From positions 14,245,675 to 14,309,674 of the forward strand of contig NC_087076.1 of NCBI RefSeq assembly GCF_026151205.1: a stretch of DNA of 64,000 nt, read 5' to 3'. Origin of the DNA: Bolinopsis microptera. Its lineage: Eukaryota; Ctenophora; Tentaculata; Lobata; Bolinopsidae. Under the pieces are notes generated by a model. The model saw only the letters and a program-made list of their open reading frames with translations, had not been told where the DNA came from and did no database searches. Each line of letters begins with the position of its first letter. Positions within the stretch are counted from its first letter, which is position 1. This document shows, piece after piece, positions 1 to 64,000 of this stretch. Both the position numbers and the translations under genes were made by a program.

Positions 1-36
1 TCAACATAATATGCATTTTCAAAGATCCAGCAGTCT

Positions 37-1138
37 TCATTTTAATGTCACAGACAGTACAGCACAGTAAGGTTTATCTCCGGTGTGAGTCCGTTTGTGA
101 GCAGTAAGATCGGTCGATCGACTCGATTTATAATCACATAAACTGCAAGAATAAGGTTTTTCTTCGGTGTGTGTCCGTTTGTGACGAGCGAGAGTGCTTG
201 ATCGACTCGATTTATAATCACACAAACTACAAGAATAAGGTTTCTCTCCGGTGTGTGTCCGTTTGTGATGAGCAAGACTGCTCGATTGAGTTGATTTATA
301 ATCACAAAAACTGCAAGAATAAGGTTTCTCTCCGGTGTGTGTCCGTTTGTGAGCAGTAAGATCGCTCGATCGACTCGCTTTATAATCACACAAACTGCAA
401 GAATAAGGTTTTTCTCCGGTGTGTGTTCGTTTGTGAGCAGCGAGATTGCTCAGTTGATTTGATTTATAATCACACAGACTGCAAGAATAAGGTTTCTCTC
501 CGGTGTGTGTCCGTTTGTGATTAGCAACAGTGCTCGAATGACCCGCTTTATAATCACACAAACTGCAAGAATAAAATTTTTCTCCGGTGTGTGTCCGTTT
601 GTGACGAGCAAGATCGCTCGATCGATACGATTTATAATCACACAGACTGCAAGAATATGGTTTTTCTCCGGTGTGTGTTCGTTTCTGTTTTTTCAACTTA
701 TGTTTAGTCCCAGACGGAGTGGTTTCTCCAATAGATAGAGTTTCAGCCTTAATACCACAATCAGACACCGTAGGTATAGGAACAGAAGAAGAATTTCTTT
801 TCGCAGGTCTTACGTTCGATGGTGTTAGCGCAAGATCACAATTATCACACTGAAGTTCTTTATAGTCCAAAGGTTCAGCTTTAGCCAGGACATCACCGAA
901 AATCCTGACATCCTCCATCTTTGCAACTTCACCTACTTGGTTGAGGTTTTCTGAACCAGTTTCAAACTGACTACATAGCACGGCTTCAGCTTTCAGTTTG
1001 TTTTTTTTCGTCGTTTTCTTCCAATTTACAAGTGCAGGCTGATGTTGGCCAGGTTGAAGTAGGGTAAACTGGTTGGGCGTCTGTCATCTCCTCTTTAATA
1101 TCAACCCCCTCGAACTTTTCTGTTTTTTCAAGTGACAT
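37..1138 (-). CDS. C2H2 zinc-finger protein, frame broken twice
   Basis: Probable sequence-specific DNA-binding transcription factor. Seven near-identical C2H2 fingers (pattern [10 protein letters not shown]...[13 protein letters not shown], linker TGEKP) follow an acidic N-terminus with short IKEE/KAEP-type patches. The open frame begins only at 981. A better start is the ATG at 1138, whose frame (about 50 codons, rich in K and E) runs into a stop just after an 8-base homopolymer at 1001-1008; one base fewer there would join it to the finger frame. At the other end the frame stops at 37 after a GDKPY linker, but another frame at about 2-55 encodes an eighth finger with correct C-x2-C-x12-H spacing, so the gene probably continues past the window edge. 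The single open frame has no introns. Sequencing indels, a segregating null allele and a young pseudogene all fit. Family assignment is sure; integrity is not. Confidence 0.85.
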
Positions 1139-2665
1139 TCCTGATAGAAATTTTTGTATGAATGTTTGTTAAGTCTTCGACAAACAGAATTAAAAATAAC
1201 AAGATTATTATATAATTATATTATTATTTAAACTGTGGAGTTCCTAGCTGTTAGCGTTTTTACTTTATGGCGACAGTAGTGAAAAATAGGAGTGGCGTGC
1301 CACACCCTCTGCTCTGTAATCAATGAAATTTTGCGAAACGTTCAGAAATTCTAAGTTTGACCCATATCTATATTCTCTGAAATTTGTGTGAAATTCTGAC
1401 ACGAATTACGTAAGTTATTAATGGGTTGAGTGTGGGTAGTTACGTTTGGGCCACTCTGTATAATCAAATTGTATTTAGCAATAATAACCAAAAATTGAGT
1501 ACACTTTAAAGTTTGCAATATCGGTCAAATATTTTATTTTGGGATAACCGACAAGATTTTGCAAGTTATCGAAAATAAAATGAAGTAAAACTGCTCGTGC
1601 TGATTTAAATCAGGATTTTCTCCCTTTTTCATACAATTCATTGGTTGCGAGATTTTACAACATTGTCTAAGTTAGGTCTCGACTAAGACTCTCAGATAAT
1701 ACAAGTTATCATTCCACGTAAATAAAATAATGAGTTGATTTAGGGCCAAAGTCAAACCGCGATTTATTTACGAATTCATACTTGGGCCATCAATTAATAT
1801 GTTAATTAATAACATTGGCAAGATGAAAAATTCGTATTTTGACAATCTCTAGTGGTCCAAGATTTTCAAAATCGAATAAAGAATGTTCAAAGGCCTATCT
1901 CAAAACTCTGTCCCGAGTATCTCTTCTAGCATGCGATGGGGTGGCATGTGTCTCAATAGGATATTACAAAATATACATTAATTTCTAATATGTTTAAAAT
2001 CATAATATTACGGTATTATAATTCAACAATATCAATAAAATATTATCCCTAGAAGATCCTTAATTTTTAAGAGTATAATATAATATTTTCTGAGCATAAT
2101 ATAATATTTTTTGAGTATATACAGTATATATATAATATATAATATAATGTTCCCAGTAAATTTAATGAGTAAATGCAAAATGATGTACCACAATATATTT
2201 TATAAAGTTATAACAATGAGACCATTGAGTACAATTTACAAAATTATCAACATTTAAAATTTAAATTTTCGGTATCAAACATCAAACTTAAATGATAGGG
2301 AAAAAAAACAGATGAAAACACGATAGAAATAACTGTACTAAATTATAGTCAAAGTAAAATATAAATCCAGAAATAATTGTAATTTTTGAAACATCTATGT
2401 TTATAAATTATCAAAAAATTGAGAATAATAATAATTGATAGACATTATAGTTTTGAATCCCTTTAAGTTTGAGCAGTTTTTCATCAAATTATAATTCATG
2501 AGTCGTGAAAGGACGTCATGTTTCTACTTAAAATAACTTAATAAACCGAGGGGAGATTGACCGAATTTGTTTTTACACGTGACAGCTATCCCCGGTTTCG
2601 ATTGGTCAATGCTGGAAACTGATTGGCTCATCTTCCCATCTGTATTATTCAGATCGATTTAATAT
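1139..2665. other. AT-rich intergenic region
   Basis: No supportable gene. The stretch is strongly AT-rich, with a cryptic repeat of ATAATATAATATT-like words at about 2060-2150 that includes an alternating TA run. It separates the 5' end of the zinc-finger gene from the 3' end of the F-box gene. Confidence 0.6.
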
Positions 2666-3877
2666 TCAGTAATCCGTGTCTATCCTGACATTCACGCGCA
2701 GTTCTTTAAGTTCCCTTAAAAATGAATGGCTTCCAAACATGCTGTTCCTCATAGGTTCAAGTGGTAATGTTATTTTCTTTAGCTTTTTCAACGACATTAT
2801 TTTGCTCATATAATCAAAATATTGACATGGTTCAAATCTGCGGTTCATGGGATGATCGTCTGTTAATATAGTGAGACTCTCAACGTTCACCATGGATCTA
2901 AACAAGCTCAATACAACATTTTCATCGTGTTCCCTGATTCCACCATTTTGGCAGATCTCATACATTGTTACACATTTCAACTTCTCCATGATCAGCCCAG
3001 CGGGGACTGGTAGTGTCATGATGGATGTTGGGAAATGTAGCTCTTCAAGGGTGCCATGATAGGCGGTGAAGATAAACGGGAAAATAGCCGGTTTAAGTTT
3101 ATAGCATCGGGTAAGATCTAGAACCTTCATCTTACAGCCTCGTAAGTGCTCAACTATGGATAGCCCCGAAAATAATCCAGCTCTCGATAATTTGAGTTTT
3201 TGTAACGTCATGCAGCTTGATTTAAGAATATGACTCAAAGAGGATTCCTTTATCCACTTGTTTGTAATTGAAAGTTGGTGCAGGTTTGAAGGAAATGGAA
3301 ACGGTGGAACCTCATCCTCTGGATCTATTTTGAAAATGCCTAAGCAATTATCGATGGACAATTTATCAAGATTAGGACACAATTCCACTATAGCCCTATA
3401 GCGAAGTTTAACAGTGCTCACCAATGGAGGGCCCCCAAAAACTTTGGTTTTATCGGATATGTTAAATGGTGTAGATATCTTCGATAATATCAACTCAGAA
3501 ACTATCTCTTCTGTACAATACAAGGCCTGAACAAAATTGAAGACACTCTGTCCGATTTGAACTACACCCTCATCTCTAGGATATTTGTCAGCTTTATGAT
3601 ATTCAGTGGTCGTGAACAAACTTAGTTTTGGTCTACGAAATATCATCGAGTTTGTCAGTGTAAACCATCTTTTGCAGACCAATTGGACATGGACTGATCG
3701 AAGAGTCTCTCTAGTAATAAACGAAAATATTAGTCTCAAGCAGTCATCGTTAAGCAAATGAATGGAAATTCTTTCGATGTCGTCTGCTTTACTGTCAACA
3801 GTGTTCACGATCGATCCGATGAAAGTTAAGGCTTCGTCCAAAACAATGCGATCATTGTTTGAAACAATATCTTCCAT
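2666..3877 (-). CDS. F-box protein with degenerate leucine-rich repeats
   Basis: Likely substrate receptor of an SCF (Skp1-Cullin1-F-box) ubiquitin ligase. The 403-residue frame is uninterrupted. An F-box lies at about residues 40-85 (LNDDCLRLIFSFITRETL...VCKRWF, the usual L-I-F...C-K-W signature). The rest contains irregular leucine-rich repeats (LRGCKMKVLDLTRCYKLKP, LDKLSIDNC), as in FBXL proteins. I chose the ATG at 3877; the frame extends one codon upstream only as TTG. No intron is needed. The substrate cannot be inferred. Downstream lies the AT-rich spacer; upstream (3878-4409) I see no gene before the next minus-strand gene ends. Confidence 0.75.
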   Translation of the reverse strand: MEDIVSNNDRIVLDEALTFIGSIVNTVDSKADDIERISIHLLNDDCLRLIFSFITRETLRSVHVQLVCKRWFTLTNSMIFRRPKLSLFTTTEYHKADKYPRDEGVVQIGQSVFNFVQALYCTEEIVSELILSKISTPFNISDKTKVFGGPPLVSTVKLRYRAIVELCPNLDKLSIDNCLGIFKIDPEDEVPPFPFPSNLHQLSITNKWIKESSLSHILKSSCMTLQKLKLSRAGLFSGLSIVEHLRGCKMKVLDLTRCYKLKPAIFPFIFTAYHGTLEELHFPTSIMTLPVPAGLIMEKLKCVTMYEICQNGGIREHDENVVLSLFRSMVNVESLTILTDDHPMNRRFEPCQYFDYMSKIMSLKKLKKITLPLEPMRNSMFGSHSFLRELKELRVNVRIDTDY

Positions 3878-4409
3878 CAAAGTACCGGGTAAATTGAGCC
3901 CAAATACTCAGCGATCATCTCTCCTCCTTATAGCATCTACCTGTGGTGGTATGTTAGAGATGATTTCATGTATGTACATCAGAGTTCAACTACAATCATC
4001 TAGGAAGTTAAGTATAAAGTACCACTTCAACTTTCTGGATCTTAGTTTAATATCAAATTTTAGATTTGTCTGTGTTAATGGAATAATTGATGTCCCCCGG
4101 CCCCGCCCCACGTGTCTACTGTCTAAATCATACTGCATTAAAACAAGTTGGTGAATAGAACTGCTCACATAATATCATTATTTACATTGTGTATACAGCA
4201 GTAGTGATTACCAAAAAGACAAAACTGTTAGAAGGGAGCATATGAAATAGGAAGTAGAAAGGCATTCGGAGAAGTAAAATGTCATAACAAACCAAAACTT
4301 TTGAGTTTAAATATTACGGATTCTATCAAAATGGATAAATTCACTTAAAATCTGACCTAGTCATTGGTCGATTTGTGCAAATAATAATAGTTTTAACAAA
4401 CAGATGGTT

Positions 4410-7400
4410 TTAATCAAACCGGGAATCAGTGGTTATGATAACGTCATCCGAACAGTTCATCAAGGCAGGGACCTGATAAGTTGTCTCGCCTAACGGAGAA
4501 GACAAGGTCTCTGACGGCGAAACAGCCGTCTCAACAAAAGTTCTGTCTCCGACTGGAGACGAAGGAAAGTCTGTGTCTCTTTCAGGAGAGGAGGCGGTGG
4601 AGGAAGAGTCTCTGATTGGAGACGTTTGAAATTGTCCGTCCCTGAGTCTTGATGCAGAAGTTGGGAACTCTTGATTATTTGAACTTAATTTTGGATAGTG
4701 TGGGCTAGTTCCAGGTTTGGAAGAGGGTGAGGGAGGTACACTCGTCTGAGAAGATCTGGAGTTACATGGTGGTTGATTTGTTTGAACTGCATCATCTCGA
4801 TATTTCCGGTGAGGCCGGCCTTTTCGAAGTTTCCTCTGGTTCGTCCTTGCTCGAGGTTTCACATCGTTCTGAAAAATAGAAATTATTAATCTGAAGAAGA
4901 AACCATTATTTATCAGTCTGCAATATTTAAATGTGGCACCTCTTCGGCTCTTCTAATAAACTCAAACACAGAATACAGATTTAACTTGTCTAGTTATACC
5001 TACGAAACATATCGCTCAACATAGGATATAACGAACTACTCACAGGGTTGTGTCCCTTGTGTTTCTTAATGTTGTGGGACCTAAAGCCGCTTGCTGTGGC
5101 GTACTTTTTACCACATATCCTACACTTGAACCACTCGTCCGGCGTGTGGACCCTCTCGTGTCTCCGTAACTGGGCTGTGTTAAGGTTGTCATACACCATG
5201 TGCCATTAGAATGTAGGAGGAAACAGTTGGTATCAGATAATATGGTAAAGACTCAATTATAATAAAGTTGTATGGAATATCGAGTGAATGTCTAGGTTCT
5301 CCTCCTGTTTTCGTCATAGTATGCTCCGTTGCATAGAATGGTAAACAATACAATAACGTTAAGACATAAAGGAACTTGATACATCATTTACTAACAAAGC
5401 TAGATCAAAGGAGGATCATATAAAAAGTAATTATTGAACCTAGCAACACCTGTTGAAGAAAGTAAAGAACAAAATACAGATTATTGCCTTTTTAATGTAA
5501 CAGACCTAATTCTTAAGTCAATTGTTACGCAATAACAGCTCTGAATATATCAGCACTGAAACTCTTGTTAAAATTCAGATTTCTATCTCGTGCCAAAATA
5601 TCTTGTTTGGTTTGTTTACGAACCTTGAGTATTGAAGCGATCATTGCAGACGACACATTTGAACTTGCGTTTATTCTCCTGATTCAGCATGTGGTTCAGT
5701 AACCCCTGGTTCCTTGTAAAACTCTCTCCGCAGTACGGACACACGAATATCCGGGTCTTGCCACAACTGTGGCTTTCAAAACTTGCCACTGTCTTGAAGG
5801 AAGCCACACATTCCTTGCATTTGTAGCAGATATGATCAGGTTCTTTCAGCCTACCACAACTCAAGCATTTCTCCTCCTTTTTGTGGATCTTTTTGATGTG
5901 ATCTCGGAGAGAAGTGCCTCTGGCGAAGGATTTATCACAATAGCAGCAAATAAACTGTTTCTCGTTGTGAGTAGCAGTGTGATTTTTGAGACAGTAGGTG
6001 GTTTTAAACCCTCTCAGACAGACCCCGCACGTGTACAGTCCCTTGTGTTTAACCAGGTTGTGATCCCGCAGTTTAGTCGGGCTGGAGAATATCTTGTTGC
6101 AGTCTCTGCAGAATGTCTGGGAGTAGTAGACGGGGTTGTGATCTGTATTCTCTGGAGGAGGGAGGTGTTCCTCGTAGTGTGTCCTCTGGGCTCCTTCTAT
6201 TGGCAGCAGCTCCTCGGGGGAGTCGCCGGGCTGGGATTATAATCAGTTAATTATATTACAGTTTTTGGAATCGTTATATTATTACGCTTTAAGATTTCGG
6301 AGCCTTTGAATCTTTTACATTTGTGATTTTTTTGTTGGTACGGGGTTTACTGGCTTCGCCTGAATATGACCTCTTTTTACGTCACAGACTGCAACATGAT
6401 ACCTTGTCGACGAAGAACGTAACGTTTAAAAGTTAAAATGTAATTTAAAACAGGAAGTCAAATAATGTCCCGTATTACCCCTTAGTTCCATGGCCAAATA
6501 ATACGGTAAAATAATTCGGGCAAATTTTATTTGTGAAATAAATTTATTCGGGTGACATGTTCCATGCCCAAATAATTTGCGTGCGGAAATCGATACGCGT
6601 ATTGGTTGCGTCGGGTGAGATCTAGACTGCGACCACCTAAGTTTAAATTAGGATGAAAATTACGTAAACATCACGTAAACTAGTGTAACAACCAATGTGC
6701 AGAAGCAAATTAGTGTCCTTCATATATTTTCTATAAACTTTTTTGTGTAAATTTAAGAAAATAGGGTTGACATATCTAAATTAAGTTGTTTGAACTTTCA
6801 TAGTCAAGAATAATTCCTTCGCAATTAACATGTTTGACCAACTTAAATTAATATAAAGATATAAGGACTGGGGAGGGGATCATGTTTTGTGTCCGTTTTT
6901 GTCCGTTCGGTACCCTATATTTTCAAAACGGACAAAAAGTAGGGCGGACAAGAACGGAACAAAAACAGACAAGAATGTTGTGGAAATAACATTTAGATGC
7001 TTCCTCCTCCTCTTCCTCAGTCCTCCTCAGTCCTCCTCCTCCTCCTCCTCAGTCCTCCTCGTCCTTAGTCCTCCTCGTCCTCCTTCTCAGTCCTCCTCGT
7101 CCTTCGTCCTCCTTCTCAGTCCTCCTTGTCCTCCTCGTCCTCCTCGTCCTCGTCCTCCTCCTGAGTCCTCCTCCTCCTGAGTCCTTCTCCTCCTAAGTCC
7201 TCCTCATCCTCAGTCCTCCTCCTCCTCAGTCCTACTCGTCCTTAGTCCTCTTCCTCCTCCCCCTTCTTCTCAGTCCTCCTCCTCCTCTTCCTCAGTCCTC
7301 CTCAGTCATCCTCCTCAGTTCTCCTCAGTCGTCCTAAGTATCAGATAATAAAACATTGGTTCTTGGGAACCCGAAAATGACTCACTGCAGCTCCTCAATA

Positions 7401-10400
7401 AAATGGCTAATCGTGTAATCGATGTGTAGTGTAATAGCGTTGTTATCATTAGTGTTATGATGATATGCGTTAGGTAATCCCAGAAACATTTAGGACAACG
7501 AAATGCAATTATAGTATTGATTACAACCGCAGCGACTATATTATTTGAGTGAAATTTAAAAAATTCGTGCGCAAGTTCACGAATTTTTTTAGCCCGAATA
7601 TTTCAGTCGAAGCGAAAAATGTGGGTTAAAAATTCGGGCAAATTTTATTTGGGTGAAAAATTTGAGTGAAAATTCGGGCATGGAACTTAGGGGTTATGTT
7701 ACCTGCTCAAGGCTGTGAATCAGGAGATGATTCAGCCCCTTTAGTTCAACTGATCGTTTTGTTTAACTTGTATTATTATATACTGTTCATGAAGAGCTAG
7801 CCTCTAATTTTCGAGCTTTTAGAGCATTTATATTGTTTTTTTGAGCTTTCAGAGGCAAGCTTTGGGCGGGCGAGGTATAGTTCGCATGCACTCTATCAGG
7901 CACCTATATTTAAATTATTTCAAGACCCCTATTTTGTAGCAGCCTGATTGTTGTTGTTGTTTGGGTTGTTTACCTGCTCATTGTGAGGTATGTGGTATGT
8001 GACTTGGTCCTGATTTTGTTCACTCCCCACCACCAGCACAGACTCTGAAATTGCACTGAATATTGTCGAATATTTTACGTTTTTCTGTGGAAAATCATTA
8101 ACAATAATTACCGAAGGGAGGTTCCATTGGGCCAGGTAGCGATAGTTGTAAGACAGCCGAGTGCTGAGGTTTGTTACGTAGATATCTATTGTTAATAATA
8201 GTGAGTGCTAGTAGGAGGTCCTCCCTTGGACCGAGGTCCCGGAGAAAAGGCTCCCTGTCCTATTGGGGGTCAGATACCACCGACCACACAAGAAGGAAGA
8301 AGAAAAACATTTAGTAATTAGCATATCATTACTTTGCATTCAACGTTAAAAATCGACACATTTCATATGTGAATCAGAAAGTCAGGAAATCAGACAGTTA
8401 GGGATAAAAGGGCCTACTTTTCAAATCATTGTCATTAGCTCTTGATAATAATTTAACCTCCTTAAACTCTGAATATTTAATGTTCAACGTCGAATTTTTA
8501 GTCTAAAATCGTTGATTTTAGACAAGGAATAGGTCTTGAATAGTGAATAAAGTATCTATATCTTGAAAGCAATAACAAGAATTGCGCCCGTTGTTTCGTT
8601 TTGGCGGACGCTAGATTTCCATTTCACTATAACTATTAATATAAGCTCTAATCAGCTCACCTTATAATATTAATAATAATATTGAACCATCAGTACACTA
8701 CGCGTGCCACGTTCAAGTTGGGCTTATTACAAAATATTATACATTACTAGTATACATTAAAATACGCTCGTGCGCCGCGCATTCATTGACCACAGACTGG
8801 CTATACACCACATCTCCGCAAGCAATCCCCGTGCGCGTGCGCGCGGCAAGTTGACATGGTAACGAACGGAAGCAAGTAAGTACGTAAGGAACACGACATA
8901 TATTTGACCCACCTACTGCAATCCCCAAAATCCACGTTTTTCTGCAAAAACGTCCATTCGTAACCTTTCACTATTGCCTTTTTTCAAAAGGGTGAAAAGG
9001 AAAAAATTCAGGCGATTTTCATAGAAAGGAGGGTCTGCTTTTAATAAAATAGAAATGAACCCTTGTGACCAGCAAAAATACTCTCTAGGAATTCCATGAA
9101 ATACAGTGGATCTCACGTGGATTGTTTCGTCTTGCTAGCTTATATCATGCTTACAGCAGGTATTTTGGTGATCGTTAATATCAAATTATAATGTAATATA
9201 TACATATTTTCTATGATCACGATTAACATGCGTACTACATTTTGTGGGTTTTCAATTTTCGTGATAAGGTTTCCAAACTAATTCAATGTATCAAAAGTTT
9301 CAATACGTTCTCAAACAGGTGTGACCACAGCAGCAGAATACGAATTTAAACACGAAACAGGCCAATCAAAACATGACGGAGGAGCAACATCAGGATACTT
9401 CTACACACTGGTGGGTAGCGAGGGTGAAACGGGAGAGCACGACTGTGTAGGAGACAGAGCAGGGGCCAGCTCTTGTACTGTGACTGATGAGAAGAATATT
9501 GGGGATCTGCAGGGGGTTAGGATACGGAACAGCGGAGAAGACTCCTGGACCTTTGTCAAGATGGAGGTGGAGATAGACGGGGTGGTGTGGGGAGTCTGGG
9601 AGGGCTCCCTTCAAGTGGATGATTATAAGACAAAAGATATAACTTTTACACGAACAGGTAAATTGTGTGCCAGAAGTCTTACCATGGCCTGGTAGATAGG
9701 GGCCTCACTAAATTGGGTAGATAGGGGCCTCACTAAATTGGGGGGGGGGGGGGGGGGCAACCATATTAAAGTATATTAAAATGTAGGATTTTTCCCGATT
9801 TTGACCCGGGGATATACTTTAATATACTTTAATATACCTACAATATACTTATATATCCCTATCTCCTTGGAGGCCTATATCAAAAATTGTTGCCCAAAAT
9901 AAGCTTGAAATGCAATTCTTAATCGATTCCAAAAAGTTTTTGAAAAAATATTGAAAACTGATGGAGTTATTTCAATTTTAATGGAGTCATTTTGGCTAGT
10001 ATTCCGAACTGAGATATTATGTGCAATTTTCCCAATTTTGTTCATGGAGGTCTTTTTACTTAGTATCCACTATATTCAACAAACACTGAGTTATATCTTT
10101 CACATAGAGTTAGTCTCATTAAAAAATATTGAAATTTCATCGAATTTGGGTAAAAGCGAATTTGGGCAAAAGCGTATGCCCAAATATGGGCATATTTTTT
10201 AAAGCTCATAACTCAGCCAATTTTTGACCAATCTGGATGGAAATTCATGTACTAGTCCTAAAACAGGCTTATCTTGCGAATCTGAGTGAAAAATATAGTT
10301 CATCATGTAAATCTTAACGAAGAATATAAATCTTCTAATTGTAGGTATATATTAAAGTATATTAAAATGTAGGATTTTTTCCGATTTTGACCCGGGGATA

Positions 10401-13400
10401 TACTTTAATATACTTTAATATGGTTGGCCCCCCCCCCCCCCCGCCCCCCAAATTGGGTAGATTGGGGCCTCACTAAATTGGGTAGATAGGGGCCTCACTA
10501 AATTGGGTAGATAGGGGCCTCACTAAATTGGGTAGAAAGGGGCCTCACTAAATTGGGTAGATAGGGGCCTCACTAAATTGGGTAGATAGGGGCCTCACTA
10601 AATTGGGTAGATAGCTATAGGGGCCTCACTAAATTGGGTAGATAGGGGCCTCACTAAATTGGGTAGATAGGGGCCTCACTAAATTGGGTAGATAGGGGCC
10701 TCACTAAATTGGGTAGAAAGGGGCCTCACTAAATTGGGTAGATAGGGGCCTCACTAAATTGGGTAGATAGGGGCCTCACTAAATTGGGTAGATAGGGGCC
10801 TCACTAAATTGGGTAGATAGCTATAGGGGCCTCACTAAATTGGGTAGATAGGGGCCTCACTAAATTGGGTAGATAGGGGCCTCACTAAATTGGGTAGATA
10901 GGGGCCTCACTAAATTGGGTAGATAGGGGCCTCACTAAATTGGGTAGAAAGGGGCCTCACTAAATTGGGTAGATAGGGGCCTCACTAAATTGGGTAGATA
11001 GGGGTCTCACTATATTGGGTAGATAGGGGCCTCACTAAATTGGGTAGATAGGGGCCTCACTAAATTGGGTAGATAGGGGCCTCACTAAATTGGGTAGATA
11101 GGGGCCTCACTACATTGGGTAGATAGGGGCCTCACTAAATTGGGTAGATAGGGGCCTCACTAAATTGGGTAGATAGGGGCCTCACTAAATTGGGTAGATA
11201 GGGGCCTCACTAAATTGGGTAGAAAGGGGCCTCACTAAATTGGGTAGATAGGGGCCTCACTAAATTGGGTAGATAGGGGCCTCACTAAATTGAGTAAATA
11301 GGGGCCTCACTAAATTGGGTAGATAGGGGCCTCACTAAATTGGGTAAATAGTGGCCTCACTAAATTGGGTAGATAGGGGTCTCACTAAATTGGGTAGATA
11401 GGGGCCTCACTAAATTGGGTAGATAGGGGCCTCACTAAATTGGGTAGATAGGGGCCTCACTAAATTGGGTAGATAGGGGCCTCACTAAATTGGGTAGATA
11501 GGGGCCTCACTAAATTGGGTAGATAGGGGCCTCACTAAATTGGGTAGAAAGGGGCCTCACTAAATTGGGTAGATAGGGGCCTCACTAAATTGGGTAGATA
11601 GGGGCCTCACTAAATTGGGTAGATAGGGGCCTCACTAAATTGGGTAGATAGGGGCCTCACTAAATTGGGTAGATAGGGGCCTCACTAAATTGGGTAGATA
11701 GGGGCCTCACTACATTGGGTAGATAGGGGCCTCACTAAATCGGGTAGATAGGGGCCTCACTAAATTGGGTAGATAGGGGCCTCACTAAATTGGGTAGATA
11801 GGGGCCTCACTAAATTGGGTAGAAAGGGGCCTCACTAAATTGGGTAGATAGGGGCCTCACTAAATTGGGTAGATAGGGGCCTCACTAAATTGGGTAGATA
11901 GGGGCCTCACTAAATTGGGTAGATAGGGGCCTCACTACATTGGGTAGATAGGGGCCTCACTAAATTGGGTAGATAGGGGCCTCACTAAATTGGGTAGAAA
12001 GGGGACTCACTAAATTGGGTAGATAGGGGCCTCACTAAATTGGGTAGATAGGGGCCTCACTAAATTGGGTAGATAGGGGCCTCACTAAATTGGGTAGATA
12101 GGGGCCTCACTAAATTGGGTAGATAGGGGCCTCACTAAATTGGGTAGATAGGGGCCTCACTAAATTGGGTAGATAGGGGCCTCACTAAATTGGGTAGAAA
12201 GGGGCCTCACTAAATTGGGTAGATAGGGGCCTCACTAAATTGGGTAGATAGGGGCCTCACTAAATTGGGTAGATAGGGGCCTCACTAAATTGGGTAGATA
12301 GCTATAGGGGCCTCACTAAATTGGGTAGATAGGGGCCTCACTAAATTGGGTAGATAGGGGCCTCACTAAATTAGGTAGATAGGGGCCTCACTAAATTGGG
12401 TAGATAGGGGCCTCACTAAATTGGGTAGAAAGGGGCCTCACTAAATTGGGTAGATAGGGGCCTCACTAAATTGGGTAGATAGGTGTCTCACTATATTGGG
12501 TAGATAGGGGCCTCACTAAATTGGGTAGATAGGGGCCTCACTAAATTGGGTAGATAGGGGCCTCACTAAATTGGGTAGATAGGGGCCTCACTACATTGGG
12601 TAGATAGGGCCTCACTAAATTGGGTAGATAGGGGCCTCACTAAATTGGGTAGATAGGGGCCTCACTAAATTGGGTAGATAGGGGCCTCACTAAATTGGGT
12701 AGATAGGGGCCTCACTAAATTGGGTAGATAGGGGCCTCACTACATTGGGTAGATAGGGGCCTCACTAAATTGGGTAGATAGGGGCCTCACTAAATTGTGT
12801 AGATAGGGGCCTTACTAAATTGGGTAAATAGTGGCCTCACTAAATTGGGTAGATAGGGGCCTCACTAAATTGGGTAGATAGGGGCCTCACTAAATTGGGT
12901 AGATAGTGGCCTCACTAAATTGGGTAGATAGGGGCCTCACTAAATTCGGTAGATAGGGGCCTCACTAAATTGGGTAGATAGGGGCCTCACTACATTGGGT
13001 AGATAGGGGCCTCACTAAATTGGGTAGATAGGGGCCTCACTAAATTGGGTAGATAGTGGCCTCACTAAATTGGTTCTTCCTCTGCAGTAATTCCTTCAGA
13101 TACAAAATAGTAGAAATTACTCTGAGGCACTCTAAATACAATGGCTGCCATTGCATTTGATATTATCATCACTATTTACATCACATTATCTAATTTCAGC
13201 TGCTCAATACAAGATTACTTACTCAATATGGGACGACAGTAACGCAAGGACAAGAGACCCCCAGTACGTTAAAATCAAAGGAACAAAGGGGGAGACGAAC
13301 GAAAATCTGTGTGATGAAAATTTTGATGTAACAAACCAAGATGTGGCGTGTGTTTTTATAAGTGATGTCAACATCGGGGATTACGAATGTGTGTCTTTGA

Positions 13401-15384
13401 GGACTACTGGAACTGATGGAATTGATCTTATAAAGGTGAAAGAGAATCTGGATTCTTAATAAAGTTATAACTTTATCAGGCGCGAACGATAGTACATTAG
13501 AAATGAAAATAAGAATACTATTTTCTAATCTGACAATATGACAACCCCACCAGGTGACGGTTCAAATAAATGACACAGTGGTCCACACCCTTGTACCTGA
13601 AAGCAACCAAGACTTTATAGGACTGGATAATAGAGAAACAAAAGAGTTTTGTAGAGAAGGTAATTGATAGATAGATACCTATAATTGATAGATAATTGAT
13701 AGGTAATTGGTGGACAATTGATATGTAATTGATAGGTAATTGGTATACAATTGATAGGTAATTGGTAGACAATTGATAGATAATTGATAGGTAATTGGCA
13801 GACAATTGATAGGTAATTGGTAGACAATTGATAGATAATTGATAGGTAATTGATATGTAATTGATAGGTAATTGGGAGATAATTGATAGGTCATTGATAT
13901 GTTATTGATAGATAGTTAGATACTTCCTTCTGTGAAGGCCAGCGCAAAAACTAACAATAATACAATTTTACCATGATTAAAAACTTTAAAATGAACAATG
14001 ACCTAATTTTATTGTTCAGTTCTTCCAAGGAATGGGTGACCACTTACTAATCATGCTAATAAATTGCAGATACTTTGACCCTGAGAATAACATGTGACGA
14101 TCGCTTGGAGTTGTATCTTGATGGCGTGCAACAACAACACAGTGCTCTCGGAATATGGAGCCAGGAGTCAACATTTGAGGAAATAACAACCGAATTAGAA
14201 ATTATAGCCTTGAAATGTGTAAACACTGGAGGAGCTAAAGGTATAATAGCATCACTAGAGAAAGAAGATGGAGACGTTGTCTACTACACCGATACTTACT
14301 GGAAATGCTCATCTGTCCTTGAAGAGGGCTGGCAACTCTCGGGGTTTCAGGATACTTCAGATAATTGGCACAATGCCATTAAAGTAGGAGACAATGGGAA
14401 CCCTACCTGGGGATACATTGGACAGATATCACATGATGCTGATTGGATCTGGGCGAGAGCTGGATGGACAGTTTACTGCCGAGGAGTCGTATTTAATAAA
14501 GGTAAGAATATAAACCCGAATACTTATTTTAGGCATTTTGTTAATATCACCACTATACCCCACTAAATCCACATGACTATATTTAGCTCATCAAGCATTA
14601 TACGAGTCACAACACCAACTTCACAACCTGATATAATATTTTTTGGTTCGCACGCGCATGTGGCTGCATGTTGCTCGAAAAAAGTAAAATAGTAACCACT
14701 TGTAACAGTAAGCTTATCCTTAACCAAGATATAAACAATAAGTTTCAGTCATTAACTTAGAATGAGATAATAATATGACTGAATGCTCGGAAAAAGTAAA
14801 ATATTTACCACTTGTAACAGTAAGCATATCCTTAACCAAGAAATAAACAATACGTTTCAGTCATTAACTTAGAATGAGATAATAATATGACTGCATGCTT
14901 ATAAAGAAGAGTGGCAGATTTCTTACCAGTCGGTAGTTGGATGAGTTGATGGACGACCTGTCCGTCAGTGTTATTAGAGAGGAGAATACAGGTGACACTC
15001 TCACTGGGAGCGCCAGAGGAGTACACAACATTTCTGGCAGATTCGCTCTGAAAAGACTGGGGGTAAAATCTTGTTAGGTATGAACTATGAGAAAATGAAT
15101 GCAAAGGAAACGTAAAATTGGGTAATTTAAGTGATCTTGACTTCGACCCTGTCATTATTATCGTAGACTATAAAGGCACAGTGTTTTTGTAGTTTGTTAA
15201 CAGTAATCTGTTACTCAACGATACTCGCTGTCACAACATATGGGATCAATATACATTTTGCCCCAGAAACATAAAACACAAAGAAGTGAAACCAGATTGT
15301 ATACATATATCTTATTCAGATTCATGGTGAAGTTGATAGTATTACCTGGGTTGTAGTGATGTTGGAAGGAACTGAATCATCCAT
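4410..15384 (-). CDS. Multi-finger C2H2 zinc-finger protein, six exons
   Basis: Predicted 475-residue nuclear DNA-binding protein. Exons on the minus strand, with phases that agree at every junction: 15384-15346 (start codon, MDDSVPSNITTTQ), 15047-14927, 8044-7974, 6230-5624, 5174-5044 and 4868-4410. The N-terminus is rich in S, V and Q. About seven fingers follow: CRDC..., CGVC..., CCYC..., a C2HC-type CKEC..., CPYC..., CVVCNDRF... and CRIC.... The sixth finger is split by the intron after 5624, and splicing restores exact C-x2-C-x12-H-x3-H spacing, which supports that junction. The C-terminal exon is basic and then S/T/P-rich with repeated SSP-type clusters. The donor after exon 4 is an unusual GTTCGT. 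Intron 2 (8045-14926) contains a whole plus-strand gene. The two 5' exons are the least certain part, supported by phase and composition only. Confidence 0.72.
6475..7696. mobile_element. TIR element of about 1.2 kb in the zinc-finger gene intron
   Basis: The ends are imperfect inverted repeats: left TACCCCTTAGTTCCATG, right (complement) AACCCCTAAGTTCCATG. An ATTCGGGCAAATTTTATTT word sits inside both ends in the same orientation. No transposase frame is visible, so this is a non-autonomous element. It carries the TCC-rich microsatellite. Boundaries are accurate to a few bases and no clear target duplication was resolved. Confidence 0.55.
7000..7330. repeat. TCC/CTCAG-rich simple repeat
   Basis: About 330 bp of imperfect TCCTCC and TCCTCAG units on the plus strand (purine-rich on the strand transcribed as the zinc-finger gene's intron). 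It creates a spurious serine/proline open frame on the plus strand. Confidence 0.9.
8129..8312 (+). repeat. Possible SINE or LINE 3' tail
   Basis: A relatively GC-rich block with a hairpin-like segment (AGGTCCTCCCTTGGACC) ends in an AAGAAGGAAGAAGAAAAA tail, as retroposon 3' ends do. Family unknown; no second copy in the window. Confidence 0.3.
9097..14636 (+). CDS. Secreted PLAT-like / jelly-roll protein nested in an intron
   Basis: Predicted secreted protein of about 408 residues. Exons: 9097-9160 (start and hydrophobic signal peptide VLLAYIMLTA), 9319-9657, 13200-13435, 13554-13659, 14070-14501 and a probable last exon 14587-14636. Phases match at every junction. Two consecutive beta-sandwich modules of PLAT/LH2-like pattern (TSGYFYTLVGSEG...C...NIGDLQGVRIRNSGEDSW; second copy KIKGTKGET...NIGDYECVSLRTTG) are followed by a jelly-roll module of the kind found N-terminally in rhamnosidases and in many invertebrate surface proteins (RLELYLDGVQQQ...W...GGAKGIIASLE...WKCS...GF.DTSDNW). 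Cysteine pairs suit extracellular folding. A lectin or other ligand-binding role is inference. The gene lies entirely within intron 2 of the opposite-strand zinc-finger gene. Its own second intron carries a large minisatellite. The last exon is weakly supported. Confidence 0.7.
9692..13072 (+). repeat. 25-bp minisatellite, roughly 107 units
   Basis: Tandem array of a 25-bp unit (GGGTAGATAGG followed by GGCCTCACTAAATT), nearly invariant, interrupted once by a 710-bp inserted element. Variants recur: AGAAAG for AGATAG, CTACATT for CTAAATT, and a 30-bp unit with an inserted CTATA at about 10613, 10818 and 12300. Recurring variant spacing suggests higher-order repeats. The array is in an intron and ends about 130 bp before the next exon. 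Confidence 0.97.
9740..10449. mobile_element. G-run/C-run capped inverted-repeat element in the minisatellite
   Basis: A 710-bp insertion begins with 18 G and ends with a C run broken by one G. Just inside, both ends carry CAACCATATTAAAGTATATT-like sequence as terminal inverted repeats, and each end block is itself nearly palindromic around GACCCGGGGATATAC. The host repeat reads AAATT immediately before (9735-9739) and after (10450-10454), consistent with a 5-bp target duplication. The only open frame (9951-10202) is AT-rich and looks fortuitous. Non-autonomous. Confidence 0.75.
13655..13912 (+). repeat. ATTGATAGGTA tandem repeat
   Basis: Intronic array of variants of ATTGATAGGTA and ATTGGTAGACA, period about 11-12 bp with a 24-bp supraperiod. 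It is open in several minus-strand frames, producing spurious YQLSINYLS-type peptides. Confidence 0.9.
14665..14905. repeat. Tandem duplication of about 120 bp, two copies
   Basis: Two adjacent, nearly identical copies share AAAGTAAAATA...CACTTGTAACAGTAAGC...TCAGTCATTAACTTAGAATG. The array abuts the second exon of the minus-strand zinc-finger gene, so it lies in its intron. Confidence 0.85.
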
Positions 15385-16656
15385 AATATTAATCTGTGCT
15401 TATCTTTGATTTAATATCTATTATAAAAAGTAATTTTTGCTATTTAAATCATGCCTTATATATGAAAAAAGTTTGTTAGTTGTTATTTTTCAAATGCCCC
15501 ATCATTGTACTCACACATTTGTTACATGTTTGATTGTTGGAAATTGATTTATAATTTTACATTATTTTCATGTTCAGATAAATAGCTTTTATCGATTGGA
15601 TATGAATAACAATTGGTTGATGGTTATGGTCATTTTCTAATAAGCCAACATGCCCAGTGATAAGCAAATAAAGAATGTTGGAGCAAAAATATATCAGGAT
15701 GAATCCTTCAATCTAGTAAAATTATAAGGTCAAAAATAAAGCAATTTAAAACTTAAGTATTCATCTATCAGGCTTAAAAATTTCCAGACAGCTATACAAA
15801 CATGATAAAATTTCGAATGTCATCTTTGATATCAATGTATATGTCAAAATTCAAATGAAGTTTACATTATAGTTATTTTATATTTGGGCAAGAAGTAAAG
15901 TAAAGAACAAAGATTTTATTTTATACCCACAATCAATACATAGTAAGTTCAAACGTTCATGATAAATAACGCTGCTAAATTTCAATGAAACTAATAAATC
16001 AATGAAACTAATAAATCAATGTTTTAGCTCATTTTACAAAGTCAAATATTTAAAACAATTAAAATTGTATAGTGCTCAATTTGTAAATGACTAGTTGATC
16101 TTTGCTATTGGAAGTTTGTCAAGGACTGGCAGCTAGCGGGGGCAAGGAATGCACGGGCTTAGGGGCTTTTGTGCACACCAGAACACTAGCTCGGTAGATT
16201 TTTGGAAACTAGAAGGACTGAAAACTAAAATTGTTTTTGATGGAGGCTGAGGCATGTTTTTGAGAGGGACGGTATAATAGCTTGTGGTAACAACAGGCCT
16301 TTACTTTAATAGGATGAAGTTTTAGTTTTAGGACAGGAAGAAGGCATTAAGAAGATTTGCTCTTTGTTTACAAGGCAGAATATAAGCAATGTTGGTTATA
16401 ATATGTATCAATATCTAGATCTTCGTTTATCAATTTTCACTAAATGGGTTTAAAATTTTAATAGGGAGGGAAATTCATCAACTTTATTAAGTACCTATCA
16501 AAAATAAATCTTATATCAATGTAATATATTAAAAATCATAATCCTAAGTCTAATAATAAATCTGTTAAAAACACTTTCTCACTACACTGCGCTCACACAC
16601 GTTAGTAAGACAAAGGAAAATGCACACCTGGCAGCTAATTTTCAATTTCAAGATAA
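15385..16656. other. Region between the zinc-finger gene and LINE ORF2
   Basis: Holds the putative promoter side of the minus-strand zinc-finger gene and, toward the right, the 3' untranslated part of the minus-strand LINE, whose exact 3' end I could not place. A 20-bp unit (AATGAAACTAATAAATC) is repeated twice at about 15983-16020. No other gene seen. Confidence 0.5.
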
Positions 16657-19600
16657 TCATTTTGGATGTGTGGACCCTAGGGTAGACTTAATGTCAAAAT
16701 TTAGATTAGAGCATTCGAAATCTTTGTTTGTCCAATCAAGATCAGCATGGTTATGCTGGTTGACGAGCAGTGATTGCTTCATCCTAGACTTCAGGCAGGC
16801 CACACTTAGACAGTAGTCACGTATACCAAGCTTAGGCACAATTACGTTCCAAATACGAGTCGTTCTGCTATTGAAGTTGTCAGGGGGGTCTGCTTGGCTT
16901 AGTATAAGGGTGGGTTTCCTACTTGAGCAGGTGAAATTTTCATGGAGGGAAATCGGAGCACGGAATTTCATGATTTTATAGAGCTCAAGGAAACAATGGT
17001 AAGTGTACAGGTTTTGGACGGCAAGTATTCCGTGTTCCTTGAACAAAGGTTTCGTGTGCTCTTTCAAGAAAAATTTTTTGTTCAGATTTTGGTTGCCAAA
17101 CGGTCGAGCACGAGCACAGGTCTTAAATTTATCTAGGTATGCCTCCCTGTCGCCAAACAGTACCCTGAGACAATATTTTTGTGCTTTGAATACAGAACTT
17201 ATACGAGTTTTGGCTGCCCCACCCCAAACCGTGATACAATAGGAGAGGTGTGATTCAAATAGAGTGTAATACAACTGGCGGTGTAAGAAATCTGGGAGGG
17301 AGCAGCGTAGGCGGCAGAGAGTTGATGTTGCATGGCTGAGAGAACGCCTAAGTGATTTTATATGTTCTTCCCAGGTTAGCTTTTCATCGATGACGACTCC
17401 CAGAAACTTAGCAGATGCAACTTGTTTTATTGGAAAGTTATCAATGGTTAGAGTATATTCAGAATTATTGTCAGTCTGGGAGGACGATGCTGGTTTAAAG
17501 TGAATGAAACAGCATTTAGACAAGTTGACATGGAGTTTGTTTGCTCGCATGTAGGAATATAAACTAGCTAAAAGAGAATTACCACGCATATATGCCTCCT
17601 TTTTAGATTTCCCAGTCACAAATATATTGGTGTCATCAGCGAAGGTGACAAATGATCCCAAACTGGAGCTGTTGGCGATATCATTAATATATAGGAGAAA
17701 TAAGAGAGGTCCAAGAATCGAACCCTGAGGGACTCCAAACTGTATTTTCAAGGCGTCAGATTTCTCACCAACAACTTCAGTATATTGTGATCTATTTGTT
17801 AGGTAACTTTTTATAAGATCATTTGCCACCCCACGTATCCCATAGCCCTGTAATTTGACAAGTAATGTACCATGATCTATTGTATCAAAAGCTTTGCTAA
17901 GGTCTATGAATATGCCTAAGACATGATGCTTAAGTTTTAGAGATTCAGTTATAAGGTTTACTGAGTGATTAACTGCATGTGAAGTAGAGTGTGACTGCCT
18001 GAAGCCAAATTGTGTTTTAGATATTATACCCTGTGAGCTAGCAAACGAATATATTCTTGAGTAAATGATCTTTTCAAAGATTTTACCAAATATAGAGAGA
18101 GTAGAGATTGGGCGGTAGTTTTCTATCTCTTCAGGGTTTCCCTTCTTAAATACAGGAGTTATTCTACCAGTCTTTAAAACGTCGGGGAACGTGCCATTAG
18201 ACATTAAGATGTTGATGTATCGACTAAGGATCGGTGTAATTACGTGAGATGATCTTTTGATTACACTAACAGGAATATCACTTGCTTTTCCATTTTCAAA
18301 TCCTTTTATTATTTCCGTTATCTCATAAGGTGTACAGTCTTCTAACATAATCGATTTTTCATTAGTCTTTCCAAGGAAATCATAGAATGTTTTTATAGGG
18401 AGAATTGGTAAACCAGAGGCCTCACTGCTACTAAGTGTTTCATTGAGCTTAGGGGCAATAGAAACAAAGTAAGAGTTGAATCCATTGGCTATGACTCTAC
18501 GATTCATGATTCGTTCGTTGTTTATGATAAAGGGAGGCTTAGTTTGCTTCTTTTTCTTGCCCCTGAGCTCATTGATTATCTGCCACGTTTTTTTGCTGTT
18601 TTCTATATTTTTATGGATTTCATTGCAGTAGTACGATCGTTTGGCGACCTTGATAATACTTTTAAGCATTCTTCGGTAGTCACTGAAGACTTTATAGAGC
18701 AGTACATTACCCTCAGGGTTTCTATTTGTTACAGTGCTTGACCAGTCTCTACAGAGTTCATGTTTTCTTTCAACTGAGACAATGATTCCATCGGTAATCC
18801 ACGGGTTGAGTTTGGGAGTCCTTTTGGTAACTTTTGGTACATCAAGCTTACAGTGTTTATCAAGTGTTTCATTGAAGCAGTCCAAGAACTCATTGAAGTT
18901 TACCGAGGGAGTTAAGTCATTCACCTTCACCTCGAGTTCATTAACAAAATTAGTGAGTTTGGAACTTGAATAATCATAGTAGCGAACATGTTTAAGTTTT
19001 TCAGTACTGTTTTTGGTAGGAATTGACGTGAAGGTGAATATAAAGGCATGGTCACCAATCCTATCATTCAATACACCGGAGAGAAGTACATGATCTATCT
19101 CTGATGTGAGGATATTGTCAATACATGAGTTTTTACAGTTAGGACGGAAGTGGGTAGCAAGTGATATAGTAGGATACATATTGTTACGAAGTAACGTGTC
19201 CTCAAATAACTGGCTGGAGGTTTGTACATTGAGGAGGTTAGAGTTAAAATCGCCAAGAATATGGAACTTTTTACCAGCCAACTGCTTAGATATATCCTCA
19301 AGAGTTTGACAAAAGGTCTCACTACAGCCATTTGGAGGACGATAAGCAACCCCATATGTCAGTTTATCACCCGAGCTAAGAGTAATTTCAACAAATAAGC
19401 ACTCAATATCTTTTGTACAGTGAGATAGATTTTCGATTACTACAGCATTCAGGCGATCAGAGACATATAAGGATACTCCTGTTCCTTTTTTCTTATCAGG
19501 GAATGGTACTTGACAAAATGTTGTATAGGAGGGGATTTGGTATAAGCCTTGTTGGCTTGGATCGATGTTGGTCTCAGCCAATCCAATGACATCAAAATTA

Positions 19601-19684
19601 CACGGGAGGGTCTTATGTTCTATTAAAAAGCTGTCAAAATTACTAGCAAACCCATCTATATTGCAAAACAGAGCTGGCAGATAA

Positions 19685-21751
19685 GGGCATATTTCAAAAC
19701 TGGTTCCACTTGGAGGAAATTTCAGAAATGCTTTTATCAATCCAATTTTGGAAATTTTAGAATGTTTGAACTTTATACTTTGAAAATCTGCAATATTGGA
19801 GACATCAATCTACTCTATCATGCAAAAATAGCTCATTCTATCATCGACACTAAAACAATCCTCAAAAGTGTGCTCTACTTCATAACGTCTCTAGATTAGG
19901 CCTTTGCTTGAACTAAACCCAAATTTTGTGTGTTAGTATATGAGATTTCATTTTTACAGACTGATATAAAGCCCAATCAAGGAGAATGAGCTAACATGGG
20001 GAAAATGTGGTTTAAAAATTTTTGTCACTCCGTAACAAAAAGGTGTCAAAAAGTTATCTATTCTCTTAACTACACGCCTATTGCATTCCATATTTTCTGA
20101 AGTATCTCAGTGACCTTACACTAAGATTTTCCAACATTTTCGATTGATAACATTATAATTTAAGAGGAAATATGATGAGCCAAACTTTGGTCACTCCGTA
20201 ACGCTGTGTTACGGAGTGACAAATTCAAGGGACATTGTCACTCCGTAACGAATTTTTTTTATTGACATTGGACACATAGTGTCCAATCAGGTTGTCATAA
20301 ATACACCAAAGGAGTTTGCAACCTATGCTGACAGTCTTCTCAAGTCAATCAATGTCGTGTATGTTGGAGATCTAGCCTCAGGTATGGAAGAGGAGTGCAG
20401 AAGGAAAGCAAGACCAGTTCCAGGAACCTTAAAAGTGCACCACATTGTCCGTTCTTTCAAAGATAACAGCTGCATCCTTACCTTTAGGGGCACGTCAGTT
20501 GATGGATCTTTGATAAAGAAGATAGAGTATGCCGATGAATCATCTGCTCAGACGACTTCAACAACAGTTATTGGAGAGGAGGAAACACCATCATCTTCTA
20601 ACAGCTGTGAAACTTACAACATTGATCAATTCGTGATTGTTAACTGGGAGGGTGAACTTTATCCAGGAAAAGTTATTGGCAAGCCAGACAGCAGTAACCT
20701 TACCGTTAAGTGCCTTGTACCAGCTGGAAAACCTGGATCAATCTGGAAATGGCCTGACAAAGAGGACGTCCATGATTACGAACTTAGTGACGTGAAAGGA
20801 GCTATTGGTATGCCGAAGCTTTTGCCGGGAACAGGGAGAAGAATAGAGTTTGAAGTACCTGAACTTGCTTATAAGTGGGGTGTAAAGGTTTGAATTTTCG
20901 TTAATCTGTGTACATTGTACAGTTTATAACTTTAAACAAATAAGCCCAGATTTTTAAACATTTCATTATGATATGTCACTCTGTAACAGATTCTTAACCG
21001 AGTAATATTTGTAGAAAGTAAAACCAATGAGACTGATTTTTATGCAGTTGTTTATATTTTTCAAACAGTGATTTAAATGTGCTGTATTTTAAGGGAAATT
21101 TACAGAGTTGTAAGCTCCAGGGTTGATTTTTTATCACATGATCGTATTTTTATTCATAATTGTGATCAAGACTAATGAATTGTACCAGATTTGATTTATT
21201 TCACATCAATAAATTTGTGTGTCTACCTTGTTTAAGTGTTATCTATCTAATTTTGAAAAGAATTCTACTATTTAGAGCCAGGCACAGGATGAAAAATGAT
21301 GAAAAATTCGAGTGGAATGAGAGACTGTTTGATGCGTCACTCCGTAACAGTCACTCCGTAACAATCCCCAAAATTTTTGAAGCCTCAAATTTTTTACTCC
21401 TTAGGCAATACACACTTTTTCCTGATTAATTATTGAAGGAAAATGTCTGAAAAGTGCCTGGAAGCCGTCAAAATGCAACTTTCAAGAATATCTGAGATAA
21501 AAATTAGGTCAGAATATGGGTGTACCAAAATCTGAAAATTTATCTAGTCACTCCGTAACCAAATTTCGACTTTTAATTACTCAAAAACGGATTGATTTCT
21601 CACTATTTTCTTTGGCAGATATGTAAATCGTAGGTTTGAAAAGCCTTAGAAACATAATTTAACCAATAATGAACCTGTTTTCTTGGACATTTTTCGGAAA
21701 AAATGGGTAAAATTGTCACACCGTAACATTCTATAGTTTTGAAATATGCCC
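19685..21751. mobile_element. TIR element inserted in LINE ORF2
   Basis: Perfect 17-bp terminal inverted repeats (GGGCATATTTCAAAACT at 19685-19701; complement at 21735-21751) are flanked by ATAA at 19681-19684 and 21752-21755, a 4-bp target duplication. Inside are nine copies of GTCACTCCGTAAC or one-base variants: 20024, 20190, 20208 (inverted; forms a palindrome with the previous copy), 20237, 20975 (variant), 21336, 21350, 21547 and 21715 (variant). The only substantial frame is the 204-residue protein at 20279. No transposase is recognisable, so it is probably an internally deleted derivative. Superfamily undetermined. Confidence 0.88.
20279..20893 (+). CDS. Element-borne protein with a chromatin-reader-like C-terminus
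   Basis: The 204-residue frame begins with GTG and remains open upstream, so this is more likely a spliced or truncated 3' exon; CAATCAG at 20283-20289 could be an acceptor. The C-terminal part (DQFVIVNWEGELYPGKVIG...WKWPDKEDVHDYELSDV) resembles a short barrel domain seen in uncharacterised transposon-linked proteins of invertebrates; the Tudor/PWWP-like reading is mine. The N-terminal part is unrecognised. It lies inside the TIR element and antisense to the LINE. Function unknown. Confidence 0.5.
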   Translation: MSNQVVINTPKEFATYADSLLKSINVVYVGDLASGMEEECRRKARPVPGTLKVHHIVRSFKDNSCILTFRGTSVDGSLIKKIEYADESSAQTTSTTVIGEEETPSSSNSCETYNIDQFVIVNWEGELYPGKVIGKPDSSNLTVKCLVPAGKPGSIWKWPDKEDVHDYELSDVKGAIGMPKLLPGTGRRIEFEVPELAYKWGVKV

Positions 21752-22129
21752 ATAAGCAGAATTTTTATTTTTCTCAGGAAAAAGTTTGCTGATTGAGTTT
21801 GCTAGTTCTTGTTTTGTGTAACACTTACAGTCTTCAAGTATTGAAGAGAATTTAGCTATGGTGACATCTTCCTGGTTGTTTGTATCATAGAATTTATCTG
21901 AATCATCATATCTTTGGCTGCTTGGAAATGGGCAATACCTATCTTCTATTGTACTACAGCAATCACTACACATCCATAGACCGTTTTTGCTTGTAAATTT
22001 CGCGGATCTGAAGCACTTAGTATGAACAACTTTGCTGCAATTTTCACATTCTAAGAGTGGCTGGCCAATATTAATGTATTTACTACAGGGGTCGCACACA
22101 TCTTTAATAAGTTTCATAATCATGATAAA

Positions 22130-24211
22130 CTAAGTGGGATAAACTCCCACTGGTCGGGTGGCCTTCCTTTGTCTTACTCTCTCCTGTCTCTCCCTCACAT
22201 ACACCCACTGTTTCAGACATCTCACAAATTTAGCAATACCAAGCTCTCCGAGATGGATTTCATCACCATTTCTCGTGAGTTTCATAGCAAGCAACCCTTT
22301 ACCGTCTAAAAAGTGGCCAACACCAAGGTGCCATGCATTCTGGTTAAAGCTAGAGTACAACATTTCATCAACCAAGCTGTTGAATGCCATAATGTTTTTA
22401 TTCATCTTAGGGAGTCTAGACGGTAAAACTGCTGTGACAAACAACTTCGCCTTAGGGCACAGTTTCTGGATCTGCTGGATTTTCAGGTGGAGAATGTCTA
22501 CCAGCTGGTGTATATCACCAGGTGACTGCACATTTTCAACTCGTAGATCGTTGGTCCCACAAACTAAGATGACGTTGCTATAACCAATGCAGAGCTTAGG
22601 GTCTATTGCACTGACCTTGTTGGCTTTAACACGTTCACCTGGGAAGGACTGTCCAAGGGTTCCAGTACCGACACCGAACTTGATGGGCTTGGTGTTAGAG
22701 TCGCCCATGATGATGCAGCTCCTGCTAAACTGTTTGCTCACAGTTCTCAGTGTGATGGAGAACCTTCCTGTCTGCACAGAAGACTGAGTTTCAGCAGGAC
22801 CTGTTTCATCAATACCGTGACGATACCAGGCTTGTGACGATCGTGTCATCACATACACTGAGTTAGATTCTGGACTCACACTATGAACATACTCAGTTGA
22901 GGCTTCGTTTCCGGTCTCATGGATGCACTTAAAGCACACCTTCCTGACGTCGCCTATGCTGATAGTAGCAATTTCTGAGTTAGCAATAATCTCAGACTCA
23001 TCGTCAGAGTGAAAAGGGAGCTTGCTACTAGTGGTGGTATCAACTGAGGGAGGGTAGTAGTTTATTAGGATGGAGTTGGGCTTATGGGTCAGTCTGCACT
23101 TTGATGTAACTGCGTCTATGGCTGAGGCAAGGGGTGCTGGGATTGTGGGGGATAGGGGTGGGTCTGAATCACCAGTATAAGAGTAGTCTTCCCCAAACTT
23201 GAGGACCTGTCTTCCATTCTTCGGGATGAACTTATTACTAGCTTGGCTCTCCAGGAGAAACTCTGTAACTTCTTTGAGGATCTCAGCACTTAGCACATCG
23301 ACCAGGTAATCACACACTGGAGGTTCTGTGCATTTAGGGAGGGGGATTTCTGTAGCAGGTGGTGCTTCAGATGGACTTCTGGACTGCTGAAATTCATGAA
23401 TCTCTTGACTCAGCTTCTTCAGTCTTGTCTCCAGGGATACAATCTCCACAGTAGGCATACTGTTACCAACAGCATTAGAAATAGCATCTGATATAGCCTG
23501 TATGTTCTGGCTGTAGTCTACAGAGCTCTTTAGGTTGTTGTCCATCTTGGCTGACATGCTGGAGCCTGGTCTGGGGAATGATGTATCGAAACACCATGGA
23601 CATAGCCATTCTGAGAGAATAATATTCAGAGAAGCTTCAAGAGGTGTATCGTGCTGAATGTTGTTAGCACCCTTGAGATTGGAACAGGAAGCATGCCAGT
23701 GCTGAAAACATCTGGTACACTTGAACTTCCATTCCTTACCATCTGATGTTGATCGGCAAGGACAATCACTCTTTGAAGCCCGTTGTTTTACTGTAGGTTT
23801 ATCCTGGATTTCAAGTTCTTCAGCAGACTCTTCAGCATGTGAGAATGGAGGAAAGGACTTGTACAGAGGGCTCATTGGACTGCTGGGGCTCTTTCTGAGG
23901 TTTGATGATTCTAAAGCTGATATCAGGTTTGGGCTGATCTTTTCAATAACCAGATTACCTGGAGGTTTAAGAACAGATGTCTCTGGTTGTTCTTGGGGTG
24001 ACTTTGATGGGCGTTTACCCAGCACAGCTTTCTGGGCCATTGCGCTAGGGCTGTTCCTGCGCAGGGCTTTGTTGTCTGCTAGAGGTTTCTTCTTTTGGGA
24101 GGTAGCTCCTCTGCCGGATGGTGACATGCTAGCTCTGGATCCTGGGTTGGTAGGAGGAGGAGTGTGTCTAGGGGAACGCCTTTGGGTACTAGCACTTGAG
24201 GTAGTAGCCAT
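22130..24211 (-). CDS. LINE ORF1: PHD finger, AlkB-like dioxygenase, SGNH esterase
   Basis: Intact 693-residue protein. Residues 1-145 are basic and S/P-rich. A PHD-like zinc finger spans 150-208 (CPCR...KCTRCFQHWHASC...WLCPWC). Residues 255-275 could form a short coiled coil. Residues 300-495 fit an AlkB-type 2OG-Fe(II) dioxygenase: NSILINYY at 379-386, iron-ligand HSD (H401, D403), second histidine in YRH (H465) and 2-oxoglutarate motif RFSITLR (R483, R489), in AlkB order and spacing. Residues 500-670 form an SGNH/GDSL hydrolase: block I GDSN at 503-506, block III GTND at 552-555, block V D650/H653. Esterase and PHD domains are known in some CR1-type ORF1 proteins; I do not know of AlkB there. 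It may bind the LINE RNP and reverse alkyl lesions or methyl marks on element RNA (inference). The UAG stop lies 6 nt before the in-frame ORF2 AUG. Confidence 0.87.
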   Translation of the reverse strand: MATTSSASTQRRSPRHTPPPTNPGSRASMSPSGRGATSQKKKPLADNKALRRNSPSAMAQKAVLGKRPSKSPQEQPETSVLKPPGNLVIEKISPNLISALESSNLRKSPSSPMSPLYKSFPPFSHAEESAEELEIQDKPTVKQRASKSDCPCRSTSDGKEWKFKCTRCFQHWHASCSNLKGANNIQHDTPLEASLNIILSEWLCPWCFDTSFPRPGSSMSAKMDNNLKSSVDYSQNIQAISDAISNAVGNSMPTVEIVSLETRLKKLSQEIHEFQQSRSPSEAPPATEIPLPKCTEPPVCDYLVDVLSAEILKEVTEFLLESQASNKFIPKNGRQVLKFGEDYSYTGDSDPPLSPTIPAPLASAIDAVTSKCRLTHKPNSILINYYPPSVDTTTSSKLPFHSDDESEIIANSEIATISIGDVRKVCFKCIHETGNEASTEYVHSVSPESNSVYVMTRSSQAWYRHGIDETGPAETQSSVQTGRFSITLRTVSKQFSRSCIIMGDSNTKPIKFGVGTGTLGQSFPGERVKANKVSAIDPKLCIGYSNVILVCGTNDLRVENVQSPGDIHQLVDILHLKIQQIQKLCPKAKLFVTAVLPSRLPKMNKNIMAFNSLVDEMLYSSFNQNAWHLGVGHFLDGKGLLAMKLTRNGDEIHLGELGIAKFVRCLKQWVYVRERQERVRQRKATRPVGVYPT

Positions 24212-24271
24212 GATGATATGATATCAGAGATATGTCCGGAGTCCAGGGGGCCAGCTTGGACAGACCCCTGC

Positions 24272-24315
24272 ACCTCAAATTATTTGTTATATAGTAGTGT
24301 TGAAAGTATTAAAAC
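24272..24315 (-). promoter_or_regulatory. Shared LINE 5' box, copy in the AlkB-bearing LINE
   Basis: 44 bp, identical to 28821-28864. It starts GTTTTAATAC, contains CTATATAAC and ends TTTGAGGT. It is the extreme 5' end of both LINEs although their ORFs are clearly different, so an internal promoter element is the likely role. Confidence 0.6.
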
Positions 24316-25181
24316 TTTCAGGTTCAGGTTGCGCAAGCAAACTGAACCAGGAGCAGACCCATGTAAAAATTCAACAAAGTAAGGCAATAAAACAGCAAAC
24401 CGGTGAAATTGCAGATATATAAAATCATAAATTATTTTATACACTCAAACATTTTCAAATGAAAACACAATTTTTGCTCTGCAACGCTAACTTGACCTGG
24501 CCGCTGATACGTGGTAAAATTATTAGCAAAAATAGTAAAGTTTGATTCAAATTACAGCATACATTAAAAGTTAAATTACTTACTACAAACCTGCTAGTCA
24601 AAAGCTTTGTTCAAGGAAATTTTAAAAATCATTTATGTTTAAATTAATCTATTCTATTCACCATTTAGCTCTAAGCTCTGTACTGTAGAAAGTATGGATT
24701 TTATTTGACAATGACAACTACGTTGCAAGTATTCGGTTTTTCTAATCGATACTTTTTACCGCGTCAAAAAATATCAATCACAACCAAAGTTATGAATAGT
24801 AATAATCTTGAGCGTAAATGTGAGCCTTGTCTGTAGTAACGATGTATCATAAAGCGTTGCTAATCTGTGGTTGCTTGCACACGTGTAATTTTTTGATGTT
24901 GCTAAGCAACAATGTTAATTTTACCTCACTTACAATGTTAATTATATAAAATCTAAAGCTTAAATCAAAATTCTAAGAATGCTATCTACTATTCCTGTCC
25001 TTTTTCTACAACCCTACTAAAATTCGCGAGGTCTCAACTCCATTTGCGAGCTGAAATTGGTCAGGAAGAAAGGTCGATTTTTGGTCAATTAGTAAGCTAA
25101 AGGCAGCACATAATATGTAAGGAAGTGTACTGGAGGATGTTATTGAAACATGAAAATAAGACTATAGTTTCTAGATGTAAT

Positions 25182-25461
25182 CAGTGGCGTAACATTGCCT
25201 GTTGGCGCCCCCGCCGAAAAAGCGCCCCTCTGTTAGCGATCCCTCCCCTTTTCGTGCCCCTCCATAAAATTGAACAAATTAGGTGATTTTAGAGGATACG
25301 CCAGTAAAATCTCTAAAAAAGTGTGTATCTAGAGCAAAACGCGCAGTTTTGCTAGTACTTTAGTTAAGTTTTCGAAATTGTCCCACATTCAAACGACGAT
25401 TTGGCGCCCCCCCCTAAGACGGCGCACAGCGGGGTCAGCGGGGCCCTTCATTATGTCACTG
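25182..25461 (+). mobile_element. 280-bp MITE with CAGTGGCGTAAC end, copy 1
   Basis: Starts CAGTGGCGTAAC and ends with the complement of CAGTGACATAA. The interior has the GGCGCCCCC/AAGCGCCCC blocks and is the reverse-orientation homologue of 61166-61464. No coding capacity. Confidence 0.8.
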
Positions 25462-25825
25462 GTTGTAATGTCAATATCATTCGCCATTGAATCTGACAAT
25501 CTGTTTGCAAGTAGATTAGGACCACGAATGAACGTGTTACCTGTTTTAAGATGTGATTTAGGTGTAAGAAATATGTTTATCAATAGCTTAAATGAGCTTA
25601 ACAAGGTGAAAGATATGGCTGTATGCAATAAATGTTGTATTGGGACAATTTGTATTATGGGCACAGATTACCACATTAAGGTATTTATCTTTTAAATCAT
25701 TTTTGTTGGTATGATCCTGATGAATAAAGATAATAGTTTCTAGCATTGAAGTTATTCAAAAGTATAATTAATCGTTTTCTTGGACCATGTTATTACAGTA
25801 GAACTTAATAACGATGTCCCAGTTG

Positions 25826-26262
25826 TTAAACAAGAAATGCGGCCGCTTTTCTTTTGTGGATGGCCGCTCAATTTCCCAATCCTTGATGGCGTATTTTATC
25901 ATATTCCATACAACCTGGGGACTCCAGTCTTTACTGTTTATAAGCATGCAGAATGCAGATTTGGCGGAGTGACAGGCCAGTTAATATAATTCCATATTGA
26001 ATTTTAAAACTGTGTATATTTCTATGTAACCATATTTTTATTGTTTATGCAACCTGACACGGACACTTGGAGTAGCAAGAGAATGGACAGAAGGTATATA
26101 CCTAAAAACAACTTTGCACAGGTAGGAACGTGAGCGATAACTGAGCGCGAGGGCACGCACAACGGTTGCAAGCTGCCATATATGGGGGGAAACCCTTATT
26201 CGCTAACCCTTGTCCTTGACTCTTTTGTGCCTTGAGCATTTCGAGTAATGGATCGGGAAAAA
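25826..26262 (+). repeat. Dispersed repeat, copy 1
   Basis: Homologous in opposite orientation to about 40078-40658. Shared landmarks: AAGAAATGCGGCCGC, GGCCGCTCAATTTCCC, CAACCTG-GGGAC-CCAG, TTGTTTATGCAACCTGACAC and CTTGTCCTTGACTCTTTTG. Copies differ in length; probably a non-autonomous transposon. Confidence 0.75.
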
Positions 26263-27480
26263 ATAAAACACTGTAAAGCAATCAAACACCAGGAACATTG
26301 TGATATCTAAGACAGACAAAAGGGATTTGATTGGTGACCCAATCATTTTACAATTGTCATACTAAAATATTTGGTCTGCAGTCAAGTACATCCAGTTTGT
26401 TCCCAAATGTCAAAATGTTCATCTGAATTATAACAATTTAGCCAGATTTATTTTCAGTCATAGTAATATTATATATTGGAGTAGTTAGTTTGTATGTCAA
26501 ATATAACATGTTAAATATAGCGTGTTCAATATAAAATATTACTATTATGTTTGCTGAAGGGTACTCTCACACTTTAAAAAATTTTACATCTTATGTCAGG
26601 GTCTATGAACCCTCAATCACAGATATACATATAATAATATATGATAACCTTTTCAATTCACACTCTAAGCTATCCGTGAGAGTAGCGGAAAATAAATTAG
26701 TAAGCTAAATATAAGTAACGACTTATACACGATTAACTTAAAATTAAAACAAATTTATAAAAATTTCAAAAAAACATCGGTTGTGATTTTTAAATAAAAT
26801 AAATACTAAAATAATATTTTTAAAAAATTCAGTTTAAAATTTGACTGATGATAGTTATAACCGACAGTGTCAATCCTTATTCACATCCCGGCGCGGCACA
26901 GTGGTGCAAGTTCATTGCGCTGCAATCCACTTATAATATTATTAAAATTATATATTATCAATTTGCGCTACAATTATGACAGCATAAAATGAATTTATTG
27001 ATTCATTATTAATTTATTTTAAAACCACACACGTTTTAAAATTAAAACTTAATTCAAAGTTTTTGATGCTAGTATTGAAATTGACGGATGATACTCGTTT
27101 AAATTTGTTCGAATTAGCGCGCGCCGCTTTCTTCTCGAAGGCACGAAACTTTAAAGTAGCGCGCGCCGAGTCAGTTCATTAATAATAGAGAAATATTGAA
27201 ACGATTATTCTATAGCCTTGTACTTTAAAACATTGTATACAGGTTTTGTAAACCTTGATAAAACATTATACAGACAAGCACGTGCTGTGCAAATTTTGTC
27301 ATTTATAAAACACATTTTATTTTCAAAATCGAGCGCCTCGGCAAAAAATTTTATGTCTACATTGTTATGTCGTCTGTCATATATATCCTGTCATCACTCC
27401 TGGAGTAATGGATATTATATGTTTATTTCAATAAATATAAGAATCAATAAATTAGAATAGAATATTGTCTTCTTTTCATA

Positions 27481-27975
27481 TCACTCTTCTGAAACCTCTT
27501 CCTCTACATTTGCAACCTCATCGCTGATCATCAACTTCCTCATCTTCATCATCAACATCATCACCCTTGTCTTCATCGCTGGTGGTGTGTGCGAGATCAG
27601 ATTTAGGTCCAGTTCGTCAACAGGTATTGCTTTCTCATAATACCGTCCTCTGTGTCCTCTCACTGCAATCAAAACTGTTTTAAGTAGCTCAAATCGCAAA
27701 CGACGTCTTAGATTTGCCATGATGAGGCTTTTGTCCTGGCTGGTCTTGGCTGCCAGAAGTGTTGCCACTCGTTTAAGGAACATGGTAGCCTGTGGGCCCA
27801 TACCTCCGGTGGTCGAGAATAGGAAAGAAAAAGGCCATTGCAGTTCCTTTTTCGATCTGTACACAGCGGTCTCCATATTTCCTTTCTTTCTCTCTCTCTC
27901 ATGCTTATTGTACATCTTTGCTGGGGTGTTGTGATTAGCGTTGGATTTGGCTCCGGGGTGTAAAACCCTGTCATC
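27481..27975 (-). pseudogene. Decayed retrotransposon reverse-transcriptase C-terminus
   Basis: Two overlapping minus frames together show the tail typical of one invertebrate retroelement family: HPGAKSNAN, MYNKHERERKK, FSTTGGMGPQATMFLKRVA and LRFELLKTVLIAVRGHRGR. The two frames mean at least one indel. No catalytic core is present here. Confidence 0.6.
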
Positions 27976-28694
27976 TTTTTAAAAATTTATAATTCACAAT
28001 ACATGTATTATAAACAATTTTGACCAATCATATTTTAGAGCAATAGCATCTCGAAGTTCTTGTTTGTTACAAATATTAACCCTAGTTGTCAATGGCTGGC
28101 TCTATGCTAATAATGACTGGCTTTGAAGCATCAATTAAAGGAATGCAAGCGAAAATAGTATCCTTTACCAAGACAGGCAATTATAAAAACTAAAAGCATC
28201 TAAACTTGAAATTTTCAATATTCTGCAGACTTCGACAAATATGACGGAAAGGGCAAAAAGGCAAAGATGTCATTTCTTTCAGTAATGTGTATGTGTGTAC
28301 TGTTTGAAACAATTTATTTATATTATTTCTTTCAGTAATTGCATTAGTCAATCCTCTCACTTATATTGATCTTTGCTGATCTGTTGGAAGGTGCTTTATA
28401 TAAGAATCTTTGTCAACTTTTTTAAATGTTTCATTACACGATCAATGTGCTTAAATAGTCAAATTGAAGCAGGTTATTATTATCAAACAATGCGTCACTT
28501 AAATTACAATTTTTTTATGTCATGTAGCTTGGAACTGCAGACTCCAATTTGCAATTACAAGTTACAGTCTGCATCTGCAGACCATTTTATTTAGTAGTTT
28601 ACTTTGAATATAACTGTTTCTTAGAAGTTCAATTGTACACATCTTTGCACTTTATTATCTCACTAACACAATGTGTTGTAGCGTGAAATAGAAC

Positions 28695-31600
28695 ATGGTT
28701 GTTCCAAATTCAACCCCCAAAGATGAAGAGAGCACAAACAAGAGGATCACCCTCAAGATTCTGATACCCGGAGTTGTGGCAGGTAATCAACTTAAGTTTA
28801 CTGTATCTCTCATGATGATAGTTTTAATACTTTCAACACTACTATATAACAAATAATTTGAGGTATGTGACATGTACAAATAGTGGAGAAGTAGTGGAAT
28901 CGTAGACAAGCTATAACGTAGACTCTGACCAGACAAGGCCTCCAGACCAGTCGCTGAAGACCTTTCTTCACTTCTCATCTATATCTTTAAAGGGAGTCCG
29001 ACCCACAAGTCGGAACCTCTCCGGTGGGTTATATCTTTCTCAATTTTGTTTCGACATCTCTGGATTGACGTACACCTTGGAAAACGTTTTGAATGGCTAC
29101 TTCTAATTCTAAATCCCTGATTCTATCTGAATTAACTTCTCCTCAGCTTGATAGTGTTTTGTACAAATTCCAGCTGATTGCTCCGGATGGGTATGACGAG
29201 GATGGAAAACGTGAACTACTGCGCAGCAGCAAAGTCTTCATACGAGGAATTGGGGACCAGGCTAATGAGAACATTTTGGCGATATTCAGTAACAAAGGTA
29301 CATTTGTCGATTTTGAGTCAGCAGATGGAAAGGTAAAAGGAATTTTTGCTAAATCAGAATCTGGTAAGGTGATGTATCCATGTTCTGTTTGCTGTAAAGA
29401 GGTTACAGATAGGTCAGATACATCAGGTCTTGGTATCGAATGTAGTGGATGTGGGTGGTATTTTCACACTAGCTGCACATACAAGCCTGTTAGTCTTGAC
29501 CTTTTTAAAGCTCTTAAGGACTCTCCAAGCTACATCAAGGTGCTGTGCCCCCCATGCAACTCCGTGTATGGTAGTGCTCTCTCCAAGCTGAAGCGTGTGG
29601 AGCATAAGTTGGATGCTATGGCTGTGAAGGTTAACAGTGTAGAAACTAAGGTAAAACAGGCGGCCACTAAAGTACCCTACAGTACTGCTGTTTCAAATGG
29701 TATCTCCAAAAACAGTCCTATCCCACAAAAGGTCATGGAGGGTTTGAAATCTATATCAAAAGCTAAACAGGAGTCTGATGATGTTGAGCGACTCAAACGT
29801 ACCAGAGTTGTTATCCGACCAGAAGATACTAACATAAGGACTAGTCGTGATATACGTAAGGCTTTCAATCAGCATTACAAAGGCATGGTGATCAAACATT
29901 GTAGGCTAACGGCATCAGGATCCATCACATTTGAGTTTGAAGATGAAAACACAGCAAACAATGTGCAGTCTAACTGGGAAACAAGTCATTTTGGTGGTAA
30001 TAAAGGTATGAAAATACCAGGAGACTATAACACTGTGGCCATGGTTAAGCATGTGTATGATGATCACAATGAGGATGACATGAAAAATGAGATTATGCAA
30101 AACTACTCTGGTATTGTCACAAAATGCGAATTTCAACGGAAAAGGTCTGATAAATCATTCAATGGAATGATCAAACTTGAATTTTCGTCTCGAGAAGAAA
30201 TGATGAAGGTAGTCAAAGACAAGATACAGTTTTGTCATCAGCGCTATATTGTTGAAGAGTACAAAAGAAGGTCCAGGGTTATCAAGTGCAACAAGTGCCA
30301 AGGTTGGGGACATATTCACCGGTATTGCACCAAGCCAGCTAAGTGTGGAAATGTGCAGAAAATCATGAAAGCAATAGCTGTTCAATAACCAGTGGGTTCA
30401 AGTGTGCACATTGCAACAAAGATCACCAAGCAGGATCATTTGATTGTGCAGTGTACAAAGAGAAATTGGTTAAATTCTCTCATGATGCATTATGATCGAT
30501 TATAACACTTCAAGTAGAAATGCCCAAAATAGCACAGTGTTTGGTAAATTATGCACAATCAACATCTGCGGACTATCCCAAAGAAGCAACATGATGCTAA
30601 GCAAGTATGCGTTTGACAACGACATCCTTCTATTTGGTGTGCAGGAGACAGGTGCTGGAAGCCAATGGAAATCATTAACAAACATGAAAACTTTTGAAGA
30701 TACAAATAATAATAGCAACAAAGGCTGTGCAATCATGGTTAGACAAGAGATCATGTTCACACAGCTTCCTGTTATCTCAAACATTTCATCAAATATTGAC
30801 TCAGTTTGGGGAATGTTATCTTGGAACGGCAAAAGATACATAATTGGCAACCTCTATTTGAAACTGGACTACCTATCAGGTGTGAAAGAGATGTTGGTTA
30901 TGCTTGATAAGGCTCATGAAATGAGCAAGCTTCACAAGTGTACAGGTGTGATTGCTATGGGGGATTTTAATGCTCGCCACTTTATCTGGAATGATACTGT
31001 GGTAAATAAGTATGGAAAATATATTGAAGAACATCTAGACTGGTCCAAGTTCTGTGTCCATGCACCTTCGTCAAGCACGTTCTTGGCAAGGAATGGGAGC
31101 AGCCATATTGACTTTTTCATCACATCCACACAGCTCGATAAGTATATAGATCATCCAATTGCAGATCACTTTGCTAACTTGTATAGTGGGGCTCCTTTGA
31201 GAGGTCACGTTCCAGTATCAATCAATGTTCAATCACAACCTGTGGCAATCAGGTCAGAGAATGTTCAGAAGTATAACCTTCAGTCAATGGACTGGTTTAA
31301 CTGGACTAGAGACATTGAGATTGACTTGACACTCGAAAAAACCGATAGCTTAGCAACTGATGGGACTATCAAGGAATTGCTGGAAGTTATTAACACAGCT
31401 ATTGATGTTTCTACAAAAGAAAACTGCCAAATGAAATGTGTCTCCAAACACAGTAAACCGTACTGGACCCCCAAGCTATCTGTGCTTTCTGGGAAACTAA
31501 GATTCGACCTCAAATCGTATTTAACCAGAAATACGGACACTGCATTTGAAGCAATGCAGACCTCAGAGAAGGAATTTGAAGAAGCAAGAAAGCAGGCATG

Positions 31601-34600
31601 TCAGCAGTTTATCCTTCGAAAGACAAATGACCTGAACACCTCTCAGGCAAAAAAGTTCTGGAAAGAGTTCAATAAGCTCTTCAAACCCCCATCTGATCAA
31701 ATGGTTGAAGCTCTTATCTCAGAGGATGGAACTATTCTCACAGAAAATGCTGACATCGAGAAGGAAATGTTTGGAACGTTTTTTCAGGCTAAACACATAG
31801 TTCATAATATCGATCAATTTGATGATGTTTTCTATCAGGAAATAAACAACCTGTATGACGACATCAAAAACAGCAACTTCCAGCCCAGTGAGGATATGGC
31901 AGATAGATTTACAAGCAGCTCCGCCCTTTACTGCCCGGTTACACCATGGGAGATCACTGCTACTCTGAAAGGTATTCACTCTACAGCGGCTAGTTTTGAT
32001 AATCATGAAGTACATCAGTCTATGCTAAAGAAACTAGGTCCAAATGCAATTCATGCACTAAGCAGGCTCTTCACACTCTGCTTGCGTAATGGACTTTGGT
32101 TGAGGAACGACTCTAAGATCGTGTTCCTCAAAAAAGATGGAAAGTCCTCATATTCCAAAGCAGGTGCATACAGGCCAATTTCAATCTCCTCGTATGTAGG
32201 CAAACTGCTTGAACGAATCTTGGCACAACGACTTGAGGTATATCTAAAGAAAGTGGGAATTATTGATGTAAATCAGGAAGGTTTCTCCAAAGGTAAAAAC
32301 ACTATCAGATACCTCAATAGGCTGACTGCTGGTATTAAAGGTGATATTATGAAGAAGCTTACGGTACTTTGTTTGTTCATTGACTTCGAAAAAGCTTTTG
32401 ATTCAGTGTGGAAAAAAGGACTAGTTGTTAAGCTCTGGAGAGCTGGCGTTCATGGCTGCTATCTTAAAACTATAGACAGCTTTCTGTTTAGTCGTACAGT
32501 TTGCCTTCTAATAAATGGATTTCTCGGCCCAGTTAGAGACTGCCTGGACTATGGGTTACCACAAGGATCTGTGCTGTCCCCTATGTTGTTCAAATTCTTC
32601 ATTATGGATATCGAGGCTGTCTGTTCAGTGTACCAACAGATTAGTGTCTTGAAGTTTGCTGATGATGGGACAGTTAAAGTGGTTGGCAGAGACTTAGAAG
32701 AGTGTCTTTTCTATCTCAACCTGGCTATGGACAGCATTGAATATTGGACATCTTGTTGGCGCCTGGTTATAAACTGTGATGCAAATAAGACTGAGATTAT
32801 ATGCTTCAACTCATATGATCAAGCCGGAATCCCAACCTCATTCAAACTAGGAGGGAAACTAATTCATCTAACAGATCAAACGAAAGTTCTGGGTGTCATA
32901 CTAGACAGTAAGTTGACCTTCAAACAGCACAGCAAGCATGTCTACAATAATCTAGTCTACCGCTGGGTTTGTATGAGTCGTTATGCAAACAGAAACTGGG
33001 GCATGAACCAAGCAGTGCTAGTTAGAGTTGCCAAAACCATTCTCTTCTCAACACTGTTCTATGGATCTATTATATGGATGAAAAATTCAAATATGACAGA
33101 CATAAACAAACTGTGGTACAGAGTGTCTAAAGCTGCAGTCGGGGCTGTTTTCAATGTACACGGGGCCATTCTTGAAGTCATTCTGGGTGTACCACCACTC
33201 CAAACAATGGGGAGAGTAATTTCGATCAAACATTACCTTAAGGTTCTCCATGACTCAGACGACATTCATTTTGACTTCGTGAGAACTCAACTAGATGAAA
33301 TGAACCCAACAGTACTCTTCCATCTCCGAGACGTGCAGAAATTCTTAAAATGGAAAGTAGAACATTTCAGCACTGAAGGTCAGACCTGTCACTTAACCCA
33401 GAGAAATCTAGAACAAGTTCTGTTACTACCCAAAAAGATTTATAAGTACACTAAAGGAATGATGCAGCAATTCACAGAGCTTCTTTGGCAAGAGAGCTTA
33501 CAAAACCTACTACTGACGGAAGGATGGTCTGAAATTCCAAGAGTCTCCTGCAACCCCCTTCCTATCCCCTTTGGAGTGAGCCGCGAAGTGGAAGTATTAG
33601 TTATGAGTCTCATGTACAAGAACAATCTACTGAACTCGTTTCTCTTCAGAGTTGACAGAGCAGTGGCCTCTCCGCTATGCATCTGTGGCTCGGATGAGCA
33701 AACAGCACTGCACCTACTATCAAGTTGTGAGCTTGTGGACGCGAATCTACAATGTCAAGCTGAACGAATCATCACCCTGTGTAACAGCGGTAGGTCCATG
33801 GTCGATCTAGCAGCTGAGCAGGGCTCCATCATACTGAACTGTTCAAGGGACGAAATGTTTATAAGTGTGTGTGTTGAAATTGTAGAAAGCGAGGGGCTAC
33901 ATCTTAAGCGAAAGATTAATCTTTCGAAAAGATAAGGATTTATTATAGCATCTAATTTTGCTAATCTTGCTACTACTATGATAAAGAATGAAATACCATG
34001 TATATTGAAGTGTAGTAAAGTGTTATTGGACTTTGCTTATTTGATAACAAACACCTTTAAATTAAATATTGTTTTAATAACAAGGGAATGAGTTTTTCTA
34101 TTTGAGCTGTTTAGTTCAAAGAAAAGCAGATATGGACTGCTTTAAAACTTTTATTTTGGAAAAAGTTTGTTTCAGTAACCATTGAGAACCAGTGGCCTTT
34201 TGTAACTGCATCTTTAACCTCAGTTTCACTTTGAAACGTCAAGTGACTGGTAAAGTCAAATATTCTGTTCTATGAACATTTATTCTAGTATTTTGAAGTG
34301 TAGAAATTGTTAAGATCTTTAAGTTTGTACTAAATTACTGATGTTTTATAACGTTTTAACGGGGTGTAATTTTGTTAGGTAGGTATTTAAAATTATTAGT
34401 CTTTTGGAAATTGAAGTTTTGATCTTTACTATTTATTGTTAATAAAATGCTCATTGTAGCCAGTTATTTTAAGATTTTCATCATCATCATCATGATGATA
34501 TTTTTAATGGCCAACAATTATAATCGGATTACAATGAAATTTGGGTTGCAAAAACTGAAATCTCAAAATGTCCACTGGTAGGATGTTTTCATGATTTTCC

Positions 34601-37600
34601 TTTAGTTAAAACTTTTTTTGGATATTCAGCTTCCAGTACTTCCATCTTGGATGGTGTCACTCTCATGTCACCAACCTCACTGATTGGACAATGGTAAAAA
34701 ATTCAGCCAAAGCTGTGAAATTTGGATCAAGGAAACATCAAAAAAGCTTCTACTTAAAATTCTTCCAAATTGGAGATTACATATTTCAAGGGATACAAAA
34801 TAAATTCAAGATGAAATCAAATGTCTGTGAGATCCTAAATCATTAAGTTGAAAGGTGGTCGAATTATCTTCTTATCTAAGTTTTCTGTATCCTCAAACAC
34901 TTTAGTCAGTCCTCTCCTTACTAGTCACCTGAATAATTGAATATGATTGGTGAACTGAGGGTTATTATGATTTTCTAGTTGTTTAAGGGTAGAATGAAGT
35001 CAAATGTTTGTCACACCAACTGTAAAGCCTCACTTTAACGTTTACAGCCACAACTACTCAAATATAGTGTTTATTGTCACTCTTCTGATAAAAATTATCA
35101 ATATAAATGCTTCACACTTTCTTGCTACAGTAAAACCCTGATTTACTACTACGGTAATTCCAGGTTTGCGGTAAATCAAGGGTTTTGTTTGTTTACGATA
35201 TGTGTATGTTTAACCCTATTTGGGGAAAGGAAATGACCGCAGTTAATCGTGATTTGCAATAAATTGGGGTTTTACTGTATTGGGAAAGTAAGCAATATTT
35301 TTCAAATCATCTCAAAAAGAGGTTAATGCGTATGGCCCCACCTCTCCAATTGTAATCAAGTTGAGAATAATGATAATTTACTTACGCTTGAAATTATCAA
35401 ATCCTCCGGTAATATCCTCTCGCTTTGCTTGGACTACTTTTGAGAGGTCGAACTCTTGAACCTGCATCTCTATCCTGTTTGCCACTACTTCTTCAAAAAT
35501 ACCCTTTTCTTTGCAAATACATTCTAAGAGAAAGGAACTTTAAGTAAAAGTCTTAGATTAGGAACAGCAGTTAAAAAGTGAAAAAAAAACGTGTTCGTTA
35601 ATTTTGAATATTTAGATGATCCATTAAAGTGTGTTACATAAACAATCAATTGATTCATTGCCCTACGTTTGACCTTGCCCGTTATAACCCCTATAACCTG
35701 AGCTTACCGTCCATTCTTTTGTGAGACCATGTCAAAACGTAAGGAATGTCAACTCTGTTCTTTAGCATCACAGCATTACATACAGCCCTCTTCCTTGGTG
35801 GGGCAGTGCATGCAAACTCAACTGACATTGTCTTTGTTACTGTCTTATCATTACCTGCAAGATTACATATAAATATATATATATTATGATATGACATGAC
35901 TGTGTGGTATGTATGGCACAAATAATAACGAATACATCTAAACCACTGAGCAACCACAAGATGCAAGCTGACATTCGATTGAATGCCAAGAAATCTTAAA
36001 CAGAATTGACAACGGAGCATAATAATTGTACTATATATTCTGCTGTTACCTGCGCTGAACTCATATGATGCACTGATCTCAGTCGAAATTTCAGCAGAAG
36101 TTATCAAAGGAACTCCAACTTCAAATGAAGTTCCAACTGTGACTGAGGCACCAGCAGTGTGAGTAAAAGATATTGACTCAGACACCTCAATGGTTGAAGT
36201 TATCGGAACGACCAAATCTCTGCTGCCACCATTCTTAAGTTCTTTGTGGCTGAAATTATCAACTCATCAACAGAGTTAGTGATGAATGAACAATTGAAAG
36301 GCCAGGATCAAAATGACTAGTTTTTACTATTTTGCATAGTTACCATATTACTATTTACTACTTACACGACAAAATCAGGTTTAGCTGAGTAAACTCTGCC
36401 AGCATCAATGTCGTAGTCAATGTCGGTAGCTTTGAAGTCATAACCATTGATGTTTTCGCAGTCGCATCCTAAAAGAATTGGTTTTCACTATCTCACTGAC
36501 CACTGTAAACTGTTTAATAGAATCTTGTTCAGTTTTCTAATAAAATTTAATAGTTTTATTTAAAGTAAGGTTATACCACACACACACACACACACAGCTA
36601 TAGACGAGGAAAGTTATCTGGAATATCATTGTATAGTTTGAACTCACCTTCTATTGCAGTTCGCCAAGCATTACCCTCACCATGTTTGTTAACCTTAACC
36701 TGATATCCTCTCCACTCTCTCCACCTCCCATTTATCAGAATGGCTGCCATGTTAATGTAGGCATCATCCCCGGAGTCAGACAGCACTCGAAACTCTAGTT
36801 TCTTCAAAGTATCAAACAAGGTATATCGACATGAGCCAAATTTACTCTGACGGTATTCGCTGTAATGGAGGTTTCGCTTTGGTTCGTCAATCGTTGCACG
36901 AATCGTTTCACAGCTCTTGGATCCCTGTCGAACTCCAAATCTTATCTTCCCAGAGGTTCCTGCATAGCTTCTATCAGAAGTAATGATACGGACTCCATCA
37001 ACATGCTTGTAGGCGCAAAGTGCTGCATTAAGCAGACTGCTTACCAAAATAATGGAAAATGTGAGTCTCATCCTGGAGAGAAAAAATGTTTAAAAGTTAC
37101 AAAATTGATCGGCAAGTTTTGTGCCGACAGCTATATGATGTAACTGTCTGCTGATTTAAAAACGGAAGGGAAATGTAAAAAAACCACTTCAAGTAAATGT
37201 GCTGTAAGGAATTGTTCTTGTAAAGGATAAGATATTACCTCCTACTAACGGTATACTTATACTGACCAGCTGATTCAGTGCTCTAACCTTATCGGGGCTC
37301 TATTCCCAGAGATGTCCGTATAGATTAAATTCTTACGATTTTATCAAATGTTTTATATTATTGAACACTGATAATATATTAGTCTCCTTTCACTCTTATG
37401 ATGCTCATAACACCTGGTTCATGTGAAATTTTCTGTCTACTAACGGACCAACCAGCTGTAAATGAGCTCGTACTCAAACTTAACATAATTATATACTAGA
37501 TATGCACTGAGAGTGCTCACACACCAAATTGAAGACTAATGTTTTCCATTGCCCTTTAAAGAGATTGGTATGGAGGGTTTGTGACTGACCCTGGTCATTA

Positions 37601-40600
37601 GGAAAGGCCGCAGCTAAGTTTCACTATTTTTCGCAATTTGACTTCTACAAAATATTATGGAAAAACTTTTAATATTTTGATATTATCATATTTCACCACC
37701 GCACCAGTATAAGTTTGATTTTGTCTTTTCCAGCAGTTGCAAACTGTAAGGCACTGAAAAATTGTTGTGAAATCATCGAGAAACTGAAGCCATAGAAAAA
37801 CTGTAAGCGTTAGAAGATACTACTGTATAAGTCGGTGCAAGTTAAAAAGGTGCAAGCCCGTGCAAACAGGAATCAGTGTATTAACCTCAGTTTGACCTCA
37901 GCTCATGTAAATGATAGAGTATAAGTAAATTTGTTCAATCCAATCTCTTGTCTGTTAATGCCAGAAACTGGAAATGACCCTTCCAAGCATCTGCTATCTT
38001 TTTAAGGTTGCATCTGTCACCGTACAGACGGTTTTTTAATGGGAACCGTTCACTTAGCACCTAGGGCGTCCTTCTCTGCTCCTTTGTTTGATCATAACCG
38101 ATAATAATCAATATCACACTTGAAATTCTAAGACTCTTTGTTGACCTGTCAAAGAATCTTAAGAGGGACCGCACCCCTCTCAGATTCTAGTCGGGTAGAT
38201 TCTAAGAATCTGCTAGAGAGTTAGAGCACTAGCGAGGTGACAAACGGACATAAAAGTACTATTTTGGAGCAGGTGTTCTACAATTATTATTCGTCTGTCA
38301 TCGAATAGAAACAAATCGCCTGAATCTCAGTTTCTTAGTAATAGAGTTTCACGAACATTTGTAATCTTTCGATATTAATAATTTCAATATTAATAATTAT
38401 ATAATAGCAGATCGTTATTTCAGGGAGCATCATTGGTAAAGGAGGGGAGTCGATTAAAGAGCTGAAATCTAAAACGAATGCGGTGGTTAGGGTTTCTAAC
38501 CGGGATGAGATATTCCCCTTTACTGACGAACGGATTGTATTGGTGGTGGCTCCTCCTGACAGTATAATGGAAGCAGTCACCTTCATCCATTCCAAGTTAG
38601 TTTTAATCAAATAGGGTGGTTAGAGTCTATAGAGTGTATGGTGTTTAAATGTTTAAGTCCGGCAATAATTGGGAATATCATCAATTTTCAATTTCTCTCT
38701 CAGTTTAAATGGGAAGTGATACTGATATCAAGGTTAATGCTAAGACTAACATATTATGTGTATAAGGACACGTTCATTTGAGTTTGAGGATATTGGTAAA
38801 TATAAGTGACCCTATTAAAAGGCACAGTGTAGTTGACTTTGTCACACTATTGAATTACTTAAACCCTTGATCGTTAGGATAATCGTCTCATCCTCTAGGC
38901 TAACTTTGTCACATAACGATATCTTAATCAGGTGATAAGATATCGCTTAAATACGACCGGCACGGAAATGGTTACATTGTCACACTATAAACATGTGACG
39001 GAGTAAATATGAACCCCTTGCTGCCGTTTTTGAACAAATGTTTGAGTGTCCAGTTGATTGGATGGGTACATATGACCATTACCTACATATTTGACGACTT
39101 TTTTCGTTATATGGTGCATTCAGGTTTACTCTGTCACACATTAAAGAAAATATGTGATGAATGTTTAGGGCACCCTGATAAGCAATGCTGAGTAGTATAA
39201 GTTTATTTGATGGCCTGGAAGTGCTGGGAATTGTTATTATATCATATAGTCGTAATAATAATAAGGAATTAAAACACAGAAGGCACAACCAAGCTTATTT
39301 TGTCACATAATCTTGATGATATCTGAACATGTGTGAAATTGAAAAAATAATGATATACCAGCTTAAACCCCTTATATTATACGTACTATGGATCAAACAA
39401 CACTGCTAGAACCATGCACCAGTCACATAAATCATTATTAGGTGGTAATATGTTAACAGTGTCACAATTAAACTACCGCTACATGGTCAAAAATAGGGTA
39501 ATTTCGTCACAAAAAATTATTATAACTCTGTTAGCTCCTTGCTGGCAAAATAACTAGTTTATCGAAATTTTTTTGATGATAAGGTTACATAGTATTCTAA
39601 TAGAGGTATAGTTCTTCAAAATAGGGGCAAGACATGTTTACTTTGTCACATCAGTTATTATAAGAGTTAGGTAATCGTCATCAGACTAAAAGATATTTTT
39701 CGTAGTTTGGATCGATTAATACTTTAATATACCTGTAATAAATCCTATGCCAATTTTAACACACTATCTTGATACTGTTGGGGCAGAAAAAGTTAATTTT
39801 GTCACATTTTCAATGTCTTTGACAAATTGATCTAAATTTTTTAAATTGAGCTCTTATGTTCTGGACAATATTCTTCCAATCGTTTCTGAAAGAATATTGA
39901 ATTCTAATAGAGTTATAGATCTTCAAAATAGGGGCAAGACATGTTTACTTTGTCACATCAGTTATTATAAGAGTTAGGTAATCTTCATCACATTAACATA
40001 TATTTTTTTGTAGTTTGGATTGATTTATATCTAGGTAATAAAGCAGCCTATGCTAATTTTTACACACTATCTTGAAATTTTTTCCCGATCCATGACTCAA
40101 AGTGCCGAAGGCACAAAAGAGTCAAGGACAAGGGTTAGCGAACGAGGTTTTTTTTGTATATGGTAGCTTTGCGACCGTACCTGCGAGCGTGCGAGCGTGC
40201 GCGCGACCGTACCTGCCTGCACACACTGTAATCGCCCACGTGACTACCTGCGCAAAGTTATTTTGCGGAATAATCCGAATTAGCTAATTGTTGGCGCGCG
40301 GCGCTGAACTGACCAAGTACATTGTTAATTTCACCATGTACATATCCCACTAGGCACTAATTGATAGCATACTATTATTATTTTGAGTTACTTATACTAT
40401 TTTGCACACATCCGTGTCGGGTGTCAGGTTGCATAAACAATAAGCATATGGTCACATAAAAATATACACGATTTTCAAATTCAATATGGAATTATATGGT
40501 GGCGCTCGGCCTGTCACTTCGCCATATCTGCATACTTATAAACAGTAAAAACTGGGGTCCCCAGGTTGTATAGAAAATGACAAAATACGCCATCACGGAT

Positions 40601-43085
40601 CGGGAAATTGAGCGGCCATGCACAAAAAAAAGCGGCCGCATTTCTTGTTTGGGCATGAAAAGTTAATTTTGTCACATTTTTAGTGACTTTGACAAATTTA
40701 ACCTAAAATTGTTAAACTTAATCTCTGATGTTCTGGACAATATTCTAATAGAGGTATAGAATATAGATCTTCAAAATAGGGGCAAGACATGTTTACTTTG
40801 TCACATCAGTTATTATAAGAGTTATTATTAGAGACTATTTCATTCTATAATCATTGTTTTTAATCTATTTACGATTTCGTATAATTTTTTGTGACAATGT
40901 AATCTCCTTTCCTTAATAAGAGCATTTTTACTTGTCGCAACAACCGGGATAAAGATAATTTTACCCAGAATACATTACAACAATGCGACTCATAAATAAT
41001 ACTCCAATCCGGATTTTACAATGTAAACATCAACTGATCTTAACTTGCATCAACTACATTGTCATCATATAAAATTTTCCCGCCTTTCAAACCAAAATCA
41101 GATATAAATAATTCGCCCAAAATTTTAAATTTCATATATTGTGACAGAATTAACCTCATTTCCCAATAACCAAGTGCCTGTATTAGCTAACTATTCAAAA
41201 CAACATATTTTAGGGCTATGATTGGTAGAGCAACCATCAAATAATGAGTTGAAAGGGTTTTTAGGACACCTCACAGTAGAATAGAGGTATGGTATCATGA
41301 GTGTGACAAAGTTACCTAAATATTGCCTTGTAACCGTTCGATCCGTGCCCATTAACCAATGTTGTATCATAATTGTTAGATTGACCTAATTTACTATATT
41401 TCAGACCAAGGAATGATAATTAAACAAATGCAGTTAACTAAGTCACACAAAATGTGACATTTGAAACATTATAGTGCCTAACAACAATAGATTTTCTTTC
41501 TGAGCGGTGCATATGGGAGTATGGGTTACGTGGCTAATGTTCAGAACTTCTGAACGTGCTAGGTTAATAGATGTCAAAATTAAGCCACTATCGTCAAAAA
41601 CGCTATTATTTTTGTTTACCAATATCCTCAAACTCAAATGAACGTGTCCATAAAACATCGGCTCATTCCACATATGATTATCTTGTTTTGCTTGTTATTG
41701 GTTTGGTTTGTAACAACAACATTAAGGTTGAGAACAAGTCTGTCCGAAGAAAAAGGCAAAACCTCTAAAAGAAGGGGTGTTAACAGACTGAAAGAGATGA
41801 AACTTATTGTAGCAGACACTTCAGCTGGTAAAATCATCGGGAAGAAAGGAGAAACTGTGAAAAAGATCCAAGAGGTATGTATGATTGGTGAACTAACATT
41901 TTAGCTCCGGTTAATTACTTTTGAATTTTGTGCAATATTTCAGTCTAGTCAATAGCGAATTTTAATAAAATCAAATTCCCAGAAATATCCTGCTTCTTGT
42001 TCTTGTGTCAAGATTAATAATAAATCACCCGAATAATAGAATGAGAAAAGAACACTTTCAGGAGAACAAAGTGAAAGTGATGCTGACAAGTAAAGGAGAC
42101 TGGGGCGTGGTCCCAGGAGAACGAGTAGCAACCATATCTGGAGAGGAGGACAATGTTAACCATGCCATTGAGGAAATGCTCGCTGTTGTAGCGGTTAGTC
42201 TTGCTTTTATAAAGCTTTCGATGTACGTTCAATTGATTTGTTATGGGATTGCAAAGTATAATTAAAGGGTAAATTATTATTCAATAATTAGGATTAGATG
42301 TAATTTATTAAATTTCGAATCAGCATTTTTTCTATTTTTAGAAAGACCCCCACGCTCGGCTGGAGAAGTCCCTGGTGTACCCCCAATACCCCATGTTTGA
42401 TAACTTTCTCTACCATGGACCTCCAGACAGTTTGTACAGAGGACCTCCCTCTCCTAGGTACATTATGTATTTAAATACATTATAGTGTATGTACATTGTA
42501 TAATATATATTTAGCTTACCTTCATCAGGATATAATATATTGCCTTACTTGATTACTAGATTACTAGACATTTTTTTTGCATTGCTTGATTACTAGACAT
42601 TTAAGCTTGAATCTTACTATATATAAAGCGAGACGATATATTATATATATGGTTCCGTGCCATTTTACTGACACCATGGCATCAACTTTAACACGACTTT
42701 CCGCAAAAACCGTAAAAGATATACAACTGAAACTTTTTTGACTGGGTCAAATGCTTTAATGGCCTTCAAATCAGCATGAAAAAATAAAAAATTGGCCAAG
42801 AAATAGGAGTTAAAGAGCCCAAAATTTGGACCCCCAAGTGGTGTCAAAAACGCGAATTAAATAGGTAATAATTATTTTATTTTTTAACTGATGCTTCAAA
42901 CGATCTCTTAAAATACGTGAAATTTTTTATCTATTTATTATCAAAATAACCTCTTCTTCAGGAAAAACGTAGGCCCTCCTCCGCGATGTGGCCGAGGTGG
43001 ATTTGACATCACCCCTCGATACGATGGTTATCAGAGTGAGCAACCCTTCCCCAGGCGAGGCAGGGCACCTCCTCCCTTTTACTAA
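28695..43085 (+). CDS. Nova-like RNA-binding protein with two KH domains
   Basis: Predicted 259-residue RNA-binding protein. Exons: 28695-28782, 38424-38595, 41727-41874, 42062-42193, 42342-42457 and 42962-43085; phases agree at all five junctions. KH1 is split between exons 1 and 2: exon 1 ends KRITLKILIPGVVA and exon 2 opens GSIIGKGGESIKELKSKTNA, with the GxxG loop as GKGG. KH2 spans exons 3-4 (MKLIVADTSAGKIIGKKGE..., then KVMLTSKGDW...ERVATISGE). The C-terminus is proline-, arginine- and glycine-rich (RGGFDITPRYDGY...RRGRAPPPFY). Nova and PCBP proteins usually have three KH domains; only two are found. Family role: binding clustered short motifs to steer splicing or mRNA fate. Intron 1 (9.6 kb) hosts a full LINE and an antisense aerolysin-like gene. 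Donors after exons 2 and 4 are GTTAGT. Confidence 0.82.
28821..28864 (+). promoter_or_regulatory. Shared LINE 5' box, copy in the intronic LINE
   Basis: Identical over 44 bp to 24315-24272 on the minus strand. Because the 10-bp target duplication ends at 28820, this box is the exact 5' terminus of the element. Contains a TATATAA-like core. Confidence 0.65.
29093..30495 (+). pseudogene. LINE ORF1 with PHD finger and zinc knuckles, 1-nt frameshift
   Basis: RNA-binding ORF1 protein. The open frame (29093-30388) has a PHD-type finger at residues 97-160 (CSVCCKEV...CSGCGWYFHTSC...CPPC), a short helical segment at about 165-195, an RRM/gag-like region and one CCHC knuckle (CNKCQGWGHIHRYC). Near 30350-30352 one base appears to be missing: the other frame continues with two further Cys/His knuckle-like motifs (CAENHESNSC; CAHCNKDH) and stops with TGA at 30493-30495, overlapping the ORF2 ATG. 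A real disabling deletion, a sequencing error and a programmed frameshift are all possible. Confidence 0.8.
30492..33935 (+). CDS. LINE ORF2: endonuclease and reverse transcriptase
   Basis: Intact 1,147-residue protein. An APE-like endonuclease lies at about 15-250 (GVQETGAG; MGDFNARH near 156; SSHIDFFITS). The reverse transcriptase lies at about 510-800 (FIDFEKAFDSVW near 630; GLPQGSVLSPMLF; FADDGTVKVVG near 720). A C-terminal CICG...ALHLLSSC Cys/His motif is present. Target-primed reverse transcription is the expected activity. The start ATG overlaps the stop of the re-framed ORF1 (ATGA), which suggests translation by termination-reinitiation. Clade not determined; jockey/I-like or CR1-like. 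Confidence 0.9.
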   Translation: MIDYNTSSRNAQNSTVFGKLCTINICGLSQRSNMMLSKYAFDNDILLFGVQETGAGSQWKSLTNMKTFEDTNNNSNKGCAIMVRQEIMFTQLPVISNISSNIDSVWGMLSWNGKRYIIGNLYLKLDYLSGVKEMLVMLDKAHEMSKLHKCTGVIAMGDFNARHFIWNDTVVNKYGKYIEEHLDWSKFCVHAPSSSTFLARNGSSHIDFFITSTQLDKYIDHPIADHFANLYSGAPLRGHVPVSINVQSQPVAIRSENVQKYNLQSMDWFNWTRDIEIDLTLEKTDSLATDGTIKELLEVINTAIDVSTKENCQMKCVSKHSKPYWTPKLSVLSGKLRFDLKSYLTRNTDTAFEAMQTSEKEFEEARKQACQQFILRKTNDLNTSQAKKFWKEFNKLFKPPSDQMVEALISEDGTILTENADIEKEMFGTFFQAKHIVHNIDQFDDVFYQEINNLYDDIKNSNFQPSEDMADRFTSSSALYCPVTPWEITATLKGIHSTAASFDNHEVHQSMLKKLGPNAIHALSRLFTLCLRNGLWLRNDSKIVFLKKDGKSSYSKAGAYRPISISSYVGKLLERILAQRLEVYLKKVGIIDVNQEGFSKGKNTIRYLNRLTAGIKGDIMKKLTVLCLFIDFEKAFDSVWKKGLVVKLWRAGVHGCYLKTIDSFLFSRTVCLLINGFLGPVRDCLDYGLPQGSVLSPMLFKFFIMDIEAVCSVYQQISVLKFADDGTVKVVGRDLEECLFYLNLAMDSIEYWTSCWRLVINCDANKTEIICFNSYDQAGIPTSFKLGGKLIHLTDQTKVLGVILDSKLTFKQHSKHVYNNLVYRWVCMSRYANRNWGMNQAVLVRVAKTILFSTLFYGSIIWMKNSNMTDINKLWYRVSKAAVGAVFNVHGAILEVILGVPPLQTMGRVISIKHYLKVLHDSDDIHFDFVRTQLDEMNPTVLFHLRDVQKFLKWKVEHFSTEGQTCHLTQRNLEQVLLLPKKIYKYTKGMMQQFTELLWQESLQNLLLTEGWSEIPRVSCNPLPIPFGVSREVEVLVMSLMYKNNLLNSFLFRVDRAVASPLCICGSDEQTALHLLSSCELVDANLQCQAERIITLCNSGRSMVDLAAEQGSIILNCSRDEMFISVCVEIVESEGLHLKRKINLSKR
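35128..35277. mobile_element. 150-bp TA-flanked MITE
   Basis: Starts CAGTAAAACCC and ends with the complement of CAGTAAAACCC; TA at 35126-35127 and 35278-35279. A Tc1/mariner-type miniature element between the LINE and the aerolysin-like gene. Confidence 0.8.
35378..37071 (-). CDS. Secreted aerolysin-family pore-forming protein, five exons, nested
   Basis: Exons: 37071-36648, 36468-36366, 36249-36050, 35854-35708 and 35523-35378; total 1,020 nt, 339 residues, all phases consistent. A cleavable signal peptide of about 20 residues opens exon 1, followed by a PLAT-like beta module resembling that of the gene at 9097. Exons 2-5 carry the aerolysin/natterin-type beta-pore module: a YDIDAG motif in exon 2, a serine/threonine-rich amphipathic segment with FTHTAG and YEFSAG signatures in exon 3 (the usual prepore-loop region), and a TWSHKRMDG stretch in exon 4. 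Family members oligomerise on membranes and form beta-barrel pores for defence, digestion or venom; which role applies here is unknown. It lies antisense in intron 1 of the Nova-like gene and no break is seen. If the last donor is used, a further exon could exist. Confidence 0.82.
36579..36597. repeat. (CA)n microsatellite
   Basis: Short run of about nine CA units in the first intron of the aerolysin-family gene. Confidence 0.9.
39593..40820 (+). repeat. 308-bp tandem repeat, about 2.6 copies, one interrupted
   Basis: Units start ATTCTAATAGAG at 39593, 39901 and 40742 and share CTTCAAAATAGGGGCAAGAC and GTTTACTTTGTCACATCAG. The second unit is split by the dispersed repeat at 40078-40658. Confidence 0.85.
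40078..40658 (-). repeat. Dispersed repeat, copy 2
   Basis: Reverse-orientation homologue of 25826-26262, inserted in the second 308-bp unit. Comparison with the uninterrupted unit places the insertion at the sequence CACTATCTTGA...GGGC. It has a CpG-rich interior with GCGAGCGTGCG words. No transposase. Confidence 0.75.
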
Positions 43086-44000
43086 AAAAACAGCTCTAAT
43101 GTTGAAAACTATAATTTTGGTTGCATCAGATACTCAGATATATAGCTTTTTTCTCTTTTACGGATGATAAATGATAATGATACAATGTTGATTTGCAACC
43201 TTTAATAATAATTTAATAGTTTTTTGTGATATGCGGATCAAGGTGACCATTAAAATATGTTATTATGTACTTGATGTAATTTATATGAATTTTCTGTACG
43301 GGATTTGTAGAATTTGTAATAAGCTTGCCATTTATGTGATGACTCAAGTAGAAGAAAAAGGGGTCGCGTGTTGTGGTTCAACAAATTTCCTTGCTTTAAA
43401 TTATTGCAGTGAAGCTTCATAATGGGGTTAAAACGGTAGCTGGTTCGGAAGGTTTTTCAATTTTATGTAGAATATTTGGTATCCAAAGAAGAGTTTTGCT
43501 GTTTAATGTTTATTTCTATTTATATCGGTTAAATATATTTTTATTGTTGGACAATGATAATACTTTCAAAATTAAATGAATGTTTCTTTGTAAGGAAGTA
43601 AGCACTCGATGTTTTTGTAGCTGTGTTCTGGAAGAAAATAAGATGTGATTTTTAATTGTGTGTTTCGAATTTATCATTTGCATTTATAGACATATTATGG
43701 TATTTTCATTTGCGTCGGAACCTAATAATTTCTTTTATATTATATTATAGAAGAAATTAATATTTCTCTATAATAATATAATGAAAAGCATTAAAAGATA
43801 CAGACCTTCAAATCTGGGACTCATAACATATATTATTATGGTGAACTAAATTAACGATCAAGGCGAGAAAATAATCAATACTTTTTTAGTGAAATTTTGG
43901 TGCGGCCAAGATTCAACCATCATTAAATGAGAGAAAAGTAATTTCTATTTTAATTTATGGCAACAACCGTAATACTATTACGATAGTGTGTAATGTTTAA
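43086..44000. other. Spacer between Nova-like gene and PUS1
   Basis: AT-rich. Presumably the 3' UTR of the Nova-like gene, then the PUS1 promoter. An inverted stretch (TTATATTATATTATAGAAGAAATTAATATTTC...) lies near 43735-43785. No gene seen. Confidence 0.5.
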
Positions 44001-45329
44001 ATGCAATTATCTTCAGAGATGATGGCTGCAGAAGGCCCAGCTAAGACTGAACTAAAGAGGACACCCGACGAAACAGAAGAAGATTCTAAACGGTGTAAAA
44101 CAGAACTTCCTGAAAACGACACAAAACCATCAGATATCGTAAAGCCTTTAAAGAATGACGAAAACAATGGTCAGTCAAAAGATAGTAATGGTTCAACAGA
44201 AGCTAAGGATGAAACTAAAATCGCATATCCAACTAAAAAGAAGTACGCTATAATGATGGGGTTCTGTGGGGACGGTTATAGAGGGATGGCGCTGAATGTT
44301 GGGGTCAACACCATCGAAGAAGAGCTTATCACCGCTCTGCTCAAGTGCCAGTTCATAAAACCAGAAAACGCCCGAGAAATGGGTAAGATGTATTTCCAAC
44401 GAGCCTCCCGCACCGACAAGGGGGTTTCAGCTGCACGACAGGTGGTTTCCTCAAACTTGAACCTGGGGCCAGATCTGAAAGCTGCTGTGTCTCAGCTGAA
44501 CGAGGCGTTACCAGATAACATCACTGTTTATGATATCATCAAAGCAACCAAACATTTTGATAGCCACAAGTTTGCTTCCAGCAGAGTTTACGAGTACAAC
44601 TGTCCCTCGTTTGCCATGGCTCCCACGCTAGGTGACACCTGGAGTGGATATAGGATAACTCCTCAGGTGCTGGCAAAAGTGCGGGAATTTTTACAGAATT
44701 TTGTGGGAACTAAGAATTATTACAACTACACTTCAAACAAATCCGCATCCGATCCGAGTTGTTTTAGGTACATTAGGTCAATAAGCGTATCAGATCCAGT
44801 TATTGTTGAGGACATTGAGTACATCAGGATATTCCTACATGGCGACAGCTTCATCTACCATCAAATCAGGAAGATAACCGGAATGACTATTGCTGTAATG
44901 CGCAATGTCACGCCATCAGACCATCTTGAGAAATCCTTTACAAAAGACCGTGTTGACATCCCCCTGGCACCAGGTTTAGGCTTAGTGTTGGACGAAGTGA
45001 AGATGGAGCGCTATAACAAGAAGTTTGGTAAAGATGGTTGCCACACACCGCTTGTTTGGGACCCCTACGAGGAGCAAGTTCAGGATTTCAAGATGAAGCA
45101 CATTCTGAGCGTGATACACAGAAAAGAGAAGGCTGAGTCGATCATGTTTAACTGGTTACAGACCCTGAAAAAACACAAGTTCTACACCGGGGATGTTTTA
45201 CCTGAAATATTGACTGGTCAGTCTGGGGAATCTAAGGGGGCAGACATTTCGGATTCCGGTGAAAAGAAGGATTCCACGACGACTGAGAGTGCTGTCAGTT
45301 TAGAAAGTTCAACAAATGCTGCTAAATGA
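44001..45329 (+). CDS. PUS1: tRNA pseudouridine synthase 1
   Basis: TruA-family enzyme converting uridine to pseudouridine in tRNA (notably positions 27/28) and other RNAs, in nucleus and mitochondria. The 442-residue frame has a charged, low-complexity first 75 residues, then the catalytic domain: KKYAIMMGFCGDGYRGM, the catalytic aspartate D139 in RASRTDKGVSA, YEYNCPSF, the HQIRK motif and VDIPLAPGLGLVL, matching animal PUS1 in order. Length is close to vertebrate PUS1. No introns. Two further in-frame ATGs (44019, 44022) follow a TTATCTTCAG acceptor-like sequence, so the true start may be there; leader trans-splicing or a 5' UTR intron would explain it. Confidence 0.93.
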   Translation: MQLSSEMMAAEGPAKTELKRTPDETEEDSKRCKTELPENDTKPSDIVKPLKNDENNGQSKDSNGSTEAKDETKIAYPTKKKYAIMMGFCGDGYRGMALNVGVNTIEEELITALLKCQFIKPENAREMGKMYFQRASRTDKGVSAARQVVSSNLNLGPDLKAAVSQLNEALPDNITVYDIIKATKHFDSHKFASSRVYEYNCPSFAMAPTLGDTWSGYRITPQVLAKVREFLQNFVGTKNYYNYTSNKSASDPSCFRYIRSISVSDPVIVEDIEYIRIFLHGDSFIYHQIRKITGMTIAVMRNVTPSDHLEKSFTKDRVDIPLAPGLGLVLDEVKMERYNKKFGKDGCHTPLVWDPYEEQVQDFKMKHILSVIHRKEKAESIMFNWLQTLKKHKFYTGDVLPEILTGQSGESKGADISDSGEKKDSTTTESAVSLESSTNAAK

Positions 45330-45734
45330 GGATTTTTAAAATGTTTTAAATTATTATTACGCCTGCTTTTACCATCAACGTATTCTATTTCATGACTTTG
45401 TGAATTTGTTTTCTAGTCTGGGACTATGTTTTCAGTTTGGGCAAATTTAAATATTTTAGAAATTTAAAAGGCGTGTGATGAAGTTTTAATATATAATACG
45501 GTACATTATATTATACAGTATCTTTGAATGATTGAATAATTTTACAACTAACATCGCGTGACTTTATCGAATCATTTATTATCGACCGATTTATGTCAAA
45601 AGTCCTACTGAAAATGTGCTCAATCATTCAGTGAAATTACCAATGATCCGAATTTGAATCTCTATTAATAAGTACCCTATCCCAGAATGATAACATAAGA
45701 AATGGTTCCCTAACCTGCACTGTAACTATACAAG

Positions 45735-46406
45735 ATGACAGACTACAAAGAAGAACAGGAAGGAGAGTTAGAAGCTCTAGAATCTATTTTCGTTACTGAG
45801 CTAGAGATACTATCGGATGATCCTATCATCTACAACATTGCTATCCCATGCGAAATGAGGAATGTGGAAGGGGATGGACCCGACAGAGAGTTTACAGTAG
45901 GTCTAAAGTTCATTCTCCCTGACGAGTATCCTGATGTCCCACCTGAGATTGAGTTTTCAGAGTGTGAAGAACTCGACGCTGATCTTCAGAAATCCATTCT
46001 CATAGAACTTCAAAAATGTGCTGAGAATGAAGTTGGATGTGTCATGATCTTTACGTTAGTGTCAGAGCTACAAGATAAAGTAAACGAGTACGCAGATAAT
46101 ATTTACAACAAGAAGTTACAAGAAAAGGAAGAGAAAGATAAGGTTCCCGTGTTTCATGGCACTTTAGTTACTCTTGAAACGTTTACTGAGTGGAACATCA
46201 AGTTCATCAAGGAAATGAACGATTCGAAGAAGGTTAAAGTGGTATCTGATAAACTGACAGGAAGACAAATATTCATGGCCAAGGAGGGTAACATTGAAAT
46301 CGGCGATAATTTATTAGGGGATGCTGAAGAAGATGTAGAAGTCGATGAGTCGTTGTTCGATGAAGAATTGGAAGACGAAATGCTCGAAGTCTCTGATTCC
46401 GATTAG
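45735..46406 (+). CDS. RWDD1: RWD domain-containing protein 1
   Basis: Cytoplasmic partner (DFRP2 type) of the DRG2 developmentally regulated GTPase; the RWD fold also occurs in GCN2. The 223-residue frame starts MTDYKEEQEGELEALESIF, the almost invariant RWDD1 opening. The RWD domain spans about 1-115, with YPDVPPEIEF motif and VGCVMIFTLVSELQDK helix. Then comes a helical charged linker, HGTLVTLETFTEWNIKF, KLTGRQIFM and the acidic tail EVDESLFDEELEDE. All of these match animal RWDD1; only the tail is shorter than in mammals. No introns. It follows PUS1 on the same strand after 405 bp. Confidence 0.95.
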   Translation: MTDYKEEQEGELEALESIFVTELEILSDDPIIYNIAIPCEMRNVEGDGPDREFTVGLKFILPDEYPDVPPEIEFSECEELDADLQKSILIELQKCAENEVGCVMIFTLVSELQDKVNEYADNIYNKKLQEKEEKDKVPVFHGTLVTLETFTEWNIKFIKEMNDSKKVKVVSDKLTGRQIFMAKEGNIEIGDNLLGDAEEDVEVDESLFDEELEDEMLEVSDSD

Positions 46407-46869
46407 TTTTTGTTATGTTTTATCAAATTTGTTCGTTTTAGTTAGTTAGAAACATAAATACATTGTAGGGAAAATTGATCGTGCGTGGTGTAACCACGAC
46501 GAAATTCTTATTTCATATTAGTCCTCTTGTGTGGCAGAATAACATATAATATATTAAAACTCGATTCGAATAATAGCCACTAATGTAGCACAGAAGGGCA
46601 AAAATTATTTCAAAAGCTAAAAATTAGGGCGCGAAGACCATTCTCTTTTCTTGTTAACGCAGTCGCGCAAAACTAAAATTTGTATCCGCACGCACGTACG
46701 AACTTATATGTACTACAGACGTGAGTTACTGCATAGTATTAGTACAAAGGCCGTTCGACGCGACCTTTTATTTGATGATCCGCCGCTTTTCAGGACAGTA
46801 CTCAGTGCCCAGTGGCATTCTTAATTTTGTAATAAACTTCCGGGAACTGCAGTATAATTAAAAATATTG

Positions 46870-47175
46870 TGATCACAGCTTTTCAGCGGTATAGACTGCG
46901 GCTTAAACAAACACCTTCACACCATTTGCAAATCAAACACCAGTGCTTGTCCTATGTGCGGCGACGGAGAGGAAACTGTCTCACACTTCCTTGTATTATT
47001 GGACAGTGTCCGGCTGGCGGCTATTGCCCAAATTAGAAGTCAATATGTCCAGGACTACTACCTCTCTGTCAATGACATATTCGACAACCAACACATCACC
47101 ATGATTGCCAATTTCGCAAACCGCACCAAACGCTTAATTGTGCCGGAAGAGCTGAGCTGGATCAGACCGGGGTGA
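46870..47175 (+). pseudogene. 5'-truncated LINE ORF2 tail
   Basis: The frame reads HQCLSCPMCGDGEETVSHFL..., the Cys/His motif found at the C-terminus of many LINE ORF2 proteins, then about 55 residues to a stop. No reverse-transcriptase core is present, so this is a dead-on-arrival copy. Which element it belongs to is unclear; its motif differs from the intact LINE ORF2 at 30492. Confidence 0.65.
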
Positions 47176-48368
47176 CTTAAAGTATTATATCATATGCTGT
47201 CTCGTCTCGTTTTACTTTTCCAAACCCAGCTGGCATTTAAGTGTATCATTTTGACTCATATCACTCCTTACACCATCCTCCACCATTCACTCTGATTTCA
47301 CCGGCAACCTTCCCCAGGGTTGCCACACCCCAGAGGTAGGCAGAGCATCTCAATTGTCAATGCTATCCTCTCGTAGGCTATCTTGGCCCAGCCTCTCTTG
47401 AAAATTAAAAAAAAAGAAAAAAACGGTATAGAGTGATAGATGACCCATGAATGGCAGCTCGGAGCTAAAAAACCACTGCAGTCTCGACCTAGCTGTAGCA
47501 ATTAGCATCATTAATATTCTGCTGCCGCTGCGATGCAAATTCCGTGGGAGATGTAACCGATAGACCGTTGTCATGACAAAGATAAGTTCTTCTTCTCCAA
47601 GCTTACACGAGTCTTCAAATTGTTTTTCCCTTAATTTTAATAGTTGAGTCAATGCTAGCAAATTATATAATGCTGTTGGTAGAAGGGATGAAAATAAAAC
47701 CAATCAATAAAGCTGTAAGAAATTAAATGAATAAATTAGGAGCTTGAAATAGCAGTTATTAAATAATTTAAAATAAAATTGATGATAATTTAAAATCTTT
47801 CGTCGTTTCAAATTCGTGTTATTATTTGTGAAAATTATCTACACAGACTATCACAATGTTGTAGTGATTCGATATCAAGTTCACTTTAAATCTCAACCAT
47901 TCAAATATTCAGGATGCTAAAAACAACCAAGCAAACAACTAAGCATATTTGAAGAGAATATTCAAACAAGGATGCGTTTGAGGATGTTGAGAGCAGATTA
48001 TCCAACTTTTATAAGTATTAAACTAAAAAAATAAAAAATACTCCAAATTTAAAATTCTGCCATATTCGCTATCATGCTATAAATGAATTTCGCGAAAATT
48101 CTATTACAAAATAAATACTTTAATGGAGTTCCGCCGTATTTAAAGTAATAATTTAAGAGATAATAAAAACATCTTTTGATCTATGTAAAATTGTTTTAAA
48201 AAACACTTGTCCAACAAATAGTGATCGCAATAATCGCAATACAGTTTCTGTGTGAGAACCTCTTCAAATTCCAGTCTTCACACCGAAGTTCAGGAAAATT
48301 GTAACCAATAATCCTTTAAAACCGGGATATTATTATAGGTACCAGGATATTTCTAATAATTCGCTTGT
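47176..48368. other. Intergenic
   Basis: Continues with probable LINE 3' UTR to about 47350 (CCTTCCCCAGGGTTGCCACACC), then an A-rich tail-like run near 47405. AT-rich and without genes to the 3' end of the Mgm101 gene. Confidence 0.45.
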
Positions 48369-49862
48369 TTAGTAAGATTTCTGGAATGTGGTTTTCTTGT
48401 AGGGCCAGGTCCAGTCCTCATCCTTACGTTTCCACAGCTGACTCTTCCTGCAGCATTTTACAAATTACAATATTGAACAATCTCAGTTTATTTAAATCAA
48501 ATCAAAACTCCATTAAGCAAACACCGACAATTTACATCTAACTGTTAGTAACTTCAAGTTTCGATAAATCTGACCTGCTATTAGTGGTGTTCTCCACCCA
48601 TTCCTGGTGTGCGAACTTAGACTTCCAGTTCTCCGACCACCTCTTGTTCCACAACTCACTAGCAATTCCTGGACAACATGTTGGTATAATATAGGGAGAC
48701 AGGACATTTCAACCATTCCATGATTGAGTATCGAGTCAAACTCAGTTTTAAAGTCAGAATCGCAAACACACTTCAAAATCCATTCAATATTGAAAGTATT
48801 AGCTGCTAATTATCTGAGATTCAAGCTGACTGAACAATAACACTAACCGAGATAACAACAATAACACTAACCGAGATCCTTGCAACACCTCGTCAGGGCA
48901 GAAAACTTTATTTTCTCTGTAGCATCAGAGTAGTACTGTTTGCCGGTGTAAAAGGGTGTTTCACCAAATGCTTGGGATACAAATCGCTCGTGGCAATACA
49001 GAGAGTATTCCCTTATCAAGGTAACAAACTGCTCTGAAATTTCATATGTCAGCGGCCCGGTTAGCAGCCTGCTTTTTGATCTACAGTAAGTTTAGTAACT
49101 CATAACTTCTAACTCATAGAACCTTCGTAATAACAATAACTTTCAACCGAATTTAAAGTTTACATTTGTGAAACGCCATGTGTAATGTATTTACTAATTA
49201 CTAATTACTAACATTACTAATGTAATGTTATTACTAATCCTACTAACTTTGTTCTCCACTTTCTGACAGATCCAAATCTTTGATTTCTCCACAAGGAACG
49301 AGAGCCCAGCCACCAACTCCAAAAGCTTTGTTAAGTGTGTCCTTGTAGTACTCCTCTGACACTTTGAGAGTGCCGCCTCTTTCTAGAATAACCTGTCAGA
49401 TCGAGGGAATCATTCGAGCTTTTTATTAAGAATTAAAACAAGTCCTCCATATTATGGGACTGGCTATAATGTTAACACAAGTTCGGTACATTGGATGAAC
49501 ATAGGAAACATACGAACATACAATAATATGTTCGAATAGTATGAAAATTAGAGCAACAGAAAAATAGCTCCATGGGGCAAGGAGCTCTTAGCCTAGTGCA
49601 AATGTTCAAAACTAACCTCAGCATCATCGAGTGGCTGGGAAAGAATTCCTGCGATTTGCTTATCAAAAGGTTGTCCCACCCCTTCAAATCTATTATCAGG
49701 CAAAGAGCTGACTTCCTCCGGTTCTTCAGTAGCCGAACTGAGGGTACGGTGCGACACGTGCACCCCAGATAAACTTGAGAGAGGATTTGTGTGCGCTAAT
49801 CTCGACACTGTACGTGTTTGAGTTAACAGCCTGCTGGAACTGCGTGCTATCAGACCAAACAT
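48369..49862 (-). CDS. MGM101: Mgm101-like mitochondrial genome maintenance protein, five exons
   Basis: Predicted 241-residue mitochondrial single-strand-annealing protein, related to Rad52/Red-beta type recombinases, acting in mtDNA repair and maintenance in yeast. Exons: 49862-49617, 49392-49248, 49033-48872, 48668-48575 and 48447-48369; phases agree throughout. The N-terminus is a typical mitochondrial presequence (MFGLIARSSSRLLTQTRTVSRL). The conserved core includes GVGQPFDKQIAGILSQPL, LNKAFGVGGWALVPCG, a KFSALTRCCKDLG block matching the family's ALMRCCKDLG signature, ASELW, and the C-terminal WTWPYKK. Three of four donors are GTTAGT. The homologue is well known in fungi and patchy in animals. 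Near the exon 3 donor an ACACTAACCGAGATAACAAC block is duplicated. Confidence 0.85.
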
Positions 49863-50401
49863 CCTGCCCTAGTATCAGAGCTGAGAATTAGGATTATTTG
49901 CTGTGATTGATGATGTGATTGATGATGTGACTAAGAGCGTTACAGCCGCTAAGTTTCTGTAATTTTACGATGGCAACAATCGACATCCACAAATTTCACG
50001 GATAAATGGTAAAGTAAACAGTGATTGTACTTTTGCTTTATAAATTCTGACTTTTAAGATTGTACACATCAAAAAATCTAAATTTTATAAAATTTCAAGC
50101 AGCAAGTGGTTTGTAGTAAAGATTTGATAAGAACAACAACACTCTGGTATCTTTAACAAATATATAACAATTCGTTTAAATCATATCCATTCTAAACAAA
50201 AATTAGCAATTTTTGAAGGTATTATTAACGGTCGAAAAATAGCAGGTACCTCTAGGATTAAATCATGATATTAGGATAAATCACACATTGAGAAAGTGAC
50301 TAGTTTCTGGATTGATAACTGAACAGGCATTGCGTTCTAATTTGCTTTCGTTTGCCAAAAATATTTTGTCACGGAAAAATTGAATTTCGGAAAAAAATCA
50401 T

Positions 50402-51601
50402 TCACTTCTTAGCATTCTTAAATCTGACTTGAAGAGGTTTTCCTTGCATGGGCGTTCCTTCAAGGGACTGAATGGATCTACAAGCGTCTTCATAGTTCAC
50501 CATATGCACGAATCCATATCCCTTGCACTTCTCATTCTTATCTACCACTGGCTTGACTGAGTTTATAGCTCCAAATTTGGAGAACAACTGATATAAAGTC
50601 TCGTTGGTAGCAGTTGGAGGTAGGTTGTAAACGAACACACACCACCCTTTCTCAGGATCGTAGGAAGACTTATGGCTCTCAGACAGCACACCACCACTGC
50701 TGATGCTAGCCATATCAGGTTGTAATACTGGACTCGCAAACTCGCCCCAAGTGGACCCTGCCTCAGGGTGGTATGGGTGTGCTCGTGATGCACCCCACGT
50801 TGCAGGATGTCCCTTCTCTCGAACAACAGGTTCGTTAGGCATGTGGGGCAGCAGCTTGCTTCTGGGGGGACGGTTAAACGCTGGTCGAACTATTGCTCTA
50901 GAAGGGGAGACCTCCATCCGGTGGTGTTCTAAGTAAGGGTCCCGGCCCGGTTCCCGCATGTGGGGGAGTGTAGAATAGGGCAGATCACGGGGAGCCCGTG
51001 CTGGTGAAGGGTAGGGCTGCGCGGATGTTCTTGTGTTTTTCTTAGTAATCAGTTCGGGTGTAGCTCTCACCACGGGCGGGTCTGCAAACCGAACCACCAG
51101 CTCGTCTTCTCCACCGATATTTATACCACTCAGTGCCGTGATGGCGTCCTCTGCCTCTGCCTTTAAATTGTAACGAACGTATGCTCTGCACTTGCTCTGA
51201 CCCTCCATGTTCTTGACCACACGGTGGGTTATGATCTGCCCGTACACCTGGAACTGCTGATGAAGCCTGTCGTCGTCCCAGGATTCTGGAATGTTCTCAA
51301 TGAGAAGGTTTGTTTCTCTTGTTTCTTCTCCTGCGGGTCTTGACAACGACACGCGCAATGTTTTCCGTCCCATCTTAAAACCGGTGTACTTTTTCATAGC
51401 TTTGTCTGCCGATTCTCGATCAACAAACTTAACAAAAGCAAATCCTCTGCTGATCTGAGATTTTCCATCTCTTATCACTTTTACAGCCTCGATCATCCCG
51501 CACTCAGAAAATAGCGTACTCAGCTCATCCTCATCGACCGTTTGTGGCAAGTAGTTAACGATTAGATTGGTACCGTCATTGTGGGCCCTAGACTTGGACA
51601 T
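50402..51601 (-). CDS. ELAV/Hu-like RNA-binding protein, intronless
   Basis: 399-residue protein with the ELAV layout: RRM1 at 11-87 (NLIVNYLP; RNP1 RGFAFVKF), RRM2 at 97-173 (NLLIENIP; degenerate RNP1 CRAYVRYN), a long basic, proline-rich hinge (175-318) and RRM3 at 320-396 (CVFVYNLPP; RNP1 KGYGFVHM). ELAV proteins bind AU- and U-rich RNA to control mRNA stability, splicing and polyadenylation. RRM1-RRM2 spacing and the C-terminal RRM support ELAV over other three-RRM families, although sequence divergence is high. No introns, unlike most ELAV genes, which may mean a retroposed origin. A GAGGTAAGG splice-donor-like sequence directly precedes the start codon. Confidence 0.85.
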   Translation of the reverse strand: MSKSRAHNDGTNLIVNYLPQTVDEDELSTLFSECGMIEAVKVIRDGKSQISRGFAFVKFVDRESADKAMKKYTGFKMGRKTLRVSLSRPAGEETRETNLLIENIPESWDDDRLHQQFQVYGQIITHRVVKNMEGQSKCRAYVRYNLKAEAEDAITALSGINIGGEDELVVRFADPPVVRATPELITKKNTRTSAQPYPSPARAPRDLPYSTLPHMREPGRDPYLEHHRMEVSPSRAIVRPAFNRPPRSKLLPHMPNEPVVREKGHPATWGASRAHPYHPEAGSTWGEFASPVLQPDMASISSGGVLSESHKSSYDPEKGWCVFVYNLPPTATNETLYQLFSKFGAINSVKPVVDKNEKCKGYGFVHMVNYEDACRSIQSLEGTPMQGKPLQVRFKNAKK

Positions 51602-52900
51602 GCCTTACCTCAAAAGTGAAAAATGTTAAAATCGAAAAATGTAAAATGAGGCTATTATGTTGCTGTCTGATTTTTCTTTCAAATAGAAAGCTGGAAAATA
51701 GAAAAACGTCAAAAGGCTTTTTGAAATCGGAAAATGATTTAGAAAAGTCAAGATAACTGAGAACATGTTTGGCATAATCTATGCAAGATAGAGTATTCTT
51801 TTTTGTATGTCAAGGATTTGAGGAGACAAAAATTAAATTGCTGAAATGCATCGGTTGAAGCAAAAACAAAATATCTTATGGAAATTCATCCAATGATATC
51901 AGAGCCATTATTTGTAAAAGGTATATTCAAAATTACTGTCATATGAAAAGCCATGTAAAAAGTTTAGTCGGCCAGAAAATCGTGTGCGGTAAAATCTAAG
52001 AGATCATTCAGATAAAGGGGGAGATGTTACGTCAGCAACTTTAGGGAGGGAGGGTCAGTCTGCCAAGGGTAGAAAGTTTCGTGACAGAGAGTTTACATTC
52101 GAAAAAAGAATTAGAAACTGAAAAAATTGATCAACAAGGAAACTGGAAAGCCAAAACTTGAGACTTTGTTCATAAATTTGGAATGTATGCTTAGTGCTTG
52201 CGAGAGCGAATATGGTCATTCACTCGATACTTAATCATACTCATGTTGGAAAAGGTGTGGAATTGCAAAAAGCTAACGAACGTACGTGTGAATGATCCCT
52301 TTTATAATGAAACAGTAAAGACGCATCAAAAAGGTGTGTATTTCTGAAGTCGATAACGATTAAAACTGTCGTGCGCTGCTCAGAAATCGGGGGAACAACG
52401 ATGTGGTAAGTGCTAAGTCAACGTGTTTGGCGTTCGCGCCTTCCGATAAAGTGGCCACATCACTGGGCATATTGTGCGATGACATTGCCAGAAGTAAACA
52501 TTACGCCCAAAAAAGATAAAAATACAATCAACTGTGTAACAAATGTTTCACGGTTGAGTGTTTACTGTTTGTAATTCTTGATCTCGGAGATAAAAGTCTC
52601 CAGAACGAAGCAAGACAACATGGTTCATGGCTTGTTCATCCCTTGGCGTGGTGTTGAGCATCGTTATAAATAGGCTGAGGCTGATATACAATGTCAAATA
52701 CTTGGTGTTCGATTAAATAAATAGCGATCCGATTCGTTGACATCCCTGAAACATAATTTAAGAATTTAGATAAACTAATGATAAATACCAAGGAAAATCA
52801 ACTCATTCAATTCCAAAAACTTGCTTCAATCAGCCAGAGCTGCATTTGCTTCAATTTGAAATTTAAAGAAAACTCATACATTTATACAAACCTTGATAAT
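51602..52900. other. Spacer between ELAV-like and RBMX2 genes
   Basis: Promoter side of the ELAV-like gene and 3' side of RBMX2. An internal pattern of GAAAA/GGAAAA words occurs at 51610-51760. No gene seen. Confidence 0.5.
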
Positions 52901-55900
52901 TTAAGGTGATATGTCTCTATATTGAGGACTGCGTGGTTCTTGTTTGACATCTTTTCTTTTCTTGCTACGTCTATCTGATCGCGATCTACTTCTTGACGGT
53001 GACCTATTACAGCCAAAATTACCTTCACTGTACGAGTCATTCATCGCCCAATTAAATTAACAGGTGAAATGCGAAAACATTACTTACAAAGAATTAATTA
53101 AATGGGGGAGTTCTACATACTCATAACTTGTACTGACCTTGATCGAGAACGTGAGCTCTCCGAACTGGAACTAGAAGATCTGGATCGTCTTGAGTTGCGT
53201 GATGAAGGAACAGCACTGGCGGCTTCACGCTCGATATCTCTCCGACTGTACCCGAATCCTGGCCTATCAGCCCGCTTTCTATCGTTGTTGCTACTGCTGC
53301 TACTCCCTAAACCTTCTCTATTGTTGCTACTGTAATCGTATCCTCCTCTGCCACCACCGCCGCCACCACCACCACCGCCATGGCCACCTCCGCCACCGCC
53401 ACCCCTCTTGTCTTTGAACGGCCGATCTCGTTTCTGTAGTGATACGATTATTGATGATGATGGTTTTACGTTGCAGTAGGGTAAAACATCAAGAGTCAAT
53501 AGAAATTTTATTTATCAGGTTTTTAAATGTGTGCATGGGATCTTTAAATATTAATCTTATATTAATATTTATATTAATCGCATTAATAGGCCGAAATCAA
53601 AATATTACTGACTCATACAGGGTGTACCATAGAAAATGTGACTTTTTTGAGAAATGATACAGAATATTATGAAGGAGCAGTTGCTAAAAACTCTTCATCA
53701 CATTGTGTCACTAGGTGTCGAATTTATGCATACCAAATTTCAGGTCCCCATCAATTTTTGATTTCTTACAAATTGCTATTTTGTTATGGTGCTAATTTAG
53801 GAACTTAAGCTTGCTCTAATTTAGGGGTCTCAAGAAAAAAATTTTCGAAATCAATATTTTAGCTATTTTTGACAGTAAAGAGTAATGTCTATCATTTGCT
53901 TTTGTTCCTATCAAAAAATTTTGTTCCTAGCCGAAGATATCGCTGGTCAAAGGTCAGCGCTCATAAGTAATTGTATTGTGCGAGCGATTTTCTATCACGC
54001 GTAGTGAAAATCGAGTTTATTTGGCGTAGTGAAAATCGAGTCTAAAAATATTTTTTCTCCGACTGTTTTTGATTAATCACCCTGAAACTTTCAAAATATG
54101 TGTTAGGGATCATTTAGAAGAGATTGTCCAAGCAGAATTTTGAGGAAGGTCTTTAAAACGTTTTTATTATATTTTGAAAATCTTGGACCTCAGCCATGAA
54201 TAATGTCAATTTCAGACTAAAATATTTAATTTTTGGGAAGGGTGGCTTTTTTTGGAAGGTGCTTCACTATTAACCATATTTTTTATTACTATCATTAATT
54301 CAAATATATTTCCAACAAAATTTAGTTAAAAATAAATATGAAGTTTGATTTTGTAAAAAATTACAGAAGTGGAAAGAAGTCACACTTTCTACGGTACACC
54401 CTGTATTTCGAGCGCGTAAAACCCTGCTGGACCCAATCCGTGTTGATAGATTATCGCAAATAAAGCAAATTATCATCAGATTCTTTGTTTCTAATCGATG
54501 AATAGCGAATCATGATTGTAAAACACCTGTTCCAAAATTATACTTTTATGACAGTATAACACCTCTACGAGTTGGAATGGATTATAATTTCATGAAAAGA
54601 TGCTTTGACAGTTTTACACTTAAGGTGTGATATTGACTGTGTTTAGTTGTGATTCGATAAAAGATTGAGGAGTTGCGCTGAAGGTGTTAAGCGGATGGTT
54701 CTCATTGAAAAACATTTGGTACAACGACAAATAATAGGACATTTTTATATAAAAACGATTCTCCGATAGCTCATTTCTAGTTTCTTATATCATTTAGAAA
54801 TGAGTGTTCCCAGAGTTGCTACGATATTCTTTCTGCTGGGTAAGTTTGACAAAATATTAAAGTATAGTTTATTTTTATTGAATTACGGATATTTATTCTG
54901 CAAGTAAGAAGGTCAACTTATAACAGAAGAATCATAACATTCCCCCTAATGTATTTCAGCAGTGTCCAGCTGCCACAGCATGAAGTTTGAACCATGGCGG
55001 ACCCTTCCCGGTAAGATGAAGAAAGTAAGTGCCGGTGTAAAGGGAATCTACGGTATAAATCTAAACAACGACGTGTACCGCCTGAACGGTAAAACGTGGA
55101 CTGCAATTGGATCAGGACGAAACAACGTTGTGGTAGCGAGCGGTGTGGATGACGTGTGGATCTTAAAAGAGGACGGCAGTATCCGAATTGGGGACGGGGA
55201 ACGAGACAGCTGGACGACAATCCCAGGAAATCAGAAATCTCTGGACGTCAGCAATAACGGTAACGTGTGGAGTCTAAACAGGCATGGACCAATTTGGATA
55301 TACAGAGGGAGGGGAGCATGGGGGAAATTAGACGGTGGAGGAGTTCAAGTGACAGCAGGGAATAGTGGAGTGTGGCATGTTAACAGTAATGGGAAGGTTT
55401 ACTACAGACGGTACACCTACAACGACCCTAACACTGACGGGTGGGGCTGGGTGGAGGTATTTGCACCAGTCGAGATGAAGTGGCTCGCTTCAGGAACAAA
55501 CCTGCTACTCGCAGTCAGCAAGAAATCAGATCTGTACTACCGGGATGGAATGAGCAGTGGCAGTCCTACGGGTACACGTTGGGTAAAAGTATCCGGGATC
55601 AAACTGGATATGGTGGCGGTGCAGCACAACTTGGTGATTGGCACTGATTCCAGCAATAATGTCAAGTATTCGAAAATTTTCTATTAATTCTTTTCGTGAT
55701 CATTGCAAAAATATAAGTTTTTATGTGTCGCTACCGACTGTATTCTGATTTCTGATGTAAGGTCTCTTAAAATCGTTAAAAACGACCAGGCAATTAAAAT
55801 CAACCTTCTACTCGCTGATAAGAGTAAAGCAGGTAATTATCCCGGTATCTTAACTTACATAAATTCTGTTCATTGGTAAATAATTTCTCCGTACAATTAA

Positions 55901-57202
55901 CAAAAGAGTAAGATAAACTTGACCAACCTGTTTGGAGCTACTAGAGCCACCACCACTAGGACTCTCATTGAAGTCGGGAGGTTTGTAATCTCTCACGTGG
56001 TCCACCTTCAGAAACCTATTACACAATCTGATACCGTTTAGATTGTCAACTGATAATACCGTGCTCCTCTGGTCTTCAAAGTTGATGAAACTGAAGCCTT
56101 TTGGCTTACCCGTGTCCCTGTGGAGGAAATGTTAACTTTTGAAACTCGACTCTTACACTGTGTAAAATTACTTCATGTAAATTTCAGACAAACGTTTAAT
56201 TTGGACATGTTTTAAATATTGGCGCTACAAAGTTTTGAATTTGTCCGAGGAGAGCAGATCGTTTTCACAATCAAGAATTGTACAATATGTACATTGTACA
56301 GGGTGTACCAAAAATAAGGCGACCAAGTGATCAGTGTTAATAATTTAAGAATGGTTTAAGAAGTAAAAACTTTATTTTTCATTCTACAAATGTATGAATT
56401 TCTCCGAAGAGATGGGAGCTATCGATCGGTACTGTACAAATCTTAAATAAGGCCATGTGGTCTGAGCCGGTTAACCTTGTTGCTTTCAGAATATCATCGA
56501 CTATTATCTAATATCTCACCAACACGGTATGTACACATCAGTTAACTTGATCAGATTCATGAAGAGATGAAGTGATAATCAGTAATCACACCAGCCCAGC
56601 TACTATTAAACTTTTATCATTTCTTGGTGGGGTAATTATAGTTTCCCAAGTGACCCGTTTTTGTGCAGGCAATTACAGGAGCTGTGGTAAAAAGAACCAC
56701 CCGCAAAGTCAGAATTAATTAATGACGAATGATTAAATTATGACGGATTACTGTATGCTGAGAACGTCTGATTGCATCCACATAACTGCCGAGATTTCTC
56801 CTAATTCTCAGATCCTTGCTACAATTAGACATTGTACATTGTACATACAGTATGCAACCCAGTGCAAGCTAAGTTAACAAATGCAAAGCATATTTGTCTC
56901 ATACAAGATTGTCCTTTTTACATGAAATTGAATATCCAATATTTTAATTCATCATAATATTGATGTAGTAAATATCAATTTCTACAGTTAAAGACCAATA
57001 ATTACCTATCTTTAACGTAGTTGAGCTGAACTATTTTGCCGTACTGTGAGAACACAGCCTCAATATCACCCTCTGTCAGCCCATAGTCCAGACCCCCCAC
57101 ATATATCCACGAGCTACTCTTGTAGAGATCGTGCCAGCTTTTTCGGGACCCTGCTGCTTCCAGCTCAGGGTTTTGTGAATCCAACATGTCTCTCATTGAC
57201 AT
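52901..57202 (-). CDS. RBMX2: RNA-binding motif protein X-linked 2 homologue (RES complex)
   Basis: Homologue of yeast Ist3/Snu17, the core of the retention-and-splicing (RES) complex of the activated spliceosome. Exons: 57202-57006, 56117-55928, 53433-53138 and 53003-52901; 786 nt, 261 residues, phases consistent. The single RRM spans exons 1-2 (SSWIYVGGLDYGLTEGDIEAVFSQYG; KGFSFINFEDQRSTVLSVDN; RVDHV-like FLKVDHVRDYKPP). Exon 3 encodes a long glycine run and then RS dipeptides; exon 4 adds SRSRSRSDRRSKKRK. The RRM and the linker match animal RBMX2 closely. Intron 2 (53434-55927) contains a complete plus-strand tectonin gene and a TA-flanked transposon; intron 1 holds a lone copy of the same terminal repeat at 56299. 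Confidence 0.9.
53618..54403. mobile_element. 786-bp TA-flanked TIR element
   Basis: Starts CAGGGTGTACCATAGAAA and ends with the complement of CAGGGTGTACCGTAGAAA, flanked by TA on both sides (53616-53617; 54404-54405): a Tc1/mariner-type non-autonomous copy. No transposase frame. Lies in RBMX2 intron 2, upstream of the tectonin gene. Confidence 0.88.
54800..55687 (+). CDS. Secreted tectonin beta-propeller lectin, nested
   Basis: Predicted 255-residue secreted lectin. Exon 1 (54800-54839) encodes MSVPRVATIFFLL; exon 2 (54960-55687) continues AVSSCHS and the mature protein; the splice phase fits and completes a signal peptide. The mature part consists of about five to six tectonin repeats, each built around VW or VY strands (WRTLPGKMKKVSAG; VDDVWILKEDGSI; GNVWSLNRHGPIWIY; GVWHVNSNGKVYYR; DLYYRDG). 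This is the fold of fish-egg lectin and tachylectin-1, which bind bacterial surface sugars. A role in innate recognition is inferred from the family. It is transcribed antisense inside RBMX2 intron 2. Confidence 0.85.
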
Positions 57203-58005
57203 TCTTTTCTATCCAGCTCAGATGTTACAAGCTCAGATGTTACATAGACTTTTGAGTAAATATGTTAGTACAGGGTTATTACCGTGTATAGATCGTATTT
57301 GTACTGGGTAGGTTAAGGTATTAATTAAAAGTTGACGAGAGAAATTTAGAAAAATGCAGTTTATATAAACATTAAATACAGGTATGCTTCGGTAAATATA
57401 GAATTACAATTTACAACCGATATAATTCAATTTACATATTATTGAAACTTGGTTTGCAAGTACTAAACACACGATGACGTATTCTTTCATTATATCAAAC
57501 TCGAAAATAAAGTTGTGATAAAGTTACCTGACTTAAATAATAATTATTATACACATGATAATATCAGATATCTTGTACTTGTTCGTGGTCATAAAATCTC
57601 AGTTCAGTTAAAATAGTAACTTGACGACGCCCGAAGTTCGTACTTAATTTACATTTTGTTCAGCTAAAATGTTATGTAAAGAGATAATAATTCAAAAAAA
57701 CCCAGGCACAAATAGTTTACATAATCACACACTTGAATAGTTACGTTTTTAAAACTGATGAAGTGCAAACAATTCGGTCACAATTCAGGGTACAAAACTA
57801 AAACTTAGTTGACAAAGACAAAATATTCTGACAAACGGAACAGTGAACATTTTATCATAACGTCTAGAAAAACCAATAATAGCAACAAATTCTTAACAGT
57901 TCTGCTGATTCAAGCAGTGCTCAAAAAGTCTCATAAGAAACACATGTAATTCATTTTGCAGTTTAGCTCATCACATGTATTTCAAATACCACTTCTCCAC
58001 TTCTC
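57203..58005. other. Spacer between RBMX2 and FAF2
   Basis: RBMX2 promoter side and FAF2 3' side. AT-rich. No gene seen. Confidence 0.5.
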
Positions 58006-59745
58006 TCACATCTCAGCCTCACTGGCACTGGATTCCTCGTCATCACTGATTATCTCCTGGACGAACAGGGTTGTAGCACTCTGTATTCCCATCTCCTCAC
58101 AAGTCTTGTGGTGTGCATCGCCCTCCACAGGTAGCACTCGTTTGGGGAAATTACTGACAAGCGTGAAGAAAATGGGGGAATCATCACATGTTAGGGCAAA
58201 CTCGTAGATATCTTTAATTGTGGCAACTGGAGAGAACTTTCTAGAGACTCTGGAACCGTTAGGAAGTCGGAAAAGCAAGGACAAAGTATCTTCTTTGGTT
58301 TGTTCTAGAAGGTTCTCTTGCAGCTTCAGACGGAGTGCTAATCGTGCTTCTATTTTCTCCTGCTTCTCCCTCTCCTGTCGCTCCTGCTCCTCCTGTATCC
58401 TCCTTATTGCCCTCTCCTCTTCCTCCTTCTTTCTGGTACGCTCCTGATCTCTTAACAAAGACTCCTGATACGCTACATCTTGCTCTTGCATAATCAGCTG
58501 AGAAGACGTGCTTTCGCTCACACGTTCATGGTTTCTACTTCTGCGTTGTCTGTTCAGATGGGGCTCATTTTCTACGATGGAAGTGGTTAATCGCGAGATA
58601 ATTTGCTCTACAGTGGCAGCGCCCTGGTGTTTGTAGACCATTCTCATCTGTCCTTCTTTGTAGCAGAGCAGGGCGATAAAGGGAGCTTTTGCATTGTTCA
58701 GACTTTCAGCAACACACGCTCCTTCCCTCTTCTTGACAGAGCAACTCCAGTACAGTAGGTTGTCCTCTACCACACTCTTCAGGAGATTGGTGCAGATGAC
58801 ATTGTTAGCAAATTGCACTGAGGTGGGGTTGTCCTCGTTGTGCAGATACACAAAGAGGAAGCGCAAGTGCCGCTTGGCATGGCTCACAGCCTCACGGTAT
58901 GTGCCGTGGTACAGCCTGGGGTGGAGGACACCGTGTTTGTTATCAAACTCGGTGATAAACCTCTCTACCTCCTGACCAGCTTGACGCTGGGTTGGTGGTC
59001 CTGGGCTAAAGAAAAGTGATAAAGCAAAGTGGAAGATTGTCTGTACAATTTTATAGGCTACTGTCATGGGCCAGAGAATTATGTTCCAAAAACTTCCGAA
59101 TAAAGTTTGAACAACTGATCTGTTCTGTCTGTTAATGACTGGTCCCTGCAAACTGCTCAGTCGTGGACCGATAAAGTTTGCATTTTCAGGATTCAATGCT
59201 GGGTTATTGAAACTGGTGATAAGGCGTTGCCGCACTTCATTATCAAAGTTGCTGGATGTAAGATGTTCTGAAAGTCTGGAGGTCTGGGGCTGGCTGCTTG
59301 AAGAGGGTACTTCTTCGTTACTGTTGGAGGGCATTGTCTCCATGGGAGGTGTTGGAGGTAGGGGATTGAAGGAGAGTTGCACTGCTTGTTCAAGGTTCCA
59401 ATTTGACTCATCCAGGAGTCTCAAACATTCTTCTACTTCAGTTTTACCTTGAAATAAAATTGGTCAATATTTGAATTACAATTAGCCTACATTATAATTA
59501 TATACAAAGTACCTGTTATCTCACTGTGTAGCATTATATGACAGGATGAGAAAATTCACAGCAGATCACATTTTGATAGAAATATAGAAAAATGAGTGGC
59601 AATTACCTGTTACTTCCTGAAAATGACTTAGAATCTCATCTTGATTTAGATTGATGTCATTTTGGTTTGGTTCCCTGGTACCATTGTCTGACTCGGGAGG
59701 GGTATTTTGATCGTTCACTTCATTTACATCTCCATAATTTACCAT
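58006..59745 (-). CDS. FAF2: FAS-associated factor 2 (UBXD8)
   Basis: ER and lipid-droplet membrane adaptor that recruits p97/VCP to ubiquitinated proteins in ER-associated degradation. Exons: 59745-59607 and 59447-58006; 526 residues. UBA at about 35-78 (DEILSHFQEVT/GKTEVEECLRLLDESNWNLEQAVQL, split by the intron with matching phase). A hydrophobic hairpin lies at about 161-195 (FWNIILWPMTVAYKIVQTIF). The UAS thioredoxin-like domain spans about 205-345 (HPRLYHGTYREAVSHAKRHL, RFLFVYLHNEDN). A charged coiled coil spans about 370-440. The UBX domain spans about 445-526 (LSLLFRLPNGSRVSRKF; FPKRVLP loop, equivalent to the p97-binding FPR). About 80 residues longer than human FAF2, mostly in the S/P-rich segment after the UBA. 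Confidence 0.95.
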
Positions 59746-60745
59746 GCTGTAAAATAAAATGTTACAGAAAATAAAGTAATTCGATAATTACAGATAATTT
59801 GAATAGAAAATAAGTCAAATAAGAAGTTATGATTACATCTCTGCATAAGCGGTACAAGCAAGCAATTGTTTTCTAAACTCCAATTCAGAGAGAATTTAAA
59901 GAGTCTATTCGAGCACAAAGTTGAAACTTACTTATTACACAAACTGTTAAATCTATAGACCCTATTAAACAATAAACATGTCGAACAACAGAGTACAGAC
60001 CTACGCTAGCATGGTACTAAATAATTAGTTGCAGTAGTGTACACCTCAAAAGACAGGGGATGAGTAAAAATAGTTGACAACTAGTGCACAAATTTATTTA
60101 TAATTTACAACCTTGAAAATACCAAGACGGATACAAATCCGTGAATGATATAAAAATTAATATAATTATTAAAAAATACAATTTAAAATAGAATTAAGTT
60201 TGATTTATCATAATATGTTTATAATAAACAAATAAATATGGTTACTACTCCTAGATATCATATTATTTGATTGGTATTCGATTTCTGATTATTTCTCTAG
60301 GAATATGATTATTATATCTCAATTTGGCTTTAGGTAGGGTGCCCCGCTAAAAGAACTGGATTCTTCCAGGAAGCATCCCGTGCACAGACCTTAGTCTACA
60401 TATATATTAAATTATTAACCATTCATTCTGTATGTGCACGAAAATTTATTTCAATCAATATTTTATTAAATACAATACATATTATATCAAGTTTTAAAAG
60501 TTAGTTGAAAGTGCTGAAACCATAATATTGTGATCATTTAAAATACTATGATAAAGTTTTACTGTCCTAAGTGATATAATAAACAAGCAACAAAAACAAC
60601 ACACAGCCTAAGTTGATGAAACCTTTACACATATATCACTAAAAGTTCATAGGAGTTAGGCAAGTTATGTAAGATCAATGAATGTGTCAGAGAGAAACAC
60701 AAAAATATTATGTTAAAAGTCAAGGAAAACACTGTGTACAGCCTC
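59746..60745. other. Spacer upstream of FAF2
   Basis: FAF2 promoter side, then AT-rich sequence without recognisable features. Confidence 0.45.
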
Positions 60746-61072
60746 CTATCCTACAGAAGCCTTCTTTTTCTTCTTCGAATTCACAAGGACAGATCTCCTC
60801 TTAAGTAAACCCTCCCATGCTTCCTTAAAATTGTCAGAATCCTTCTTGTGAAGGTTCAATCTGTCCCGAAGTGACTTAACATCTATGGTATTTATAAGCT
60901 CATTTATGGGACAGGCCCGAGAGTCTAGAACTGTTTCAAAAAATAATTCATCAGAGTGTAAAAAGCAGTTGAGTTGTGGGGAAACTTTCAGGTCTGAGTG
61001 CTGGAGTTCCAGAAGTTCAGGAGATTGAATGGAAAAGATTTTGCAGAAAGAATCCTGTTTGATATTCACCAT
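60746..61072 (-). CDS. Small orphan protein, lysine-rich C-terminus
   Basis: A 108-residue frame starting MVNIKQDSFC and ending in a polylysine patch (SKKKKKASVG). Composition is balanced and protein-like (leucine/aspartate-rich helices, KEAWEGLLKRRSVLV), better than the surrounding AT-rich noise frames. I recognise no family. The basic end could be a nuclear signal. The MITE at 61166 starts about 95 bp upstream of the ATG. Confidence 0.45.
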   Translation of the reverse strand: MVNIKQDSFCKIFSIQSPELLELQHSDLKVSPQLNCFLHSDELFFETVLDSRACPINELINTIDVKSLRDRLNLHKKDSDNFKEAWEGLLKRRSVLVNSKKKKKASVG

Positions 61073-61165
61073 TACTGCACTGATTAGGAATCATGATATC
61101 AAAATTAGATATCAGTGACAAGATACTTCTGTTGCCAAGTTTTTCGATATTGTAAGGTGAAAGAG

Positions 61166-61464
61166 CAGTGGCGTAACGAAGGGCCCCGCTGACCCTGCTC
61201 GCACTGTGCGGGGGGGGGGGGGGGGGCGCTGTCTTAGGGGAGCGCTGTCTTAGGGTTGCGCCAAATCGTTGTTTGAATATGGGACAATTTCGAAAAATTA
61301 TCTAAAGAACTAGCAAAACTGTGCGTTTTGCTCTAGATACACACTTTTTTAGAGATTTTACTGGCGTATCTTCTAAGATCACCAAATTTGTTCAATTTTA
61401 GGGAGGGGGCGCCAACAGGGGGGCGCTTTTTCGGCGGGCGCCATCAGGCAATGTTAAGCCACTA
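61166..61464 (-). mobile_element. MITE with CAGTGGCGTAAC end, copy 2
   Basis: Reverse-orientation homologue of 25182-25461. CAGTGGCGTAAC is at the left end and the complement of ATAGTGGCTTAAC at the right. Contains an 18-base G run at about 61209-61226 and GGCGCC blocks. Confidence 0.8.
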
Positions 61465-64000
61465 TGAAAGAGGGAGCACGATTGAAGGTAGAAAGTTCCT
61501 GTATAAAAATTCAGCCATGGTTCGACAAGTTTTTGACATGGTTACAATCTTTGAATAGAATCTCTGAATAGGACAAATAATTAAAAACCATCATCATAAT
61601 CCCTTCAAACAGGCTAAAATAGGATGACGTTTGGTTAGGAATGGTTCCATAAGTTAAACATCTGGGAGTGACATCATGCTGTTTAACAATTAGTCCCGTT
61701 ATGTCATCAAGACGTTCAATCCGTTGACCAACATGTAATGGGCATTTAGATTAACATGGACATAATAAAGGATGTTACAAATGTTACATGGACAAATAGA
61801 AGTTCTCCCTGTATGAAGTACTGATAGCTGGCTATATAAATTAGATAAAATCTCGGACTAAATTAGTTATTTACTAAAAAAGCCAGTTAGCAAATACGTT
61901 AATCGAAATTAATGCAAAACACAAGAAAATAAACTTTTTCGTGGATGAGAATTTTAAAGTATTTTAGGTAAATTAATTTTGAAATAATAAAGTTGTAAGA
62001 ACGATACTTTTATTTTTATTGATTGACAATTCCAAACCTTTCAATCGTTGCTTTGCTCTGCGACACAAGCATGATAATGAGTGCGGCGCGTTTAAGTCTT
62101 TTGTTAACTTCAAAGTGTTTATAAACATTACCAGCCTGGGTTTCCGGTTAAAATTAAATTATAGCAGTTTAAGGTTTTTGAAACTTTCGCGGCAGAAATG
62201 AAATAAAATTAAAATATGATTATTGCTGTACTAACATACTAATTCACCTAGCTGCATGAATCTACGCGTACTGCGTGACGAGCGCTGCTTGTTTCGAAAG
62301 TAATATATCCTGTGCCGCCTTCGACGGTCGCGCGCTACTGCAAGCGAAAGGGCTCTGGATAGAGCAAACATACTAGCATGAAGCAAATTTTTTTAAATGA
62401 CTTTGACGGATGCATTATTCGTCTAAATTTTTTCGAAGTAGCGCACGCCACTTTCTTCTCGAAATGGTATGGCAAGTGCTACGAAACATGGTCAAAATGA
62501 CTGTTCTGCTTGTCATACGTTATATATATATATGACACGCGGCGCACGATTGGGCGGCTCCCCCTGTATCGTAAAAACTCTACCATAGTGAAACGACCGT
62601 GGGGGTCACGACGTAATACAATGTACTGCACAGTGGAAAATTAAATTAAACAAACACGTCAAATGAATTGTATTCACAGAGTCATGGATCTACGCGTACT
62701 GCGCGCGGTCGATGGGTGACGTGTACACTTAGCCTTGTAGCGCGATGCGTTACTGTGCCGTGCCGCGCACTCAAATATGATTCTCGCTAGATTGGCGAGA
62801 TGCGCTACTTAAGCCTCGCCGAGCTGCGAAGAATTGACATCGTCCGCGTCAATTGAAGTTAAGCAATGAATTGTAGGTTCATAATTTACCAAAATGCGAC
62901 ATTGTTTTGTTTAAATCATTGATACATGTTATGCATCACCGACTTCGCGCGCAAAATGGCATGCAACGTATGTCAAGTCAGTTAAGGGGGCTAAAACCCA
63001 CTTTGCTTAATATAACAGACCCTACACACAATCAGCTGCCTTTGTGTTTTCATGCTTTTCAAATGAAAATACGAGTTTTTTAACTTCAGCACGTATAAAT
63101 TCGGGTCCTGAGATCTATTTTAATTTTTATTGTTTATTAACTTTATAGGTTTTAAAGGTTTACAATATGATTTAAATGATAACTAGTTGTTGCTGCTAAA
63201 TCGAAATCGAAATTGGCACTAAATACCGATGATTGCAGTATTGTTCTTTCTGTTTGTTTGCCTACATATTTCGAGTTGTTAACTTGTTTGAAATAGGTCG
63301 ACAGGATATATATTGTATACAATTACTCTGCCACCTATGCTAATATGCAATTTGTACATTAACCTGATAGACTTTCCTAGATTCAAAAAGAAAAGGGGAC
63401 TCAAGCCCATGTAGCTGAGACACCTCACAGCAAGTAGACCAAAGTGGCTCTTGCTTGTGAACGGTGCATCAACTACCCGCCGAAACGGTCATAAGTACTC
63501 AGTACACCTGCAACGATTTTGGGATGACAATTTGATCGATTTTGTTTTTATTACGTTGGGTTCGGTGTGAGTTATATTTTAATGGGCTGTATTTTAAGTT
63601 GTGATGAACATTTTTTGATGCAACAAGCTGATTATCAACGAATACTATTAGCTTCCTATTTGTGACACGTTTCTAGTTACTGTATAAATTTATTCGAATA
63701 ATTTGTTATATGATGCAATGGTTAATTTGTGGATCTAACAAAATTTACATTGTGTGTCTGTACAATATTTGGACAGTGTTATCTTTCGTAGAAGAAATTA
63801 TTCCTCAATTCAAATATAGGAAAGAAAAATTTTTAGGAAAGAAAAATTTTTATTTACCACAAAACAATCAATACATAATGTTATATTCATAAAAAAATCC
63901 AAATTTCAATTTCAAACACATATACAGTACGCCGCGCACACAGCCACAATTTTCAATTGTTCAGAAATTCGTAGGTCAGCTGTAGGCGCCGCGCACAGGA
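61465..64000. other. Repeat-bearing intergenic DNA
   Basis: No supportable gene. 62403-62462 repeats 27081-27139 (TTGACGGATG...GCGC...CGCCACTTTCTTCTCGAA). The ATCTACGCGTACTGCG word occurs twice (about 62262 and 62691). A (TA)n run lies at about 62521-62533, and a GC-rich stretch with GCGCG words at 62240-62860. Confidence 0.5.

What the first reader, a model, noticed from the sequence alone, without database searches (positions are those of the whole stretch)
22130..24211. LINE ORF1 that carries an AlkB-like 2OG-Fe(II) dioxygenase between a PHD finger and an SGNH esterase
Seen: in one intact frame, PHD cysteines/histidine at 150-208, then NSILINYY, H401-x-D403, H465 and RFSITLR (R483/R489) in AlkB order and spacing, then SGNH blocks GDSN, GTND and D650/H653. 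Known: AlkB enzymes remove alkyl groups from RNA and DNA; esterase and PHD domains occur in some CR1-type ORF1 proteins. I know of no described LINE with AlkB. Inference: the element may demethylate or repair its own RNA or cDNA, or erase host RNA marks; plant RNA viruses with AlkB are an analogy.
Basis: partly seen in the sequence, partly recalled or inferred. Interest (0 to 1): 0.88.

Follow-up and report, generated by a model that had tools for sequence, protein, structure and literature searches.

The report
Jumping gene carrying a demethylase domain
A recently active jumping gene in what is probably a comb jelly genome makes a protein with a built-in AlkB-type enzyme that, in other proteins, removes chemical tags from RNA or DNA, and relatives of this enzyme occur in other kinds of jumping gene in the same genome, which suggests that such elements gain from repairing or un-tagging nucleic acid.

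Summary
ORF1 (22130-24211, minus, 693 aa) is a PHD-like finger, probable coiled coil, AlkB-type 2OG-Fe(II) dioxygenase and SGNH hydrolase (Pfam 2OG-FeII_Oxy_2 1e-18). It is ORF1 of a real LINE: an endonuclease-reverse transcriptase ORF2 follows after 6-12 nt, here split by a 2,067-bp DNA transposon. The genome holds at least 15 full-length ORF1 copies at 98-100%, 13 without stops; 7 of these 15 elements keep both frames open.

The same genome has at least 151 AlkB matches, among them two further LINE lineages with distant RTs and Helitrons with SGNH plus AlkB. The LINE copies also start with a trans-spliced leader.

Best mechanism (inferred, substrate untested): the enzyme rides in the ORF1p-RNA particle and strips m1A/m3C-type methyls that would stall reverse transcription. 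I found no printed description of AlkB in a LINE in the listings I searched.

The parts
15982..24314 (-). Whole LINE copy: spliced leader at the 5' end to 3' tail, including a 2,067-bp DNA transposon inserted in ORF2
   Evidence: Ends set by comparison with 14 further copies of the genome
24274..24314 (-). 41-nt trans-spliced leader TTTTAATACTTTCAACACTACTATATAACAAATAATTTGAG at the 5' end
   Evidence: 33-nt core 1,095 exact times in the genome, reversed control 0; tandem SL RNA gene arrays with GTAAG donor
22130..24211 (-). ORF1, 693 aa: disordered N-terminus, PHD-like finger, probable coiled coil, AlkB, SGNH
23588..23764 (-). PHD-like zinc finger, residues 150-208
   Evidence: weak in this copy, PHD models in some other members, conserved Cys, profile to Pygopus/MLL PHD chains E 0.018-0.1
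23384..23557 (-). long helices, residues 219-276, probable coiled coil
   Evidence: AlphaFold secondary structure H219-251, H258-276; no coiled-coil program was run
22733..23332 (-). AlkB-type 2OG-Fe(II) dioxygenase domain, residues 294-493
23003..23011 (-). H401-S-D403, iron ligands
   Evidence: H and D 189 of 189 aligned
22817..22819 (-). H465, third iron ligand
   Evidence: 189 of 189 aligned
22745..22765 (-). R483...R489, 2OG and substrate arginines (RFSITLR)
   Evidence: 188 of 189 each
22166..22720 (-). SGNH hydrolase domain, residues 498-682 (GDSN, GTND, D650, H653)
21752..22123 (-). ORF2 first part (first ATG 6 nt, second 12 nt after the ORF1 stop) with a PHD finger
   Evidence: PHD E 1e-5, above cut-off; agrees with the P0091 N-terminus
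21959..22096 (-). PHD finger of ORF2
19685..21751 (.). DNA transposon inserted in ORF2: 17-bp inverted repeats GGGCATATTTCAAAACT, target duplication TTAT, 204-aa ORF at 20279-20893 (+)
16657..19684 (-). ORF2 rest: APE-type endonuclease and reverse transcriptase
   Evidence: RVT_1 1.9e-35; Exo_endo_phos 9.2e-5, 22.7 bits, below its cut-off of 24.5
15982..16015 (-). 3' tail: two units of TTTATTAGTTTCATTGA instead of poly(A)

Best explanation
This is the ORF1 of a recently active, CR1/L2-like LINE in what is most likely a ctenophore. Shown: ORF1p joins a PHD-like finger, long helices, a complete AlkB dioxygenase and an SGNH hydrolase; the AlkB active site is intact and under purifying selection between related subfamilies; most residues that hold the methylated base in ALKBH2 are kept. 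Inferred: ORF1p coats the element's RNA, and its AlkB domain uses Fe(II), 2OG and O2 to strip Watson-Crick-face methyl groups (N1-methyladenine, N3-methylcytosine) from that RNA or the first cDNA strand. Such methyls stop a reverse transcriptase, so the enzyme would clear the template and let target-primed reverse transcription run to the 5' end. The SGNH domain probably serves membrane or particle handling, as proposed for ZfL2-1.
Against: No activity or substrate data. The ALKBH2 D174 equivalent, D404, varies (D 119, N 39, R 14, K 7 of 189), so the pocket need not have the ALKBH2 preference. With the single sequence as query the best solved chain is ALKBH8 (4.6e-4), ALKBH2 only 0.13 or more (0.18 at best). 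In the AlkB tree the window lineage lies outside the ALKBH2/3 clade. Changes among the 15 young copies show no clear constraint in AlkB (13 nonsynonymous, 5 synonymous, 1 stop, ratio 0.79), and none of the 36 listed dN/dS pairs includes the window's own subfamily. AlkB in Helitrons, which have no RNA intermediate, does not fit an RNA-only, RT-stalling explanation.
Confidence: 0.5

Rival explanations
1. Eraser of a host mark: the host writes methyl marks on transposon nucleic acid (m6A or m1A on RNA, or N6-methyladenine on DNA) to mark or silence them, and mobile elements of several kinds took up AlkB to remove it.
For: AlkB occurs in at least three LINE lineages whose RTs are only 25-31% identical between lineages and in Helitrons of one genome, at least 151 matches (host genes included); a shared pressure on RNA and DNA elements would explain this better than RT stalling. 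Orchid Gypsy elements carry an AlkB with demethylase activity in vitro, described as m6A demethylase (PMC9289625, passages). A review reports that loss of Alkbh1 raises N6-mA on young mouse L1s with silencing of nearby genes (PMC4982230, passage).
Confidence: 0.27
2. General alkylation repair of template RNA or cDNA (exogenous damage), as proposed for plant RNA viruses with AlkB, not a programmed mark.
For: Viral AlkB domains are structural matches, and PMC544882 (passages) argues for repair against environmental methylation.
Against: Hard to see why damage should favour AlkB in so many element lineages of one animal; not excluded. Largely the same chemistry as the best explanation.
Confidence: 0.15
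3. Protein demethylase or hydroxylase acting on chromatin, guided by the PHD finger.
For: PHD-like finger in the same protein.
Against: Base-stacking aromatics and E405 of the nucleic-acid AlkBs are kept; the examples of lineages B and C (L044, L046) show no PHD match at E <= 0.01 yet keep AlkB.
Confidence: 0.05
4. Catalytically idle RNA-binding or structural domain.
For: Retrotransposon ORF1 domains are often only binders (recalled).
Against: HDHR intact in 187 of 188 homologues.
Confidence: 0.03

Closest known systems
CR1/L2 LINEs with esterase ORF1 (type IV; e.g. zebrafish ZfL2-1)
   Same: Two ORFs, SGNH esterase in ORF1, APE-type EN plus RT, 3' end in short repeats (the last recalled for CR1/L2); profile match to the ORF1-encoded protein 4c1b
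   Different: An AlkB dioxygenase precedes the esterase; none of the ORF1 domains in Table 1 of the 448-element survey PMC4120745 is an AlkB, and there no subgroup has both PHD and esterase
Orchid Ty3/Gypsy elements with AlkB (PMC9289625)
   Same: A retrotransposon encoding an AlkB-type demethylase
   Different: LTR element, separate ORF, ALKBH5-like, plants; here a LINE, inside ORF1p with SGNH, nearest to ALKBH2/3 by profile and fold
AlkB domains of positive-strand RNA viruses (flexi-, clostero-, picorna-like)
   Same: AlkB domain inside a multidomain replication protein of an RNA-based parasite; Foldseek matches
   Different: Viruses use an RNA polymerase; identity 13-24% in the rows shown
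Human ALKBH2/ALKBH3 and the host's own ALKBH2/3-like frames (L040, L041, L042)
   Same: Fold and active site
   Different: Cellular repair enzymes, no PHD, SGNH or RT; the window domain is 17-22% identical to the human structures and gives weak BLAST hits to the host frames (29-39 bits)

Membership tests
AlkB / 2OG-FeII_Oxy_2 | Profile match above the curated cut-off | tested here: met
   68.7 bits against 31.2; 47 of 47 members of A2 at E <= 0.01
AlkB / 2OG-FeII_Oxy_2 | HxD...H iron triad and R...R for 2OG and substrate | tested here: met
AlkB / 2OG-FeII_Oxy_2 | Double-stranded beta-helix of the AlkB type | tested here: met
   predicted, not solved:
AlkB / 2OG-FeII_Oxy_2 | Oxidative demethylation of nucleic acid | not testable with these tools
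   needs protein
ALKBH2/ALKBH3 subfamily | Base-pocket residues Y122, F124, D174, E175 | tested here: inconclusive
   three kept (F124 as Tyr), D174 equivalent varies; roles recalled
ALKBH2/ALKBH3 subfamily | Phylogenetic placement inside the clade | tested here: inconclusive
   window lineage outside the host ALKBH2/3 clade; single origin of all transposon AlkBs not rejected, p-AU 0.117; ALKBH8 is a poor, very long outgroup
LINE (non-LTR retrotransposon), CR1/L2-like | APE-type endonuclease and RT in ORF2 behind ORF1 | tested here: met
LINE (non-LTR retrotransposon), CR1/L2-like | Dispersed copies with common 3' end and some 5' truncation | tested here: met
LINE (non-LTR retrotransposon), CR1/L2-like | RT clade assignment against Repbase references | not testable with these tools
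   no reference set held; CR1/L2-like rests on ORF1 type and 3' repeats
SGNH esterase ORF1 | Ser, Asp, His in SGNH blocks and SGNH fold | tested here: met
PHD finger (ORF1) | Profile above cut-off and eight zinc ligands | tested here: inconclusive
   below cut-off in this copy; PHD_4 in 11 of 47 members at E <= 0.01
Spliced-leader-capped transcript | Leader identical to tandem SL RNA genes with a GT donor | tested here: met

The most novel reading that the evidence does not exclude
In ctenophores AlkB is a general counter-defence cargo: LINEs of at least three lineages and Helitrons carry AlkB together with an SGNH domain, from one or more captures, because the host controls mobile DNA through a base-methylation mark or through methyl groups that block copying (possibly also in the cap of the trans-spliced leader that the LINE RT must read through). 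The element-encoded enzymes would reveal an unrecognised nucleic-acid methylation defence in one of the earliest animal branches.
Probability: 0.3. Interest if true: 0.94.

Novelty: new variant of a known kind. Interest (0 to 1): 0.87.

Why it matters
A LINE that brings its own nucleic-acid demethylase makes a question directly testable: do base methyl groups on transposon RNA or cDNA limit retrotransposition, and do elements fight back? It adds a catalytic domain to the list of ORF1 modules, and the recurrence of AlkB with SGNH in distant LINEs and Helitrons of one genome points to a selective pressure that I did not find described in the papers I could search. Ctenophores branch very early among animals, so a methyl-mark defence there would bear on how such defences arose.

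Tried and rejected
Artefact or chimera: rejected, since many dispersed copies and homologues share the order. ORF1 not tied to the RT: rejected; the gap between the ORFs and the RT frame is a DNA transposon, and joining its flanks gives the uninterrupted frame seen in P0091. A first, weak link by equal contig lengths (5 of 89 ORF1 hits share a contig length with the 120 listed of 3,224 ORF2 hits; 400 offset controls mean 0.9, maximum 4) was superseded by DNA. Viral-contig scan with the ORF1 alignment: 28 pattern matches, no relative. NCBIfam gave no AlkB model for the window protein at E <= 1. Origin of the domain from RNA viruses: viral AlkBs are structural matches, but this does not show which way; not decided. 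Single versus multiple capture: lineage C groups with cellular ALKBH2/3 (99/98), others outside, but one clade of all transposon AlkBs is not rejected (p-AU 0.117). Target-site duplications: one 17-bp case (L017); at most 9 bp, or none, in the other 12 copies tested.

Literature: searches (open PubMed Central only; I read the rows listed, not every matching paper). None of the rows read describes AlkB in a LINE or Helitron; Repbase Reports and most subscription papers are not covered, so prior mention cannot be excluded. A paper on ctenophore spliced leaders (Derelle et al., recalled) was not held.

Full report
What was checked. The minus-strand frame 22130-24211 encodes 693 aa without a stop. 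Pfam finds 2OG-FeII_Oxy_2 at residues 340-489, E 1e-18, 68.7 bits over a cut-off of 31.2; PHD and GDSL models are below cut-off in this copy. A phage-protein library gives 'alkylated DNA repair' at 3.6e-6 for residues 357-490. With 46 homologues, 47 of 47 proteins match 2OG-FeII_Oxy_2, 31 of 47 Lipase_GDSL_2 and 11 of 47 PHD_4 at E <= 0.01. A profile of this alignment finds human ALKBH2 (1.3e-16), ALKBH3 (1.6e-14), ALKBH8 (8.3e-12) and E. coli AlkB (1e-6), the LINE 'ORF1-encoded protein' 4c1b (0.0025, SGNH part; I take it for zebrafish ZfL2-1, recalled) and PHD chains of Pygopus and MLL proteins (0.018-0.1) among solved structures. The single sequence alone finds only ALKBH8 below 0.1 (4.6e-4).

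Conservation. Two protein searches gave 89 and 102 further homologues. Over these 191, H-D-H-R is intact in 187 of 188 that cover the four places (P0273 has Q for R) and S-D-H of SGNH in 177 of 183. Against ALKBH2 (alignment; residue numbers and roles recalled) the aromatic pair Y122/F124, the 2OG ligands N159, Y161, R248, R254 and E175 have counterparts; the D174 counterpart D404 varies. Mean column entropy is 2.16 bits in AlkB and 2.09 in SGNH against 2.91 in the coil/linker. Between diverged relatives in the same genome AlkB dN/dS is 0.10-0.19 in 34 pairs with dS 0.15-0.94 and 0.36 in two pairs with dS 0.03; these 36 of 153 possible pairs (those with AlkB pS 0.03-0.62) share sequences and are not independent, and none includes the window's own subfamily. 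Among 15 young copies of the window's family, AlkB shows 13 nonsynonymous and 5 synonymous changes plus a stop, which says little.

The element. ORF2 begins 6 or 12 nt after the ORF1 stop with a PHD finger (E 1e-5), and goes on, after a 2,067-bp insertion (17-bp inverted repeats, TTAT duplication), into endonuclease and RT. The window lies in a 264.65-Mb genome; ORF1 has 65 matches there (64 of 1,033 candidates scored, a lower bound), 15 of them full-length at 98-100%, 13 without a stop. The 14 other than the window's were fetched with flanks: complete elements are about 6.75 kb, aligned parts 99.0-99.6% identical to L009, and 7 of the 15 (window included) have both frames open. The 3' ends stop in repeats of TTTATTAGTTTCATTGA; one copy has a 17-bp target duplication. 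So the family was active recently; the window copy itself is broken in ORF2.

Host. The hits that name a eukaryote (10 of 191 ORF1 homologues; also P0136 among the 120 listed ORF2 hits) are all Mnemiopsis leidyi; one hit is named a bacterial MAG, probably contamination. The genome size and long contigs (12 lengths seen, 15-26 Mb) resemble a Bolinopsis assembly (recalled). In Mnemiopsis P0306 has AlkB, then EN and RT, in one gene model, with GDSN and GIND motifs between; P0240 and P0251 have AlkB behind RT or EN pieces, as nested insertions or model errors would give.

Not alone. The same genome has at least 151 AlkB matches (150 of 587 candidates scored; host genes included). Seven stretches were fetched. 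Three look like host genes (ALKBH2-like L040, PDB E 3.9e-60; ALKBH3-like L041, 2.4e-39, and L042, 2.6e-27). L044 has ORF1 AlkB-SGNH, then EN-RT; L046 has AlkB first, a weak SGNH match (0.0079), then an RT frame; L045 has AlkB-SGNH, 31.5% identical to L044's over 473 aa, but no RT frame of 120 aa or more in the stretch fetched; L043 is one long frame SGNH (9.7e-6, below cut-off)-AlkB-DUF6570-Helitron_like_N. RTs of the window's lineage, L044 and L046 are 25-31% identical between lineages. Near-identical Helitron pieces (99.8%) lie where expected behind three further AlkB matches and 51-52% relatives behind two more (5 of 5 checked). P0089 has two AlkB stretches and SGNH. In a tree of 26 domains lineage C (L046) falls with cellular ALKBH2/3 (99/98), lineage B and Helitron/P0089 apart, but one clade of all transposon domains is not rejected (p-AU 0.117). 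So there were one or more captures.

Spliced leader. The first 41 nt of the copy are a leader found 1,095 times in the genome (33-nt core, reversed control 0). Core plus GTA occurs 176 times; the places listed include tandem arrays of 35 units (mostly 591 bp apart, C3) and 12 units (about 857 bp, C5); in the pieces read the leader is followed by GTAAG, 5S rRNA lies between the C5 units, and Rfam gives SmY matches below the gathering score directly behind the leader. I take these for SL RNA genes. The leader is exact in 10 of 15 copies of this family, in related subfamilies (L025, L028), in lineage B (L044) and, as a 27-nt match, before the second LINE of the window (28836-28862). In the window copy, L018 and L019 it is joined at an acceptor TCCTTTCAG|GTGCAGG, so about 500 nt of 5' UTR are missing. 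LINE messages are thus, it appears, trans-spliced before they are copied back.

How it may work. ORF1p of LINEs binds its RNA (established for L1; inferred here). An ALKBH2/3-like enzyme in that particle could remove m1A and m3C, which block reverse transcriptases (established, recalled), from template or cDNA. The Helitrons argue for a wider role, such as ssDNA repair or removal of a host mark. In human cells m6A promotes L1 and ALKBH5 suppresses it (PMC7873242, passages), so simple m6A erasure would be costly there; an orchid Gypsy AlkB is a functional demethylase in vitro (PMC9289625, passages). For plant viruses repair of alkylated RNA was argued (PMC544882, passages). The SGNH partner has hydrolytic activity and binds charged lipids in ZfL2-1 (PMC3905857, passages).

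Novelty. The survey of 448 Jockey-superfamily elements lists no AlkB among ORF1 domains in its Table 1 (PMC4120745, abstract and first part of the Results). My ten searches found no report of AlkB in a LINE or Helitron in the rows read, within open PubMed Central only. I file it as a new variant of a known kind: an esterase-type LINE ORF1 with an added AlkB.

Noticed in passing
24274-24314 (-), 28836-28862 (+); L052, L053: Spliced leader at the 5' ends of two unrelated LINEs in the window and of other families; probable SL RNA gene arrays (one with 5S rRNA) found. L009 seems to carry a variant leader ending TTATTGAG.
   Followed up: yes
L043:1383-8999 (+), with L047-L051: Helitrons with SGNH and AlkB in one very long frame (3,388 aa); at least 4 near-identical copies and 2 relatives.
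   Followed up: partly
L043:735-1235 (+): Frame upstream of the Helitron ORF contains LSGDVETNPGP, a 2A-like ribosome-skipping motif (recalled).
   Followed up: no
L044, L045, L046: Two further LINE lineages with AlkB and SGNH in ORF1 (L044, L046), and L045, a relative of the L044 ORF1 without an RT frame in the stretch read; L046 has AlkB near the N-terminus and groups with cellular ALKBH2/3.
   Followed up: partly
L039:268-4452 (+): Subfamily copy with AlkB, endonuclease and RT in one 1,395-aa open frame, the SGNH part cut short (ORF1 match ends at residue 580).
   Followed up: no
P0089: Protein with two AlkB stretches followed by SGNH and no PHD match; host unnamed.
   Followed up: partly
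19685-21751: DNA transposon with TTAT duplication, seven exact GTTACGGAGTGAC motifs in both orientations and a 204-aa ORF without Pfam match.
   Followed up: partly
28836-33935 (+): Second LINE: ORF1 431 aa with a weak PHD match, ORF2 1,147 aa EN-RT, no AlkB match.
   Followed up: partly
10450-13073: Array of 104 copies of a 25-bp unit (AAATTGGGTAGATAGGGGCCTCACT).
   Followed up: no
P0056: Homologue whose first 200 or so residues nearly equal the window family and the rest a diverged one: recombinant element or assembly chimera.
   Followed up: no
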